From Synechococcus sp. Nb3U1 (GTDB lineage Bacteria > Cyanobacteriota > Cyanobacteriia > Thermostichales > Thermostichaceae), in NCBI RefSeq assembly GCF_021533835.1, contig NZ_JAKFYQ010000001.1:501001-565000 (forward strand): a stretch of 64,000 nucleotides of DNA. Reading direction: 5' to 3'. A program made the position numbers and the translations under genes. Below, one piece after another: positions 1 through 64,000 of the stretch. Below the pieces are notes generated by a model, which had not been told where the DNA came from, made no database searches, and saw only the letters and a program-made list of their open reading frames with translations. Every line of letters begins with the position of its first letter. Within the stretch, counting starts at the first letter, position 1.

Positions 1-393
1 ATTCTGCCCAAATCGGTGAGCATGGCGGATGCGGTGTTTTCTAGCAGCCACCTTGGTCTGTTGATTCGCAGTTTGCAGTTGGGCCGTGTGGACTGGCTGA
101 AAGTAGCCCTGCAGGATCGCCTGCACCAACCGGCTCGTTTGGAATTGATCACCGGGTTCAAAACCGTCCAAGCCGCCGCACAGGCTGCTGGAGCCTACGG
201 GGTGGTGATCAGTGGAGCGGGCCCTACTCTTTTGGCCCTCTGTGCCCCCGACGATCGGGAACGGGTGGGATCTGCCATGGTCAGTGCCTGGCGGCAACTG
301 GATATTGAATCGGAGGCTAAGTTGCTCAACCTAGATCGGCAGGGCGGACGGGTCTTAGCAGTTTCCAGCTCAGATGAGCCGACCATTTTCTAA
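1..393 (+). CDS. thrB: Homoserine kinase, C-terminal part (5' truncated by window edge)
   Basis: The frame is open from base 1 and ends at TAA 391-393, giving about 130 C-terminal residues. It reads DAVFSSSHLGLLIRSL and then AYGVVISGAGPTLLAL, the glycine-rich C-terminal motif of GHMP-family homoserine kinases. The family phosphorylates L-homoserine with ATP on the route to threonine, in the cytoplasm. The N-terminal half with the main ATP-binding loop lies outside the window. The next gene is convergent and about 55 bases away, with no hairpin terminator between. The family call is secure from the motif and the match of the visible C-terminal portion. Confidence 0.88.
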   Translation: MLPKSVSMADAVFSSSHLGLLIRSLQLGRVDWLKVALQDRLHQPARLELITGFKTVQAAAQAAGAYGVVISGAGPTLLALCAPDDRERVGSAMVSAWRQLDIESEAKLLNLDRQGGRVLAVSSSDEPTIF

Positions 394-447
394 ATTTTCT
401 AAAATTGGTTGGTAAGAATTGGAGTGAAGATAAAGCTACTCTGCGAG

Positions 448-1026
448 TTACTCCACCGTCCCCAAGCCATTCTGTACCAGCAGCAACAAAGGGGGCAGAA
501 ACAGCCAAGCCGCTACCAATAGCGCCGCCGCTGCCACAATCAACACTGCCCCTGCCGCACAGTCTTTGGCGATCGCCGCCAGCAGATGATATTTGTTGCC
601 CAACGTCAGATCCACCACCGCTTCTAGGGCGGTATTCACCAGCTCGAGGGCCATCACCAACCCCGTCGCCAAACTGATCAGGGCCATTTCCACCGCACTT
701 AGCTTCAGGCCAAAGCCCAGCGCAAAAGCCACCGCCGCCACAGCAAGATGAATGCGGAAGTTCCGTTGGGTGCGGACGGCATAGGCCAAGCCTTTGCCCG
801 CAAAGTAGAAACTTTTGCCCAGGTTCGTCGCCACCCGCCAGGAGGGAGGTCGTTGCCAGGGATCCGTTGTCGGAGGCTGGGCATCCCCTGAAGGATCTGC
901 CGCAGATGGAGGAGTAGGAGCCACAACAGCCGGGCTGGAATACACTCCACGCCGCCGGAACGCCACCAACCGAGAGCGCTCAAGTAGCCGCAGACGTTGG
1001 GGAGAACGGCTAGAGCTACTGGCCAT
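448..1026 (-). CDS. dgkA: Diacylglycerol/undecaprenol kinase family protein
   Basis: This 192-residue protein has a polar N-terminal extension of about 65 residues followed by the compact three-helix DAGK membrane domain. The active-site motif ELVNTALEAVVDL is followed by AKDCAAGAVLIVAAAALLVA, as in prokaryotic diacylglycerol kinases and undecaprenol kinases. The family phosphorylates a lipid alcohol at the cytoplasmic membrane, recycling diacylglycerol or undecaprenol for phospholipid and cell-wall precursor supply; which lipid is used cannot be told from sequence. Its ATG overlaps the 3' end of ybeY by 11 bases, so the two are probably co-translated. The long N-terminal extension is unlike the roughly 120-residue E. 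coli enzyme but is common in cyanobacteria. Confidence 0.88.
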   Translation of the reverse strand: MASSSSRSPQRLRLLERSRLVAFRRRGVYSSPAVVAPTPPSAADPSGDAQPPTTDPWQRPPSWRVATNLGKSFYFAGKGLAYAVRTQRNFRIHLAVAAVAFALGFGLKLSAVEMALISLATGLVMALELVNTALEAVVDLTLGNKYHLLAAIAKDCAAGAVLIVAAAALLVAAWLFLPPLLLLVQNGLGTVE

Positions 1027-1519
1027 GCGTCACCTCCGAGCCCAGTTGGATCGCCGAGAGTAGCTGCCGTTGTTGCTGCATCATGCGCTGTAGGGACAGT
1101 TCATCTGGGTGATCCCACCCCAGCAGGTGGAGCAACCCGTGGGTAGCCAACCAAGCCAGCTCATCCGAGAGACGGTGTCCCTGAGCTTTGGCCTGCAGGC
1201 GAGCGGTTTGAACCGAAATGACGATATCCCCCAGCAGCCGTACCCCCGACACTTCACGGATCCCGACCGGGGCTAGCATCTCCTGAGCGGCAAAAGCCAA
1301 CACATCAGTGGGCTCATCGATTTGGCGAAACTCCCGGTTGAGCTCGCGGATGTGATCGTCTGAGGTGAGGCAAAGGCTCAGTTCACACGGGATCGTCACC
1401 CCCAGTTCCCGCAACCAAATCTCAAACCAATCACACCAGGTGGCTTCTTCAATTGGACTCGGGATATTGAACTGTAGGTACAGATCCAGGAATCCATCCA
1501 TGCGGGCCTCACTCCACAC
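1016..1519 (-). CDS. ybeY: Endoribonuclease YbeY (rRNA maturation factor)
   Basis: The C-terminal half holds HGLLHLLGWDHP, the three-histidine zinc-binding signature of the UPF0054/YbeY family, preceded by the conserved LNREFRQIDEPTDVLAFA segment. The family is a single-strand-specific metallo-endoribonuclease acting in 16S rRNA 3' maturation and ribosome quality control. The longest frame starts at GTG 1519; an ATG at 1501 is an alternative start six codons inside, and neither has a clearly better ribosome-binding site. The gene is upstream of and overlapping dgkA, an arrangement seen in many bacteria, so the two likely share one transcript. Confidence 0.92.
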   Translation of the reverse strand: MWSEARMDGFLDLYLQFNIPSPIEEATWCDWFEIWLRELGVTIPCELSLCLTSDDHIRELNREFRQIDEPTDVLAFAAQEMLAPVGIREVSGVRLLGDIVISVQTARLQAKAQGHRLSDELAWLATHGLLHLLGWDHPDELSLQRMMQQQRQLLSAIQLGSEVTHGQ

Positions 1520-1547
1520 CGATACGCCCCCTATTCTAGTGGGTAGG

Positions 1548-2261
1548 TCAGGTTAGGCCAGATTTCTGCGGAAATTGCCGCATTTGTATCAGCGGTACGA
1601 GAGCTTGACGAATACGATTTTCCAGCTTTTGTCCATCAGACACTGTATCCAAATACGCTTCTGGTGGGAATAAGTCTCCAGCAATTCCCACTGCCCATGC
1701 CCCGGCCCGTAGGTATTCCAATCCATTGGCCAGGGTTACCCCCCCTGTTGGGATCAGGGGCAGGGATCCCAACGGTTGCCGCAGATGGCGAATATAGCGG
1801 AATCCCCCCAGGCTCTCCACCGGGAACACCTTCACCGCTGTTGCCCCCGCCCGCCAAGCTGACCCAATTTCTGTCGGGGTGAGGGCCCCCGGCACGATGG
1901 GTAACCCTACCTCCTGCGCCCAGCGGATGACCTGCTCATCGGCAAAGGGAGAGACACAAAACTGTGCCCCCGCCTGCCAAGCCTGCTTGGCCATGTGTTG
2001 ATGCAAAACCGTACCGACCCCGATCCAGCACTGGGGATGGTGTTGTCGCAACTCCGCAATCAACTGCAAGTACTGGGGAACTTGGGTGGTGATTTCAATG
2101 TGTTGAATCCCGGCTTGGATGGCCACCGTCGCCTGTTGGGTGGCCTGAGCCAAACTCTCTTGGGCACGAATCACCCCGATCAAAGGCTGCTGCCACAACT
2201 GGAGCAACCAAGGGTGGGTCAAACGGTCATCCAGGCTGGGTTCAGGACAAGCAAACATCAC
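1548..2261 (-). CDS. eda: 2-dehydro-3-deoxyphosphogluconate (KDPG) aldolase
   Basis: A 237-residue TIM-barrel protein of the KDPG/KHG aldolase family. The Schiff-base lysine lies in TAVKVFPVES (about Lys144) and the catalytic glutamate in HIEITTQ (about Glu56); IGVGTVL and LIPTGGV phosphate-binding segments are also present. The enzyme cleaves KDPG to pyruvate and glyceraldehyde 3-phosphate, the last step of the Entner-Doudoroff route, which many cyanobacteria possess. The KHG-aldolase activity of the same family cannot be excluded. The gene stands about 30 bases upstream of ybeY on the same strand and may be its operon partner. Confidence 0.87.
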   Translation of the reverse strand: MMFACPEPSLDDRLTHPWLLQLWQQPLIGVIRAQESLAQATQQATVAIQAGIQHIEITTQVPQYLQLIAELRQHHPQCWIGVGTVLHQHMAKQAWQAGAQFCVSPFADEQVIRWAQEVGLPIVPGALTPTEIGSAWRAGATAVKVFPVESLGGFRYIRHLRQPLGSLPLIPTGGVTLANGLEYLRAGAWAVGIAGDLFPPEAYLDTVSDGQKLENRIRQALVPLIQMRQFPQKSGLT

Positions 2262-2336
2262 AATCCGATATCGGGAGAGGGCAGCTCAGGTGAGTTTTGG
2301 TAGGATAAGCCCTGTGGTTGTGGGGAAAGGTGGGGC

Positions 2337-3506
2337 TTGAATCGCGTGGCACGAAGCCTAAGGGCGTGGATGGTATTCGGGTTGCTCACCCTACTGCTGG
2401 TGGCAGGTCTGGGGATGGTAGCGCCATCGCAAGCCCAGAATGTCAACCAACTGCAACAACGGCAGCAGCAGATCCAGCAACAGATCCAAGGTAACCAACG
2501 CCGCCTAGAGGAACTGCGCCAAGCTGAACAGGAAGCCCGCCGCCGCATGGGATCCCTGCAGCAAAACATCCAACAAACGGAATCCAGCCTTCGGGATAAC
2601 CAGTATCGCCTGGAACAAGCCCAAAAAGCACTGGAGCAGGCCCAAAAGGATCTGGAGGATTTAGAGGATCGCCTAAAACGGCAACAACAGGGTACGGCTG
2701 CCCGGTTGCGCTATATGCAGCGGCAGGGGGCTGAACATTGGTGGGCTTTGTTACTGAGTAGCCGAGATTTGAACGAGTTTTTCGACCGCCGTCACCAACT
2801 GCAACTGTTGATCGAAGCGGATCGGCAATTGATCCAAGAACTTCAGGTCACCGCCACCGAGGTGGATCAACAACGCATCGCCCTAGAGGTGCAGCGCAAT
2901 GAGATTTCCCTGATTTTGCAGGAGCTGGCGGCCCAGAAAAATCAGTTGCAGCAGCAGGCCGCCACCCAAGAACAACTGGTTGGGCGCTTGGCCAATGAGC
3001 GAGCTTCTTTTGAGGCGGCACAGCGGCGTTTGGAAGCCGATTCGCAACAACTGACGGGGTTGATCCAGCAACTGATCGCCCAGCAATCGCAACAGCGGGG
3101 CGGCGGGGATCCGGTGCAGGGCACAGGCCGCTTGGTGGCTCCGGTGGGGGGGCCGATCACCAGTCCTTTTGGCTGGCGGGTTCACCCCATCTATCGCACC
3201 CGCCGCTTCCATGCGGGTATCGACTTTGGGGTGCCTACCGGAACGCCCGTACGAGCAGCAGATCGAGGTACGGTCATTTATGCCGGCTGGTACGGCGGCT
3301 ACGGCAATACCGTGATCATCAATCATGGCGGTGGTATCACCACCCTCTACGCCCACAACAGCCGCGTGGCCGTTGGCGTCGGGCAATCGGTGCAGCGGGG
3401 ACAAACCATCGCTGCCGCGGGCTCAACCGGGCTTTCCACTGGCCCCCATGTCCACTTCGAGGTGCGCCGCAACGGCCAGCCCGTGGATCCCCGCCGTTAT
3501 TTATGA
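2337..3506 (+). CDS. Secreted M23 peptidase / murein hydrolase activator (EnvC/NlpD type)
   Basis: A 389-residue exported protein. The TTG start at 2337 is preferred because it gives a basic n-region (MNRVARSLRAW) before a hydrophobic core and an AQA-type cleavage region near residue 35; starting at the next ATG would lose the charge. Residues about 35-250 are a glutamine-rich coiled coil. The C-terminal LytM/M23 domain carries HAGIDFG and GPHVHFEV, the H-x3-D and H-x-H zinc motifs, so it may be an active endopeptidase rather than an EnvC-like inactive activator. It acts on peptidoglycan in the periplasm, probably in cell separation. It ends 3 bases from the convergent ABC gene. Confidence 0.87.
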   Translation: MNRVARSLRAWMVFGLLTLLLVAGLGMVAPSQAQNVNQLQQRQQQIQQQIQGNQRRLEELRQAEQEARRRMGSLQQNIQQTESSLRDNQYRLEQAQKALEQAQKDLEDLEDRLKRQQQGTAARLRYMQRQGAEHWWALLLSSRDLNEFFDRRHQLQLLIEADRQLIQELQVTATEVDQQRIALEVQRNEISLILQELAAQKNQLQQQAATQEQLVGRLANERASFEAAQRRLEADSQQLTGLIQQLIAQQSQQRGGGDPVQGTGRLVAPVGGPITSPFGWRVHPIYRTRRFHAGIDFGVPTGTPVRAADRGTVIYAGWYGGYGNTVIINHGGGITTLYAHNSRVAVGVGQSVQRGQTIAAAGSTGLSTGPHVHFEVRRNGQPVDPRRYL

Positions 3507-3509
3507 TTT

Positions 3510-4163
3510 TTACGATTTGTGAAGCAGGGCATCCGCCTGGAGAGGCTGCAGGGATCCTGCCTGTAAAGTCCATCGCACATCGGCAATCTGGGACAGCTCC
3601 TCCGGGTCATGGGAAACCACTAGCACCGTCCACATCGATTTCAGCCGCGCCAACAGCTCGATCAACTGCCGCCGTACCGACCAATCCAACCCTGCCGTCG
3701 GCTCATCCAGTAGCAACAAAAATGGGCTGCGGATCAGCTGCACCGCCAGGGCCAACCGCCGCTGTTGCCCACCACTCAAATGGTTGGGGGAACCGCGCAA
3801 CGGGATCCCTTCCAACCCTACCTGCTTGAGGGCATTTTCGATCTCTTTTTCCCGCAACTCTGGGTGGCCAAAGCGCATTTCATCCAAGAGGGTGAGACCA
3901 CAAAAATGTCGTTCCGGGAACTGAAACACCAATCCGGCCATACCTCGCAATTGGGTGGGTAACAGATTCACCCCTTCCCAGACAATCTGTCCTTGGGTGG
4001 GGCGCGCCAACCCGGCCAAAATTTCCAGCAGGGTGCTCTTACCCGCCCCACTTTTGCCGACGATTAATCCCAACTGGTTTAATCCCAACTGGAAGGAAAG
4101 ATCCTTCAAAATCGGTTGGGACGCGGCTGCCGGATGATAGGAAAGGTTCTGGACTTGCAGCAT
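3510..4163 (-). CDS. ABC transporter ATP-binding protein, ECF/CbiO-like
   Basis: A 217-residue single nucleotide-binding domain with Walker A GKSGAGKST, Q-loop in VFQFPERHFCGLT, signature LSGGQQRR, Walker B FLLLLDEPTAGLD and switch histidine in VVSHD. The VFQFPE segment after the Q-loop is typical of energy-coupling-factor (EcfA/CbiO) ATPases, which power vitamin or metal uptake, and of the plastid ABCI11-type proteins. No membrane partner or substrate-binding component is adjacent, so the substrate is unknown. The gene is convergent with the M23 peptidase. Confidence 0.83.
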   Translation of the reverse strand: MLQVQNLSYHPAAASQPILKDLSFQLGLNQLGLIVGKSGAGKSTLLEILAGLARPTQGQIVWEGVNLLPTQLRGMAGLVFQFPERHFCGLTLLDEMRFGHPELREKEIENALKQVGLEGIPLRGSPNHLSGGQQRRLALAVQLIRSPFLLLLDEPTAGLDWSVRRQLIELLARLKSMWTVLVVSHDPEELSQIADVRWTLQAGSLQPLQADALLHKS

Positions 4164-4227
4164 GACGGGCTGAAGGGGGGAGGCTGTCGTTATTCTGGCA
4201 GGACTCCGCCCAAAAACCTATTGCTGA

Positions 4228-4476
4228 TTACAGCCACTCCTCCAACCGCCCCAACTGATCCCGAAAACCATGGGTGAGTTCTCGGTACCAATCCCGCAGT
4301 TCGAGTTGATCCACAGCACGCCGCAATGCCTCCTGAGAACGCTGGATCGGTCGCAGGGCTGTAGGCGGGATCCCTTCTTGGGCCGCAACTTGCTCAAACA
4401 GAGCCAGTTCCGTTTGCACGTAGAGAATCAGATTGGCCACATCCTGGGGGTGCGGGTAGGGGGTGGAATCGGGCAT
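4228..4476 (-). CDS. Small conserved-looking hypothetical protein
   Basis: An 82-residue acidic, mostly helical soluble protein without signal peptide or membrane segment, ending in GFRDQLGRLEEWL. I do not recognise a named family. It lies 65 bases upstream of the ECF-type ATPase on the same strand, so they may be co-transcribed. There is no strong ribosome-binding site before the ATG at 4476, which lowers confidence in the start. Amino-acid composition is protein-like rather than that of an antisense frame, and no competing gene occupies the opposite strand. Confidence 0.6.
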   Translation of the reverse strand: MPDSTPYPHPQDVANLILYVQTELALFEQVAAQEGIPPTALRPIQRSQEALRRAVDQLELRDWYRELTHGFRDQLGRLEEWL

Positions 4477-4601
4477 TGGGGAGAGAGACCAGCAGCAACA
4501 CTAGTTCCATTCTGACCAGGGATCCACCCGATGGTTGTTATCCACCTCAGGGGAGAAGGCTGGTAAGGTAAGGAGGGATTTTTTGCTGCTCTGGAGGTTG
4601 C

Positions 4602-5102
4602 ATGAGCCAGAAGCTACTCTTCGTCTGTCTGGGTAATATTTGTCGCTCCCCCACTGCCGAAGGGATCACCGATCACCTCCTGCGCAGCAGCGGGATCCCG
4701 GACGCGATTCTCTGTGACTCCGCCGGTACCGGCGCCTATCATGCCGGCAGCCCCCCGGATCGGCGCATGCGCCAGGCTGCCCAACGCTATGGGCTGGATC
4801 TGCGAGGTGAGGCCCGCCAAATTCGCCCGACGGATTTGCGGGAGTTCGATTTGATCCTGGCGATGGATCGGCAAAATTATCGAGACATTCTCAGTCTGGA
4901 TCCACAGGGCAAATACGCCGAGAAAGTGCGCTTGATGTGCAGTTATTGTCGTTCTCATCCTGACGAAGAAGTTCCGGATCCCTACTATGGAGGAGAAGAG
5001 GGCTTTCACTACGTGATCGAGTTGCTCTGGGATGCCTGTATTGGCCTGTTGGAATCTTTGGTGCCGGGGGTGAATCTGCCTCCCTTGCCTCCCCGCGTCT
5101 GA
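4602..5102 (+). CDS. Low-molecular-weight protein tyrosine phosphatase
   Basis: A 166-residue cytoplasmic phosphatase. The P-loop VCLGNICRSPTAE gives the C-x5-R-S/T signature (Cys9 nucleophile, Arg15) and VPDPYYGG supplies the general-acid aspartate (about Asp126). The family removes phosphate from tyrosine-phosphorylated proteins or, in some bacteria, arginine phosphate or exopolysaccharide kinases. The ATG at 4602 follows a GGAGG ribosome-binding site. Length is normal. No cognate tyrosine kinase is adjacent. Confidence 0.92.
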   Translation: MSQKLLFVCLGNICRSPTAEGITDHLLRSSGIPDAILCDSAGTGAYHAGSPPDRRMRQAAQRYGLDLRGEARQIRPTDLREFDLILAMDRQNYRDILSLDPQGKYAEKVRLMCSYCRSHPDEEVPDPYYGGEEGFHYVIELLWDACIGLLESLVPGVNLPPLPPRV

Positions 5103-5112
5103 ACCTTTCGCT

Positions 5113-5195
5113 GGGATCCCTTTCGTGATTTAATTTTGTAATTTATTTTAATGAATTATCTCTGGGCAAAGGGATCCCTTTTGGTTAATTTTGGG
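5113..5195 (+). terminator. Possible terminator built from two GGGATCCC octamers
   Basis: Eleven bases at 5113-5123 (GGGATCCCTTT) are exactly complementary to 5168-5178 (AAAGGGATCCC). The loop is a 44-base AT-rich stretch and the second arm runs into TTTTGGTTAATTTTGG. The position just after the phosphatase gene fits termination, but the loop is long, and each octamer is also self-complementary, so other folds compete. Confidence 0.4.
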
Positions 5196-5325
5196 GTTGG
5201 GATGGGTGATCCTAGGGTTCATAGTTCATAGCTTGTGAAAATTGTGAAAAGCCTCTGAGAAACTGGGATCCCCCAGGCTTCTTGCTGTTTCAGTAAACTG
5301 ATAAATTTTCGGGGAATTAAAATTC

Positions 5326-5652
5326 ATGGATGAATCTTTATCTGGTCTGATTTCAATCGCTTTTTACGTCTTTTTTAGCTACACCTTGATGGTGATTGGG
5401 CAAAAATTGAGTGTGCCGAACGCTTGGTTAGCCTGGATCCCGATTGCCAATATTTGGGTGATGTGTCGAGCTGCGGGCAAGCCGGGTTGGTGGGTGATCC
5501 TCTTTTTCATCCCCTTGGTGAATTTGATCTTTGCCATCTGGGTGATCTTTGCCATCCCGCCCCGCCTGAACAAATCCCGCTGGTTGGGACTGCTCGTTTT
5601 CCTGCCGGTTTTGGGAGCTTTGGCCTATTCCGGCATCTTGGCCTTTACCTAA
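5326..5652 (+). CDS. Small membrane protein, DUF5684-like
   Basis: A 108-residue protein with about three membrane segments (residues about 8-25, 55-78 and 85-105) separated by a short RAAGKPGWW loop and the basic segment PPRLNKSRW. The pattern of a glycine-lysine-proline-glycine-tryptophan turn before a membrane helix is what I recall for DUF5684-type small membrane proteins; the function of these is unknown. It is followed after 9 bases by another membrane protein gene on the same strand, so the pair is probably one operon. Confidence 0.7.
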   Translation: MDESLSGLISIAFYVFFSYTLMVIGQKLSVPNAWLAWIPIANIWVMCRAAGKPGWWVILFFIPLVNLIFAIWVIFAIPPRLNKSRWLGLLVFLPVLGALAYSGILAFT

Positions 5653-5661
5653 CCCAAAATC

Positions 5662-6072
5662 ATGGAACGACCTGCCAGCGTCACCCTCATTGCGCTCATT
5701 CAAATGCTGTTTGCTGGGTTAACCCTGTTGGTCAGTTTGTTCGGGGTGATGGCCGGAGCTGTGGTGGGGGGGCTGGCCGCCTCCGGTGGAGATACGATCT
5801 TCGGGATAGTGCTGGGTAGTTTGGTAACTTTTATTTTTCTGCTCAGCCTGGCTTACGGCTTTCTCGGAATTGTCTTCTCCGTTGGGTTATTGCAACTTAG
5901 GGGCTGGGGATGGCTGGGATCTTTGGTGATGCAGGCGCTGGGTTTGGGGTTTGGACTGCTACAGTTTCTCGGAGGTGTAGGAGGCGGCATGTCTCTGGGA
6001 AGTATTCTTATCAGTGGCATCATCGTATACGTGCTGCTGCTGCCTGAGGTGAAACGCGCTTTTGGCCGATAG
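5662..6072 (+). CDS. Small polytopic membrane protein, function unknown
   Basis: A 136-residue, very hydrophobic protein with about four membrane segments; GGLAASGG and GGVGGGMSLGS form glycine-rich turns. No motif points to a function. The gene directly follows the other small membrane protein, suggesting joint expression. The sequence resembles no transporter I can name. Confidence 0.68.
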   Translation: MERPASVTLIALIQMLFAGLTLLVSLFGVMAGAVVGGLAASGGDTIFGIVLGSLVTFIFLLSLAYGFLGIVFSVGLLQLRGWGWLGSLVMQALGLGFGLLQFLGGVGGGMSLGSILISGIIVYVLLLPEVKRAFGR

Positions 6073-6209
6073 GAAAGAGGGGAAAAGTATTCCGATCCTC
6101 CAAGCGATCGAGGTTATCTGTAATCAATTTCAGATTCAGATTAGGAAATGACCGCTAAATAATTTCTACCTGTAGAGATTTCTATCTGCAGAGACAGTAG
6201 TGTTCGGCT

Positions 6210-6518
6210 CTACCACTTGAGCAGGTTAAAACTCTCCATATCGATGGTGGCTCGATTGCGGTAAATTCCCAATACAATCGCCAAGCCCACCGCCGCTTCT
6301 GCAGCTGCCACCGTAATCACGAACACCGAAAACACCTGCCCACGAATCATGCCCGAGTCAAGAAAGTTGGAGAAGGCAATAAAATTCAGGTTCACCGCGT
6401 TCAACATCAACTCAATGGACATCAACACCCGAATCGCATTGCGGCTCACGATCAACCCATAAATGCCAATGCAAAAGAGAGTGGCCGCCACCAACAGAAA
6501 AAATTGCAGCTGCAACAT
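6210..6518 (-). CDS. ndhE: NAD(P)H-quinone oxidoreductase subunit 4L (NdhE/NuoK)
   Basis: A 102-residue three-helix membrane subunit of the cyanobacterial NDH-1 complex in the thylakoid membrane, which couples ferredoxin oxidation and plastoquinone reduction to proton pumping. The conserved [13 protein letters not shown] (with the glutamate of the proton path) and [16 protein letters not shown] segments and the ending ESFNLLKW are characteristic. The ATG at 6518 is chosen over 6524 and 6551 because GAGGAG lies 7 bases upstream and NdhE proteins normally begin with M-x-L-Q-x-F. It follows ndhG by 66 bases. Confidence 0.93.
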
Positions 6519-6584
6519 CAACATACTCCTCAAAGGTCGTGCGTGTAACAAGTGAGTTTGAATTTCCAGGGATCCGAGAAACGC

Positions 6585-7193
6585 TCAACGGGTGCTCACC
6601 AATTCTGGTTCTGACTCGCTGCCCGATTCAATCTGCGGTCTGGCCCGCTCTAGTAGGCTCAAATCCCCTTCTCCCATCTGCGGGAGGGCAAATTCTCGAC
6701 GTGCCAAAACAATTGCCCCAATCAACGCCATCAACAGCAGCACCGAGGCCAACTCGAAAGGCAGTAGATAATCGCTGAAGAAGTGCCCACCCATCACCAA
6801 AACGCTGCTCAGGGATTGGATCGGTTGCAATTCCCAGGGAGTATCAAAGGCCATCGCTGCCAAAAGGGCAAACAGCCCTAAACACACCACTGCTGTCACG
6901 CCATTGCGCAGCCAGCCCAGTTTCAGAGGGGCAAAGTTGTAGCGCCGATTCACCAACATAATAGCGAACAGGATCAGCACGTTCACGGCACCGACGTAGA
7001 TGAGTACCTGTGCTGCCGCAACAAAATCGGCATTCAGGAGAAGGTATAGCCCGGCCATGCTGAGGAAAACTCCCCCGAGCAGAAAACCCGAGTAGACGAT
7101 ACTGGGGGCCCAAACGACTCCCAGGGCAAACCCGATAGCCATCAGCGATAACACTGCGAACGTGACCAGTTGTGCGCCTTCTGCAAGGGTCAT
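6585..7193 (-). CDS. ndhG: NAD(P)H-quinone oxidoreductase subunit 6 (NdhG/NuoJ)
   Basis: A 202-residue subunit with five membrane segments in the first about 165 residues; LLNADFVAAAQVLIYVGAVN is the hallmark of NuoJ/NdhG. It contributes to the membrane arm of NDH-1. In many cyanobacteria the order is ndhA-ndhI-ndhG-ndhE, but here nothing related lies upstream: a 274-base non-coding stretch and a glycosyltransferase gene follow instead, so ndhGE form their own transcription unit. Confidence 0.93.
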   Translation of the reverse strand: MTLAEGAQLVTFAVLSLMAIGFALGVVWAPSIVYSGFLLGGVFLSMAGLYLLLNADFVAAAQVLIYVGAVNVLILFAIMLVNRRYNFAPLKLGWLRNGVTAVVCLGLFALLAAMAFDTPWELQPIQSLSSVLVMGGHFFSDYLLPFELASVLLLMALIGAIVLARREFALPQMGEGDLSLLERARPQIESGSESEPELVSTR

Positions 7194-7277
7194 GGAAGAT
7201 TCGTCCTTTCGATGCTTGTCTCTCTATACACTGTACTGTCCGATTGGATTTAGGAGAAGCACAACTCCCTTTTCCGA

Positions 7278-7316
7278 CCGATAGAGGAATCTCTAAAACC
7301 GATAGAGAAATCTCTA
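7278..7316. repeat. Two tandem 18-bp palindromic units upstream of ndhG
   Basis: CCGATAGAGGAATCTCTA (7278-7295) is repeated with one change at 7299-7316, a 21-base period or two helical turns. Each unit contains TAGAG-A/G-AATCTCTA, a near-perfect inverted repeat. The site lies about 85-125 bases upstream of the ndhG start and has the geometry of a tandem operator. A related ten-base core is found again just downstream of ndhE (about 6172-6183). No regulator can be assigned. Confidence 0.5.
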
Positions 7317-7467
7317 GGTTGTGGAGCCCTCCAACCCGATGACTATACAGCTTTTTCCAGTACCTCGGGCCCTTGATCCCCTACAGTCCATACGGGCTAA
7401 TTGGGCTAATTCCTGATCTGGCCGGGATTCCAGGTCGCCTCAGATATAAAGCCTATAAAGTATAAAG

Positions 7468-9273
7468 TTATAAAGTCGGGAAAAAGGCATCCCTGATACT
7501 CTCTTCTACCGGCCCAACAGGCTGATCCGGTCTGGGGCCAAGACGGCGCATCAGTTGCCAGCCCTCCACCTCCGCCAAGGGTTGTAACCCCAAAGCCGCA
7601 AGCTCCACCTGGTTGGACTCCGTCCCGCTGACGCGACCAGCTTGCACCGGCGATACCCAAAGGTGGGATCCATGTTCCCCTTGCACCAGAGCCTGATCAT
7701 CCACCCAAACACCAGGATTGGGCGTATAGAAGGCAACCGCTTGAGCCTGACAAACATCCGGCAAGCCACTCCGCCCAATATCCACCACGGTCTCTTGGGA
7801 TCCCGGCAGCATCTGATCCCAGTCCATTTGGGCAAAAGCGGGGTTGAAATTGCCGAAATCGGGCCGCAACACGATGGTGCTCAGGGTGAGGATCCCGGCG
7901 GACAACAGGGATCCCATCCACAACCTGCCCGCGTAGTGCAGCACCCGCCGCCAACTCCAGATCCCCGGCAAGAGGGTGTACAAGATGCCAGTCCCCAGCA
8001 ACGGCCAAGCATGGGGTTGCAAGAGGGCTAACCCCTCCACCTCCAGCATCACCGCCACCCCTAGGCCCAGAAGCAACAGCCCCACCGCCGCCAGTCCCCA
8101 AGAGAGGATCCCGGTCAAGCGGGGCTGCTCTCGCATCTGCAGGGCTTGGTCTAGGGTTACTCCGGCCAAGAGTGCCAACCAGGGGTAGAGCTGCACGGTG
8201 TAGTAGGGGGTTTTGGTGGGATAAACCTGCAATAACAACAACAGCAGCAGCGGGAAAGACCAGATCAGTAGGGTTGGCCCTGGCTTCTGCCGCACCAGCA
8301 GCACTCCCCCCAACGGGGCCAAAATCGTCCAGGGAAAGCCATGGGCCGGAATATGCCAGAAGTAGTACAAACCCGTGGCATCGGCATGAAAGGGTTCAGC
8401 TCCCAAATCCTGCACTTTGCCCACCAAGGTGGTGAGGGCCTCTAAGCCGTACACCTGCACCGCCAAGCCCAACCACAGCCCGAAAACCCCCACCCCCAGC
8501 AAGCTTGCCAGCCAAAACTGCGCCGACCCCACCCAATGGCGCCGTTGCTGTACCAAGTAGGGGATCAGGGCCGCCCCTGGCAACAGGATCATGGCGCTCT
8601 TCATCAGCAGACCTAAGCCAAAGGCCAGCCCCGTCAGCCAAAACCAGGCTTTATGGCCCCGCAAGCCGTTGACCAGAGCCAAGATCCCGATCAACTCCAG
8701 ACAGGTGAGGGGCACATCCTGACCCACCAGCCGCCCCTGCTGTACCCAGAGGTAACACAAGGGCAAGGCAACCATACCCAAAACGGCTGCCCGTACCGGC
8801 AGGAAGAAGCGTCCAATCCAGCCGATGAGCGGGATCGAGATCAAGGCGGAGAGGATCCCTGGCAGCCGTGCCGCCCACTCGTTCACCCCATGCAGGGCAA
8901 AGCTAATGGCTACCGCCCAGGTCAGGAGGGGCGGTTTTTCGAAAAAAGGCTCCCCCAAAAAGGTTGGCCCCAACCAATGGCCCCCCCGCAGCAGCTCGCG
9001 GGCCATCTGGGCATAAAAGCTCTCATCGCAGCCATCCAAACTGGGATCCGCCCCAGACAGAAAAAATAGGGGTGTGGCCAAACCCATGATCAGCAGGCTC
9101 AGGCCCAAAAACGGCAGCAAGTGGGGATCCCGACGAAACTGCATGAAATCGCTGGATCCCGGCAGGTAACCCATCCCCAAGCGGGGAGAAGCACCGAGAT
9201 TGCTTGGGTTCTCGAAATGACGCATGGGACAACCCATCTGAACAGCAACGAGGGAAACGATTGTGCCTCCCAC
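7468..9273 (-). CDS. PMT/ArnT-like membrane glycosyltransferase
   Basis: A protein of up to 601 residues with about a dozen membrane helices and a C-terminal soluble part of about 130 residues. The first periplasmic loop holds LDGCDESFYAQMARELLRGG followed by EPFFEKPPLLTW, the acidic and K-P-P motifs of the ArnT/PMT (GT-C) superfamily, which move sugars from polyprenyl-phosphate carriers to lipid A, proteins or other acceptors outside the membrane. Substrate is unknown. The start is uncertain: internal ATGs at 9225, 9174 and 9144 are possible and the last gives a short cytoplasmic tail before helix 1. The C-terminal domain contains one copy of the V-S-G-T-E-S repeat (7615-7638). Confidence 0.82.
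   Translation of the reverse strand: MGGTIVSLVAVQMGCPMRHFENPSNLGASPRLGMGYLPGSSDFMQFRRDPHLLPFLGLSLLIMGLATPLFFLSGADPSLDGCDESFYAQMARELLRGGHWLGPTFLGEPFFEKPPLLTWAVAISFALHGVNEWAARLPGILSALISIPLIGWIGRFFLPVRAAVLGMVALPLCYLWVQQGRLVGQDVPLTCLELIGILALVNGLRGHKAWFWLTGLAFGLGLLMKSAMILLPGAALIPYLVQQRRHWVGSAQFWLASLLGVGVFGLWLGLAVQVYGLEALTTLVGKVQDLGAEPFHADATGLYYFWHIPAHGFPWTILAPLGGVLLVRQKPGPTLLIWSFPLLLLLLLQVYPTKTPYYTVQLYPWLALLAGVTLDQALQMREQPRLTGILSWGLAAVGLLLLGLGVAVMLEVEGLALLQPHAWPLLGTGILYTLLPGIWSWRRVLHYAGRLWMGSLLSAGILTLSTIVLRPDFGNFNPAFAQMDWDQMLPGSQETVVDIGRSGLPDVCQAQAVAFYTPNPGVWVDDQALVQGEHGSHLWVSPVQAGRVSGTESNQVELAALGLQPLAEVEGWQLMRRLGPRPDQPVGPVEESIRDAFFPTL
7615..7638 (-). repeat. Dispersed 24-bp repeat, copy 1 (inside glycosyltransferase gene)
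   Basis: The plus strand reads GGACTCCGTCCCGCT and continues GACGCGACC; in the minus-strand gene this encodes G-R-V-S-G-T-E-S. It differs from copy 2 at two positions. It sits in the soluble C-terminal domain. Confidence 0.75.
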
Positions 9274-9308
9274 TCTAGGCCCTAGAGGTTGAACCCTTGC
9301 CGTTGGTG

Positions 9309-11027
9309 TTACGGAAGCTCTAGGGATCCCTGCCCGCTAGGATACAGTGGCTCCTGCCCAGCATTCATCTGCGGGGAGAACACCGGAAACCAGCCAAAGA
9401 ACTGGTCGGCATAGGGTTGCAGAACGGGATCCAAATAGTAAAAATTCTCCCCCCGATCCGTAAACTCCCAAAACTCAGCCGTGGTGGATTGTAGCTCCTG
9501 GCGAATAATTTGCAGGCGTACCAGCGGCTCATGGTGCATATCCAGGTAGATCAACTTGGCCAGATCTTCCCGTCCACAACTCAAAAAATAGGCGGCCAGA
9601 CGTACCTGGGTTTTGCGGATCCCACGCAGTGTACTTTCCTGTTGCTCGCTTTCTGGATCTTGATCCAGACGTAGCAAGACCTGCAAAATCGCTTCTGTGG
9701 TTTCCAACCGCAAGGCACAGCTCAGTTGCGCCAGTAGCCCCAGATCAAAGCCAAAGGTTTCTGAAAGGAAAAAGAGGCCTGCTTTGTAGGCGATGAGGCT
9801 GTAGTAGCGAAAGTGGCCCACGATCTCCAGAACCAGAGCAGAGTGATGTTGTCGTAGCGCTGCCTCAGCCACCATGCGGTACTGCTTGAGCAAGTTGTAG
9901 CCTGTGCGAATATCTTGGGTGTTGATCACCGCCCGCAGATAGGTGTTGAAAAATTTGATCACCCATCCGGCTACCATCAGTTTTTGAGTTTGTAAAGCCC
10001 GAATCCCCAGCTCCCGGCTGTGAATGGCCACCAGGGTGCTCACCTGGCGCATACCATTCAGCCCTTCCCCAAACAAGGCTTGATACTGCCGCAGGATCTT
10101 CAGCTCCACCCAGGATCCCTCCATTTCGATCTGCCGCAGCAGCCCCTCGTCCACCGAGACAAAATCCGGATCCCGGCGCAGCGCTGGACTGAGGAGAAAC
10201 CAGTTGCGGGGCAATTGCTCTTTGCGGGCGGCATAGAACAACCAGAAGGCCTTGAGGCTGTCCAGAGCATCTAAAAGGATGATCCCCTCCTGCTGGCGGA
10301 TGGCGCTGGTGGCGATGCCTTTAATTTCATCCAGGGCAGATAGACAGCGCTGATGGGCAAGTGAGGATTTGGACTGTGGGGATCCCTCAGAGGCGTGCTC
10401 TTGTCGAGAAGAACGACACCACTCAGGCCCAGAGGCAAGGGCAGATAAGACCGCCTGCTGCACCTGTTGCTCAATGCGATGGATAATCGAGGCGGGTTGC
10501 AAGAAATTAAAGACAAAATTGAAATAGGGGATCAACACCAAAAACGAGGCCGTGCCCAGCACCAAATTCAGCCCAATCAGCAACGCCGGACGCTCATAAA
10601 TGCTCAGAGCCATGGAACTCCACAAACTGACCACATTGGCCAGAATCAGAAAAAAGATGATGTAGAAGTTCACCTTCTCCCGCAGAAATAATTCCGTCAC
10701 CTTGGGGGTAAAGCGATCGGCGCTCAGTTGCACTACAATTGCCACCACCGAGATGGTGAAGCCCAGCACCCCCGACAGCACCTGGGCCAAGGTGGCCACA
10801 AATTCGTGCAAAGCGCCTGTATCCTGAATCTGCAAGGACTCCGTCCCGCTAACGCGAACGGCCAGATCCACTCCCCCCTGCACCAACCACCGCCCGCCCA
10901 ACGCCAAAAACAAACCGGCTCCCACCACCCAAGCACTCCAGGTTAAGGTTCGCAGTGTCCGGATGGGCAGAGCATGCCCTGGGGAAGCCTGGGGAGACAA
11001 AGTAGGAGCGGTGGGCATCTCCTTCAC
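9309..11027 (-). CDS. Predicted membrane protein, DUF2254-like
   Basis: A 572-residue protein. Four hydrophobic segments (about residues 30-50, 75-100, 120-140 and 150-172) precede a soluble helical domain of about 390 residues. The second segment, around LSGVLGFTISVVAIVVQLSA, followed by DRFTPKVTELFL, resembles the start of DUF2254 membrane proteins, but the C-terminal domain is longer than I would expect, so the family call is tentative. Function is unknown. The loop between the first two helices contains a copy of the V-S-G-T-E-S repeat (10836-10859). The gene lies 28 bases downstream of ftsY on the same strand. Confidence 0.72.
   Translation of the reverse strand: MKEMPTAPTLSPQASPGHALPIRTLRTLTWSAWVVGAGLFLALGGRWLVQGGVDLAVRVSGTESLQIQDTGALHEFVATLAQVLSGVLGFTISVVAIVVQLSADRFTPKVTELFLREKVNFYIIFFLILANVVSLWSSMALSIYERPALLIGLNLVLGTASFLVLIPYFNFVFNFLQPASIIHRIEQQVQQAVLSALASGPEWCRSSRQEHASEGSPQSKSSLAHQRCLSALDEIKGIATSAIRQQEGIILLDALDSLKAFWLFYAARKEQLPRNWFLLSPALRRDPDFVSVDEGLLRQIEMEGSWVELKILRQYQALFGEGLNGMRQVSTLVAIHSRELGIRALQTQKLMVAGWVIKFFNTYLRAVINTQDIRTGYNLLKQYRMVAEAALRQHHSALVLEIVGHFRYYSLIAYKAGLFFLSETFGFDLGLLAQLSCALRLETTEAILQVLLRLDQDPESEQQESTLRGIRKTQVRLAAYFLSCGREDLAKLIYLDMHHEPLVRLQIIRQELQSTTAEFWEFTDRGENFYYLDPVLQPYADQFFGWFPVFSPQMNAGQEPLYPSGQGSLELP
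10836..10859 (-). repeat. Dispersed 24-bp repeat, copy 2 (inside DUF2254-like gene)
   Basis: The plus strand reads GGACTCCGTCCCGCT and continues AACGCGAAC. In the minus-strand gene it encodes V-R-V-S-G-T-E-S within an extramembrane loop. This copy matches the inferred consensus at all but one base. Confidence 0.78.
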
Positions 11028-11055
11028 GGGCCGTTCTCCGAAGTGAGGGGGTGCC

Positions 11056-12612
11056 TCAATACTCGCTCAAGAGCGCCTCCACAAACTCGTAACTGGAAAA
11101 GGGGCGCAGATCTTCTAGTCCCTCCCCAGCGCCAATAAAGCGAATGGGTAGATGCATCTGTTGGGTGATGGCCAGAGCGATCCCCCCTTTGGCGGTGCTA
11201 TCCAGCTTGGTTAGGATCACCCCGCTCAGCTTGGCGGCCTCGGCAAACACTTGGGCTTGGCGCAACCCATTTTGCCCCTGCGTAGCATCCAAGACCAGCA
11301 GCCCTTCTACCGTTGCCTCGGGGGCTTTTTTGTCGATGATGCGGCGAATCTTGGCCAGCTCATCCATCAGGTTCTTTTTGTTTTGCAAACGACCGGCCGT
11401 ATCCACCAGCAATAACTCTGTGCCCCTGGCCTGGGCTGCTGTCACTGCATCAAACACCACCGCTGCCGGATCGGTGTTCTGGCCAGGATTGGCGATCACC
11501 TCAACACCAGCTCGTTCTCCCCAAACCTTGAGTTGTTCCACGGCGGCGGCCCGGAAGGTATCGGCGGCAGCGATCAGGCATTTGTAGCCGGATCCCTGGG
11601 CAACATGGGCGATCTTACCGATGGTGGTGGTTTTGCCCGCCCCATTCACCCCGACGATAAGCCACACATTCAAATGATCCCGTTGCGGCGCAAAGGTGGG
11701 ATCCCCGACGCTGAGCATCTGCCGCATCTGCTGTTTCAGGTATTTCACCGCTTCTTCCGGGGGCAACACCTCCTCGCGCATCCGTTTTTGCAGGGCTTGG
11801 ATGATCCGCTCGGTGGCATCAATGCCTACATCCGCCTGCAGCAATACCATCTCAATTTCTTCAACGGCATCCTGGTCAATGGGGCCACGGCCCACCAGGG
11901 CTTTTAGTTGGTTAATCAAGTTCAGGCGGGTTTTGCCCAGCCCTTGCCGCAGCTTTTGCAGCCAGGAGATTTCTTCGGCAGAGATTTCCTCCGGTCTGCG
12001 CCCTTGGGCCGCCAGGATCTCTGCAGACCAGCGGAAGCCTTCGTCAAAAACAAGTTCTTCTGAAGGAGCTTCTGCCGGAGAAGAAAGGGTGGCGGCAACA
12101 GGTTCCGGCTCAGCTATGGCGCTAGCTTCTAGGGCCTCCAGACGTTTTACCGCACGAGGGGCTAGATCGAAAAAGGAAGGAGCAGCAACCGATTGGACAG
12201 GGGCAGATACGGACTCCGTCCCACTGGCGTGAACAGCGGGTATCTCCTCCGCTGCTGGAGTGGCGGGCTGGGAGGATCCCTCCGGGATAGATACGGGAGG
12301 GGCGGGGGACTCGCGCTTGATTTCTGAGGGGGTAGGGGTCGGCTCCGCCGTCTCGACGGTTTGGGACGGGGTAGGCACCTCTGGGGGGAACTGACGAGCC
12401 GGGGCAGCTTGAGAGGTTTCCCGGGCTTTTAAGTTGGCATAAGCTGCTTTGGCAAAAGCGAGGTAGTCCTCCGGGGTGGTTTCAGGGGGTGAAGGGTTTG
12501 GGGTGGCCGATGGTGTTGGTGCCGACTGACCCGCGGCCTCAGTCGGCTTTTCCAAGCCAGCTTCTGGCTCATTTTGTTCGGTGAAGCGGCGACGAAACCA
12601 ATCAAAGGCCAT
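11056..12612 (-). CDS. ftsY: Signal recognition particle receptor FtsY
   Basis: The C-terminal about 300 residues are the SRP-type NG GTPase: VGVNGAGKTTTIGKIAH (G1), DTFRAAAVEQL (G2), LLVDTAGR (G3), TKLDSTAKGG (G4) and a final GAGEGLEDLRPF. The protein docks SRP-bound ribosomes at the membrane. The first about 210 residues are an acidic, proline-rich A-domain typical of FtsY. I place the start at ATG 12612 (MAFDWFRRRF, an amphipathic membrane-targeting start usual in cyanobacteria); the frame stays open 19 codons further upstream. The A-domain holds a copy of the V-S-G-T-E-S repeat (12211-12234). It is divergent from ruvB. Confidence 0.93.
   Translation of the reverse strand: MAFDWFRRRFTEQNEPEAGLEKPTEAAGQSAPTPSATPNPSPPETTPEDYLAFAKAAYANLKARETSQAAPARQFPPEVPTPSQTVETAEPTPTPSEIKRESPAPPVSIPEGSSQPATPAAEEIPAVHASGTESVSAPVQSVAAPSFFDLAPRAVKRLEALEASAIAEPEPVAATLSSPAEAPSEELVFDEGFRWSAEILAAQGRRPEEISAEEISWLQKLRQGLGKTRLNLINQLKALVGRGPIDQDAVEEIEMVLLQADVGIDATERIIQALQKRMREEVLPPEEAVKYLKQQMRQMLSVGDPTFAPQRDHLNVWLIVGVNGAGKTTTIGKIAHVAQGSGYKCLIAAADTFRAAAVEQLKVWGERAGVEVIANPGQNTDPAAVVFDAVTAAQARGTELLLVDTAGRLQNKKNLMDELAKIRRIIDKKAPEATVEGLLVLDATQGQNGLRQAQVFAEAAKLSGVILTKLDSTAKGGIALAITQQMHLPIRFIGAGEGLEDLRPFSSYEFVEALLSEY
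12211..12234 (-). repeat. Dispersed 24-bp repeat, copy 3 (inside ftsY)
   Basis: The plus strand reads GGACTCCGTCCCACT and continues GGCGTGAAC; in ftsY it encodes V-H-A-S-G-T-E-S within the disordered acidic A-domain. It is the most diverged of the three copies. Confidence 0.72.
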
Positions 12613-13027
12613 AATCCAAAATCCAGCCTGACTGCAACAGATGAGCGCAAACCCCTGTCTTTGAATCATAGGGGCAAGTGAAGTCTAGCGCGGTTTTAAC
12701 CGCCTTAAGCAATACAAGCAATAGACAGGCCTGCTAAATAGCGGGCTGCTGTATAAGGCTTGCCCGAGGCAAGAATTCAAAATTCAACAACAATGTCAAG
12801 GATGGCATTCTTGTCCACATTGCGGCACAGAACCCGACCGGGATACGAATGCAGCAATTCTCATCAAGACGGTGAGTTTGGGCATTGCCTCACTCAAAAA
12901 CGCTCAACTGAGTCAAGCTCGGAAGAAAAACCCTTGCTGTACTAGGCGGTCAGCGTCGGGAGTATGTCACAGTGTGGCAGTAGCCTTAGGTATTGGGGCT
13001 ATTTTAGGTTGGGTTGGTGAAGATTGC
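12613..13027. other. Divergent ftsY-ruvB intergenic region
   Basis: This stretch of about 415 bases separates the divergent starts. It contains one perfect 14-base inverted repeat, GCGGTTTTAACCGC (12690-12703), which is operator-like but matches no site I know. The plus-strand frame of ruvB is open back to 12872, but that extension (rich in Cys and Arg, low similarity to RuvB) looks non-coding. No promoter is convincing. Confidence 0.45.
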
Positions 13028-14206
13028 ATGGCCATTATTTCCTCACGAGATGCTGATCACCCGCAACGGGGCACAAAACAAGGGAAGGCTCGAAGAGCGT
13101 CTTTAGACGCCAACGCAGACTCCCAATACTCCAAACAACAAAGCATCTCTGCCTCCGATTCTTTGGTGCTGGCGGCTGGAAATGCCCCCAAAACCGGTGA
13201 GGACTTGTTGCAGCCCCAAGCCCACCCTGCCGAAGGGCCAGAGGAATCCCTACGTCCCCGCACTCTTGCGGAGTACATTGGCCAAACGGAACTTAAGGAA
13301 GTGTTGGCCATCGTGATCGCGGCGGCCCGTTCCCGCCAAGAACCCTTGGATCACATGCTGTTCTACGGCCCACCCGGCCTGGGCAAAACCACAGTGGCGG
13401 CAGCTTTGGCGGCTGAAATGGGATCCCAGTTTTACATGACCACTGCCCCGGCCCTAGAAAGCCCCCGCGACATTGCCGGTTACCTGGTGCGTCTGAAGCG
13501 GGGGGATGTGCTCTTTATTGACGAAATTCACCGTCTGCCCAAAGTCACGGAAGAGTTGCTCTATCCGGCCATGGAGGATTTTCGCCTCGATATCACCATT
13601 GGTAAAGGCCGTTCCGCCCGCATGACCTCTCTGACCTTGGAGCGTTTCACCTTGGTGGGGGCTACCACCCGCGTTGGGGCGCTCACTTCTCCATTACGGG
13701 ATCGCTTTGGCCAGGTGCAACGGCTACGCTTTTATGAGCCTCACGAGTTGGTGCAGATTGTTCTGCGCACCGCCCGCCTTTTGAATACCACCATTGATCC
13801 CGAAGGGGCTGCCGAGATTGCTCAGCGCTCCCGAGGGACACCGCGTATTGCCAACCGCTTGTTCAAACGGGTGCGAGATTATGCCCAGGTGCGAGGGGAT
13901 GGCCACATTAGCCAAGCTGTTGCCGCCGCCGCCCTAGAATTGTTCCATGTAGATCCGATGGGACTAGATTGGACGGATCGCAAATTGTTAACCATGCTCG
14001 TGGAGCAATTTGGGGGTGGGCCTGTGGGGTTGGATACGATGGCAGCGGTCACCGGTGAGGATCCCCAGACGATTGAGGAAGTGTACGAGCCTTACCTGCT
14101 ACAAATCGGCTATTTACAACGCACCGCCCGGGGGCGGGTGATCACTCCTGCTGCACTACGGCACCTGGGCTACGAAGCTCAATCTCCCCTGCCTCTGTGG
14201 AGCTGA
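13028..14206 (+). CDS. ruvB: Holliday junction branch-migration helicase RuvB
   Basis: A 392-residue AAA+ motor. The start at 13028 gives [10 protein letters not shown], matching the usual cyanobacterial RuvB start. A low-complexity segment (about residues 15-65) precedes the conserved [12 protein letters not shown] region, then Walker [10 protein letters not shown], Walker [13 protein letters not shown], sensor 1 VGATTR, the arginine-finger region [10 protein letters not shown] and a C-terminal winged helix ending with [12 protein letters not shown]. With RuvA it drives branch migration during recombinational repair. It ends 90 bases from convergent apcE. Confidence 0.95.
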
Positions 14207-14230
14207 GGAGTTCAGGATCCTTTTTTCCAT

Positions 14231-14252
14231 AAGAAAACCCCCTAGCAGGGGG
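14231..14252 (-). terminator. Rho-independent terminator of apcE
   Basis: On the minus strand CCCCCT-GCT-AGGGGG forms a six-base-pair GC stem with a three-base loop, followed directly by TTTTCTTATGG. It lies about 45 bases past the apcE stop codon. On the plus strand there is no T-tract, so it serves apcE and not ruvB. Confidence 0.85.
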
Positions 14253-14296
14253 CCTTGATGGAGATTAGAACATAACGAAACAAAGGGAGCAAAAAC

Positions 14297-17074
<2,778 letters not shown>

Positions 17075-17208
17075 TCAAACCAGAACCCCTCGCTGAGAAG
17101 GATAAAGGCCGGATCCCTGAAGACGAAGCCAAGCCTAGAATACTAGGGTGATGCACCCAGAGTGGGAGGGTTGTTGCAGTTTGTAACACTGTTTCTCATC
17201 CTAAAGAC

Positions 17209-19434
17209 ATGGATCCCAGCCTAGCTCTCCCGTTCTCCCCCCTAAAGCTTGCTTCGATCGGTGAGGATTGGTGGCAAGGGAATTACGCACAAGTTGCCAC
17301 CTATTTGCAGCAGCAAATTGAACAGGGATCCGATGCGCCCGAGACCTACTGGTGTTTGGGATCCGTTTACTGCATTCTTGGTCAGGAACTGGAGGCTCAA
17401 CTCATTTGGCAGGAGGGAGTGTTGCTTTGGGTAGCGGCAGGGGGTTCTGAACCCGAGGCCACCCATCGTTTGGCTAAGGCGCTAGAGGAGATGGGGGAGG
17501 ATTTGTGGGGTAGAGGTCATTGGCCGCAGGCGGCAACTCTGTACAGACAGCTCTTGGATTTGAGGGATGCTTTCCCCGAGCCGGAGGTTTCTTCTGCTCA
17601 GGTTTTGGCGGCACACCGCATCGGTTTGACCCAAGGGCGAAGTCGGCTCTGGTCATCGGCGGCGACTTGGTTTGAGCAGGCTTGTCAACGGGATCCGACT
17701 GCAGCGGAGAGTTTTTTGCAGTGGGGTCTGGCTCTGATCAAGCTGGGTCGATGGAGAGAGGCTATTGAATCTTTGCAACGGGCGGCATACCTTCAGCCTG
17801 ATGATGGGGCCGAGCCTTGGGTGCAGTTGGGCATGGTATGGCTGGATTTAGGGGATCCTCAACAGGCGATCCTGTGTTTTGAGGCTGCCGCAGTCCGGGA
17901 TCCCTTGGCCAAGGGCCTTTACAGCTATTGGGTGGAGGCGCTGATCCACCTGGATCAACCAGATGCCGCCCTGGAAATGTTGGGGCGGGCGGTAGAAACA
18001 GAACAAGAGTGGTTACAGGCTTGGTGGAGGGCCTTGGCTCAGCGAGATCAGAAGAGAGATTCTTTGCAAAATCTGCTGCTCTTGCTGCTGGAGCTTGGGT
18101 GGACTGGAGTTGGCTCCGGATCCCGCCGCCAAGATCTACAACAAGATCCAGAGGATCTGTGGTTAGAGGTCTATTCGGCTTGGCGGCAACGCTTTGCTCT
18201 GATCCCTGCCCAAGCGCCGGTCGCTCAGGAGAATGCCCTGTCTGAAGGGAAGTCATCGGATCTCTGGCCTGCTCCGGCTCAGGGCTACCTAACCACCTGG
18301 CAATGGCATCAGGCAACGGGGGAAGGTCTGTATCGACGCCTGGACGCAGCCGATAGCCTGAGCTTACAGTCTCCCCCTTCCTCCGACCTGAATGTAGGAC
18401 AAAAATTGCGCCCGCAGCGGATCCCTTTGCCCGAGACCTTTGTTGTAGAAATTCCCCAGGGATCCGTACATGTGGGCCACTATCCCCGCCATCTTTACGC
18501 CAGCTTTGGCAGTGCTATTCTGACCCGCCGAGGGGAACTGCTCACGGATTTATCCCTGTGTTTGCCACCGCCAGAATTTCTCGACCAAGACTACTGGCCG
18601 GATCACCTCCAGCACCATCCCATCTTGGGCTTACCGCATCTCCCTCCGCCGATCCGGCTGGATGGCCCTGTAGCCTTGCTGCCTTTGGGGGCGGTTAACT
18701 ACTTCCACTGGATGGTGGATATTCTGCCTGCCCTCGATATCCTGCGCCGAGCCGGGCTCCTCAACCATCCCATCCCGATCCTGATTCAGGGCTATCAGGG
18801 CAAACCTTTTCAACGGCAAACCTTGGTCACCCTAGGGATCCCGCCGGAACGCATTCTTAGTTTTGAGGCATTGGGGGGATCCCATGTGCAAGCCCAAATC
18901 TTGATTGTCCCCTCAGCCGCTGGCCCCGTGGGTTGTCTGACCCCTAGAGGGTTGGGGGTTTTGCGGCAGTTGGGCCAAGATAGCCAGGTCAGATCCGAGC
19001 CAGGCCCCCGTCGCATTTACATCAGTCGCAGCAGGGCTCGTTGGCGGCGAGTGGTGAATGAAGCCGAGGTACTGGCGTGTTTGCAGCCTCTGGGGTTTGT
19101 GTCGGTGCAGCTAGAGACCCTCTCCTTGCCAGCGCAGATCGCCCTCATGCAGGGGGCAGAAGCGGTGATCGGCATTCATGGGGCGGGCCTGACCAATCTC
19201 GTCTTTTGTCAGCCCCAGACCACGGTGATCGAGATTTTCCCCAGCAACGCTGTATTGCCCTATTTTTGGACGATTGCCCAGGTGGCGGAGTTGAGGTATT
19301 TCCCCTGGGTGGCCCCGGTTTGCGATCCGGCCTTGGTGTCCCTCTTGGCTAGCCCAGATCTGGATCGAGAAGATGCCTGGGTGCGGATCCCAGAATTGCT
19401 CAGTGTGTTGGAACAGGCAGGCCTAACTTGCTGA
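17209..19434 (+). CDS. TPR protein fused to a GT61 (DUF563) glycosyltransferase
   Basis: A 741-residue protein. Residues about 15-330 contain TPR-type repeats such as AAESFLQWGLALIKLGRWRE and PWVQLGMVWLDLGDPQQAIL. Residues about 410-740 are a DUF563/GT61 domain: LPLGAVNYFHWMVDILPALD, RRIYISRSRARWRRVVNE and AVIGIHGAGLTNLVFCQP are its conserved blocks. GT61 enzymes transfer sugars such as xylose or GlcNAc to glycans or proteins; the acceptor here is unknown. No signal peptide is seen, so it likely acts in the cytoplasm, with the TPR part as partner-binding module. Confidence 0.85.
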   Translation: MDPSLALPFSPLKLASIGEDWWQGNYAQVATYLQQQIEQGSDAPETYWCLGSVYCILGQELEAQLIWQEGVLLWVAAGGSEPEATHRLAKALEEMGEDLWGRGHWPQAATLYRQLLDLRDAFPEPEVSSAQVLAAHRIGLTQGRSRLWSSAATWFEQACQRDPTAAESFLQWGLALIKLGRWREAIESLQRAAYLQPDDGAEPWVQLGMVWLDLGDPQQAILCFEAAAVRDPLAKGLYSYWVEALIHLDQPDAALEMLGRAVETEQEWLQAWWRALAQRDQKRDSLQNLLLLLLELGWTGVGSGSRRQDLQQDPEDLWLEVYSAWRQRFALIPAQAPVAQENALSEGKSSDLWPAPAQGYLTTWQWHQATGEGLYRRLDAADSLSLQSPPSSDLNVGQKLRPQRIPLPETFVVEIPQGSVHVGHYPRHLYASFGSAILTRRGELLTDLSLCLPPPEFLDQDYWPDHLQHHPILGLPHLPPPIRLDGPVALLPLGAVNYFHWMVDILPALDILRRAGLLNHPIPILIQGYQGKPFQRQTLVTLGIPPERILSFEALGGSHVQAQILIVPSAAGPVGCLTPRGLGVLRQLGQDSQVRSEPGPRRIYISRSRARWRRVVNEAEVLACLQPLGFVSVQLETLSLPAQIALMQGAEAVIGIHGAGLTNLVFCQPQTTVIEIFPSNAVLPYFWTIAQVAELRYFPWVAPVCDPALVSLLASPDLDREDAWVRIPELLSVLEQAGLTC

Positions 19435-19614
19435 AGAAAAGCTGAACAGGACTACCCAGGGAAACGGTTTGTATTGTCTGGGTTGCCCATCGCTATCGGG
19501 ATAGACAGTTTTGGGTTGTATCGTAATCCCAGGGGGGTCAAGCTAATCATCTATCTTCGGGTATTCTGAGCCAGGATATAAAGATGTGTTCACTCAAGCT
19601 GGCTCCTACTGGGC

Positions 19615-20373
19615 ATGGAGAAAGAAACTCTCGATAGCTTTTTGTCCATCCAAGGGGTGATGGGAGTAGCACTCCTGAGCCGCACAGGCCGCCCTTATTT
19701 CTACCGTTCCTTTCAAGATCTGGATTCTCGCCAGCAGCAGGCTCTAACCCAGGGGTTGTTTCAGGTCTTGGAAACAATGCCGCAGGGGTTTGACTATTTC
19801 GACTTCCAGTTTGCCGAGCAGCGAGTGTTTGTCTATCCCCTCGGCGCCGAGTGGGTGTTGCTGGTAGCAGTCAACGACGACTTGGTGATGCCTGTCTACA
19901 GTTTGGCTGTAAACCGCCTGCGTGCGGAGTTACAACGGGATACCCAAAAGGGCTTGGCGACTTTTCGCCTCTTTACTAGCCAAATGGAGGCCAACCCAAA
20001 CACCACTCGGCCCACGGCCACCCGCCCCTCTAGCACATCCACCTCTGGCACATCCATGGAGATGGATACTTTCATGCGATCCCTGAATCGGCTCTGTCAG
20101 ATGACAACGGGCTATCTGGGTAAGGCGGTGATCGTCAACTATTGGAAGGCGGCACGGCAGGAGGTCTTGCAACGCCAGGGAGCCGACGCGGAATTGTTGA
20201 ACCAGTTCGAGATCGAGCGCAGTGGCCAGATCCGCTACGACGGCCCCCTCACAGAACTGGATGAATCGCAGCAGAGGGTGCTGCGGGACTGGGTACTGGC
20301 GTTTTTCCACCGTTGTGAAGAGGTGATCCATGATTTTCGCAACCTGATCAAATCGGCTGAACTGCGCCTGTAG
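19615..20373 (+). CDS. Roadblock/LC7-like two-domain protein, function unknown
   Basis: A 252-residue soluble protein. The N-terminal about 120 residues (FLSIQGVMGVALLSRTGRP, then EWVLLVAVNDDLVMPVYSLAVNRL) have the layout of a Roadblock/LC7 domain, a fold used in small-GTPase regulation. A Ser/Thr-rich linker (about 130-150) joins a helical C-terminal domain of about 100 residues of unknown type. No MglA-like GTPase gene is adjacent. The assignment to Roadblock/LC7 rests on pattern, not a motif search. Confidence 0.7.
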   Translation: MEKETLDSFLSIQGVMGVALLSRTGRPYFYRSFQDLDSRQQQALTQGLFQVLETMPQGFDYFDFQFAEQRVFVYPLGAEWVLLVAVNDDLVMPVYSLAVNRLRAELQRDTQKGLATFRLFTSQMEANPNTTRPTATRPSSTSTSGTSMEMDTFMRSLNRLCQMTTGYLGKAVIVNYWKAARQEVLQRQGADAELLNQFEIERSGQIRYDGPLTELDESQQRVLRDWVLAFFHRCEEVIHDFRNLIKSAELRL

Positions 20374-20600
20374 AAGGGGCTATTCAATCTCTCCAGAATC
20401 TCTCTGGATAGCCCCATTGCAGGACTCTGCCCAGTTTTTGGCTGACGAAAATACAAGCTAAGCTATGACCATGACCGACCCGGCTCACGCTAGGTGCAGA
20501 AGGGATCCCGGCCCAGGGATTTCTCCTCTTGCCGCCGCAAACCGGTGCAGTAAAGATCTGCTTTGCTACCGCGATGCCGCCGGATCCCTCGTTACCCTGT

Positions 20601-20625
20601 GCCTACGGCACGCCACGCGAAGGAG
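20601..20625. repeat. Short dispersed-repeat-like sequence that supplies the hisD ribosome-binding site
   Basis: The stretch around CTACGGCACGCCACGCGAAG resembles short interspersed repeats common in cyanobacterial genomes. It ends in AAGGAG, placed 5 bases before the hisD ATG at 20631, so the translation signal is part of it. Only this copy was noticed in the window. Confidence 0.4.
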
Positions 20626-20630
20626 TTGCC

Positions 20631-21944
20631 ATGCTGAGAATCGTCACCCAGATGATCGAGGCTGAAGCCGAGCTCAGACGGATCTCGGAGCGCACTCAGG
20701 CTGACCAAAACATCCACCGCGAATCGACGGTGCGGGAGATCCTACAATCGGTACGCCGTCAAGGGGATCGGGCCCTGCTGGAATACACAGCAGAGTTTGA
20801 TCAGGTGGAGTTGAGTCTCTCGGAGCTGAAGGTGTCTGGGGCAGAGCTAGAAGCGGCCTACCAAGCCGTGTCTCCCCAGTTGCTTTCCGCCCTTCGCCTA
20901 GCCAAACAGCGCATTGAAGCCTTTCACCGGCAGCGGGTGCCCAGCAGTTGGGTGAGTTTTCCTGCCCCGGAAATTGTTCTGGGCAAGCAGTATCGCCCCG
21001 TGGATCGAGCCGGTCTGTATATTCCCGGTGGGCGTGCTGCCTATCCCAGCACCGTGTTGATGAACGCCATTCCCGCTCAGGTGGCGGGGGTGCCGGAAAT
21101 TGTCCTGGTAACGCCACCGGGATCTGACGGTTCGGGGGGGAAAGGGATCAGTCCAGCCATTTTGGTGGCCGCCCAAGAAGCCGGGATCCAGACCATCTAT
21201 CGAGTCGGGGGAGCTCAGGCGATCGGGGCGCTGGCCTACGGCACCGAGACGATCCCGAAGGTGGATGTGATCACCGGCCCCGGCAATATCTACGTCACCC
21301 TGGCCAAAAAGCAGGTGTATGGCACGGTGGGCATCGACTCTCTAGCCGGGCCTTCCGAGGTGTTGATCATCGCCGATGAGAGTGCTAACCCCACCCATTT
21401 GGCGGCTGATTTGCTGGCCCAGGCAGAACATGATCCTCTGGCGGCGGCGCTCCTCTTGACCCCCGATCCGAAACTGGCCCAAAAGGTGCAGCAGGCGGTG
21501 GCGGTTCAAATGGAAGCCCATCCCAACCGTCTGATGGTGGAAAAGTCAGTGGTGAATTACGGGTTAATCGCGGTAGTGCCGGATCTGGCCACGGCTGTGG
21601 CCTTGTCCAACCTGTTTGCACCGGAGCACCTGGAGCTGCAGGTGGCGGATCCCTGGGCGTTGTTGGAGCCGATTCGCCATGCGGGAGCGATTTTCTTGGG
21701 GCACCACACCCCGGAAGCTGTGGGGGATTATCTGGCCGGCCCCAACCATACGTTGCCCACTGCTGGGGCAGCCCGTTATGCATCGGCTTTGGGGGTCGAG
21801 ACATTCCTCAAGCATTCCAGCCTAATCCAGTACGGTTCCATGGCGCTGCGGGAGGTAGCGGCGGCCATTCAGGCTCTCACCCAGGCGGAGGGGTTACCGG
21901 CCCATGGCCAGTCGGTGCAGCTGCGGTTGTCAGAAGAAGATTAG
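20631..21944 (+). CDS. hisD: Histidinol dehydrogenase
   Basis: A 437-residue enzyme that oxidises L-histidinol to L-histidine with two NAD+, the last two steps of histidine synthesis. Conserved blocks are [60 protein letters not shown] (with the zinc-site Gln and His), APEHLEL and [15 protein letters not shown]. The frame is open 34 codons further upstream, but ATG 20631 has AAGGAG five bases before it and gives the usual protein length. Three genes follow on the same strand with short gaps. Confidence 0.96.
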
Positions 21945-21994
21945 GAGATTAAGTGAGCCTTGTAGCCGTTGTCGAACACAAGAAGGTGAAGTGG

Positions 21995-22807
21995 ATGGCG
22001 GGTCAGATGAGGCGAAATGGGCTGGAGAGGTTGGGGGGAGCCTTTGCGGCTGTTTGGGTGGGCTGGGCTGGCTCGGCATGGACTGCTCCAGAGGCATCTT
22101 TACAAGCCAGGATCCACTCCCATCCTGCACCTGCGGTCTCCATCCCCTGGGATTGGGTGTATGGATTGCGGGATCAAGCTCGGCAGCGACAATGCACGGT
22201 GGTTGGTCTGTTGCGCAGTGAGCCTTTGCCTTCGCCCGATCCGCAGTGGCAGGTGTACACGCGGTTGGACTTGGTGGCTACCCCACAGGGGGGCAGATTG
22301 ACGAGTGTGTTGTTTGCCGAAAACACCCGTACCCGAGTGTTGCAAGTGATCTATCAAGCCTCGACTTCTGTGCTTGCCCCCCGGGAGCCTCTGGACTTTG
22401 CTATGATCCTGCCCTTGGGGTGGCAAGATCACACCCTGTTGGCTCGCGAGTATGAGGGTTGGTTCCAAACGGATCTGAGCTGGGATCGAGCCGTGATCTG
22501 GCCCTTGCCTGACTCTTCTGTAAGGATCCCACCGGTACAAATCTGGGATCCGCCGCCGGTGCTGGGCTATGCAGAGCTGCTGGGTTGGGATCCACAGGCC
22601 CAAGAACGGGTGCTGTTTGCGGTAGCCGATAGCCTGGGGGAGTTGCCACGCCTGGTGAGCGTTGGAGCGGATCGAAAGGTTCTGCTACGGGAAACAGCGG
22701 TGGTCTTGGCTCCTGCTCCACCGACTTCTTTGGAGGGCTGGGTCAGTGCTACTCCTACGGGGGAAGCCGCCATCTGTCACTCCAGCAGCTTTGGTTTGGA
22801 CAATTGA
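21995..22807 (+). CDS. Secreted hypothetical protein
   Basis: A protein of about 270 residues with a basic start and hydrophobic segment (GGAFAAVWVGWAGSAWTAPEA), read as a signal peptide cleaved after A-x-A-like sites. The mature part is rich in beta-type sequence and tryptophans and has no motif I know. GTG 21953 is an alternative start; ATG 21995 is preferred because of an upstream AAGGTGAAG. It follows hisD by about 50 bases and may be co-transcribed with it. Confidence 0.65.
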   Translation: MAGQMRRNGLERLGGAFAAVWVGWAGSAWTAPEASLQARIHSHPAPAVSIPWDWVYGLRDQARQRQCTVVGLLRSEPLPSPDPQWQVYTRLDLVATPQGGRLTSVLFAENTRTRVLQVIYQASTSVLAPREPLDFAMILPLGWQDHTLLAREYEGWFQTDLSWDRAVIWPLPDSSVRIPPVQIWDPPPVLGYAELLGWDPQAQERVLFAVADSLGELPRLVSVGADRKVLLRETAVVLAPAPPTSLEGWVSATPTGEAAICHSSSFGLDN

Positions 22808-22834
22808 GATTCGCTGGGATCAACAGGGATCAGG

Positions 22835-23158
22835 ATGGATGAAATCAAGAACAGGTTGAGACCGGAAGTGCGGCGCGGTTGGCCCCTAGAAGCCTTTGTG
22901 GGGGATGTAATTGTCTGTACCCTGGAGGGATCCCATCTGGATCAGGTGACGGAGATCCGGGTCAGTCCGGCGGGTAAAGGGATCCGGGTCAGCCTCGGGG
23001 ATCCCTTGGGGCAGTCGAAAGAACCGGTGCAGAGCAGCCCCAACCAACTGACAGTAACTTTTGAAATCGACGCCAGTACCTATCCGGGGGAAAAGCGCAT
23101 CGAGCTGATGTCGGCGTCAGGGCCGAGCAATCCGTTGCCATTTCTGGTGATGTTGTGA
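22835..23158 (+). CDS. Small beta-rich protein, Ig/IPT-like
   Basis: A 107-residue acidic protein without signal peptide. The pattern of VGDVIVCTLEG, VTEIRVSPAG, LTVTFEIDAS and GEKRIELMSASGPSNPLPF is that of an immunoglobulin-like IPT/TIG fold, in which the final G-x-S-N-x-L-x-F block is common. No enzyme motif is present. It lies 27 bases after the secreted protein gene and 16 bases before the TPR gene, in the same direction. Confidence 0.62.
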   Translation: MDEIKNRLRPEVRRGWPLEAFVGDVIVCTLEGSHLDQVTEIRVSPAGKGIRVSLGDPLGQSKEPVQSSPNQLTVTFEIDASTYPGEKRIELMSASGPSNPLPFLVML

Positions 23159-23174
23159 AGATGAGGAGTTGATC

Positions 23175-24320
23175 ATGCCATTTGGGGTTGCCCCCCAAGA
23201 CTTGGGGGTGTTGGTGCTGGGGGTGGGTCTATTGCTCTTGGCTGGGGGCTGGGCCTGGCAATTGCGCCGTCGCAACCGAGCTGCTTCTACCGATGCAAAA
23301 TCGGTTATCCCACCTCAGCCTGTGGATCTCTCCCCGGAGCAAACGGCCCAGTTGGATCCCTTCGATCGGGCTCTGGTGGTGCAACCCCAGGATCCCATTG
23401 CCTGGTATAATCGCGCCACCATCCTTGACCAAATGGGGCAAACCCAAGCGGCGATTGCCAGTTACGACCGCGCTCTGGAGCTGAAACCAGATTTTCCACA
23501 AGCCTGGAACAACCGTGCTTCTGCCCTCGATGAGTTGGGCCGCCACCAGGAAGCCCTGGCCAGTTATGACCGTGCCCTACAACTGAAGCCAGACTTTTTC
23601 GAGGCCTGTTTTAACCAAGCCAATACCCTGCGGGAAATGGGTCGGGGAGAAGAAGCCCTGCGCGCCTACCATCGTGCCCTCACCATCAGCCCCGATAGCC
23701 CAGAGACTTGGTATCTGCATGGGTTGACTTTGGCCTCTCTGGGCCGCTTGGAGGGATCCCTGACCAGCTACGACAAAGCACTCGCCATCAATCCTGTGGA
23801 TGCCCAGGTGTGGCAAAGTCGCGGGCTAGCTCTGTTTCGGCTGGAACGCTACGCGGATGCCTTGGTCAGCTACGAACGGGCTCTGCAACTGGGGTTGGAA
23901 TCGACTGCCCTCTGGGCCGGCTGTGGTCTTGCCCAACACCGACTGGGCAATGCGATGGAAGCGCTCAACAGCTACGACCGTGCTCTCGAACGGGATCCGA
24001 AGCAGGGACAAATTTGGGTCTATCGAGGCTTGGCGTTGATGGATCTAAGCCTCTACGAGCTGGCCATTCAAAGTTTTGCGCAAGCTCTACAGGTGCAGCC
24101 TGACTATGCAGAGGCCCACTACTCCCAAGCCTGCTGCTATGCCTGGGAAGGCCAAGTTCCCCAAACGTTGCAAGCCCTAGAGCAAGCTCTGCGGCTGGAT
24201 CCCGAACGATACCGCCCCTTGCTGGCTTCAGAACCCTATTTCGACCTGATTCGGGAGGAGCCGAGTTTTGTAGTTCTCTTAACAACGGCGGATCTTTCTG
24301 TCTCGCCGGCTGCTTCTTAG
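23175..24320 (+). CDS. Membrane-anchored TPR protein
   Basis: A 381-residue protein. A single N-terminal membrane helix (LGVLVLGVGLLLLAGGWAW) is followed by RRRNR and about eight consecutive TPR units, several with the form IASYDRALELKPDFPQAWNN. The basic residues after the helix predict a cytoplasmic TPR domain. TPR arrays bind partner proteins; the partner is unknown. The ATG at 23175 follows GAGGAG by 7 bases. It closes the hisD cluster. Confidence 0.82.
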   Translation: MPFGVAPQDLGVLVLGVGLLLLAGGWAWQLRRRNRAASTDAKSVIPPQPVDLSPEQTAQLDPFDRALVVQPQDPIAWYNRATILDQMGQTQAAIASYDRALELKPDFPQAWNNRASALDELGRHQEALASYDRALQLKPDFFEACFNQANTLREMGRGEEALRAYHRALTISPDSPETWYLHGLTLASLGRLEGSLTSYDKALAINPVDAQVWQSRGLALFRLERYADALVSYERALQLGLESTALWAGCGLAQHRLGNAMEALNSYDRALERDPKQGQIWVYRGLALMDLSLYELAIQSFAQALQVQPDYAEAHYSQACCYAWEGQVPQTLQALEQALRLDPERYRPLLASEPYFDLIREEPSFVVLLTTADLSVSPAAS

Positions 24321-24346
24321 GCTCCAAAGACCGTACCCAGGAGCCT
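24319..24346 (+). terminator. Weak stem-loop after the TPR gene
   Basis: AGGCTCC (24319-24325) pairs with GGAGCCT (24340-24346) across a 14-base loop just past the stop codon. No T-tract follows, so intrinsic termination is doubtful; it may stabilise the 3' end. Confidence 0.3.
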
Positions 24347-24636
24347 GCTAGGGGTAAAAAATACAACAATTTATCCGAGCTGAGGGTAGAATTACGCTCT
24401 TTTACGGATGAAACCTGAGCTTTTTCCGTAGGGATGCCGTTGCCTAGGCTAAGAAACCTGGTCAAACTGAGAACACTGGGTTGGTAGCAGATCTCAGTCA
24501 TTCTGAGTTGTGTTCCTAACACTGTCCGCAGGCTAGTTCACGGCCTGATGGGGTGTAGATGCCCATCTGTAATGGTTTTCCCCAGCCTTTCGATTGCAGT
24601 TTTGTTTGGTATACCTAGCTGTCAAAGTGGTCGCCC
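24347..24636. other. Upstream region of the sigma factor gene
   Basis: These 290 bases are more AT-rich than the flanking genes and hold no open frame with protein-like composition. They should contain the sigF promoter, but I cannot point to a convincing -35/-10 pair. Confidence 0.4.
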
Positions 24637-25527
24637 ATGACGATTGCCCCTCGCCTCGCTTCGCCCGCTGCGGCCCTGACATCCTTACCGAGTCGGTCAG
24701 AAGTTAGTCTATCTTCTCTCCCTCCTAGCGATTCTGAACTCCCAGTCATGTGTGACGCTATGGCATCTACTGAAGATGTTAAAACTCGCACTGCTGAACT
24801 GCTGCGTCTTTACCACCAGCGTCCGGATCCCTGCTTGCGCAATCGTTTAGTGGAACTCAACCTGGGCTTAGTGCGCAAAGAAGCCCATCACTGGCGCAAT
24901 CAATGTACGGAAGGGTACGACGACCTGATGCAAATTGGTTGCTTAGGCTTGATTCAGGCAATCGAGCGCTTCGATATTACCCGCGGTTTGGCCTTTAGTT
25001 CCTTTGCCATGCCCTACATTCGGGGAGAAATTCAACACTACCTGCGGGACAAGAGCCCGACGATGCGGATCCCGCGCCGCTGGGCCACGCTGCAACGGCA
25101 AGCCAAGAAGGAGATCGCCCGGTTGCGGCAGGAGTTGGGTCGACCTCCCTACGAAGTCGAGGTGAGAGAGGCCCTCCAGATGACAGAGCAGGACTGGCAG
25201 GAGATGGAGCTGGCCCTACAAAACAACCTTTTGCTCAGCCTGGATGCCCCGATTCAGACCGAAGAGGACAGCGTTGCTCTGGGGGATATCGTTCCGGATC
25301 AGCGCTACCGCAGCTTTCAACTGGCAGAAGAAGACCGCATTCGTCTACAAAATGCCCTGGCCAAGCTGGAGCAACGCACCCGCACCATCCTGGAGTTTGT
25401 CTTTTTTTATGACCTCACCCAAAAGGAAGCGGCGGAGCGGCTGGGTATCAGTGCAGTCACAGTCTCGCGCCAGGTAAAAAAAGGTCTGGAACGCCTGACT
25501 AAGTTGTTGAATCAAGATATCTTTTAA
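24637..25527 (+). CDS. sigF: RNA polymerase sigma factor, group 3 (SigF type)
   Basis: A protein of up to 296 residues. After a Ser/Pro-rich start it has region 2 (EGYDDLMQIGCLGLIQAIERFD, SSFAMPYIRGEIQHYLRDK), region 3 (TLQRQAKKEIARLRQELGRPP) and region 4 with a helix-turn-helix (TQKEAAERLGISAVTVSRQV). The S-P-T-x-R-I-P-R-R-W segment and lack of region 1 fit cyanobacterial SigF, which in Synechocystis directs pilus and motility gene expression. An internal ATG at 24748 is another possible start. Its target genes are not visible here. Confidence 0.9.
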   Translation: MTIAPRLASPAAALTSLPSRSEVSLSSLPPSDSELPVMCDAMASTEDVKTRTAELLRLYHQRPDPCLRNRLVELNLGLVRKEAHHWRNQCTEGYDDLMQIGCLGLIQAIERFDITRGLAFSSFAMPYIRGEIQHYLRDKSPTMRIPRRWATLQRQAKKEIARLRQELGRPPYEVEVREALQMTEQDWQEMELALQNNLLLSLDAPIQTEEDSVALGDIVPDQRYRSFQLAEEDRIRLQNALAKLEQRTRTILEFVFFYDLTQKEAAERLGISAVTVSRQVKKGLERLTKLLNQDIF

Positions 25528-25700
25528 CTCGGCACCCCGCAGTTAAAGTTCAGCCGTTTGTCATCAAACGCTAAAGTGGCTCCCCGTCCGGCATTGCGAT
25601 AGCGGGTGCCCTTTTCCAGCTCAATTTCCATCATCTGCAAAGTTTTTACCTCGCTAGACCCTGGGCTGGTACCCTGCAAAGTCACCAATTCTAAAGTCAT
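25524..25700 (-). CDS. Possible small protein convergent with sigF
   Basis: From ATG 25700 this frame gives 58 residues starting MTLELVTLQG and ending FDDKRLNFNCGVPS. Its stop codon overlaps that of sigF by four bases. The composition is protein-like, the frame is open further upstream (a TTG at 25733 would give 69 residues) and no other gene competes. I recognise no family and see no clear ribosome-binding site. Confidence 0.42.
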   Translation of the reverse strand: MTLELVTLQGTSPGSSEVKTLQMMEIELEKGTRYRNAGRGATLAFDDKRLNFNCGVPS

Positions 25701-25884
25701 CTCATCCTGTTGCAGTCCGATCTCTCCAATCAAGCCGAGATCGTCATTCCCAACCGCTTCGTTTCATCAAGAATCCTCACAGAATATGAGCAACCTGTTG
25801 ATCCTCCGGGATCCCGTTTGACTTGCGCCCTCAAGTTTCGATAGGGTTTGGGTGCGTAATCTCTTTGCAACAAGGAGCCGGAGC

Positions 25885-27006
25885 ATGGCTAGTGTCACTT
25901 ACGAGCATGTGACGAAGCGATACGGAGACACCACTGCCGTGCATGATCTGAATATCGCCATCGAAGACGGGGAGTTTCTGGTTTTTGTCGGCCCTTCCGG
26001 CTGTGGCAAAACCACCTCCCTGCGCATGTTGGCCGGATTAGAAGAAATCAGCGCTGGATCCATTTACATTGGCGACCGGGTGGTGAACGAAGTGCCCCCC
26101 AAAGACCGCGATATCGCCATGGTCTTTCAGTCTTATGCTCTTTACCCGCACATGAGCGTGGCGGAGAATATGGCCTTTGGCTTGAAGCTGCGCGGCCTAC
26201 CCAAGGTGGAGATCGAAAATCGCGTCAAGGGAGTGGCCAAACGTCTGGGCATCGAGCACCTCCTCAACCGCAAACCCAAGGAGCTCTCGGGGGGCCAACG
26301 GCAACGGGTGGCAGTCGGGCGGGCAATTGTGCGTAATCCGGCTGTCTTTTTGATGGATGAACCCCTCTCCAACCTGGATGCCAAGCTGCGAGTGCAGGCA
26401 CGGGCCGAGATCAGCAAACTGCACATGCAATTGGGCACCACATTCATCTACGTCACCCACGACCAGGTGGAAGCCATGACCATGGGCAGCCGTATCGCCG
26501 TTATGAAGGATGGCCATCTGCAACAGATCGATACCCCCCACAGCCTCTACACCCACCCCACCAATATGTTCGTGGCCGGGTTCATCGGTAGCCCCTCCAT
26601 GAATTTCTTCTCGGCCAAGCTGCTTGAGCAAGAGGGCACACTCTGGGTGGATACCGGTGCTTTCCGCGTCGCTATTCCCCCTTACAAGGCGGATCCCTAT
26701 CGACAGTACGTTGGCAAAGCCGTGATCTTCGGCATCCGCCCCGAAAACATTCACGATCCCCAATATCAACCCCAAGGCATCCAACCTGCCTCCGTGCGAG
26801 CCAAGGTCTCCGTCACCGAGCTGATGGGCAATGAAGTCATCCTCTACCTAAGCACCAGCGACAAAGAAGGGATCCTGGCGGAGCAAGAGTTTGTCGCCCG
26901 CGTGGATCCCCGCACTGAAATACACGTTAACCAATGGGTTGAGGTGATCTTCGATATGGATCGCTTCCATGTGTTCGACAAAGAGAGCGAGCGGCAGCTG
27001 GGTTAA
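25885..27006 (+). CDS. ugpC: Sugar-type ABC transporter ATP-binding protein (UgpC/MalK family)
   Basis: A 373-residue ATPase. The nucleotide-binding domain has Walker A GPSGCGKTTSLRMLAGLE, signature LSGGQRQRVAVGRA, Walker B PAVFLMDEPLSNLD and H-loop YVTHDQVEA; residues about 240-370 form the TOBE regulatory domain of the MalK group. Such ATPases energise uptake of sugars, glucosylglycerol or glycerol 3-phosphate and may serve several permeases. No permease or binding protein is adjacent, so the symbol is only a family label. ATG 25885 follows AAGGAG by 6 bases. Confidence 0.87.
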   Translation: MASVTYEHVTKRYGDTTAVHDLNIAIEDGEFLVFVGPSGCGKTTSLRMLAGLEEISAGSIYIGDRVVNEVPPKDRDIAMVFQSYALYPHMSVAENMAFGLKLRGLPKVEIENRVKGVAKRLGIEHLLNRKPKELSGGQRQRVAVGRAIVRNPAVFLMDEPLSNLDAKLRVQARAEISKLHMQLGTTFIYVTHDQVEAMTMGSRIAVMKDGHLQQIDTPHSLYTHPTNMFVAGFIGSPSMNFFSAKLLEQEGTLWVDTGAFRVAIPPYKADPYRQYVGKAVIFGIRPENIHDPQYQPQGIQPASVRAKVSVTELMGNEVILYLSTSDKEGILAEQEFVARVDPRTEIHVNQWVEVIFDMDRFHVFDKESERQLG

Positions 27007-27010
27007 ATCC

Positions 27011-27046
27011 TGTTGAGTATTCATGTTGAGTATTCATGAGTATTCA
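27011..27046. repeat. Short tandem repeat between ABC ATPase and methyltransferase genes
   Basis: TGTTGAGTATTCA occurs at 27011-27023 and again at 27024-27036, followed by a shortened TGAGTATTCA at 27037-27046. It lies in the untranslated gap upstream of the preferred methyltransferase start. Confidence 0.7.
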
Positions 27047-27085
27047 GAGTTCGTTACCATAAGCTCCAGAGAAGCAGGGATCCCT

Positions 27086-28351
27086 ATGCCGGAGCAATCC
27101 ATCCCCAGTCTGGTTCAGGCTCAGTTCGACGAATTTCCGTACCCGAATGTACCGATTGAGCAGACAGTTACGGATAATTCCGCCCTTTTTGCCAATAGCA
27201 TTACCACCGCTCGTTATCTGCGGGAGCGCAAAGTCGTAGATCCGGCGGGCAAACTCATGCTCAATGCTGGCTGTGGTTCCGGCTGGGAAACCCTGGTGCT
27301 GGCCACCGCCAACCCTGGTGCCCACTTTGTTGGGGTGGATATTTCGGCGGAATCGATCAAAATGGCCGAGCAACGCTTCCAATTTCACCACATTGATCAA
27401 GCCCGCTTTCAGGTGATGGATATCACCGATATGACGGCTCTCGGCGAGCACTTCGATTTCATCGCCTGTAATGATGTGCTCTACCTACTAGACGATCAGG
27501 TGGCCGGGCTAAAAGGGATGCGCCAAGTGCTTAAACCCGATGGCATCATCCGCACCAATGTTCATAGCCTTTACCAGCGGCAATTTATTTTTCATATGCA
27601 GGATGCTATGGAATTGCTGGGGGTGATGGATGAGCCGGCCTCCAAGGCCGTTCCCATTCTGCGAGAACTGATGGATGCCCTGAACGAGGGTAGCTTTGTC
27701 AAAAGCCACTGGAATGGCGATGCCATCAAAACGACCACTGGCATTTTGGCCAACTTCCTGCTCCGGAGTGACAAAGGGTTCACAGTGCCGCAGGTGTTTG
27801 AGATGTTGCGCCAAGCCGAGCTGGAGTTCATCAGCATGGTGAATTGGCAAGCCTGGAAGTTGGAACGGGTGCTCAACAAGCCCGTGCCCTATGCCATGCG
27901 CCACATCAAAAAGCTCAGTCAAGAAGAGCAACTGCATTTCATTGAGCTGATTTTCCCCAACATGACCCGCCTCATCGATTTCTGGTGCGGCCACCCCACC
28001 TCCAGCCCCGAACCTTTTACCCAAGAGGAATGGTGGAATGGCTCGGTACAGGCCCATCCTCTGTTGCTGCGGCTCAATGCCAGGGCTGCCTTTGAGAATG
28101 CCATCCGCGACAATGGCCCTGTCAACATCAACGGCTGGTCAGGGGCAGAAGGGAATATCAGTGTGGATCCTTTCTCGGTGCGTTGGTTGATCGAGGTCTT
28201 TGGGCAGGAACCTGTTCCGGTACAAGCTCTGGTCGCCAAAGCGATGGAGCTGATGGACTGGACTCAAGAGGAAGCCTTTAGCCAGGTGCTGGCTAACCTC
28301 AAGTTTTTGGAGGAGCGCCTTATTTTGTTGCTCAACTCCCCATTGCGTTGA
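27086..28351 (+). CDS. Class I SAM-dependent methyltransferase
   Basis: A 421-residue protein. KLMLNAGCGSGWETLVLA is the SAM-binding motif I, FVGVDISAESIKMAE motif II, FDFIACNDVLYLLDD motif IV and VLKPDGIIRTNVHSLYQ motif V. The C-terminal about 200 residues are a separate helical domain (DFWCGHPTSSPEPFT, NGWSGAEGNISVDP) found with this type of methyltransferase in cyanobacteria; its substrate is unknown. ATG 27086 is preferred; the frame is open 21 codons upstream across the tandem repeat. It is convergent with holB. Confidence 0.83.
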   Translation: MPEQSIPSLVQAQFDEFPYPNVPIEQTVTDNSALFANSITTARYLRERKVVDPAGKLMLNAGCGSGWETLVLATANPGAHFVGVDISAESIKMAEQRFQFHHIDQARFQVMDITDMTALGEHFDFIACNDVLYLLDDQVAGLKGMRQVLKPDGIIRTNVHSLYQRQFIFHMQDAMELLGVMDEPASKAVPILRELMDALNEGSFVKSHWNGDAIKTTTGILANFLLRSDKGFTVPQVFEMLRQAELEFISMVNWQAWKLERVLNKPVPYAMRHIKKLSQEEQLHFIELIFPNMTRLIDFWCGHPTSSPEPFTQEEWWNGSVQAHPLLLRLNARAAFENAIRDNGPVNINGWSGAEGNISVDPFSVRWLIEVFGQEPVPVQALVAKAMELMDWTQEEAFSQVLANLKFLEERLILLLNSPLR

Positions 28352-28433
28352 TCCTGTGCCCAGTCAGGACAACCGACGAGAAGCTGCTCGCCTCGTTTTG
28401 CTTCTGTACACAAATTGGCGATGGCTTTGTCCC

Positions 28434-28449
28434 CTCCCACAAGTGGGAG
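28434..28449. other. Perfect inverted repeat between convergent genes
   Basis: CTCCCAC-AA-GTGGGAG is a perfect 16-base inverted repeat located between the methyltransferase and holB stop codons. It could form a hairpin on either transcript, but neither side has a T-tract, so it is not a standard terminator. Confidence 0.4.
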
Positions 28450-28468
28450 CGGCTCCCTCATAGCTACC

Positions 28469-29476
28469 CTACGTGCAGAAACTGAGCCTTGCATCCGAGC
28501 CAGCCAAATTAACCTCCCAACTGAGGCGGGGCTGCACAAATTGCAACAGTTGTCGGCGAATGTGCTCTAATTGCTGGATTGGTTGACGGGATCCCTGCGC
28601 CCAAAAATGCTGCTGTAGATAGTCGATCAACCACAGTTGCGCTGGCACATCCAAATGGGTAGCTACGGCTCTGCCCAATTCCAAAGCTTGTGGTAGGGAA
28701 TGGGGCCAGCGTTTGAGTTCCTGAAGGAGTTCCAGCGGGATCCCTTGCAGTTGCTCGTGGGCTACCAACGCTAATCCAGGACTGCCCTGGGCCAAAGCGA
28801 TCAGGTCTGACCTAGGGATCCCTGCCAACTCCTCGTAGCCCAACCCACTCAACACCTGGCCAATCTCTTCTGGACTGAGGCGGCGAAACGGTACCCTCTG
28901 GCACCTGGATAACACTGTCGGCAACAGCGAGGCCGCCTGGGGAGCAATGAGAATGATATGAGCTAAGCCCGGTTCCTCCAGGGTTTTCAACAACGCATTG
29001 GCCGCACTTTCGGCCAAGGTTTCACAGCCCTCCATCACCACCACCGAGCGTTGGGCACGAATCGGTCTACGGGCACAAAACCGCGCCACAGCCTGGACTT
29101 GCTCTAGCCGAATTTGGGGTGGGGAGCGCCATTGCAAGTTTTGCGCTTCTTCCGAGTTAGCCGCCACGAGACGGCCTTGATGCAAATAGGAGGGACTCAC
29201 CCAATGCAGGTCGGGATGATTATCCGCCAGCAACCAGTGACAACTGGAGCACTGCCCACAAGGGATCCCTGAGCTGGACTCGCACAGGAGCGCCTGGGCG
29301 AACCAACGGGCCAGCAAACTTCGCCCCACCCCTTGTGGCCCGAAAAAGCAATAGGCGGAGGTCACCCGGCCTTTCTGTAGGGCTGCCATCAGCAAATGTG
29401 TCGCCATCTCTTGCCCAACGATGTGGGCTGGCGGCAAGACCCTCGCAGAAGCTATCGACTGGACGACCTCAGGCAT
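28469..29476 (-). CDS. holB: DNA polymerase III subunit delta'
   Basis: A 335-residue clamp-loader subunit. [20 protein letters not shown] and [20 protein letters not shown] give the AAA+ start; the Walker A lysine is replaced by arginine (GVGRS), consistent with a non-hydrolysing delta' subunit. A four-cysteine zinc module follows ([17 protein letters not shown]), then ALLKTLEEP and the [10 protein letters not shown] sensor segment. ATG 29476 is chosen because it matches the usual protein start and overlaps the pyrR stop by 8 bases, implying translational coupling; the frame itself is open 50 codons further inside pyrR. Confidence 0.88.
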
Positions 29477-30026
29477 AGGAGTGAGAGTTCTCCTGATCTG
29501 GGGCACACAGCAACACCCGCTCCTCGGCATCCGTTTCCAGCAGGTGCACCCGCACAATTTGCTCCGGCTCTGTTGATAACTGCTGGCCACAGTAGTCCGG
29601 TTGAATCGGAAACTGCCGATGACCACGGTCGATCAGCACAGCCAATCGTACCCGCTCCGGTCGTCCGAAATGGTTCAGGGCTTCCAAAGCCGCCCGAATC
29701 GTACGTCCTCGAAAAATGACATCATCCACCAGCACCACCTCTTTGCCGGTCAGATCACGGGGCATCTCGCTACGGTCTGGGGTGCGCAACCCGCCACTGC
29801 CCAAATCATCCCGAAAGAAGGTGATGTCCAATTCCCCCACCTGGGGTGGGATCCCAAACCGAGCGGCCATCTGATCCCGCAACCGATAGGCCAAAGGAAC
29901 CCCGCGGGTGCGAATCCCGATTAAAGCCAGCCGTTCCAAGTGAGGATGATCCGCCCCAATCTCGTCGGCTAGCTGAGCGATTAACTGCGCCAAGTGGTTT
30001 GCATCGAGGATCTCAACCTTGGACAT
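29469..30026 (-). CDS. pyrR: PyrR: pyrimidine operon regulator / uracil phosphoribosyltransferase
   Basis: A 185-residue PRT-fold protein. [20 protein letters not shown] is the PRPP-binding motif in its PyrR form, [14 protein letters not shown] the PPi loop, and the C-terminal [12 protein letters not shown] is also PyrR-like. In Gram-positive bacteria PyrR binds pyr mRNA and has uracil phosphoribosyltransferase activity. No PyrR-binding attenuator was recognised in this window, so the enzymatic role is the safer inference. It is the first gene of a pyrR-holB pair. Confidence 0.92.
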
Positions 30027-30146
30027 GGATCCCTACTGCCCTCGCGGATTCAGCCTGATAAAAGGCCAAGATAGCCCAATCTGCGAGCGGGATCCCCATC
30101 CGGTAGGATAAAAGCAATCCCCACGGTATCGATAGGTTAGGGATCC

Positions 30147-30680
30147 ATGATGTTTGCTGCCCTGTCCACGTTGTTTCTGACGAGAACTGCTCCGCTGGCC
30201 CGCTTCTGCCGGGGTGTCTTGGTCTTCGCGTTGATGATCGGCCTGTTGATAACCCTGTTCGACTCCCCAGCCCAGGCGGAAGACTACACCAAACGGGATC
30301 TGCAGGGGATGAGTTTTGCGGGGCGAGACCTGACCGGCTCCAAATTTCTCAAGGCCAACCTGCGCCAAAGCGACCTCAATCACGTCAAGGCTGCGGGGGT
30401 GAATTTGTTTGGGGCCAACCTGAGCAAAGCCAACTTACAGGGGGCGGATCTGCGCAGCGCTACCTTGGATATGGCCAACTTGCAAGGGGCAGACTTGCGA
30501 GAAGCGCAACTGCAAGACAGCATGATGTGGCTGGCTCGGGTGGATGGGATCCAAATTGAAGGGGCGGACTTCACCAATGTGTTGGTGCGGCAAGATGCCC
30601 TCGCTATTCTCTGCGAACGGGCGACAGGCGTTAACCCCGTGACGGGGCGGGCCACCCGCGATACCCTCGAATGTGAGTGA
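30147..30680 (+). CDS. Exported pentapeptide-repeat protein (thylakoid-lumen TL17 type)
   Basis: A 177-residue protein with a signal peptide ending in SPAQA near residue 47, then about 14 pentapeptide repeats of the A-N/D-L-x-x form (for example ANLQGADLRSATLDMANLQG) building a right-handed beta helix. The C-terminal CERATGVNPVTGR and the final cysteine in TLECE, forming a likely disulfide pair, are shared with plant lumenal pentapeptide proteins such as TL17. It probably sits in the thylakoid lumen or periplasm; the function is unknown. Confidence 0.85.
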   Translation: MMFAALSTLFLTRTAPLARFCRGVLVFALMIGLLITLFDSPAQAEDYTKRDLQGMSFAGRDLTGSKFLKANLRQSDLNHVKAAGVNLFGANLSKANLQGADLRSATLDMANLQGADLREAQLQDSMMWLARVDGIQIEGADFTNVLVRQDALAILCERATGVNPVTGRATRDTLECE

Positions 30681-30741
30681 AGTCCAAAAGAAGGCTCCCC
30701 TGGGATAGGGATCCCTCGGGAAGTCGGATTTTCAAACTGGC

Positions 30742-31491
30742 TCAGGAGCTAGGGGCCGCCGCCTCAGAACGAGTCGGCTTACGCTGAAACTGACTTTTCA
30801 GGGAATTCCAGGTTAAGCGAGCCATGGACAACAGCCAATTTCCTTCCAATTCCTTAAACAAATCCATATTCAGCTTGAAGGCATAGTTGGCTTCCGCCAC
30901 GATGCGGTCGATGGTGACTTGATCCAGCCCCAGAGCATCCATCTGAGCACGGTAACGCTGCTTGAACTTGCCTTCGTGGGGGATCTGCTCGAAATCGTAA
31001 AAAGCTGTCCCTTCCCCTTCCGGCAAGCCCATGGCCTGCCGCGCAATTTTCTTGAGGATTTGGCCACCGGATAGATCGCCGATATAGCGGGTGTAGGCAT
31101 GGGCCACCAGCAACACAGGATCGTTCTTGGCGATCTCCCGAATCCGATCCACATAAACCTGGCAGGCAGGAGAAGGCTGCACCGTTGAGCGCCAGTTAGG
31201 GCCGACAAAATAGGTCAAATCTTGCTCAATGCTGGCCTTGCGCCAAAGCTCTGGATAGTAAAGCTTGCCCACCAACGGATGTTCCCGCAGTTGCATAAAC
31301 CCTTCCTCCAAAGCGCCATAGACAAAGTAGAAATTGCCCACATAGCGGCTGTAGGCGCGCTTATCCACCACTCCTTTCAGGAAACACTTGATAAAGCCAA
31401 CATTTTCCGCCATCGTGTGGGACTGCTTCGTGCCCTCACGCAGTTGTACCGACAAACGGTTATTGGAACTGTTGTTGGAACTTTGACTCAC
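30742..31491 (-). CDS. ho1: Heme oxygenase (biliverdin-forming)
   Basis: A 249-residue soluble enzyme that opens heme to biliverdin IX-alpha with reduced ferredoxin, supplying phycobilin chromophores for ApcE and other phycobiliproteins. The proximal heme ligand is His25 in GTKQSHTMAEN and the distal-helix signature is YIGDLSGGQILKKIA. The GTG start at 31491 follows AGGAGGG by 4-5 bases. It is convergent with the pentapeptide gene and divergent from rpoB. Confidence 0.95.
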   Translation of the reverse strand: MSQSSNNSSNNRLSVQLREGTKQSHTMAENVGFIKCFLKGVVDKRAYSRYVGNFYFVYGALEEGFMQLREHPLVGKLYYPELWRKASIEQDLTYFVGPNWRSTVQPSPACQVYVDRIREIAKNDPVLLVAHAYTRYIGDLSGGQILKKIARQAMGLPEGEGTAFYDFEQIPHEGKFKQRYRAQMDALGLDQVTIDRIVAEANYAFKLNMDLFKELEGNWLLSMARLTWNSLKSQFQRKPTRSEAAAPSS

Positions 31492-31992
31492 AAAACCCTC
31501 CTAGCAAACCATGTCTCTATCATCCGAAAGGTTTCCTCAGCCTGAGAAGCTTTGTAAACCTATGCCTTTCCCTTCTCATCTGGATCGACGCCACATCCTG
31601 CCGATATGGACTGTATCGACACCGTGCATCCCACGACAAAGTTGATCAAGCCACTTGCGCCGACAAACTCAGCCCGCGGCTCAGTCTGTCAGCCCACCCA
31701 CCCCCTCAGATCTCCAGTCAGCAACCCAAAGCAGGTGAGCGAATGGTCAATGACTAGAATAATTCCGCTGAGTGTGAATGGATATTAACAATCCTTAAGG
31801 CGGGCGGGGAGTATTAGCCCCTATCCAGGCCAAAACAGGGATCCCAGGCGGTTTTGCCAAAATTCTCTCCCTCAGAACGGAGGATGTCTTGGTCGCCACC
31901 GCGCCCGCGCCTTTGTAACGTTCGTTGACGCTCTTCGGATAGATTTCTATAATAAAAGACCTGACTGCAGCGCGATCCCTCCTAAGCAACGC
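31492..31992. other. Divergent ho1-rpoB intergenic region
   Basis: These 501 bases separate the ho1 and rpoB starts. The rpoB-proximal end holds a near-consensus promoter (31925-31953). The rest contains two weak open frames with no protein-like sequence and one GGGATCCC octamer near 31838. A control element for ho1 is expected but was not identified. Confidence 0.5.
31925..31953 (+). promoter_or_regulatory. Sigma-70 type promoter for rpoB-rpoC1-rpoC2
   Basis: TTGACG (31925-31930) and TATAAT (31948-31953) are spaced by exactly 17 bases. The -10 box is a perfect consensus and the -35 box has one mismatch. A start near 31960 would leave a leader of about 33 bases before the rpoB ATG at 31993. 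Confidence 0.8.
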
Positions 31993-34900
31993 ATGACACA
32001 ATTAGTTCAACTTCCTTCCGCTCCTACCTTTCCTGACCTGGTAGAGATTCAGCGGGAGAGTTTTTTATGGTTTTTGAGAGAAGGGTTTGAAGAGGAACTC
32101 CTCAGTTTTTCCCCTATCGTCGACTATACTGGCAAATTGGAACTGCATTTTTTGCCGGAGTTCCGCCTTGGGGATCCCTCCAAAGGCTACAAGATCAACC
32201 AGCCCCGCTACGACCCCGACGAAGCCAAGCGGCGCGACGCCACCTACCAAGCGCAGCTGCGCGTGCCCACCCGTCTGATTAACAAAGAGACGGGCGAGAT
32301 CAAAGACATGGACGTCTTCATTGGCGAACTGCCCTTGATGACGGATCGCGGTACCTTCATCATCAACGGTGCCGAACGGGTGATCGTCAACCAGATCGTC
32401 CGTAGCCCCGGTGTCTACTACAAGTCCGATTTGGACAAAAACGGTCGCCGCACCTACAGTGCCAGCCTCATCCCCAACCGGGGCGCTTGGCTGAAATTCG
32501 AGACCGACAAAAACAGCTTGGTTTGGGTGCGCATCGACAAAACCCGTAAGCTCTCGGCGGCTGTTCTGCTCAAAGCCCTCGGCCTCAGCGATTCCGAAAT
32601 CTACGATGGCCTGCGCCACCCCGAATATTTCCAAAAAACCATGGAAAAAGAGGGGCACTACAGCGAAGAAGAAGCCCTGATGGAGCTCTACCGCAAGTTG
32701 CGTCCCGGTGAACCTCCCACCGTATCGGGGGGGCAACAGTTGCTAGAATCTCGCTTCTTTGATCCAAAACGCTACGACTTAGGCCGGGTCGGTCGCTACA
32801 AGCTGAACAAGAAGCTGAACCTGAGCGTGCCGGAAAATGTGCGGGTACTCACCATCCCTGACATTTTGGCCGTCATCGACTACCTGATCAACCTGGAGTA
32901 CGACATCGGTCATGTGGACGACATCGACCACTTGGGCAACCGCCGGGTGCGCTCCGTAGGCGAGTTGCTACAAAACCAAGTGCGGGTCGGCCTCAACCGT
33001 TTGGAGCGGATCATTCGGGAACGGATGACAGTATCAGAGTCGGAGAACCTCACCCCAGCCTCCTTGGTCAACCCCAAGCCCTTGGTCGCTGCCATCAAAG
33101 AGTTCTTCGGCTCCAGCCAGCTCTCCCAGTTCATGGATCAGACCAATCCCCTGGCAGAGCTGACCCACAAGCGACGGCTCTCGGCGCTGGGTCCTGGTGG
33201 CTTGAGTCGGGAACGAGCCGGCTTTGCGGTGCGGGATATTCACCCCAGCCACTACGGTCGCATTTGCCCGATCGAAACCCCAGAAGGCCCCAACGCCGGT
33301 TTGATCGGATCCCTGGCCACCCATGCCCGCGTCAACCAGTATGGCTTTGTGGAGAGCCCCTACTACCGCGTCGAGAATGGCCTGGTGCGCAAAGACCTGG
33401 GTATGGTCTACCTCACCGCCGATGAGGAAGACGAATATCGGGTGGCACCCGGAGATGTGCCCCTAGATCGAGAGGGCCGTATCACCGGAGACTTGGTGCC
33501 CGTTCGCTATCGCCAGGAATTCACCACCGCCCATCCGACGGAAGTGCATTATGTGCAGGTGGCGCCGGTACAGGTGATCTCGGTGGCCACTTCCTTGATC
33601 CCCTTCCTGGAGCACGACGATGCCAACCGGGCCCTGATGGGGGCAAACATGCAGCGACAGGCGGTGCCTCTCCTAAAACCGGATCGGCCCTACGTTGGTA
33701 CCGGATTGGAAGCCCAAGCAGCCCGAGACTCCGGCATGGTGGTGGTGTCGCGCACCAATGGCGTGGTGGTGAATGTTTCCGCCGATGAGGTGGTGATCCG
33801 TCCTGACAACGACGGGGATCCGATCCTCTACCGTTTACAAAAGTACCAGCGCTCCAACCAAGATACCTGTCTCAATCAGCGTCCCTTGGTCAAAGCTGGG
33901 GATCGCGTCGTTGCTGGTCAGGTGCTGGCCGATGGCCCTGCCACAGAAGGGGGTGAACTGGCGCTGGGGCAAAACGTCCTGGTGGCCTACATGCCCTGGG
34001 AGGGCTACAACTACGAAGATGCCATCCTGATCAACGAGCGGTTGGTCTACGACGATGTCTTTACCTCGGTACACATTGAAAAGCACGAGATCGAAGCCCG
34101 ACAAACCAAGCTAGGCCCGGAAGAGATCACCCGCGAGATCCCTAACGTAGGGGAAGATGCCCTACGCAACCTGGATGAGAACGGCATCGTGCGCGTCGGG
34201 GCCTGGGTGGAATCTGGGGATATCTTGGTGGGCAAAGTCACCCCGAAAGGGGAATCGGATCAACCGCCGGAAGAGCGCCTGTTGCGGGCCATCTTCGGGG
34301 AAAAAGCCCGCGATGTGCGGGACAACTCCCTGCGGGTGCCGAATGGCGAGCGCGGTCGAGTGGTGGACGTGCGCATCTTTACCCGTGAACAGGGGGATGA
34401 GCTACCGCCTGGGGCCAACATGGTGGTGCGGGTCTATATCGCCCTGAAACGCAAGATCCAAGTGGGAGATAAGATCGCCGGTCGCCATGGCAACAAAGGC
34501 ATCATCTCTCGCATCTTGCCCGGTGAGGATATGCCTTATCTGGCGGATGGTACGCCAGTGGATGTGGTGCTGAACCCGCTGGGGGTGCCCTCCCGGATGA
34601 ATGTGGGCCAGGTGTTTGAGTGCTTGCTGGGCTGGGCAGCCGAAAACTTAGGGGTGCGTTTCAAGTTGATGCCCTTTGACGAAATGCACGGCCTGGAGGC
34701 CTCACGCCTGACAGTGGAGGCCAAGTTGGAGGAGGCGAAAGCGAAAACAGGGCGGGATTGGATCTTTAACCCAGAAGGGAAGCACCGCGGCAAAGTACAG
34801 GTATTCGATGGCCGCACGGGTGAACCCTTCGACCAGCCCGTCACGGTGGGCCGCGCCTACATGTTGAAGTTGGTGCATTTGGTGGATGACAAGATCCACG

Positions 34901-35388
34901 CCCGCTCCACCGGCCCCTACTCTCTGGTGACGCAGCAGCCCCTAGGTGGTAAGGCTCAGCAGGGCGGACAGCGCTTTGGGGAAATGGAAGTGTGGGCTTT
35001 GGAGGCTTTCGGAGCCGCTTACATCCTGCAGGAGTTGCTCACGGTCAAGTCGGACGATATGGTCGGTCGCAATGAGGCCCTCAACGCCATTGTCAAAGGC
35101 AAGCCGATCCCTCGCCCGGGTACACCGGAATCCTTCAAGGTGTTGGTGCGGGAATTGCAGTCCCTCTGCCTAGATGTGTCAGTACACAAGGTGGAAGTGG
35201 ATAGTGAAGGGCAAACCCGCGATTTGGAGGCGGATCTGATGGCGGATGTGTCCAGTCGCCATACTCCCTCACGGCCTACCTATGAATCTGTTACGTCAGA
35301 TGACCTCTCCCCCGCGGCGGCGGCCTACACCTTCGCCAGTCGCAGCCATGAGGATGAAGACGACGGAGAGGATGAGGACGACTTTTAA
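31993..35388 (+). CDS. rpoB: DNA-directed RNA polymerase subunit beta
   Basis: A 1131-residue beta subunit, the short cyanobacterial form. Recognisable blocks are [20 protein letters not shown] at the start, the rifampicin region [20 protein letters not shown] and [44 protein letters not shown] and [13 protein letters not shown] near the active site. The C-terminus ends with a strongly acidic tail ([13 protein letters not shown]), an unusual but seen feature. First gene of the rpo operon. Confidence 0.98.
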
Positions 35389-35402
35389 GCGCATGTGAAG
35401 AA

Positions 35403-35453
35403 ACGGGTTGGGAGCCCGTCCAGACTAGGGGTGGCATTGCATTGGTCACCCCT
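35403..35453 (+). promoter_or_regulatory. Two stem-loops in the rpoB-rpoC1 spacer
   Basis: ACGGG/CCCGT (35403-35407 and 35415-35419) and AGGGGTG/CACCCCT (35427-35433 and 35447-35453) can form two consecutive hairpins in the 117-base gap. No T-tract follows, so they are more likely processing or stability elements than terminators. Confidence 0.4.
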
Positions 35454-35505
35454 GTAGATCCATCAGATCAGGTGCAAGGGCACAGCAAGTCAGGAGCGAA
35501 CAGCG

Positions 35506-37389
35506 ATGGCGAGAACAGAGCAGCGTTTTGATTACGTCAAAATTGGGTTGGCCTCTCCCGACCGGATTATGGAGTGGGGCCAGCGCACGCTACCCAATGG
35601 CCAGTTGGTGGGGGAAGTCACCAAGCCGGAGACCATCAACTATCGCACCCTCAAGCCGGAGATGGATGGCCTCTTTTGCGAGCGCATTTTCGGGCCCGCC
35701 AAGGACTGGGAATGCCACTGTGGCAAGTACAAACGGGTACGGCATAGGGGCATTGTCTGTGAGCGTTGCGGGGTGGAGGTAACCGAGTCACGGGTACGGC
35801 GCCACCGCATGGGCTACATCAAGTTAGCGGCTCCTGTCACCCATGTTTGGTATTTGAAAGGGATCCCCAGCCACATTGCTACCCTACTGGATATGCCGCT
35901 GCGGGATGTGGAGCAGGTGGTCTATTTCAACGCCTACGTGGTGGTGGATCCGGGCAATGCCCAAAACCTCTCCTACAAGCAACTGCTCACGGAAGACCAA
36001 TTCCTCGAGATCGAGGATCAGATGTACGAAGAGGGATCCGAGCTGCAACTGCCGGATCACTGGGCCATGATCGGAGCCGAGGCCATCGAACGTCTATTGA
36101 TGGACATCGATCTGGAAAAAGAAGCCGAGCAGTTGCGGGAGGAAATTGCCAGTGCCCGCGGCCAAAAGCGAGCTCGCCTGATTAAGCGGCTGCGGGTGAT
36201 CGACAACTTCATCGCCACGGGATCCCGGCCTGAGTGGATGGTGTTGCAGGTGATCCCGGTCATTCCACCGGATCTGCGCCCGATGGTGCAGTTGGATGGG
36301 GGTCGTTTCGCCACCAGCGACCTGAATGATCTCTATCGCCGTGTCATCAACCGCAACAACCGTCTGGCTCGCCTGCAGGAGATTCTTGCCCCCGAGATCA
36401 TCGTCCGTAACGAGAAGCGCATGTTGCAGGAGGCGGTGGATGCCCTGATCGACAATGGCCGTCGTGGACGCACTGTGGTGGGAGCCAACAACCGTCCCCT
36501 CAAATCGCTATCGGACATCATCGAAGGCAAGCAGGGGCGCTTTCGGCAAAACCTACTGGGCAAACGGGTGGACTACTCTGGGCGTTCGGTGATCGTGGTC
36601 GGCCCCAGCCTGCGCATGAACCAGTGCGGCTTACCCAAGGAGATGGCGATCGAGCTGTTTCAGCCCTTCGTCATTCATAAGCTGATCAAACGGGGCATTG
36701 TCAACAACATCAAGGCTGCCAAAAAGCTGATCCAAAGCAACGACCCACAGATTTGGGATGTGCTGGAGGAGGTGATCGACGGCCACCCTGTGTTGCTCAA
36801 TCGGGCCCCAACTTTGCACCGCCTCGGCATCCAAGCCTTTGAGCCCATTTTGGTGGAAGGTCGAGCTATTCAGTTGCACCCGCTGGTGTGTCCGGCTTTT
36901 AACGCCGATTTTGACGGCGACCAGATGGCCGTGCATGTTCCTCTCTCGCTGGAATCCCAAGCCGAGGCACGCTTGCTGATGTTGGCTACCAACAACATCC
37001 TCTCCCCCGCCACCGGCACCCCGATCATCACCCCCAGCCAAGATATGGTTTTGGGCTGCTACTATCTGACTGCCGACAACCCACAACAGCCCCTGAATGG
37101 GGAGCGCTACTTCTCCAGCCTTGAGGATGCCCTGATTGCCTACGACCGTGGTGCTGTGGATCTACATGCCAAAGTTTGGGTACGCTACAACGGCCCGATG
37201 GAACTAGGCAAAGGAGAAAAAGAGTCCGAGCCGGAAATTATGGAGGAACCTGGCGGCATTCGAGTCAAGGTCACCAATTACCGGCGCATCCGCGAAGATC
37301 GCGATGGCAACATCCTTAGCCAGTACATTCGCACCACCCCAGGCCGGATCATCTTCAACAAAATCGTGCAGGAAGCCCTTTCCACCTAA
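35506..37389 (+). CDS. rpoC1: DNA-directed RNA polymerase subunit gamma (RpoC1)
   Basis: A 627-residue protein equal to the N-terminal part of bacterial beta'. The zinc-ribbon cysteines lie in [10 protein letters not shown] and CERCGVEV; the catalytic magnesium motif NADFDGDQM is at about residues 466-474. The stretch [20 protein letters not shown] is also invariant. The split of beta' into gamma and RpoC2 is diagnostic for cyanobacteria and plastids. Confidence 0.98.
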
Positions 37390-37475
37390 CCGCAACCCAG
37401 TGAGGTAGGAGACGGGATCCCTTCTGTCACTGCTTGGCCCTATTGCCACCATCATTCAGCCATCATCGAGGAATC

Positions 37476-40400
37476 ATGAGCGAAAAAGGACGACCTTCTG
37501 CTGACCTGTTGCGACAGGTTGCCGACGGCAACACCACTCCGCCCGCCGTGCCCTTTCGCAATTATCAAATTGGCAAGAAAGAGCTGCGCAGCCTGATTGC
37601 CTGGTCTTTTGCCCGCTATGGCACCGCCCGCACCGCCCAGATGGCCGATGCCTTGAAGGCGATGGGCTTCAAGTACGCCACACAAGCGGCGGTTTCCATC
37701 AGCGTCGAGGATCTGCGCGTTCCCCCCAGTAAGCGGCAGTTGCTGGCGCAAGCGGAAGCGGAAATCGAAGCAGCCACCGAGCGCTTTACCCGAGGCGAGA
37801 TCACGGAGGTAGAGCGCTATCAAAAAGTCATCGATACCTGGAACCAAACCAACGACCAGATCAAAGATGAGCTGCTCAGCAACTTCAAGCAAAACGATCC
37901 CCTCAATTCCGTCTACATGATGGCCAACTCCGGGGCGCGGGGAAATGTCTCTCAGGTGCGGCAGTTAGTGGGTATGCGCGGCCTAATGGCCAACCCGCAG
38001 GGGGAAATCATCGACTTGCCCATCAAAACCAATTTCCGTGAGGGCCTGACGGTTACGGAATACATCATCTCCTCCTACGGTGCCCGCAAGGGCTTGGTGG
38101 ATACCGCGCTGCGCACCGCCGACTCCGGTTATTTGACCCGCCGTTTGGTGGATGTGTCCCAGGATGTGATCGTGCGGGAATCCGACTGCGGCACTGAGCA
38201 TGGCATTGTCCTGGAGTACCTGATGGATGGGGACAATGTGGTAGTGTCCCTGGAAGATCGCTTGGTGGGCCGGGTGCTGGCGCGGGATGTGCTACACCCT
38301 GAAACCCAAGCGGTGATCGCCCATCGCAACCAAGAGGTGGATCACGACTTGGCCAAGGCGATCGTCAACGCTGGCGTTCGTCAGGCGATGGTGCGTTCTC
38401 CCCTCACCTGTGAGGCCAACCGTTCCGTCTGTCGTCTTTGCTATGGCTGGAGCTTGGCCCATTCCCGTTTGGTGGATATGGGAGAAGCGGTGGGAATTAT
38501 CGCCGCCCAATCGATTGGGGAGCCGGGCACCCAGTTGACGATGCGCACCTTCCACACCGGCGGCGTGTTCACGGGGGAAGTGGCTCGACAAATTCGTGCT
38601 CCTTTTGCCGGAGTGGTGCGGTTTCCCAAGAATTTCCGTACCCGCCCCTTCCGCACCCGCCACGGGGATGATGCCCTGCAGGTGGAGGTGAACAACCAAA
38701 TCACCCTTGAGGGATCCAACGGGCAGCGGGAGCATTTCGATGTCACCCAGGGATCCACCCTGTTGGTGCGGGATGGAGCCAAGGTGCAGCCGGATCAGAT
38801 GATCGCGGAAGTGTCGCTGGCCAAGGCCACCCGCAAGAGCACCGAAAAAGCCCAAAAAGAGGTGATTTCTGACCTAGCCGGGGAAATTCGCTTCGCCGAT
38901 CTGCCCATCGAAGAAAAAACCGACCGTCAAGGCAACATCACCTACACGGCGCAACGGCAGGGCTTGATTTGGGTGATGTCGGGCCAGGTGTACAACCTAC
39001 CCCCCGGTGCCGAGCCTGTAGTAGAGAACGGGGATACTGTGCAGGCGGGGGACGTGATCGCAGAAACCTCCCTAGCAACGGAGCACGGCGGTATCGTGCG
39101 ACTGCCAGAGCGCACTGATAGCAAGAGTGGGCGCGAGGTGGAAATCATCAACGCTTCTGTGGTTTTGCACGAGGCGCGGGTGCGGGTGGAATCTCATCAG
39201 AGTCGAGAACAGTTTTTGCTGGATACCGCCGGTGGTCAAACCTTCGTCCTCAAAGCGACCCCCGGCACTAAGGTGGGCAACGACGAGGTGGTGGCGGAGC
39301 TGATCGAGAGCGATTTCCGCACCCAAACCGGCGGCTTGGTCAAGTTCGCGGGCATTGAGGTAGCACGGCGGGGCAAGGCCAAACAGGGCTTCGAGGTGAT
39401 CCAGGGGGGCACCCTGCTGTGGATCCCGGAGGAAACCCATGAGGTGAACAAGGACATTTCACTGCTGAATGTGGAGGATGGCCAGTTTGTAGAAGCGGGC
39501 ACCGAAGTGGTGAAGGATATCTTCTGCCAGAACGCCGGCATCGTCGAGGTGATCCAGAAAAACGACATTCTGCGGGAGATCATCATCAAACCGGGATCCC
39601 TGCATTTGGTGGAAAACCCCGCCGACATGGAGGTGAAAGAGGGCACCTTGATCCAGCCAGGACAACAGGTGCTCAGTAGCATCGTGCCCGATCAACTGGT
39701 CTATCTGGAGCATGTGGAAACTCCCGAAGGGCCAGGATTGCTGCTGCGTCCGGTGCAGGAGTACGAAATTCCCGACCATCCCTCAGTGCCCAGCCAAGAA
39801 TCCACCAGCGAGTCTGGCCGCTCGATTCGTCTGCGGGCGGTGCAGCGGATTCCCTTCAAGGATGGTGAGCGCGTCCGGTCGGTAGGTGGGGTGGAACTGT
39901 TGCGCACGCAACTGGTGCTGGAGATCGACACCGATGCCCCGCAACTGAAGGCGGATATCGAGCTGATTCAAGACGACGAGGATCCCGAGATTCGCCGCCT
40001 GCAACTGGTGATCCTGGAAACCCTGCTGCTGCGCCGCGATGTGGAGGCGGATCTGACTCAGGGCAGCACCCATACCCGACTGTTGGTGGGAGAAGGGGAC
40101 AGCATCACCACTGGATCCGTGATTGCCCGCACGGAAATTCAGGCTAAAAAGGCCGGGATCGTGCAAGGGATCCGCCAAGGGGCGGAGGTGGTTCGGCGGG
40201 TGTTGGTGGTCACCGAAGACGATCAGGTGAGCGTGCCCTTCACGGGCAGCACCACCCTAAAAGTGGGGGATCTGGTGCGGGCTAAGGATGAGATTGCCCC
40301 CGGGATCCCGTCTCCCGAATCGGGACAGGTGATGCAGGTGGCGGATGGCCAAGTGGTGCTGCGCATAGCGCGGCCCTACCTAGTTTCTGCCGGGGCCATT

Positions 40401-41381
40401 TTGCAGGTGGGGGACGGGGACTTGGTGCAACGGGGGGATTCCCTCGGCCTGTTGGTGTTTGAGCGAGCCAAAACCGGGGATATCATCCAGGGTCTGCCGC
40501 GGATTGAGGAACTGTTGGAGGCTCGGAAGCCCAAGGAAATGTGCATTCTCGCCAAGCGGCCCGGTACTGTTCAACTGAGCTGGCGGGGGGAAGAGCCGGA
40601 TCTGAAAGTTATCGAGAGCGATGGTACGGTCACCGATTACCCGCTGCTGCCAGGGCAAAATCTGATGGTAGCCGATGGACAGCCGGTAGAAGTGGGGGAT
40701 CCCCTGACAGATGGGCCCGCCAACCCCCATGACATTCTGGAAAGCTACTACGAGTACCACCGCCAAACCCTAGGGGATGACCAAGCGGCTCGTTTGGCTC
40801 TGCGAGAAGTGCAGCGCTTCTTCGTCAACGAGGTACAGAATGTGTACCGCTCCCAGGGGGTGGAGATCTCCGACAAGCACATCGAGGTTGTGGTACGCCA
40901 AATGACCTCGAAGGTGCGGGTGGACGACAGTGGCGATACCATTCTGCTGCCGGGTGAGTTGGTGGAGCTGCGGCAGATCCAGGATACCAATTCCTCTATG
41001 GCCATTACCGGTGGGGCTCCGGCCAAGTACACCCCCGTTTTGCTGGGGATCACCAAGGCCAGTTTGAACACCGACAGCTTCATCTCGGCGGCCAGTTTCC
41101 AGGAAACCACCCGGGTACTGACCGAGGCAGCCATCGAAGGCAAGTCAGACTGGTTGCGCGGCCTCAAGGAAAACGTGATCATTGGGCGCTTGATCCCGGC
41201 GGGTACCGGCTTTAGCACCTATGAAGAGAAGAGCCTGTCTGAATCGGAGCCCCACGAGGAAGAGGAAGAACCGGTGGCAATGCCATCACTGCCATCACGT
41301 CTAGCCCTAGAGGATGATCAACTGATCGACGACTCCACCCCTGCCTTCGATGAATTGGAGGAGGATGACGAGGACGAGTGA
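37476..41381 (+). CDS. rpoC2: DNA-directed RNA polymerase subunit beta' (RpoC2)
   Basis: A 1301-residue protein equal to the C-terminal part of bacterial beta'. The trigger-loop/bridge region includes [20 protein letters not shown] and [13 protein letters not shown]; zinc-site cysteines are in [14 protein letters not shown] very large insertion (about residues 370-950), with repeated barrel-sandwich-like units, is the SI3 insertion of cyanobacterial trigger loops. The C-terminus is acidic ([10 protein letters not shown]-like). ATG 37476 is preferred because of GAGGAATC just before it; the frame opens 14 codons upstream. Confidence 0.97.
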
Positions 41382-42084
41382 GGGTGCTCCGCTGAGGGAT
41401 CCCAGGGCTCGATCTCGAGACTGGCTGGCCCTGGAGACTGAGATCATCGAGTGCCGTCGCTGCCCACGCTTGGTTGGTTGGCGGGAGGAGGTGGCAGCTC
41501 GAAAAGTGGCTCGCTTTCGGGAACACTCCTACTGGGGACGGCCCATTCCTGGATTTGGGGATCCCCAGGCCCGGTTGTGGGTTATCGGGCTGGCTCCGGC
41601 AGCCCATGGCGGCAACCGTACCGGGCGGGTATTTACCGGGGATCCCAGCGGGGATTGGGTGTTTCGGGCACTGCACCGAGCTGGCTTTGCCAATCAGCCC
41701 ACCTCCACCCATCGACAAGATGGCCTCCAGCTCACGGATTGCTACATCTCGGCGGTGGTACGTTGTGCGCCCCCAGACAATCGCCCCACCCCGACAGAAG
41801 CCAAGACTTGCCTGGGCTACCTGGCCCAGGAACTGAAGGGGCTAACTCAGGTACGGGTGATCCTCCCTCTGGGCCACTTTGCCTTTCAGCACACCCTGCC
41901 GTTGCTGGATCCCCCTAAGCCTCGCCCCAAGTTTGCCCACAACCAAGTCACTGCCCTGGCAGAGGGTCGATATCTGCTCACCTCCTACCACCCCAGCCAA
42001 CGCAATACGGCCACCAAGCGGCTGACAGAGCCAATGTTCGATGCGGTTTTTGACCAGGCGCGCAGGTTGCTCGCCCAGCTATAG
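41365..42084 (+). CDS. Uracil-DNA glycosylase, family 5 (UDGb)
   Basis: A protein of about 239 residues. [20 protein letters not shown] is the UDGb active-site region, [12 protein letters not shown] and later cysteines ([13 protein letters not shown]) are the four-cysteine 4Fe-4S cluster ligands, and SYHPSQRNT is the leucine-loop motif. It removes uracil or other deaminated bases from DNA, a function typical of thermophiles. The start is uncertain: ATG 41365 has GGAGG closely upstream and ATG 41350 is five codons earlier. Either overlaps the end of rpoC2. Confidence 0.88.
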
Positions 42085-42111
42085 AGCGTTATGGGGCAGA
42101 GGTGGGAAAGG

Positions 42112-42771
42112 TTACTCCGGCTGCCAGGATTCCAGGCGATAGGCACTGTCCCAAAAGAGCCATTCCAAACGGGAAGCGGTAACAAAGGCTGCCATCATCT
42201 TGTCCCGCAGGGCTGCGGTGGTTTGCTCAGCTACAGATTCCGTGATATCGATAGCCTGTTGTACCACCTGGGCAAATTCTTCACCAGCATAGGTGTCGAT
42301 CCATTGTTGATAGGGGTTGTGGGGTTGAGCCATTCGATATATTTCAGATCCCACCTCACGGTAAATCCAAAAACAGGGCAGCACAGCAGCGATCGCCACC
42401 TCATAGGGATCCAACGCTGCCGTAGCCAATAGAGAACGGGTATAGGTAAAACAAGTGGGGGCGTAGGTGATTTCCGGCTGGATTTCGTAGAGACGAAAAT
42501 AACTTTCGTGCAGGCTACGTTCGGCTACGATCGCTCCAAGGGCGAAATTCAAAAAACTCACTACCTGTTCAGATCTTTCCGACCGAGCTCCAATCAGACC
42601 CAAAGCGCGGGCAAAATCCGTTAAGTAGAGGGCATCCTGCTGTAGATAAAACTGAAACCGTTCCCGAGATAAGGTTCCAGCTGCCAATTCTTGATTAAAA
42701 GGATGGGCCAAAATCTGCTGATAAATCAGTTGAATGGCTTGCCAAAGGTGAGCGGTAAAGGAGTTGGACAT
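42112..42771 (-). CDS. tenA: TenA family thiaminase II
   Basis: A 219-residue all-helical protein. HPFNQELAAGTLSRERFQFY, YLQQDALYL, YAPTCFTYTRSLL, the catalytic cysteine in AVLPCFWIYREVG (about Cys133) and the final glutamate in SRLEWLFWDSAYRLE are all TenA/THI-4 features. TenA hydrolyses aminopyrimidines to salvage thiamine precursors. ATG 42771 is chosen, four codons inside the longest frame. No TPP riboswitch was recognised upstream. It follows aar on the same strand. Confidence 0.88.
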   Translation of the reverse strand: MSNSFTAHLWQAIQLIYQQILAHPFNQELAAGTLSRERFQFYLQQDALYLTDFARALGLIGARSERSEQVVSFLNFALGAIVAERSLHESYFRLYEIQPEITYAPTCFTYTRSLLATAALDPYEVAIAAVLPCFWIYREVGSEIYRMAQPHNPYQQWIDTYAGEEFAQVVQQAIDITESVAEQTTAALRDKMMAAFVTASRLEWLFWDSAYRLESWQPE

Positions 42772-42862
42772 GGTGGAAAACAACTTCCATAAGGTTGCAA
42801 GTTTTTAGGGATCCCTTCTCAAAAAACGATAGCCAACAGGGATCCCGAGGGGAGCTGAGTTT

Positions 42863-43888
42863 TCAGGCTTCTGGCATCAGCGGGCGGAACCCATGCTTGC
42901 GGGAAAGCTGCCCGATCAAATCTAACTTTTCTAAGGTAATCAGATTGCGTCCCCAACTGAAATTGGTATGCAGCTCCTCAAATTCCAGCAACATCGACTC
43001 GGCAAAGCAAGCGAAAAGTTGACGGGCTGGATTGGCCACATTGAGAAACTGCATGATGTTCCATTCAATATCGAGGGAGTGCTCCACCATGCCACCATCG
43101 ATCACGTATACCCCCTGTCGCTGCAGGCTAGAGGCAATATTTTTCGGGTAGCCCCCGTCAATGATCACGCAGGGATCCCGCAACATCTGGGGATTGAGAA
43201 CCAGGCCCTGATTCATACTCGCCACCCAAACAATGAAATCGGCACGAGGGAGGGCTTCTTCCACCGAACAGATCTCCCCCTGCTTGAGGTTGGCCCGTAA
43301 TTCTTCCAGCCGTTGTCGATCCCGCGCCACCAGCAACAATTTGCCCAGCTGGGTATGGGCGGCCAACCATTGACAGATGGCACTGCCGATATCCCCACTC
43401 GCCCCCACCACGGCTACCGTCGCTGCCGCCAAATCCATAACATAACGTTGGGCCGCCGATTGCAACTGCTGACAGATAATGTAGGCGGTGTGGGTATTGC
43501 CGGTGGTGAACCGCTGCACCTCTAGGTCGATATTGCGCACCCGTCTGAGGCTGTCGAGGCGAAAGTTCTCAAAAATGATGCTGCTGAATCCCCCCAGGGC
43601 GGTGATGCTAAGTCCACGTCGTTGGGCCAAAGCCATGGCATTGAGGATTTTCCGACAGGCCGCCTTCACCCGTCCGCCCGCCAACATCTCCGGCAAGAAG
43701 CACGATTCGACGTATTGCCCATGAATCTTTTGGCCAGTGATGCTGGTGACGGTGATCTCATCCACAACCTGAGGGGGAGCCATGCACCAAAACTCAAGAT
43801 CGCTGTCCGCATATTCTGGATACCCCAGCTTGTCTGCCACCCGTTGTGCATGGGCAAGGCTGGTTAAGTGCCCGATCAGGCCGAACAT
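42863..43888 (-). CDS. aar: Long-chain acyl-ACP reductase (AAR)
   Basis: A 341-residue reductase converting fatty acyl-ACP to fatty aldehydes with NADPH, the first step of cyanobacterial alkane synthesis. It begins [18 protein letters not shown], carries [19 protein letters not shown] as the NADPH-binding fold and ends SRKHGFRPL; this is the full-length cyanobacterial form. It lies 138 bases downstream of ado in the same direction, so the aldehyde product feeds directly to the next enzyme. Confidence 0.96.
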
Positions 43889-44026
43889 AGAGGTTTACTC
43901 ACTTGGATAATTCAATTCTTGGATCCCATCAGAACACGACCATACCCTGAGGGTTAGGCCTTTCCCTGGATCTGGGCTAGCCACCCAATCCTTTTGCGTC
44001 ACAGGCCAAACAGAGCCATTGGGATC

Positions 44027-44758
44027 TCACGCAGCCCGCAATCCCTGGGCCGAGAGGCGCATCACTTCGCGGGTACTGAAGCCGATATTAGCCAAAGCCT
44101 CACCGTAGGCGATCATAAAGTCTTCCACGATCGCTTCCCGATCCATGTGGATGCCTTCCACATCCTCATCCACCTGTTGGAGCATTTGCCAAACCAAGGG
44201 CAGGTTTTGCGCATTGGCCACTTCAATTTGTGCCTTAGCTTCGGTGAAATGCTCTCCTAGCCAGCGTTCCCCAAAATTCAGGTGAAGATACTCATCCTTG
44301 ACTACCCCTTCGGTGATCTTGCGAGCAAAATCATCGGCGACCGGGATGTAAATATTGTAGGCGGCAATGGCAAAGCACTCGATGATCAGAGACTGAATTA
44401 CAAAGCAGGTGACCAAATCCCCAACTGCCGCCGCTTTTTGGAAATTGTCGTGTAACGGAGAAAAGAAAGCGCGGGCAAACTCCATATCTGGCTCTACCTG
44501 CAGGTTTTTGCCGCAGGATTGGAAGCCTTTCATGTGGCGCAGCTCCATTTTGGCCAGTTTACGCAGCTCGTCTGCAGAGTCCGGCAGCATCTCCGCCAGC
44601 TTTAGGTAATTATCGTTGGCTTCCTGTTCCCCTTCAATGACAATGCCGTTGATGCGTGAGTAGGCCTGCCGATAGACTGTACTGCTGTAGTCAGGAGCGG
44701 TGCGAGCTTCTCCCGCCAAGGACTGGGGGCTGTTGGGCAGGACATTCGCTTGGGCCAT
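44027..44758 (-). CDS. ado: Aldehyde-deformylating oxygenase (ADO)
   Basis: A 243-residue ferritin-like non-heme diiron enzyme turning Cn fatty aldehydes to Cn-1 alkanes plus formate. The metal ligands lie in [34 protein letters not shown] and [12 protein letters not shown]. Length and start (MAQANVLPN) agree with the cyanobacterial family. First of the ado-aar pair. Alkanes lie in thylakoid and cytoplasmic membranes and affect their flexibility. Confidence 0.96.
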
Positions 44759-44907
44759 ACTGATGCATCTCCTCTTGGTTTTCTGACAATCATATCGATT
44801 CCTCTTTATTAGGATAGCCCCAGCTGGAGTGGAATCTGTCGGATCCCTTCTGTTGAACGATTACAGTCTGATAGGGTGGGAATCCAAGTGCCGTTTGAGG
44901 CTGCTGT

Positions 44908-45216
44908 ATGTCTGCTCTTGGGGATGGCCTGAACCAGTTGCGCCAGTTGCTCACTCAATTGGAAGATCAATCCATCGATCAGCCGATTGGTACTGGAGAA
45001 GAGGTGTTGCAGGCGATCGAGTTGGCCACGGCCTTTGAGCTGTTCGAAGCGGAAAGCAGGGGCTTGTTGATGCAAATTGTGGCCAATCTCTGGGATCGGG
45101 TACGACAACAGGAGCTTTCCGCTGAGGAAATCCAGATGGTGTTGGAAAAACTGCGGGCTGTGGGTTACACGGATGCTGAGATGCAAGAGGCTCTGGACTT
45201 GGAGCAGAAAGATTAG
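44908..45216 (+). CDS. Small conserved-looking cyanobacterial protein
   Basis: A 102-residue acidic helical protein (GEEVLQAIELATAFELFEAE, AEEIQMVLEKLRAVGYTDAE). It has no signal peptide or membrane segment and no known motif. A GAGG sits 7 bases before the ATG. It is convergent with the pentapeptide gene, 7 bases apart, and divergent from ado. Function unknown. Confidence 0.68.
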   Translation: MSALGDGLNQLRQLLTQLEDQSIDQPIGTGEEVLQAIELATAFELFEAESRGLLMQIVANLWDRVRQQELSAEEIQMVLEKLRAVGYTDAEMQEALDLEQKD

Positions 45217-45223
45217 GGAGGGT

Positions 45224-45718
45224 CTAGGCTCGGATCATGCCCAGCTCAGCTGCAGAAACATCCTCCTCCAGTTGTGTGGTCTGGTCATAGACTGCCTCGC
45301 GCAGGTTGGCCAGTTTGAGCTTGCATTGGGTTAAAGTGGCTCCTTTCAGGTTGGCTCCGGTCAAGTTGGCTCCCGCCAGATCCACCCCACGCAGATCCGC
45401 CCCACTCAGGTCTGCACCGATGAGATTAGCCCCGCGCAGGTTGGCCCCTTGCAACTGGGATCCCTGAAGTTGGGCATTTTCTAGGGTGGCCAGGCGCAGG
45501 TTGGATCCCTTTAGATCAGCCCTGCTCAAATCTGCACCCCTCAAGTAAGCTCGCTCCAAGTTGACTGCAGCCAGTTGGGCCTGTTTGAGCACCGCCCCGC
45601 TAAAGTCGATCCCAGACAGATCTGCCCCTTCCAGGTTGGCATTCGCCAGGTGAGTGTTGCTGAAGTCCCGCTCGCCGCTGCCGTAGCGTTGCAGCAGTTC
45701 TGCTACTGTTTCAGCCAT
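45224..45718 (-). CDS. Cytoplasmic pentapeptide-repeat protein
   Basis: A 164-residue protein of about 24 pentapeptide repeats ([15 protein letters not shown] to [13 protein letters not shown]), predicted to form a right-handed quadrilateral beta helix. No signal peptide is seen from the chosen ATG 45718, which has AAGGAAG 6 bases upstream; the frame continues 26 codons further but that part is not repeat-like. The partner and function are unknown; pentapeptide proteins act variously as structural scaffolds or gyrase mimics. Confidence 0.85.
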
Positions 45719-45890
45719 GATGTGCTTCCTTGTGCCTGACGCATCGGATCCTACCGGGGAACCGGGCTGTCGCCAAGCGATTGGAATGGGTGTCATCGGA
45801 TGTCATCTGGAGCTTTCAGGGTCTGGTTTGCCGGACTAGCCCAGGGTGGGGATCCCGCTGTCTCTGGGCATGAGCTAGATACTCTAGATA

Positions 45891-46199
45891 CTATTGAATG
45901 ACCCTCTGTTGTTCCTGCTCGGGATAAGGGGCCTGACTGGTGGAGTCTTTAGGAAGCGCGACATAGTGGCTACAGCGGCAGGGGCCTAACGGGTTGACGG
46001 CGCAGGGCAGATACATCGACCGGGAAAAGTATTGACAGGAGGAATCCCATTGGGAGGAGGGCAGAAGGCGGTGGGGGTTGTGGAGATCCCAACTGCGGCG
46101 AGCAGCCCGGTGGGATCCGATTTTGTCCAGGAGGGGGATCAACTGGGCCAAAAAAGTCAGGCCCAGCCATAGTCCCACCCCCACCATCAGTTGCACCAT
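45891..46199 (-). CDS. Small membrane-anchored cysteine-rich protein (DUF6464-like)
   Basis: A 102-residue protein with one N-terminal membrane helix (MVGVGLWLGLTFLAQLIPLL) and a C-terminal motif CQYFSRSMYLPCAVNPLGPC followed by RCSHY, in which four cysteines could bind metal or form disulfides. I recall this pattern from cyanobacterial DUF6464 proteins, but could not check it. An AGGAGG lies about 10 bases before the start. It is divergent from the Mrp gene. Confidence 0.62.
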   Translation of the reverse strand: MVQLMVGVGLWLGLTFLAQLIPLLDKIGSHRAARRSWDLHNPHRLLPSSQWDSSCQYFSRSMYLPCAVNPLGPCRCSHYVALPKDSTSQAPYPEQEQQRVIQ

Positions 46200-46385
46200 G
46201 GTTCGTCATCCTCCTGCAGGTCGCTGTAGATCCTTGCCGTCCAACTCTGCCCAGCCTAGGCCAGTGTGTTTCACCCTGGCTAGGCTTGGGGCCAGTTTTG
46301 TTGCTGTCCTTCTCGGCTGGCGAAATCCCAGTGGAAAAAACGATTACAGTGAAGAGTGGTTCGATGTCGTCCGGTTTTCTCCTCC

Positions 46386-47468
46386 ATGACAACTTCCACC
46401 CTCAATGCCGCCGCCATTTTAGAGGTATTACGGCCCGTTCAGGATCCGGAGCTGCGCCGTAGCTTGGTGGAACTGAACATGATTCGGGATATTCGGGTGG
46501 AGCCAGAACGGGTGGCTTTTACCCTGGTGTTGACTACTCCTGCCTGTCCATTGCGGGAATTCATTGTGGATGAGTGCAAGGCGGCCATCCGCCAGTTGGC
46601 CCCGATTGAAACCATCGATGTCACGGTGACAGCAGAAACCCCCCGTTCCCCCTCCCTACCGGATCGGCAAGGGATCCCTGGAGTCCGCAATATCGTCGCC
46701 ATCTCCAGCGGCAAAGGGGGGGTGGGCAAAACTTCGGTATCGGTGAATGTCGCCATTGCGTTGGCCCAAAGTGGGGCGCGAGTGGGGCTGCTGGATGCTG
46801 ATATTTACGGCCCGAATGTGCCGCTCATGTTGGGGCTTCAGGATCAGTCTCTGTTTGTGCAAAAACGGGAGGATGGCAGCGAGGATATCTTCCCGCTGGA
46901 GAACTACGGCGTGAAGATGGTGTCGATGGGCCTGTTGATCGGGCGGGATCAGCCGGTGATTTGGCGGGGGCCGATGTTGAATGGGGTGATCCGGCAGTTT
47001 CTCTATCAGGTGCAGTGGGGAGAGTTGGACTATTTGATTGTGGATATGCCCCCTGGCACTGGCGATGCCCAACTGACCCTGACGCAGGCGGTGCCTTTGG
47101 CTGGGGCGGTGATCGTCACAACACCTCAGTCGGTGGCGCTGCTGGATAGCCGCAAGGGCTTGAATATGTTCCGGCAGTTGCAGGTGCCGATTCTGGGCAT
47201 TGTGGAAAACATGAGCTACTTTATCCCGCCTGATTTGCCGGATCGCCAGTACGATATTTTCGGCTCAGAAGGCGGGGAAACCACCGCCCGCGAATTGGGG
47301 ATCCCGTTGTTGGGGCGGATCCCGTTGGAAATTGCCCTACGTCAAGGGGGGGATGCGGGCAAACCGATTGTGGTCGGCCATCCTGAGTCGGCTGCGGCTC
47401 AAGCCTTAACCCAGATTGCCAAAACCCTGGCTGGGCGGGTGTCGATGTTGGCTTTGGGGGCAGGTTAG
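46386..47468 (+). CDS. mrp: Mrp/ApbC family iron-sulfur cluster carrier ATPase
   Basis: A 360-residue protein. An N-terminal MIP18/DUF59 domain (about residues 1-90, with TTPACPLREFI) is followed by a ParA-type ATPase: deviant Walker A SSGKGGVGKTSVSVNVA, LLDADIYGPNVPLMLGL and YLIVDMPPGTGDAQLTL. These proteins bind and transfer Fe-S clusters. The C-terminal C-x-x-C pair of many Mrp proteins is replaced by ENMSYFIPPDLPDRQYD, as I recall for cyanobacterial members. Its stop codon overlaps that of the convergent lipoprotein gene. Confidence 0.93.
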   Translation: MTTSTLNAAAILEVLRPVQDPELRRSLVELNMIRDIRVEPERVAFTLVLTTPACPLREFIVDECKAAIRQLAPIETIDVTVTAETPRSPSLPDRQGIPGVRNIVAISSGKGGVGKTSVSVNVAIALAQSGARVGLLDADIYGPNVPLMLGLQDQSLFVQKREDGSEDIFPLENYGVKMVSMGLLIGRDQPVIWRGPMLNGVIRQFLYQVQWGELDYLIVDMPPGTGDAQLTLTQAVPLAGAVIVTTPQSVALLDSRKGLNMFRQLQVPILGIVENMSYFIPPDLPDRQYDIFGSEGGETTARELGIPLLGRIPLEIALRQGGDAGKPIVVGHPESAAAQALTQIAKTLAGRVSMLALGAG

Positions 47469-47842
47469 TACCGTTCTGCTTCCACCAAAGAAACCCCGAA
47501 GGCGCGTCCCCCCACGGTGATACCCTCTTGGGCTTTGCCGCGCACGGTGACGGTGCTGTTCATGGCCGGGATCCCTTTGTCGGTGATCACCCAAATGGAG
47601 CCGCTGTTGTCCTGCAGCTCATATACCCCCTGCCCAAATACCCCCACCTGGTTCACCACCTGGCCGCGGATCCACACATCGGCGTGCTGGGTGGGTTTTT
47701 GAGCCACGGTAGCAATCGGGGTGGTTCCTATCCCCAACCGCGCCAGTTGCCCGCAGCCGCTGGCCCCACCCAACATCAAACCCAGCCCCAGTAAGAGCAC
47801 TAGGGATCCCTGACGTACCTTTTGGCCCAGTTGCTTGTTCAT
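47465..47842 (-). CDS. Lipoprotein with OB-fold-like domain
   Basis: A 125-residue protein. The start at ATG 47842 gives a basic n-region, a hydrophobic stretch (LVLLLGLGLMLGGASGC) and a lipobox-like A-S-G-C, so it is likely a lipoprotein. The mature part (DVWIRGQVVNQVGVFGQGVY, ELQDNSGSIWVIT, STVTVRGKAQEGI) has the pattern of a small OB-fold of the nucleic-acid-binding/YgiW type. Function unknown. It overlaps mrp by four bases tail to tail. Confidence 0.75.
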   Translation of the reverse strand: MNKQLGQKVRQGSLVLLLGLGLMLGGASGCGQLARLGIGTTPIATVAQKPTQHADVWIRGQVVNQVGVFGQGVYELQDNSGSIWVITDKGIPAMNSTVTVRGKAQEGITVGGRAFGVSLVEAERY

Positions 47843-47938
47843 GCTGTAGTCCCCATCAACGGCACTTGCTCCCACCATAGCAAGGGTCGCCAGGCAGCTT
47901 GGGTAGCAGGTGGCAGCGAGGGGATCTCTAGCGGTTCT

Positions 47939-49825
47939 CTAGAACTTTTCGCCAATACTAAAGTGCAACTGACCCTGACCAGCATCCCCCTGCCCGACCC
48001 CGTAGTCGATGCGCAGCGGCCCTAGTGGAGACTGAATGCGAATGCCAGCCCCTAACCCTAGGCCATTGCCGGGTTTGTTACGGGCCAAGGCAGGATTCCC
48101 GGCCACGGCGGCTCCACTGCCCAAGTCAGTGCCGTAGTCGGCGAAGACCACCGCCCCCACCGGGTCGAAAATTGGAAAGCGCAATTCAGCGGTGGCAGTG
48201 GCGAAGCTGCGACCGGAGCCCACCCCCCCCTCAAAGAAGCCGCGCACCGAGTTGCCACCCCCAATGCCGAAGGCATCGTAGGGAGCTAAATCGCCAATGG
48301 TCGTGCCCGCCCGCACATCAAAGGCCAGCACCTGGGGCCGGTCGCTGCGGGTCTCAAACAGGTCTACAGGGATGAATTGGCTGTAGCTGGTTTCTAGGCG
48401 GTTGGCATTGAGGCCATTTTGGAATAGGCGCACCGACTGTTCCGTAGAGATGCGAAAAATGGATCCCTGGCTGGGGTTATTGCTGTTGTCACGGGTATCA
48501 TTCACAAGACCAAACCGCAGAGTGGTATAGCTGTCTTGGCCGCTTTCGCTGAAGGTGATCGGGTTGCCCAACACGTCAAAGCGCTGCTGCTCACCGTTGC
48601 TATCGCGGGCCTCCACAAACTGGACTCGGGTACCCAGGCTGGCCCGCCAATTCTCCCCGATTGGGCGAGAGAAAGTTACCCCACCCCCGAGGCGGTTGAT
48701 GCGCACGGGATCCCCATTGGGCAAGGCGAAGCCCTCATTGAAAACAAAGCTAGAAGCCTGTTGGTTGGCCACATTGACGTTGTAGGACGTGGGAATGTCC
48801 ATCGTGGCAATTTGCGGATCTGTGAAGTTGAGGTCGAAGAGGGTTTCGGTGGTGCCCACCTGCACATTGAAGCTGGCGCTTTGGTTGTTGCCCCCCAGGT
48901 TTTGCTCCGAGAGGTTGAGGCCAGCAAACACCCCCGTAGCAGAGCTGACCCCCAAGGTGCCCCCGAGGGTGCCGGTGCGCCGTTCCTCCACATTGACCAC
49001 CACCACTACCTTGTCGGGATCCTGGCCGGGGTTGAGGCCAACATTCACATCCTGAAACAGGTTCAGGTCAAAAACCGCCTGTAGGTCTTCTTGAATTTGG
49101 TTACGGTTAAAGACATCCCCCGGTTTGGCCTTTAGTTCGCGGGTGACGATGAAGTCGCGGGTTTTGTCGTTACCCTGCACGCGAATGTCTTCGATCTCTC
49201 CTTCGGCAATTTCTAGGATGATCGTGCCATCTTCCGAGGAGCGCACATCTGTAACCTTGGCCAGCACATAGCCATTATCGGCGTACCATTGCTCAATATC
49301 CGCTACCCCGATTTGCAGATCACCAAAATTCAAAACTCGCCCTTCTTGCTCTGCAAAGGCTTCCCGCAACACTTCGGGAGCCAAAACTCTCGCTCCTTCC
49401 GTCTGCACAGCCCTGACGACCGGATTGGGTTGTACCTCAAAGGTGACCCGCACCCCCAGTGGGGTATCGGAAGGAACCGCCCGCACATCGGCAAAAAATC
49501 CCGTGGCAAAGACGGCGTTGATGTCTTCCCGCAGTTGGGAACGGGTGGAAATTTCCCCGGCACGGGTGCGAATGACGCTGTAGACCCGGTCGATCAATTG
49601 AGGGTCTTCCGTCCCCTGGATCACCACCTCCGCCACCAGAACTTCTGGTTCACCAGCAGCAGGGGCTGTGGGAGCGGTTTGGGCGGGGGTATCCCCGCCG
49701 GTGCGCAAATCAAGGGTGCCTGGTTCGGGGGCCGATTGGGCCCAAGCCGACGCCCCCATCAGTAGGCTGATCCCACAGGTGAGAGCCGAAGCTAGCCAAG
49801 GGCAGAGTTGCCTGGAACGATTCAT
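47939..49825 (-). CDS. bamA: Outer-membrane assembly protein BamA/Omp85 family
   Basis: A 628-residue protein with a signal peptide (cut after SAWAQ), a Pro/Ala-rich linker, three POTRA domains (about residues 65-310, with LREDINAVFATGFFADVR and VQGNDKTRDFIVTRELK) and a C-terminal 16-strand barrel. GGGNSVRGFFEGG carries the conserved V-R-G-F loop and the last strand ends in LHFSIGEKF. Omp85 proteins insert beta-barrels in the outer membrane and are related to plastid Toc75. ATG 49825 is chosen as the start of the signal peptide; the frame opens 20 codons further upstream. Confidence 0.94.
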   Translation of the reverse strand: MNRSRQLCPWLASALTCGISLLMGASAWAQSAPEPGTLDLRTGGDTPAQTAPTAPAAGEPEVLVAEVVIQGTEDPQLIDRVYSVIRTRAGEISTRSQLREDINAVFATGFFADVRAVPSDTPLGVRVTFEVQPNPVVRAVQTEGARVLAPEVLREAFAEQEGRVLNFGDLQIGVADIEQWYADNGYVLAKVTDVRSSEDGTIILEIAEGEIEDIRVQGNDKTRDFIVTRELKAKPGDVFNRNQIQEDLQAVFDLNLFQDVNVGLNPGQDPDKVVVVVNVEERRTGTLGGTLGVSSATGVFAGLNLSEQNLGGNNQSASFNVQVGTTETLFDLNFTDPQIATMDIPTSYNVNVANQQASSFVFNEGFALPNGDPVRINRLGGGVTFSRPIGENWRASLGTRVQFVEARDSNGEQQRFDVLGNPITFSESGQDSYTTLRFGLVNDTRDNSNNPSQGSIFRISTEQSVRLFQNGLNANRLETSYSQFIPVDLFETRSDRPQVLAFDVRAGTTIGDLAPYDAFGIGGGNSVRGFFEGGVGSGRSFATATAELRFPIFDPVGAVVFADYGTDLGSGAAVAGNPALARNKPGNGLGLGAGIRIQSPLGPLRIDYGVGQGDAGQGQLHFSIGEKF

Positions 49826-50035
49826 GGGGATCCCTCGCACACCACTGAAATTGTGAAATTTGAGTTGAAACGGGCTGTCGCCCACAGGGCGGACAATCGC
49901 TCTGAATTATATCAACCCAGATCCGGGCATTGGCGCTGGCTACATTGCGGACTTGGGCAGTCTTGGGTGCCAAAAGCGGCCTCCCCACTTGCTTGATGGG
50001 TTCCTGTCCAACGGGATCCGTTGCGGTGCTCAACC

Positions 50036-50380
50036 CTATGGAAACCGCAGGGATCCGCCACAACGACCTCGACAGGGTTCTGGCGTGGGTTCCACAGCAT
50101 CGTTGACGATGATGATCGTAATTGGGGTGGGAGGAGGGGTGGGACGAGGGCGGCTGCCACTGAGGCCCCAACTGCCGGAGCGACGTGGCGCGGGCGCATT
50201 GGGCATGATCAAGATAGTGTTTTGGATGGTGGTGGCATTGCCGGAGCCGCTGTTAACGGCAGTGGCATTGCTATTGAGGATCAGGGTTTGTTGAGGAATT
50301 GGGGTTTGAGCCTGGGCTGCCGAACTGATGCACAGGCTGAGCAAGGCCGCTTCGAAGAGGCGCTGAGCAGATAAAACCAT
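50036..50380 (-). CDS. Small secreted protein, function unknown
   Basis: A 114-residue protein with a signal peptide ending in SAAQAQ (near residue 25). The mature N-terminal part (LILNSNATAVNSGSGNATTI) is rich in Asn, Ser and Thr, followed by a proline-rich segment and two C-terminal cysteines (CRGRC). GAGGG lies 7 bases before the ATG. No family recognised. Its upstream neighbour on the minus strand is empty DNA. Confidence 0.55.
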   Translation of the reverse strand: MVLSAQRLFEAALLSLCISSAAQAQTPIPQQTLILNSNATAVNSGSGNATTIQNTILIMPNAPAPRRSGSWGLSGSRPRPTPPPTPITIIIVNDAVEPTPEPCRGRCGGSLRFP

Positions 50381-50815
50381 GGGGCACCCTCAAAAACGCT
50401 TGGGATCCCGTCACCCTAGCCTGTTGCGACGGCAACGCCCCATCGACTGGCCGCAAAACCAGCTACGCGACAGAGAGGGATCCCTCTCTGTCAGGTCTCA
50501 CGATAATTTTGCAGAAGTTGCGCAGTTCTCTTGTCAAAAGGGCATACTAGGGGATCCCTCAGTAGTTTCAGCAGATCTACGTAGAGGATCCGTGGATTTC
50601 TCCGCTATTTCTCTCGTGAAAACAGGGGGAAATTCGGGTTTGATAGGGATGAAGTCAAGCTCTCAGGCCTGACGACTAAAGCGGCAACTCGTATCGAGTG
50701 GCGCTCGTCTTCTGCCTGACATCTTGTCCATGCTTATGTCCAAATCCCTAGACAATACCTCTCCCCAGGCTGTTGGCCTCTTTTAGTTTATTTAGAACTT
50801 TAGAAGTCCTCCCCT
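50381..50815. other. Intergenic region with a 24-bp palindrome
   Basis: This 435-base stretch holds no convincing gene. It carries three GGGATCCC octamers (near 50403, 50477 and 50550). The middle one is the centre of a perfect 24-base palindrome (50469-50492; half-site GACAGAGAGGGA), unusually long. The promoter of the downstream TPR gene should be here but was not recognised. Confidence 0.5.
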
Positions 50816-53800
50816 ATGACTATGACCGCTTCCCCCATCGATACCCAGGAGCTACAAAAAACTTTGGCTGTGAGGTTGGCTCCTCTCAAAGTCCGTGTGG
50901 TGGGCAAAGCTGCTGAGCTGCACATCTTGATCGAGTATCCCAGCGAGCACATTCCGAACCGGCCTCAACTGGTGCAGCAGGTGGCGAGTTGTTGGGTAGC
51001 GGAACGACTATCTGAGATCGAACGGCTGATCCTCTACGGACGACAGATGGGGCAAACCCAAGCGGAATGGCGTAAAGTGCTGCGGTTCTCACATCAGGGA
51101 TCCGAGGCCGAGCAAACAGAGTTGGTGATCAAGGAGTCACCCCCAGCCGAAATCGCTCCAGAACCGGTAGCGGCAGCCCCCCCCGAAACAGCCCCGCCGG
51201 CATCGAAGGCCCAATCTGACTCAGAGCCTCAGCCCACTTTCTCTGATCAGCCCCCTACACCAGCCGAGCCACGCCCGTCAGAAAAGCGCAGCACCCTCTG
51301 GCCTCTGTTCCCCCAGCCCCTAGCCCTCAAACATCGCGGGGTGCAACTGGCTCTAGGTGTACTCCTGTTGGGATCTCTGGTGGGACTGGGAGCAACCTAC
51401 AAAATTTCCCGGGATGGGGAATTGGCGGAACAGGGCTACCAACAGGGGTTGCAACTGGCTCAAGCGGAACGGTGGCAACAGGCGATCGAACAGTACGAGC
51501 TTGGGTTGCGCCATCGCCCGCGGGATCCCCGTCTGCAGGCGGCGCTGTTGCACGCCCAAACCCGCCTCGACCAGACCCGCAATCGCATCTCTCAAGCCCA
51601 AACCCAACTAGCTGCTGATCCAGGCAATACTGCCGCCCGCCTGGATTTGGCCAAAGCTTTTTACCAACAGGGCAACTTCAGGGCTGCTGCCAGTGAGCTG
51701 AGCACGTTGCTTTCTTTTGACCCAAACAGTGCCCCTGCTCAGTTCCTGTTGGCGGAAATCCACTCGGCTCAGAACAGCCCATTTGAGGCGATTGAACGGT
51801 ACCGCGCCGCTTTGGCTAGGGATCCCCAGCTTCCCGGTGCTCAGCGTCAATTGGGTGTCGCCCTCCTGCGCCAAGGCCAAACGGAAGCGGCCATCACGGC
51901 TCTACAAACAGCCATCGCCCAAAACCCGAATGATGCCGAGGCCCACTTTCAATTGGGATCCGCCTACGCCCAGCAGGAAAGCTGGGATCCCGCCCTAGGT
52001 CATTACCTGCAGGCTGCCCAACTGGATCCGGCCCATGTGGCTGCCCAGCAACGCCTGGGACAATGGTTCTCAGCCCAGGGGTATACCGAGGCCGCCATTA
52101 GCTCCCTACAGGCAGCCGTACAGGCGGATCCCGACAATCCTCAGTTGCGGTTGCAACTGGGCAAGGCTCAGCAGGCAACAGGAGATCTGCAGGCCGCCCG
52201 CGACAGCTACGAACGGGCCTTAACTTTGGATGAGAACCTGACGGAGGCCCGTTTCCAACTGGCCCAAGTTCATGTGGCCCAAGACAATGCTGCTGCCGCC
52301 ATTCCTTTGTTTGAGCAGATCTTGCAGACAGATCCCAATCATTGGCAAGCCCGCTCAGGATTGGGCATAGCTTTGGCGGAACAAGCGCTGCAACAGGGGG
52401 GATCCCTGGACAACGCCATTCAGCACCTACAACAGGCCAGCCAGCAACAACCCACCCATGCCCTCACCCGCCGCTACCTGGGTTTGGTTCTGGAACAAGT
52501 GGGCCGCCGAGAAGAAGCTATCGCCCAATTGCAAGAGGCGGTACGGTTGGATCCCAACGATGCAGAAGCTCAACGTCATCTGGGGCTACTCCTGGCGCAG
52601 CAAGGCCAAACGCAAGCTGCTCTCACACAACTGGAAGGCTCTCTTGACCAAGACCCCACCAACCCTACAGCCGTCGGATCCCGAGCGGTATTGCGGGTGA
52701 GTGTTGGCGCTCAGGCGGAACGGGAAGAACAGATCGCCGCTACCCTGGCCCGTCAATCCACCCCCAACCCTTCTCGCCTCGTCTCGGCTACAGAAACTCA
52801 AGCAGCCCAGCAACTGAAGTTGCAGATTCCCCTCAGTCGCCTGCAACCTGCTCAGGCCAATCCTCTGCCGAATACCTCTGAAGGTCAGCGCCCCCAAGCC
52901 CAGGGTCAACCGACTGCGACCCAGCAAGCCCAAGTGCCGCCGCCCACCACCAGTGCCACCAGTGCCGCTACCCCCACCTACAGCCCCAGCGAAACTCTGC
53001 TCCTACCAGGAGGATGGTGGGCCTGGATGACAGGGGGATTATTGGGGATCCCAAGCTTGCTCAGCCTCACTTGGCTCGCCGGACGGCAACTGCGTCGTCG
53101 GAACTCAGCTGCTGCGGGTAGCCAAACCCCGAAAGACCAAGCCAGCCCCCACTACAGCCGTGCCCTGAGGTTGATCGAAGGGGGGCAATTGAGCCAAGCG
53201 ATCGGAGCTTTGCAACAAGCTTTGAGCGTCAACCCCAATATGGCCCCTGCCCATCTGCAGCTGGGACAACTGCTAGTTCAAACGGGGCAACTGCAAAACG
53301 GGCTGGATCACCTTTGGTCGGCCCGTAGGCTGGATCCCCGACAGCCAGATGTTGATACGCACCTGGTCAAAGCTTTACTCACCCAATCGCAACAGCTGCT
53401 GTCGCAACGACAACCGGGCTTGGCCTTGAATCCCTTGAAGCTAGCCCTGACCCTGAACATCAAATCTCCGGGGTTGCAAGCTCAAGTTCAACAACTGCGG
53501 GGAGAAGCCCTAGCGGCGGAAGGGGAGGGAGCAGCGGCCCTGGAAGCCCTGACTCAAGCCCAGCGCCTGGCCCCGAAACGGGCAGAGATTCTGCTCAGCA
53601 TAGCCAAGCTGAAAATCCTCCAGAAGCAGTACCAAGCTGCGGTTGATCATTGCTGGGAAGCTCTGGCCGTCGACGATGCTCTGACGGACGCACATCACCA
53701 AATGGGTGTCGCCCTCTACCGACTCGGACAACTGAAAGCAGCGATTGCCGCCTACCGCACCGCCCAGACTCTCACCCCCGTCGCCTCGCCGCAGCTACTA

Positions 53801-54415
53801 GCAGACTATGGCTTGGCCCTTATCCAGGCGGGCGATCTGCCTGGGGCCGGGCAGCAGTTTGCACAGGCGTTGGTGCAGGAGCCCAGTTTTGCCCTGGCGA
53901 TGTACGGTACGGGCGTTGTTCTGATGACCCAGGGGAATTTTGCAGAAGCCGAACAACGCTTTCATCAAGCGCTGGAGCTGGATCCCGAGCTTCAGGTTGC
54001 CACGGCTACTTTGGGTTTGCTGCAACTGGCTCAAAAACAGTCGGATGATTCCGGCAAACGCTTTATCAACTCCCGGCAGGCGGAAGTGGCGGTTCGCTAC
54101 TTCGAGAGCGCCCTGCGGAAGGATCCCGATTTGCCAGAGGCTCATTTTGGCCTCGGGGAGTTACAACGGGTGAAAGGGAACCTGATTTTTGCGGCCCAAC
54201 GTTACCAAGAAGCGTTGGAGTTGAACAATAGCTACGTGGCTGCCCATTACCGCCTTGGGACTGTGCAAGCTCGGCTGGGCAAATTGGATTTGGCGATCGA
54301 GGAGTTCCGCCGGGCTTTGGAGCTAAACCCCCACCTACCTGAAGCCCAAAAGTCTCTGCATAGATTGCTCTCTCGGAAACCAGAAGACGTTCACACCGAC
54401 ATCCTGATGAGCTAG
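50816..54415 (+). CDS. Very large TPR-repeat membrane protein
   Basis: A 1199-residue protein. The N-terminal about 95 residues (LQKTLAVRLAPLKVRVVGKA, SCWVAERLSEIERLILYGRQ) are a separate small domain. An acidic, proline-rich linker leads to a membrane helix near residue 180 (GVQLALGVLLLGSLVGLGAT), followed by a first array of about 12 TPRs (residues about 200-630). A Gln/Pro/Thr-rich linker and a second membrane helix near 735-755 precede a second array of about 9 TPRs to the C-terminus. The two helices would place the middle TPR block on the other side of the membrane. Partner unknown. Confidence 0.83.
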   Translation: MTMTASPIDTQELQKTLAVRLAPLKVRVVGKAAELHILIEYPSEHIPNRPQLVQQVASCWVAERLSEIERLILYGRQMGQTQAEWRKVLRFSHQGSEAEQTELVIKESPPAEIAPEPVAAAPPETAPPASKAQSDSEPQPTFSDQPPTPAEPRPSEKRSTLWPLFPQPLALKHRGVQLALGVLLLGSLVGLGATYKISRDGELAEQGYQQGLQLAQAERWQQAIEQYELGLRHRPRDPRLQAALLHAQTRLDQTRNRISQAQTQLAADPGNTAARLDLAKAFYQQGNFRAAASELSTLLSFDPNSAPAQFLLAEIHSAQNSPFEAIERYRAALARDPQLPGAQRQLGVALLRQGQTEAAITALQTAIAQNPNDAEAHFQLGSAYAQQESWDPALGHYLQAAQLDPAHVAAQQRLGQWFSAQGYTEAAISSLQAAVQADPDNPQLRLQLGKAQQATGDLQAARDSYERALTLDENLTEARFQLAQVHVAQDNAAAAIPLFEQILQTDPNHWQARSGLGIALAEQALQQGGSLDNAIQHLQQASQQQPTHALTRRYLGLVLEQVGRREEAIAQLQEAVRLDPNDAEAQRHLGLLLAQQGQTQAALTQLEGSLDQDPTNPTAVGSRAVLRVSVGAQAEREEQIAATLARQSTPNPSRLVSATETQAAQQLKLQIPLSRLQPAQANPLPNTSEGQRPQAQGQPTATQQAQVPPPTTSATSAATPTYSPSETLLLPGGWWAWMTGGLLGIPSLLSLTWLAGRQLRRRNSAAAGSQTPKDQASPHYSRALRLIEGGQLSQAIGALQQALSVNPNMAPAHLQLGQLLVQTGQLQNGLDHLWSARRLDPRQPDVDTHLVKALLTQSQQLLSQRQPGLALNPLKLALTLNIKSPGLQAQVQQLRGEALAAEGEGAAALEALTQAQRLAPKRAEILLSIAKLKILQKQYQAAVDHCWEALAVDDALTDAHHQMGVALYRLGQLKAAIAAYRTAQTLTPVASPQLLADYGLALIQAGDLPGAGQQFAQALVQEPSFALAMYGTGVVLMTQGNFAEAEQRFHQALELDPELQVATATLGLLQLAQKQSDDSGKRFINSRQAEVAVRYFESALRKDPDLPEAHFGLGELQRVKGNLIFAAQRYQEALELNNSYVAAHYRLGTVQARLGKLDLAIEEFRRALELNPHLPEAQKSLHRLLSRKPEDVHTDILMS

Positions 54416-54490
54416 CTAATGCCCATAATTTGTATCTGAAGACACAAAATAGATGTTTAGGATCAATCGCAAGTGAATTACAGCCTTTTT

Positions 54491-54514
54491 ATCTGATGCA
54501 GCATCTGATGCAGC
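54491..54514. repeat. 12-bp tandem duplication between convergent genes
   Basis: ATCTGATGCAGC occurs twice in direct succession between the stop codons of the TPR protein and the HlyD-type gene, and is followed by a partial third copy. No hairpin terminator is apparent. Confidence 0.7.
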
Positions 54515-54523
54515 AGATTCAGT

Positions 54524-56002
54524 TTAACGAGGTTGGATCCGTCGTCCAGGCTGAACTTGATCGGAGGGGTAAAGGATCACCGTTTCGCCAGCTTCTAAGC
54601 CCTCCAATACCTCTGCGGCTGTGGTGCTGCGCTGGCCTAGAGCCACCTGCCGGGCTTGAGCACGTCCCTCTTCCGCCACATAGACACACCACTCTTCCTG
54701 GCAGCGGAACAGGGCGCTGAGGGGAAGTTTCAAAGCCTCCTCGTTTTGCCAGATGATCACTTCGGCTTCAATTCGGTAGCCATCCCCCAAGCGGGCCGGG
54801 GGATCCTCGATATTAGCGATGATGTTGACCCGTTGTTCTTCTACCCCCAAAGCTGACACTTTGGTGAAGGCTGCTGGTTCAACTGTGCGCACGCTGCCCT
54901 GCAATACCTCCGCTCCGCCCCACTGCCGGATCTGAACCGGATCCCCAGGTTGAATCCTGACCGCATCGCTAGAGAGGACATCCATCTCTAGTTCCAACTG
55001 ACCGGGATCCCCAACCTCTACCAACACCGTACCGGCCGGCACAAAGCGGGTGCTCTCCTGATGAACCCGTAAAACCTGCCCTGCACTTGGGGAGGTGAGA
55101 GTGGTGCGCTGGGCAGAATCTGCCAGGCTGGCCAACTCGGCTTCTAGGCTACGAATCTGGGCATCGTACACCTGCAGCAGATAGTCGGGATCCCGTTGTT
55201 GGGCTTGCAGCAGTTGTAACCCTTGTTGGGCAGAAAGGACAGCAGCTTGGGCCTGCTCCACCTCTAGTTGGCGGACGGTGAGGATCTGGCCACGGTTGGT
55301 TACGGCCAGTTCCGCTTCTTCCAGAGCTTGTCGGGGGATGGCCCCTTGACCGAAGAGATCCTCGATCCGTTGCCGTTCCCGTTGAGCCTGCTCCCACGTG
55401 GCTTGAGCTTCGGCTTGTTGGGCAAGGGTCTGCTGGTAACGGGCTTGGGCCGCAGCAATAGAAGCTTCTGCCTGCACCAGTGATGCCGCTTTGGGGCGTT
55501 GGGTGTCCACCCCTCGTTTTTCCGCTTCCAGCCGCTGGATCTGGGCCTGAATAGACTGTACCTGTGAAGCCAAGGGCAGGGGATCGATACGGGCTATGAC
55601 GTCGCCTGAGGAAACGGGATCCCCTACCCGCACCGAGATCCGTTCTAACCGTCCATCCACCGGGGCCGCGATCTCGAAACGTTCTCGCAAACGAGTTTTG
55701 CCTTCTGTCTCGACAGTAACCTGTAACAGCCCCCGCTCCACCACCGCCATATCCACCGGCACAGGGGACGGCCAAAACGCCCAGCCCACCAGAGCCACAA
55801 AACCCACCCCTCCTAAGGCATAGACAGCGGGTTTCCAAGAGCGTTTGCGTTTCGATGACGGTGGGGGAGAGGCTTGTTCCGCTTGAGCTTTTGCCGTTGG
55901 CTGTGGTTCGGCAGCAGCAGGGTGAGGATCCCTGGTGTGAATTGAACCCGTTTGGTTTGAGCGGGTGTGCTCGGTCGTTAGCTGCCTTTCATTGTTTTTC
56001 AT
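54524..56002 (-). CDS. HlyD-type membrane fusion / efflux adaptor protein
   Basis: A protein of about 492 residues. A charged N-terminal cytoplasmic part is followed by one membrane helix (AVYALGGVGFVALVGWAFWP), a barrel-sandwich half-motif (RFEIAAPVDGRLERISVRVG), a long coiled coil (about residues 155-320) and the second lipoyl half (TTLTSPSAGQVLRVHQEST), then a beta-barrel region. This is the build of periplasmic adaptors of RND or ABC exporters. No exporter gene is adjacent. The start is uncertain (ATG 56002 or 56062). Confidence 0.87.
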   Translation of the reverse strand: MKNNERQLTTEHTRSNQTGSIHTRDPHPAAAEPQPTAKAQAEQASPPPSSKRKRSWKPAVYALGGVGFVALVGWAFWPSPVPVDMAVVERGLLQVTVETEGKTRLRERFEIAAPVDGRLERISVRVGDPVSSGDVIARIDPLPLASQVQSIQAQIQRLEAEKRGVDTQRPKAASLVQAEASIAAAQARYQQTLAQQAEAQATWEQAQRERQRIEDLFGQGAIPRQALEEAELAVTNRGQILTVRQLEVEQAQAAVLSAQQGLQLLQAQQRDPDYLLQVYDAQIRSLEAELASLADSAQRTTLTSPSAGQVLRVHQESTRFVPAGTVLVEVGDPGQLELEMDVLSSDAVRIQPGDPVQIRQWGGAEVLQGSVRTVEPAAFTKVSALGVEEQRVNIIANIEDPPARLGDGYRIEAEVIIWQNEEALKLPLSALFRCQEEWCVYVAEEGRAQARQVALGQRSTTAAEVLEGLEAGETVILYPSDQVQPGRRIQPR

Positions 56003-56425
56003 AACCACACGGTGAGTGAAGATGTCCTCGCGTGTTTTCTCCCTTGGCAAATCAGATGGCATCTGGTCTGCGTGGCGCAAAGTAACGATTCGCCATCCCT
56101 ATCCAACCTAGCCCCGCTTCCTCTATCGACAAGATAGCCGGGCCTATTCAGCAACAAAAGGCAATAGTGTCGCACCTTGCCTTGACCAAGATTCATGTAG
56201 GCTTGTCAGGGGTATAGCGACTTGAGCATGAGAGTGTTTGAGACAAAGGATCCCTTTGGAACCTGGTCAGTCGGAGGATGCAGCCTTTTCCAGCGATACA
56301 GACTACAGCCGATCAGGCTAACCCTTTGTCCGACAAGAATTTCTTCTTGACCTTGTGTTGTCCATGAAGCCGGAAAAGGCTGTAACGTCGAGTACCTTGC
56401 TTGATATGAGCTTGCTATAACAATC
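56003..56425. other. Intergenic region with a long inverted repeat
   Basis: About 420 bases without a convincing gene. CAGCCTTTTCC (56281-56291) has an exact inverted copy GGAAAAGGCTG (56372-56382), so 102 bases are bounded by 11-base inverted repeats. The interior has no protein-like frame. This could be an RNA stem or a small mobile-element relic. Confidence 0.5.
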
Positions 56426-56779
56426 TCAATCTCTATAGGCGGTTAGCCGTTGCCAAAGATTTAGAGGGATCCGTTCATGAGGACGCTGCAGCACTTGAAT
56501 CTGGGGCAGATCCTCGGGCAAATAGTGCAGGGCTACCCGCGCTGTCGGATCCATAAGGCTACGGCGCCGCTGGGGGTGTTGCTCTGCTTCCCCCAGAAAC
56601 ACATCCAGCCACTGATCGTGCTCTAGGTAGCGAATCCTCAAAGCAGGTGTCGAGGAACCAGAAGCTTCTTTACGATAGAGCTGAAAACCTCCCTCAGGAC
56701 TCCAACCCAGCCACCACTGGGGAGCCAACTGGCCCAAATGGGTATGCCAAACGCCTGACCCAACCTGTTGCCATGCCAT
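56426..56779 (-). CDS. Hypothetical protein
   Basis: A 117-residue soluble protein starting MAWQQVGSGVWHTHLGQLAP, with several tryptophans and the basic C-terminal ending PLNLWQRLTAYRD. ATG 56779 is preferred to 56818 because GGAG lies 8 bases upstream. I recognise no family. Nearby regions are non-coding on both sides. Confidence 0.55.
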   Translation of the reverse strand: MAWQQVGSGVWHTHLGQLAPQWWLGWSPEGGFQLYRKEASGSSTPALRIRYLEHDQWLDVFLGEAEQHPQRRRSLMDPTARVALHYLPEDLPQIQVLQRPHERIPLNLWQRLTAYRD

Positions 56780-57226
56780 GCCCGCAACTCCACTGCCCCG
56801 GTGCTGCCGGGATCCCAACTGAAAATATTTACCAACTGCCGTTCAGCCAAGTACTTTATCAGACCCACCCAGCTTAATGCAAGTCTTTTGCAAAGAGCCC
56901 ACAAGGGCACACGATAATTTCAAAGGTTTATATTGCAATTTAGTCTCAATAAGATTATGCTGTCCTCAAGTTGAGTGATGGAGTTATGTCCATCAGTCTT
57001 CCTCTCTTGTCTTGGATGCGATAGGGATCCTGCGCTAGCGGAACTAGCCATCCTGCGTTAGGCGGGGATCCCTTTTTCTCCGGAGTCAAGGGGCTAGTTG
57101 TTGAGATCTAATCTTAGTTTAAGGCTTGGGTTAAGGTTCAGTCCCTCGGGGGCGTGCAGGCGATGGGTTCGGCGCTTGAGGCCATACGACGTCTTGGCTA
57201 GGGATCCTGTGGGTGAGAGGAGCAGG
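56780..57226. other. Non-coding stretch leading to the 57.2-57.4 kb unit
   Basis: About 450 bases with no convincing gene. A possible plus-strand promoter lies at 56933-56961. A degenerate copy of part of the dispersed 24-bp repeat is seen on the minus strand near 57029-57045, next to a GGGATCCC octamer at about 57066. Its GC content falls towards the right end. Confidence 0.4.
56933..56961 (+). promoter_or_regulatory. Possible promoter of an orphan transcript
   Basis: TTGCAA (56933-56938) and TATGCT (56956-56961) are spaced by 17 bases. Each box has two mismatches to consensus. It would start transcription near 56968, with the next plus-strand terminator at 57404-57440. Confidence 0.35.
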
Positions 57227-57364
57227 ATGAAAATCATAATGTTTTTTGATTTTTGCAGGGCGATTCTTTTGCCTAGCTTTTGTTATTTTTATACTCTATT
57301 TTTGTGCTCAAAAACGAGATGGAAAGATAAGATCAGAGGATCGAAAAGATGGAACTTCAGGTAA
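57227..57364 (+). CDS. Possible small membrane peptide ahead of a strong terminator
   Basis: A 45-residue frame from ATG 57227 begins MKIIMFFDFCRAILLPSFCY, with a hydrophobic segment and then a basic tail (KTRWKDKIRGSKRWNFR). GAGGAGCAGG lies just before the ATG. The DNA here is much more AT-rich than its neighbours. The stop codon is 40 bases before the terminator. It may be a real small protein, or the locus may be a non-coding RNA and the frame accidental. Confidence 0.35.
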   Translation: MKIIMFFDFCRAILLPSFCYFYTLFLCSKTRWKDKIRGSKRWNFR

Positions 57365-57403
57365 AATCGGAGCAGCGTTGACGCTAACCGCGACGAAGAG
57401 ATC

Positions 57404-57440
57404 GGAGGGAGGAAACCCTAACGTCCTCTCTCCTTTTTTT
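57404..57440 (+). terminator. Strong Rho-independent terminator without an assigned gene
   Basis: GGAGGGAGGA (57404-57413) pairs with TCCTCTCTCC (57424-57433) as a ten-base-pair stem with one G-U pair and a ten-base loop, followed at once by seven T residues (57434-57440). It acts on plus-strand transcripts, yet no established plus-strand gene lies within the previous 2.9 kb. Confidence 0.85.
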
Positions 57441-57478
57441 ATGGGATCTCTGCATGAGTCTGTATTCATGAATCTGTA

Positions 57479-58234
57479 TCAAAAGGTTGCGCCTCGATCT
57501 TGTAACCACTGGATGGCCATTCTGTGCTGGCGCTTTTGGGCATAGGCTAGGGGGGTATGTCCATCCTCATTGCGCGGGTTCAATTCAGCTCCGTTTTCGA
57601 TCAACAGTTCCAACATTTGCACATGGCCTTCCCAAGCAGCCCAGTGCATCGGTGTGGCCCCAAAGCGATTGCGCGCATTCACATTGGCCCCATACAAGAG
57701 CAAAAAGCGAGCAATGCCCAAATGCCCCTGGGTAGCGGCTTCGTGTAAAGGGGTTCGACCCGTTTCATCTGCAGCATCCACCGGAGATCCCTTCGCTAAC
57801 AGCCGCGCCAGAATGCTTTTGCGACCGGTTGCCGCAGACCAGTGTAAAAGAGCATGGCTATTGGCACCTTTTTCGATCAATAGACCGATCACCTCTGCTT
57901 GATCGGTTAGAGCAGCCCGATGCAAAGGGGTATATCCATAGCGATCCGGGAGATGGATATCGCTCCCTGCCCACAACAGGCGATCCACAAGGGTGACTCG
58001 GCCCTTAGCTGCAGCCAAATGGAGGGGAGTTGCTCCCGTAGAATCCAAAGCATTGGGAGAAGCGCCATAAGCCAATAGCAAATCCAACAGTTCTAAGTTA
58101 CCGAGAACAACCGCTTTATGGAGGAGGGTAAATCCTTGGGGATCGGGAGCATTGATATCCTCCCCTTGTTGTAAATGGGCTAACAGTTGTTGTGGATTTT
58201 GATCTTCAAGGGCTTGGTGAAGGGCTTCACTCAT
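57479..58234 (-). CDS. Ankyrin-repeat protein
   Basis: A 251-residue soluble protein of about seven ankyrin repeats, such as DPQGFTLLHKAVVLGNLELL and DSTGATPLHLAAAKGRVTLV. One repeat near residues 125-150 lacks its D-x-x-G-x-T-P front half (EKGANSHALLHWSAATGRKS), consistent with an in-frame deletion of about 15 residues. Ankyrin proteins mediate binding; the partner is unknown. ATG 58234 is taken as the start. Confidence 0.85.
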   Translation of the reverse strand: MSEALHQALEDQNPQQLLAHLQQGEDINAPDPQGFTLLHKAVVLGNLELLDLLLAYGASPNALDSTGATPLHLAAAKGRVTLVDRLLWAGSDIHLPDRYGYTPLHRAALTDQAEVIGLLIEKGANSHALLHWSAATGRKSILARLLAKGSPVDAADETGRTPLHEAATQGHLGIARFLLLYGANVNARNRFGATPMHWAAWEGHVQMLELLIENGAELNPRNEDGHTPLAYAQKRQHRMAIQWLQDRGATF

Positions 58235-58379
58235 ACACACTCATACAAAAGAGTTGGGCAGAAAAACAGGGATCCTTGTTGGGGTAGAATGCTAAGCTCC
58301 GGGCAGCTTGGGCAAAGTCTAACACTGGATCTCTGTCGGTCGTCATACTGACAAACAAGGTGCTAGAGAGGGACTAACG

Positions 58380-59028
58380 ATGGGGGAGTGGAGCTTGGTG
58401 ATCGGCAATAAAAACTATTCTTCCTGGAGTTTGCGGGCTTGGTTACCCCTCAAGCAGGTGGGACAACCTTTTGAAGAAATTCGGATCCCTCTTGATACCC
58501 CCGAGTTTGCTGAGCAAATTGCCCTCTATTCCCCCACAGGAAGGGTTCCCGTCTTGCGACATAGCTCCCTAATTATTTGGGATTCATTGGCGATTGCAGA
58601 ATATCTAGCGGAGACTTTCCCCACAGCTTACCTTTGGCCCACAGACCCAGGGGCACGGGCTATTGCACGGGGCAGTCAGTGCCGAAATGCATGCGGGGTT
58701 TGCTGACTTACGGCAGGCGTTACCGATGGATTGCCGAGCCCGGCGCAGCGATGTGCGGATCCCGGCGGCAGCCCAACGGGATATCACCCGTATTCTTCAG
58801 ATTTGGCAGGAGTGTCGGCGGCAGTATGGTCAGGGGGGCGATTACTTATTCGGTTCCTTTACCCTTGCCGATGCTATGTATGCGCCAGTGGTCAGCCGGT
58901 TCCAAACCTACGGGGTCAAGTTGGAGGGCATTGCGGCGGCTTATGCAGAGGCAGTGTTAGGGATCCCTGCTGTTCAGGAGTGGATGGTAGCGGCAGCAGC
59001 AGAACCGGAGACACTCGTGACGGTGTAG
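58380..59028 (+). pseudogene. Glutathione S-transferase family gene with a frameshift
   Basis: Two frames together make one GST. The first begins MGEWSLVIGNKNYSSWSLRA, has the thioredoxin-fold segment TGRVPVL and AEYLAETFPTAYLWPTDPGA, and leaves its homology at about 58672. The second, in the +1 frame, carries AVSAEMHAGFADLRQALPM and GSFTLADAMYAPVVSRF to the stop at 59026-59028. Removing one G from the GGGG run at 58669-58672 joins them exactly as I-A-R-A-V-S-A-E. The break may be a true mutation or a base-call error. Intact, it would be about 215 residues. Confidence 0.82.
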
Positions 59029-59174
59029 AACAGTATCCAGAAGGGCGGGTCTATGACTGGTCAAGCCTTGGTTGCCATGGCATGATCGGCGTACCGATGG
59101 GTTGTTGCTGAAGAGCGTTTGCCAGAACCCATGGCCTAAGTTCCCTTTCCTCTCATCTACACCCGTTGCCGTTT

Positions 59175-59750
59175 ATGGATTACTACGCGATCCTGAACGT
59201 GTCTCCTGAAGCAGATACGGAAGCAGTTAAGCAGGCCTTTCGTCAGTTGGCGCGGCAGTTCCATCCCGATGTGGCCGGGGAGGGATCCCGAGAACAGTTT
59301 CAGCAAATCCGCCAAGCCTACCAGGTGCTGAGCGATCCGGAGCAACGGCGGCAGTACGACGCACAACGGCAATCTCTGCCCCCTAGTACTTCAGGTTCTA
59401 GCCGGGAGGGTCGTGTCGTGATTCGCACGGGATCCCCTTCTGAAGACCAACCGGATCCAAAATTGCTGAAAGAGGGGATTGCCCGAGTCAGAGCCGCTTG
59501 GCGCAACCGACAACTGCCTACTGCTGTGGCTCAAGCAGAGGCCCTCCTGAAGCGGTTTCCTCGCTCAAGTGAGGCCGTGCATATGCTTGCCTTAGCCTAT
59601 CAACGCTTTGGGAATTACTTAATCTACGAAGGGCGAAATCAGCAGGCGGAAGCCTACCTGAGAAAAGCCCTGGCCACTGAACCGAACAATCGTGAATTAG
59701 CCTTTGAGGTGAAGCGAGATCTGGCTCGTTTGGGTGTTCAAAACGGATGA
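59175..59750 (+). CDS. J-domain protein with TPR-like C-terminus
   Basis: A 191-residue protein. Residues 1-65 are a J domain (MDYYAILNVSPEADTEAVKQ, HPD in RQFHPDVAGEG, AYQVLSDPEQRRQYD) able to stimulate an Hsp70. A Ser/Pro linker is followed by a TPR-like helical region (KEGIARVRAAWRNRQLPTAV, MLALAYQRFGNYLIYEGRN). The glycine-rich and zinc-finger domains of DnaJ itself are absent. A TTG at 59166 is a less likely start. Confidence 0.87.
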   Translation: MDYYAILNVSPEADTEAVKQAFRQLARQFHPDVAGEGSREQFQQIRQAYQVLSDPEQRRQYDAQRQSLPPSTSGSSREGRVVIRTGSPSEDQPDPKLLKEGIARVRAAWRNRQLPTAVAQAEALLKRFPRSSEAVHMLALAYQRFGNYLIYEGRNQQAEAYLRKALATEPNNRELAFEVKRDLARLGVQNG

Positions 59751-59779
59751 GATTAACCCGTTCGTAGCGCTCCAAGACG

Positions 59780-59810
59780 AAAAAGGGATCCCCATCTGAA
59801 TAGGGATCCC
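59780..59810 (-). terminator. Terminator of the phnD-like gene formed by two GGGATCCC octamers
   Basis: On the minus strand the sequence reads GGGATCCC (59803-59810), a ten-base spacer, GGGATCCC (59785-59792) and then TTTTT (59780-59784). Because the octamer is its own reverse complement, the two copies pair as an eight-base-pair stem, giving a canonical intrinsic terminator 33 bases past the stop codon. Confidence 0.7.
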
Positions 59811-59842
59811 AAGCGACTTAGACTGAACTTAGCAATTGAGGC

Positions 59843-60847
59843 TTAGAGCCTGTACTCCACACCTTGCACTTCATCAATCTGGCGGATCACTTCCCAGTAC
59901 TCTTTGTAGGTGATCGGAATGAATTGTTCTTCGCCACTCTTGCCGAACTCTTCTGCAAGCTTGGTTCCTTCCCACTCAAAGGTGAAGAAGGCTTCTTTCA
60001 CTTTTTCCGCCAATTCCGGTTTGAGGTTGTAAACATACCCATAACCGGTGGTGGGAAAGGTTTGGGACACGTAGATAGCCCGCAGGTCATTTTTGTTCAC
60101 GGCACCGCGAGCATCCATGCGGGTGAGCACCGAGTTGGCAATCGAAGCCACTTCGTAGTCGCCATTCACCACGCCCAAAATGGAGTTTTCGTGGCTGCCA
60201 GAGAACACCGCTTCAAAGTCACGGCCCTCGATCATGTCGAACTCAGCTTGCAGTAGCGCCGAGGGAGCCTTGAAACCCGAGTTAGAGGTTTGCGAAGTGA
60301 AGGCCAACTGGCGGCCACGCAGATCTTCGATAGACTGAATATCACTATCAGCCCGGACGATGATCTCCATTTCATAGCCAAAGCTGCCATCCAAGCTGGC
60401 CATCATGGCAAAGGGCACAAAACCTACCGCATTCACCGCCATGGGATTGGAACCGGTGTTAAAGCCGGTGACGTGCAAACGGCCCGCCCGCATCGCTTCC
60501 AACTGAGCCGCATTGGATTGCACACCGAAGTACTCCACGTTTTTGCCGGTCACAGCGGCCATGTGCTCAAGAAACTCACCCCAAACGTTCTCATATACAG
60601 AGGGATCCTCAACAGGGGTATAGGCGAAGATCAGAGTATCCGGGTCGATCCATTCGCTCGGATCTTCCGGGGCATCTGCCACCAAGTCGCCATCACGGTC
60701 GCAGAAACGCTCATCCATCTGCGGTGGACGGGGGCAATCTTGGGCTTGGGCATGCACCAACCCGGTCAAAGCCACTGAAACACCGGCCACGGTGGCAGCC
60801 AGGCCCACCAGCGCAGAGCGACGACCTGTCAAGAAGTTTTTCATCAT
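59843..60847 (-). CDS. phnD: PhnD-family phosphate/phosphite/phosphonate-binding protein
   Basis: A 334-residue exported binding protein. The twin-arginine-free signal (MMKNFLTGRRSALVGLAATV) ends after VHAQA. A short Cys-bounded insert with a DRDGDLVADAPED segment, resembling a calcium loop, precedes the PhnD core (FAYTPVEDPSVYENVW, LHVTGFNTGSNPMAVNAVGF, LAFTSQTSNSGFKAPSALL, FSGSHENSILGVVNGDYEVA). The family delivers phosphonate, phosphite or phosphate to an ABC permease. No permease or ATPase is next to it, so the ligand is undecided. Confidence 0.87.
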   Translation of the reverse strand: MMKNFLTGRRSALVGLAATVAGVSVALTGLVHAQAQDCPRPPQMDERFCDRDGDLVADAPEDPSEWIDPDTLIFAYTPVEDPSVYENVWGEFLEHMAAVTGKNVEYFGVQSNAAQLEAMRAGRLHVTGFNTGSNPMAVNAVGFVPFAMMASLDGSFGYEMEIIVRADSDIQSIEDLRGRQLAFTSQTSNSGFKAPSALLQAEFDMIEGRDFEAVFSGSHENSILGVVNGDYEVASIANSVLTRMDARGAVNKNDLRAIYVSQTFPTTGYGYVYNLKPELAEKVKEAFFTFEWEGTKLAEEFGKSGEEQFIPITYKEYWEVIRQIDEVQGVEYRL

Positions 60848-61008
60848 AGTGTGTATTGACTCCTCAGTGAGGGCTTAATCTTTCTTCAAGGAACAGAAAG
60901 ACGATAGCAACCTAGGGTTAAGTGCTTGTTAAGTTTAGGTTTAGGAATGGTGATTATCCACCCAGATCCGAGAAATTTCGGGCAGGGATCCCCTACTTGC
61001 CGACCGAT

Positions 61009-61731
61009 TTACTCCCAGATGCGCACCCAGGTAATCGCCACCAACAATCCGCCAAAACCCACAACGCCGGCCAAAAATGCCCCAAAGTGCCCTTCAGTTT
61101 CGGGTAGTTCGTGCTTGAGCACTTGAAAGATCAAAACCCCAGCTACAAAGGCAATGCTGGCAGCTAAGGCTATCTCCGGCAAAATGGCCCTCTGCCCCAT
61201 GAGCCAACCGGCAAAAAGGGATCCGATCAACAGCCAGCGCCCCCGACTGTCAAACAGATGGGGATGATGCTCGAATAGATCTTTACAGACAATGCTGAGG
61301 TGGATCGCCAAAGCGATGGTCAGCAACAGACAACTGAGCCATTCTTGTACCGTGTGTCTTAGCAGATAACCCAGAAGTACGTTGTAGAGCGCAAAGAAAC
61401 TGATGTGAACAGTAAAGATCCTGGGATGCAGCCAAGCCTCTTGCTGCGAAGACTGGGCTAACCCTTCCAATCCGTACACGGTGACAATGCCCAACAACAT
61501 CAGCAGATGAATGTGCTCGATCAAGTAGCCCAGTACTGGCACTTCTAGGGGCATCAGGTGTTGTTGCAGCTCGGTCATTTCCGCCAAAAAAGCCGTGAAT
61601 ACATAGGCTAGAGAAACCCCTCCACCCAGAGAGATCCAGTAGCGTTGCGGAATGTTTTGTAGGAGTTGCTGTAGCTGCCGGGTTAAGAAGATCACCCCAA
61701 TCAACGCCAGCAGAAGGAATAGGCTGAACAT
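61009..61731 (-). CDS. ZIP-like polytopic membrane protein
   Basis: A 240-residue protein with about seven or eight membrane segments. ISLGGGVSLAYVFTAFLAEM near the start and HELPETEGHFGAFLAGVVGF near the end resemble ZIP metal transporters, which have histidine motifs in equivalent helices; here the histidine in LIEHIHLLMLLG and the H-E-L-P-E motif are present. Metal transport is inference. No regulator or partner is adjacent. Confidence 0.68.
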   Translation of the reverse strand: MFSLFLLLALIGVIFLTRQLQQLLQNIPQRYWISLGGGVSLAYVFTAFLAEMTELQQHLMPLEVPVLGYLIEHIHLLMLLGIVTVYGLEGLAQSSQQEAWLHPRIFTVHISFFALYNVLLGYLLRHTVQEWLSCLLLTIALAIHLSIVCKDLFEHHPHLFDSRGRWLLIGSLFAGWLMGQRAILPEIALAASIAFVAGVLIFQVLKHELPETEGHFGAFLAGVVGFGGLLVAITWVRIWE

Positions 61732-62003
61732 CCTGGCACCACAACTTTACAGAAACTGTACCCACATCAATACGCGGAGGAACTCCCTCGCAGATGCCTT
61801 GGGCCGTCAGTTTGGGAGCGAGATCTATGAACCCTGCGAGAAACACCTCTCCCATTCCCCCTGCTCAAGCTGAGAATGTCGCAAACAGAAGCTGATAAAG
61901 CAGCAAATTTTGCCTGAGAAGGGGCTGAGAAATCTGAGAGCACCCGCTTTTTCGCTCTCCTGAACGTGCTATGAGTTGATGCGACGGGATCCGATATAGC
62001 ACC
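61732..62003. other. Divergent region between the ZIP-like gene and the phosphohexomutase
   Basis: These 272 bases separate two divergent genes. No protein-like frame is present that does not overlap the mutase. No promoter box was convincing. Confidence 0.4.
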
Positions 62004-63416
62004 ATGTTCACCCCCCCCATTCGCTTCGGCACCGATGGCTGGCGAGCCGTCATTGCTGATGGTTTCACATTCGAGCGGCTGAGCATTGCTGCCCAGGCTA
62101 GTGCCCAAGTGTTGACCCGTACCTACCCCGGCGAAGGGATCGTGGTCGGGTATGACAACCGTTTTCTTTCAGAACAATTTGCGACCCATACGGCTGAGGT
62201 TGTCGCTAGCCTAGGGATCCCGGTTTACCTCTCCACTGGTGCCGCCCCCACCCCTGCGTTTAGTTGGGCGGCCAAACAACAGGGATGCCACGGCGCCTTG
62301 GTGATCACCGCCAGCCACAACCCAGCCCATTATTCTGGCCTGAAGGTAAAAGGAGGCTTTGGCGGATCTGTCCCGCCGGAGATCACCACTCAAATTGAGC
62401 AGGAGATGCAAAACCTGTCCTCCGCCAATACCCAGAAAGCCCCGATTCAAAGCTGGGATCCCTGGCCAAGCTATGTCACTCAACTGAGCCGCTTTGTGGA
62501 TTTGGAAAAGCTCAAAGGCTCCCCAGCCAAGATTTGGGTGGATGCCATGTTTGGCTCTGGCTCGGGTGGCCTCACCCGTCTTTTGGGGGACACCATCACT
62601 GAACTACAAGCCTATCGGGATCCCTTATTTGGGGGCTTTGCCCCGGAGCCTTTGCCGCAGAACCTGCACAAGTCTTCTCAGATCATCGCAGCGGATCCCG
62701 CCCCCTTGAAAATGGGTCTAGTGTTTGATGGCGATGCTGACCGGATTGCGGCTATCGATGGCCAGGGGAACTTTCTCAGTCCGCAAATCCTGATCCCAAT
62801 TCTGATGGATCATTTGGCAGGGCGGCGCGGATTGCGGGGCGAAATTGTGAAAACCATCAGTGGTTCCGAACTTTTCGTTAAGGTGGCAGAATACTACGGC
62901 CTGCCGATCACGGAAATGCCCGTGGGCTTTAAGTACATCGCCGAGCGCATGATGAGCACAGAGGTACTGTTGGGTGGGGAAGAATCCGGTGGTATTGGCT
63001 ACTTGGGCCACATTCCCGAACGGGATGCCCTGCTCTCGGGGCTGTATTTAATCGAAGCTGTCACAGACACAGGGCAGGACCTGAGCGAGATTTACCGTAC
63101 TCTGCAAGAACGAGTCGGATTCACTTCTGTGTACCGACGTCGGGATCTGCACCTCGCCGATCAAACCCAACAAACTCAGGTTCTGGAAAAACTCCATTTG
63201 GATCCCCCCCTTGAAATTTTGGGGCAGAAAGTTGTCAAACACTTCGACCAAGATGGCCACAAATTGACCTTAGCCAATAGCAGTTGGGTGATGATTCGGG
63301 GCAGCGGCACTGAACCTTTGCTACGACTCTACGCAGAAGCGCAGGATATAGAATCCGTTAACCATCTGCTTGATTGGGCCAGTGAAATCGCAAAGGGAGG
63401 TGCTCCTACGGCTTAA
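62004..63416 (+). CDS. Phosphoglucomutase/phosphomannomutase family protein
   Basis: A 470-residue alpha-D-phosphohexomutase. It starts with PPIRFGTDGWRAVIAD, has the active-site phosphoserine motif VITASHNPAHYSGLKVK, the magnesium loop VFDGDADRIAA, the sugar-binding loop GGEESGGIG and the phosphate-binding end MIRGSGTEPLLRLYAEA. It interconverts hexose 1- and 6-phosphates for glycogen, cell wall or exopolysaccharide synthesis. Substrate preference (glucose, mannose or glucosamine) cannot be fixed from sequence. Confidence 0.94.
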   Translation: MFTPPIRFGTDGWRAVIADGFTFERLSIAAQASAQVLTRTYPGEGIVVGYDNRFLSEQFATHTAEVVASLGIPVYLSTGAAPTPAFSWAAKQQGCHGALVITASHNPAHYSGLKVKGGFGGSVPPEITTQIEQEMQNLSSANTQKAPIQSWDPWPSYVTQLSRFVDLEKLKGSPAKIWVDAMFGSGSGGLTRLLGDTITELQAYRDPLFGGFAPEPLPQNLHKSSQIIAADPAPLKMGLVFDGDADRIAAIDGQGNFLSPQILIPILMDHLAGRRGLRGEIVKTISGSELFVKVAEYYGLPITEMPVGFKYIAERMMSTEVLLGGEESGGIGYLGHIPERDALLSGLYLIEAVTDTGQDLSEIYRTLQERVGFTSVYRRRDLHLADQTQQTQVLEKLHLDPPLEILGQKVVKHFDQDGHKLTLANSSWVMIRGSGTEPLLRLYAEAQDIESVNHLLDWASEIAKGGAPTA

Positions 63417-63448
63417 CAGGCCGAAGCAATGGATAATCCAAAGACCGT

Positions 63449-64000
63449 TCAAAGAAATTGGTGACTCTCCGGCTGCAACACCACTTCACTGGGAACTGCA
63501 TTGGCAGGTGCAGAGAGTGCAAACTGGATCGCCTCAGCAGCGGTGGCAGGACTTAGCATTTTGTCTCGTTGCACTTTCAAGCTAATCGGATCCCAGAAGG
63601 GGGAATCCACACCGCCAAAATAAAACAAGGTGAATCTCACCCCAAATCGCTTCAGCTCATCTGCCATACACTTGCTAAACCCGACCACTGCAAACTTAGC
63701 CGCACAGTAAGCGGAGGCCATGGCCATGGGATGACGGCCCAGAATACCAGGAAAATTGAGAATATGCCCGGATTTTTGCTCTCGCATGTGATTGGCAACC
63801 CATTGACTGGTGTAGAAGCTGCCCTTGAGATTGACTGACAACATCTGCTCTAGATCTTCGGGGGTAATCTGGGGAGCAGGCTTTAGGATCCCAGCCCCGG
63901 CTAGGTTAATCAGCACATCAATGCGCCCATGCTTTTGTACCGTTTGGGCGACCAGAGCTTCCACCTGGGCATAATCTGTTACATCCACAGGGATCCCTAG
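63449..64000 (-). CDS. Short-chain dehydrogenase/reductase, C-terminal part (5' truncated)
   Basis: The frame runs off the right edge, so the N-terminal T-G-x3-G-x-G dinucleotide loop is not visible. About 184 residues remain: RIDVLINLAGAGILKPAPQI (equivalent to N-N-A-G), VNLKGSFYTSQWVA and the catalytic Tyr and Lys in SAYCAAKFAVVGFS. The serine normally found 13 residues before the tyrosine is a glycine (FPGILG replaces the usual I-S-S type segment), which could weaken activity. Substrate unknown. Confidence 0.82.
   Translation of the reverse strand, partial: LGIPVDVTDYAQVEALVAQTVQKHGRIDVLINLAGAGILKPAPQITPEDLEQMLSVNLKGSFYTSQWVANHMREQKSGHILNFPGILGRHPMAMASAYCAAKFAVVGFSKCMADELKRFGVRFTLFYFGGVDSPFWDPISLKVQRDKMLSPATAAEAIQFALSAPANAVPSEVVLQPESHQFL

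Follow-up and report, generated by a model that had tools for sequence, protein, structure and literature searches.

Two candidate small RNA genes, one with a predicted Fur box in its promoter, ahead of an isolated terminator in a hot-spring-type cyanobacterium

A strong intrinsic terminator that follows no recognisable gene raises the question of what is transcribed ahead of it. One such terminator lies on the plus strand at 57404-57440 of the window analysed here, a 64-kb stretch of DNA (G000:C1:501001-565000) from a hot-spring-type cyanobacterium. The original prediction joined it to a possible promoter at 56933-56961 and proposed a single plus-strand transcription unit, a candidate non-coding RNA or small-protein gene that was possibly acquired, after about 2.9 kb without an established plus-strand gene. 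The gap is real: upstream, clear plus-strand genes reach only as far as 54415. The neighbouring genes listed in Table 1 are on the minus strand; the short uncharacterised frame among them has no Pfam or NCBIfam match and shows protein-level similarity to a frame in a related genome (G001). Our analysis of the locus points to a different layout. With a probability of about 0.72, the plus strand carries two independent small RNA genes: E1, a trans-acting small RNA (sRNA) with a Fur box, and E2, a separate RNA that would end at the 57404-57440 terminator.

The terminator was found exactly where it had been predicted. Its stem (57404-57433, GGAGGGAGGA/UCCUCUCUCC) comprises 10 base pairs, one of them G-U, which enclose a 10-nt loop and are followed by seven T. 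In a 56-nt context the structure folds with -19.3 kcal/mol (z -1.93). A standard terminator scan missed it because its loop exceeds the limit of 8 used there. When all plus-strand stem-loops of the 64-kb window with at least 7 pairs followed by at least five T were ranked by stem length and T-run, this terminator came first, in agreement with its earlier description as one of the best in the window.

We then searched 39 related genomes with the sequence 56900-57480. Each of the other five genomes of this genus gave matches, always as two separate pieces. The E1 piece (56930-57082) displays 83-94% identity in these five relatives. The E2 terminator region, on whose conservation in close relatives the original prediction was staked, displays 88-92% identity in four of them and 75% in the fifth. 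In an alignment of the six genomes, identity per 20-nt bin is 0.77-0.95 across E1 and 0.78-0.96 across E2, and mostly 0.2-0.5 across the spacer, of which about 280 bp do not align. The order and strand of the two islands are constant in all six genomes. A single plus-strand unit from 56933 to 57440 is contradicted by these two islands and by a second terminator at about 57023-57077. Since this second terminator ends a separate unit, the 56933 promoter and the 57440 terminator belong to different conserved units. The proposal of a non-coding RNA is supported in kind, as two separate RNAs and not as one unit of about 500 nt. One transcript of about 470 nt, initiated at the 56933 promoter and ended by the 57440 terminator, would agree with the conservation and co-linearity of both ends in six genomes. 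However, E1 has a conserved terminator of its own, the 280 nt between the islands are not conserved, E2 is preceded by its own conserved TAnAAT, and E1 occurs alone, with no E2, as the second copy in two relatives (G003 and G004) and in a genome of another genus (G007), which makes a joint transcript highly unlikely.

Table 1. Features of the E1-E2 locus and its neighbours (window positions)
Feature	Position	Strand	Remarks
HlyD-type protein gene	54524-56080	minus	neighbour
Short uncharacterised frame	56426-56818	minus	neighbour
E1 -35 TTGCAA	56933-56938	plus	conserved except in one copy of nine, which has TTGAAA; spacer always 17 nt
Predicted FurA-type box CAATTTAGTCTCAATAAGA	56936-56954	plus	across -35 and spacer; TCTCAATA invariant in all copies
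E1 -10 TATGCT	56956-56961	plus	identical in seven copies; one has TATACT, and the divergent G007 homolog TACTAT
E1 candidate small RNA gene	~56968-57080	plus	~110 nt; ends predicted from -10 and T-run
E1 5' hairpin TGATGGA-GTTATG-TCCATCA	56976-56995	plus	unbroken in 9 sequences; both-side changes in two pairs
E1 core GTCTTCCTCTCTTGTCTTGG	56996-57015	plus	presumed pairing region; nearly invariant
E1 intrinsic terminator AGGGATCC...GGGATCCCTTTTT	57023-57077	plus	helix 94% paired; both-side changes in 6 pairs
Spacer E1-E2	57082-57361	plus	holds most of the 45-residue frame 57227-57364
Putative E2 -10 TAAAAT	57362-57367	plus	all six genomes have TAAAAT or TAGAAT; no clear -35
E2 candidate small RNA gene	~57374-57440	plus	~67 nt; predicted ends
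E2 5' element GCGTTGACGCTAACCGCGACGAAGAG	57375-57400	plus	six genomes differ at a single position (G/A)
E2 intrinsic terminator	57404-57440	plus	originally reported feature
Ankyrin protein gene	57479-58240	minus	convergent to E1/E2

No Rfam family was matched at gathering score in the whole window, and in 56050-57520 nothing credible appeared at E<=5, neither E1 nor E2 being matched. E1 and E2 appear as ordinary-looking but unannotated small RNAs.

The promoter that had been proposed at 56933-56961 is present as TTGCAA-17-TATGCT, with a layout shared by all nine E1 copies. It fell below the threshold of a generic sigma-70 scan, though it is conserved. The predicted E1 RNA starts a few bases past TATGCT and ends at 57073-57080. 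Within it, the pyrimidine-rich core CUUCCUCUCUUG has a mean unpaired probability of 0.76 (RNA positions 29-46). Covariance modelling on aligned relatives, a check suggested with the original prediction, supports the E1 structure. The E1 model recognizes all six genomes of the genus with E-values of 1e-24 to 1e-33, with one copy each in four genomes and two each in G003 and G004. Across the nine aligned sequences, 96.5% of alignment cells are paired, and changes on both sides are seen in eight pairs, a count that leans partly on one divergent sequence and is somewhat generous because the alignment was fitted to the structure. None of 500 shuffles reached eight pairs with both-side changes, and structures slid along the alignment gave 0-3.

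Next to this anatomy, the E1 promoter contains a predicted FurA-type box. A repressor bound there would block transcription, because the box lies between the -35 and -10 elements. For Anabaena, FurA has the consensus site AAATAAATTCTCAATAAAT, and one of its boxes ahead of isiB reads CAAAATAGTCTCAATAAAT (PMC4005646). Counted by hand against these Anabaena sequences, the E1 box agrees with the consensus in 13 of 19 positions and with the isiB site in 15 of 19. We also built a FurA matrix from 23 listed Anabaena sites, with which the E1 box ranks fourth among 127,964 positions of the window, and 32 of 799,280 sampled genome positions score at least as high. In several relatives, the score of the box under this matrix is clearly lower. 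A Fur-like pattern is approximately fourfold commoner in the G000 genome than its reversed control (22 vs 5). In silico, E1 has a box that overlaps its promoter, the arrangement that marks a Fur-regulated sRNA.

Boxes of this kind were also detected beside genes with a connection to iron stress. At G000:C1:784000-786500, two Fur-type boxes occupy the divergent region between a gene of the CP43/IsiA family and an imelysin gene, and the sequence GAGATTTAATCTCAATAGCTATGCT found there has the same type of box and the same TATGCT -10 as E1. The CP43/IsiA-like protein scores above the TIGR03041 cutoff and below the psbC cutoff, and its best solved relative is a CP43 homolog in the IsiA-containing entry 9zjt. 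This region is likely an iron-stress locus. Because of the Fur-type box in its promoter and the similar boxes beside the IsiA-like and imelysin genes, E1 likely belongs to the Fur regulon and would be made under iron shortage.

As far as sequence can tell, the best reading of E1 is that of an iron-stress sRNA, repressed by Fur, that would act in trans like IsaR1 or RyhB. When iron is present, Fur would cover the E1 promoter. When iron is short, Fur would leave and an RNA of about 110 nt would be made, consisting of a protective 5' hairpin, the open pyrimidine-rich core and the 3' terminator. The core may then pair with purine-rich ribosome-binding sites and reduce translation of certain mRNAs, in the manner of IsaR1 of Synechocystis and RyhB of E. 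coli. RyhB and PrrF of Pseudomonas are Fur-repressed iron-sparing sRNAs that silence mRNAs, as proposed for E1, and no sequence relation to them is expected. PrrF is duplicated, as E1 is in two genomes.

We also looked for predicted mRNA targets. A 12-mer complementary to the E1 core showed no enrichment against its reversed control. Shuffled cores paired at least as well as the E1 core with the start regions of 371 sampled genes of G000 and 327 of G004. In G003 only, the start region of a gene that we read by eye as ndhI, for an iron-sulfur subunit of NDH, could form 17 consecutive pairs with the core. This pairing may be taken as a lead only, because similar pairing energies also occur among the sampled genes and the match comes from one genome. 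Separately, GGCAAGAGAGGAACAGC is conserved upstream of a metE-like gene in three genomes and is one base off the complement of the E1 core.

Turning to E2, an almost invariant stretch, GCGTTRACGCTAACCGCGACGAAGAG, lies between the TA(A/G)AAT at 57362 and the terminator. The nearest GGAAAC in E2, of interest for a comparison with the conserved motif of Yfr2, is not shared by the relatives. The E2 model (R2) has a single match per genome in the six genomes of the genus, with E-values of 1e-15 to 1e-20, and gave no other convincing match among 242 genomes of the class; E2 is confined to the genus. Further matches in seven genomes of other families (G069, G150, G108, G032, G046, G129 and G029) have no conserved 5' part and are likely chance hairpins or generic terminators. 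Because a conserved 5' part precedes its terminator, we favor E2 as a candidate short RNA; it might be a 3' element only. In the latter case E2 would be nothing but a terminator or 3'-end element, for example one that protects the convergent ankyrin gene, and E1 would still be an sRNA. Such a role would fit the position of E2, immediately beyond where the minus-strand ankyrin gene ends (57479), and its strong plus-strand terminator, but a terminator by itself requires neither the 26 nearly invariant nucleotides ahead of its stem nor the upstream TAnAAT, and we therefore regard this alternative as rather unlikely.

The AT-rich stretch that had been noted ahead of the terminator exists; it coincides with sequence before the E2 start that is not conserved. 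Its 45-residue frame at 57227-57364 is indeed open and has a hydrophobic middle, as a small membrane protein would require, but in all five relatives it is broken by stops or has no similar counterpart. A small-protein gene is not supported because the frame is not conserved in any of the five relatives, and we give the membrane protein almost no weight.

The proximity of the two candidate RNAs raises the question whether they act on each other. In some Prochlorococcus, Yfr10 lies upstream of Yfr2 and the two RNAs interact (PMC6778093), a layout that the order of E1 before E2 resembles. By this precedent, the purine-rich E2 could be an antagonist that soaks up the E1 core; the two are neighbors on the same strand in six genomes, and GAAGAGAUCGGAGGGAGGAA of E2 can pair with the core at about -20 kcal/mol. 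However, this pairing is not significant, being no better than with dinucleotide-shuffled E2 (p 0.08-0.25 in five genomes), and part of the pairing site is inside the terminator stem of E2 itself. An antagonist pair is thus very improbable, and E1 and E2 are better read as two independent RNAs.

Outside the genus, the covariance model with more permissive filters identified a divergent E1 copy (E 0.0014) in G007, which belongs to another genus of the same family. This homolog is intergenic and has a promoter and box of the form TTGCAA-ATAGATCTCAATAGAGA-TACTAT. Its hairpin stem differs (CTTGAT/ATCAAG), with the arms changed compensatorily; the core is kept as TCTTCCTCTTGTCTTG and is followed by a terminator, and the predicted RNA is about 85 nt long. 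Patterns combining Fur box and core yielded chance-level matches in 242 and 390 cyanobacteria, except for G007. Their silence in other genomes says little, because neither pattern could match the E1 of the window: in the first, the gap limit was too small by one base, and the second specified the G007 core. A match to the E1 model in G179, of another family, is without the conserved 5' parts and likely a chance hairpin or generic terminator, and a match in G170 lies inside an apparent transporter reading frame.

Within the genus, both islands are found in all six genomes, alongside the same convergent ankyrin gene where checked. The possible acquisition of the locus is contradicted, at least as a recent event, by this conservation and synteny and by the occurrence of an E1 homolog in G007. 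In G000 and G001, the 56426-56818 frame, E1, E2 and the ankyrin gene all stand together. In G003 and G004, one E1 copy remains with E2 and the ankyrin gene, and the second copies each have their own box; the second copy in G004 adjoins a homolog of the 56426-56818 frame, as does, by sequence, its G003 counterpart. These arrangements fit a splitting of the locus by a rearrangement in which E1 was duplicated and neither copy was lost; the elements are together in G000 and G001 and separated, with a second E1, in G003 and G004. As a separate observation, the 17-mer GCCAGTTATTCTCAATT occurs at about 18 sites in G004 and is not listed for the other genomes; it is probably part of a mobile element.

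We also compared E1 with known cyanobacterial RNAs. Iron-stress sRNA regulators of the IsaR1 kind are transcribed from Fur-controlled promoters (PMC12090762; PMC7247011). IsaR1 (iron-stress-activated RNA 1) of Synechocystis PCC 6803 is raised on iron starvation, and E1 has the promoter expected of such an RNA. The mRNAs that IsaR1 represses encode iron and photosynthesis proteins. The length of IsaR1 is 68 nt (PMC6202907), whereas about 110 nt are predicted for E1 and about 85 nt for the G007 homolog. In the Synechocystis salina genome, models R1 and R3 together with the core and Fur-box patterns gave no convincing E1 homolog or IsaR1 candidate. Membership of E1 in IsaR1, which we compared by description, cannot be claimed because the lengths differ and no homolog was found in the Synechocystis genome. 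Yfr1 has two stem-loops flanking an unpaired pyrimidine-rich motif (PMC2190773), an architecture that E1 resembles. The ultraconserved ACUCCUCACAC of Yfr1 is absent from both strands of the window, and E1 is not Yfr1.

If E1 proves to be related to IsaR1, iron-sparing RNA control would be extended to an early-branching group. It is conceivable, though unlikely, that early-branching hot-spring cyanobacteria possess a Fur-controlled E1 that is unrelated to IsaR1 in sequence and stands in tandem with a tuning RNA, E2; if so, iron-sparing sRNAs would have arisen more than once within cyanobacteria. The two candidates are unannotated, testable sRNA genes in a thermophilic cyanobacterial lineage that is a model of natural microbial mats, and E1 would be tied to iron starvation through its promoter.

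Two further features of the window were noted. GGATCC occurs 188 times in the whole window against approximately 18 expected, and GGGATCCC 77 times; GGATCC is an iterated palindrome of the lineage and also makes up the stem of the E1 terminator. At 58380-59028, a Glutathione S-transferase is encoded in two overlapping frames, with the N-terminal domain at 58380-58706 and the C-terminal domain at 58663-59028, and this split is a frameshift or a sequencing error.
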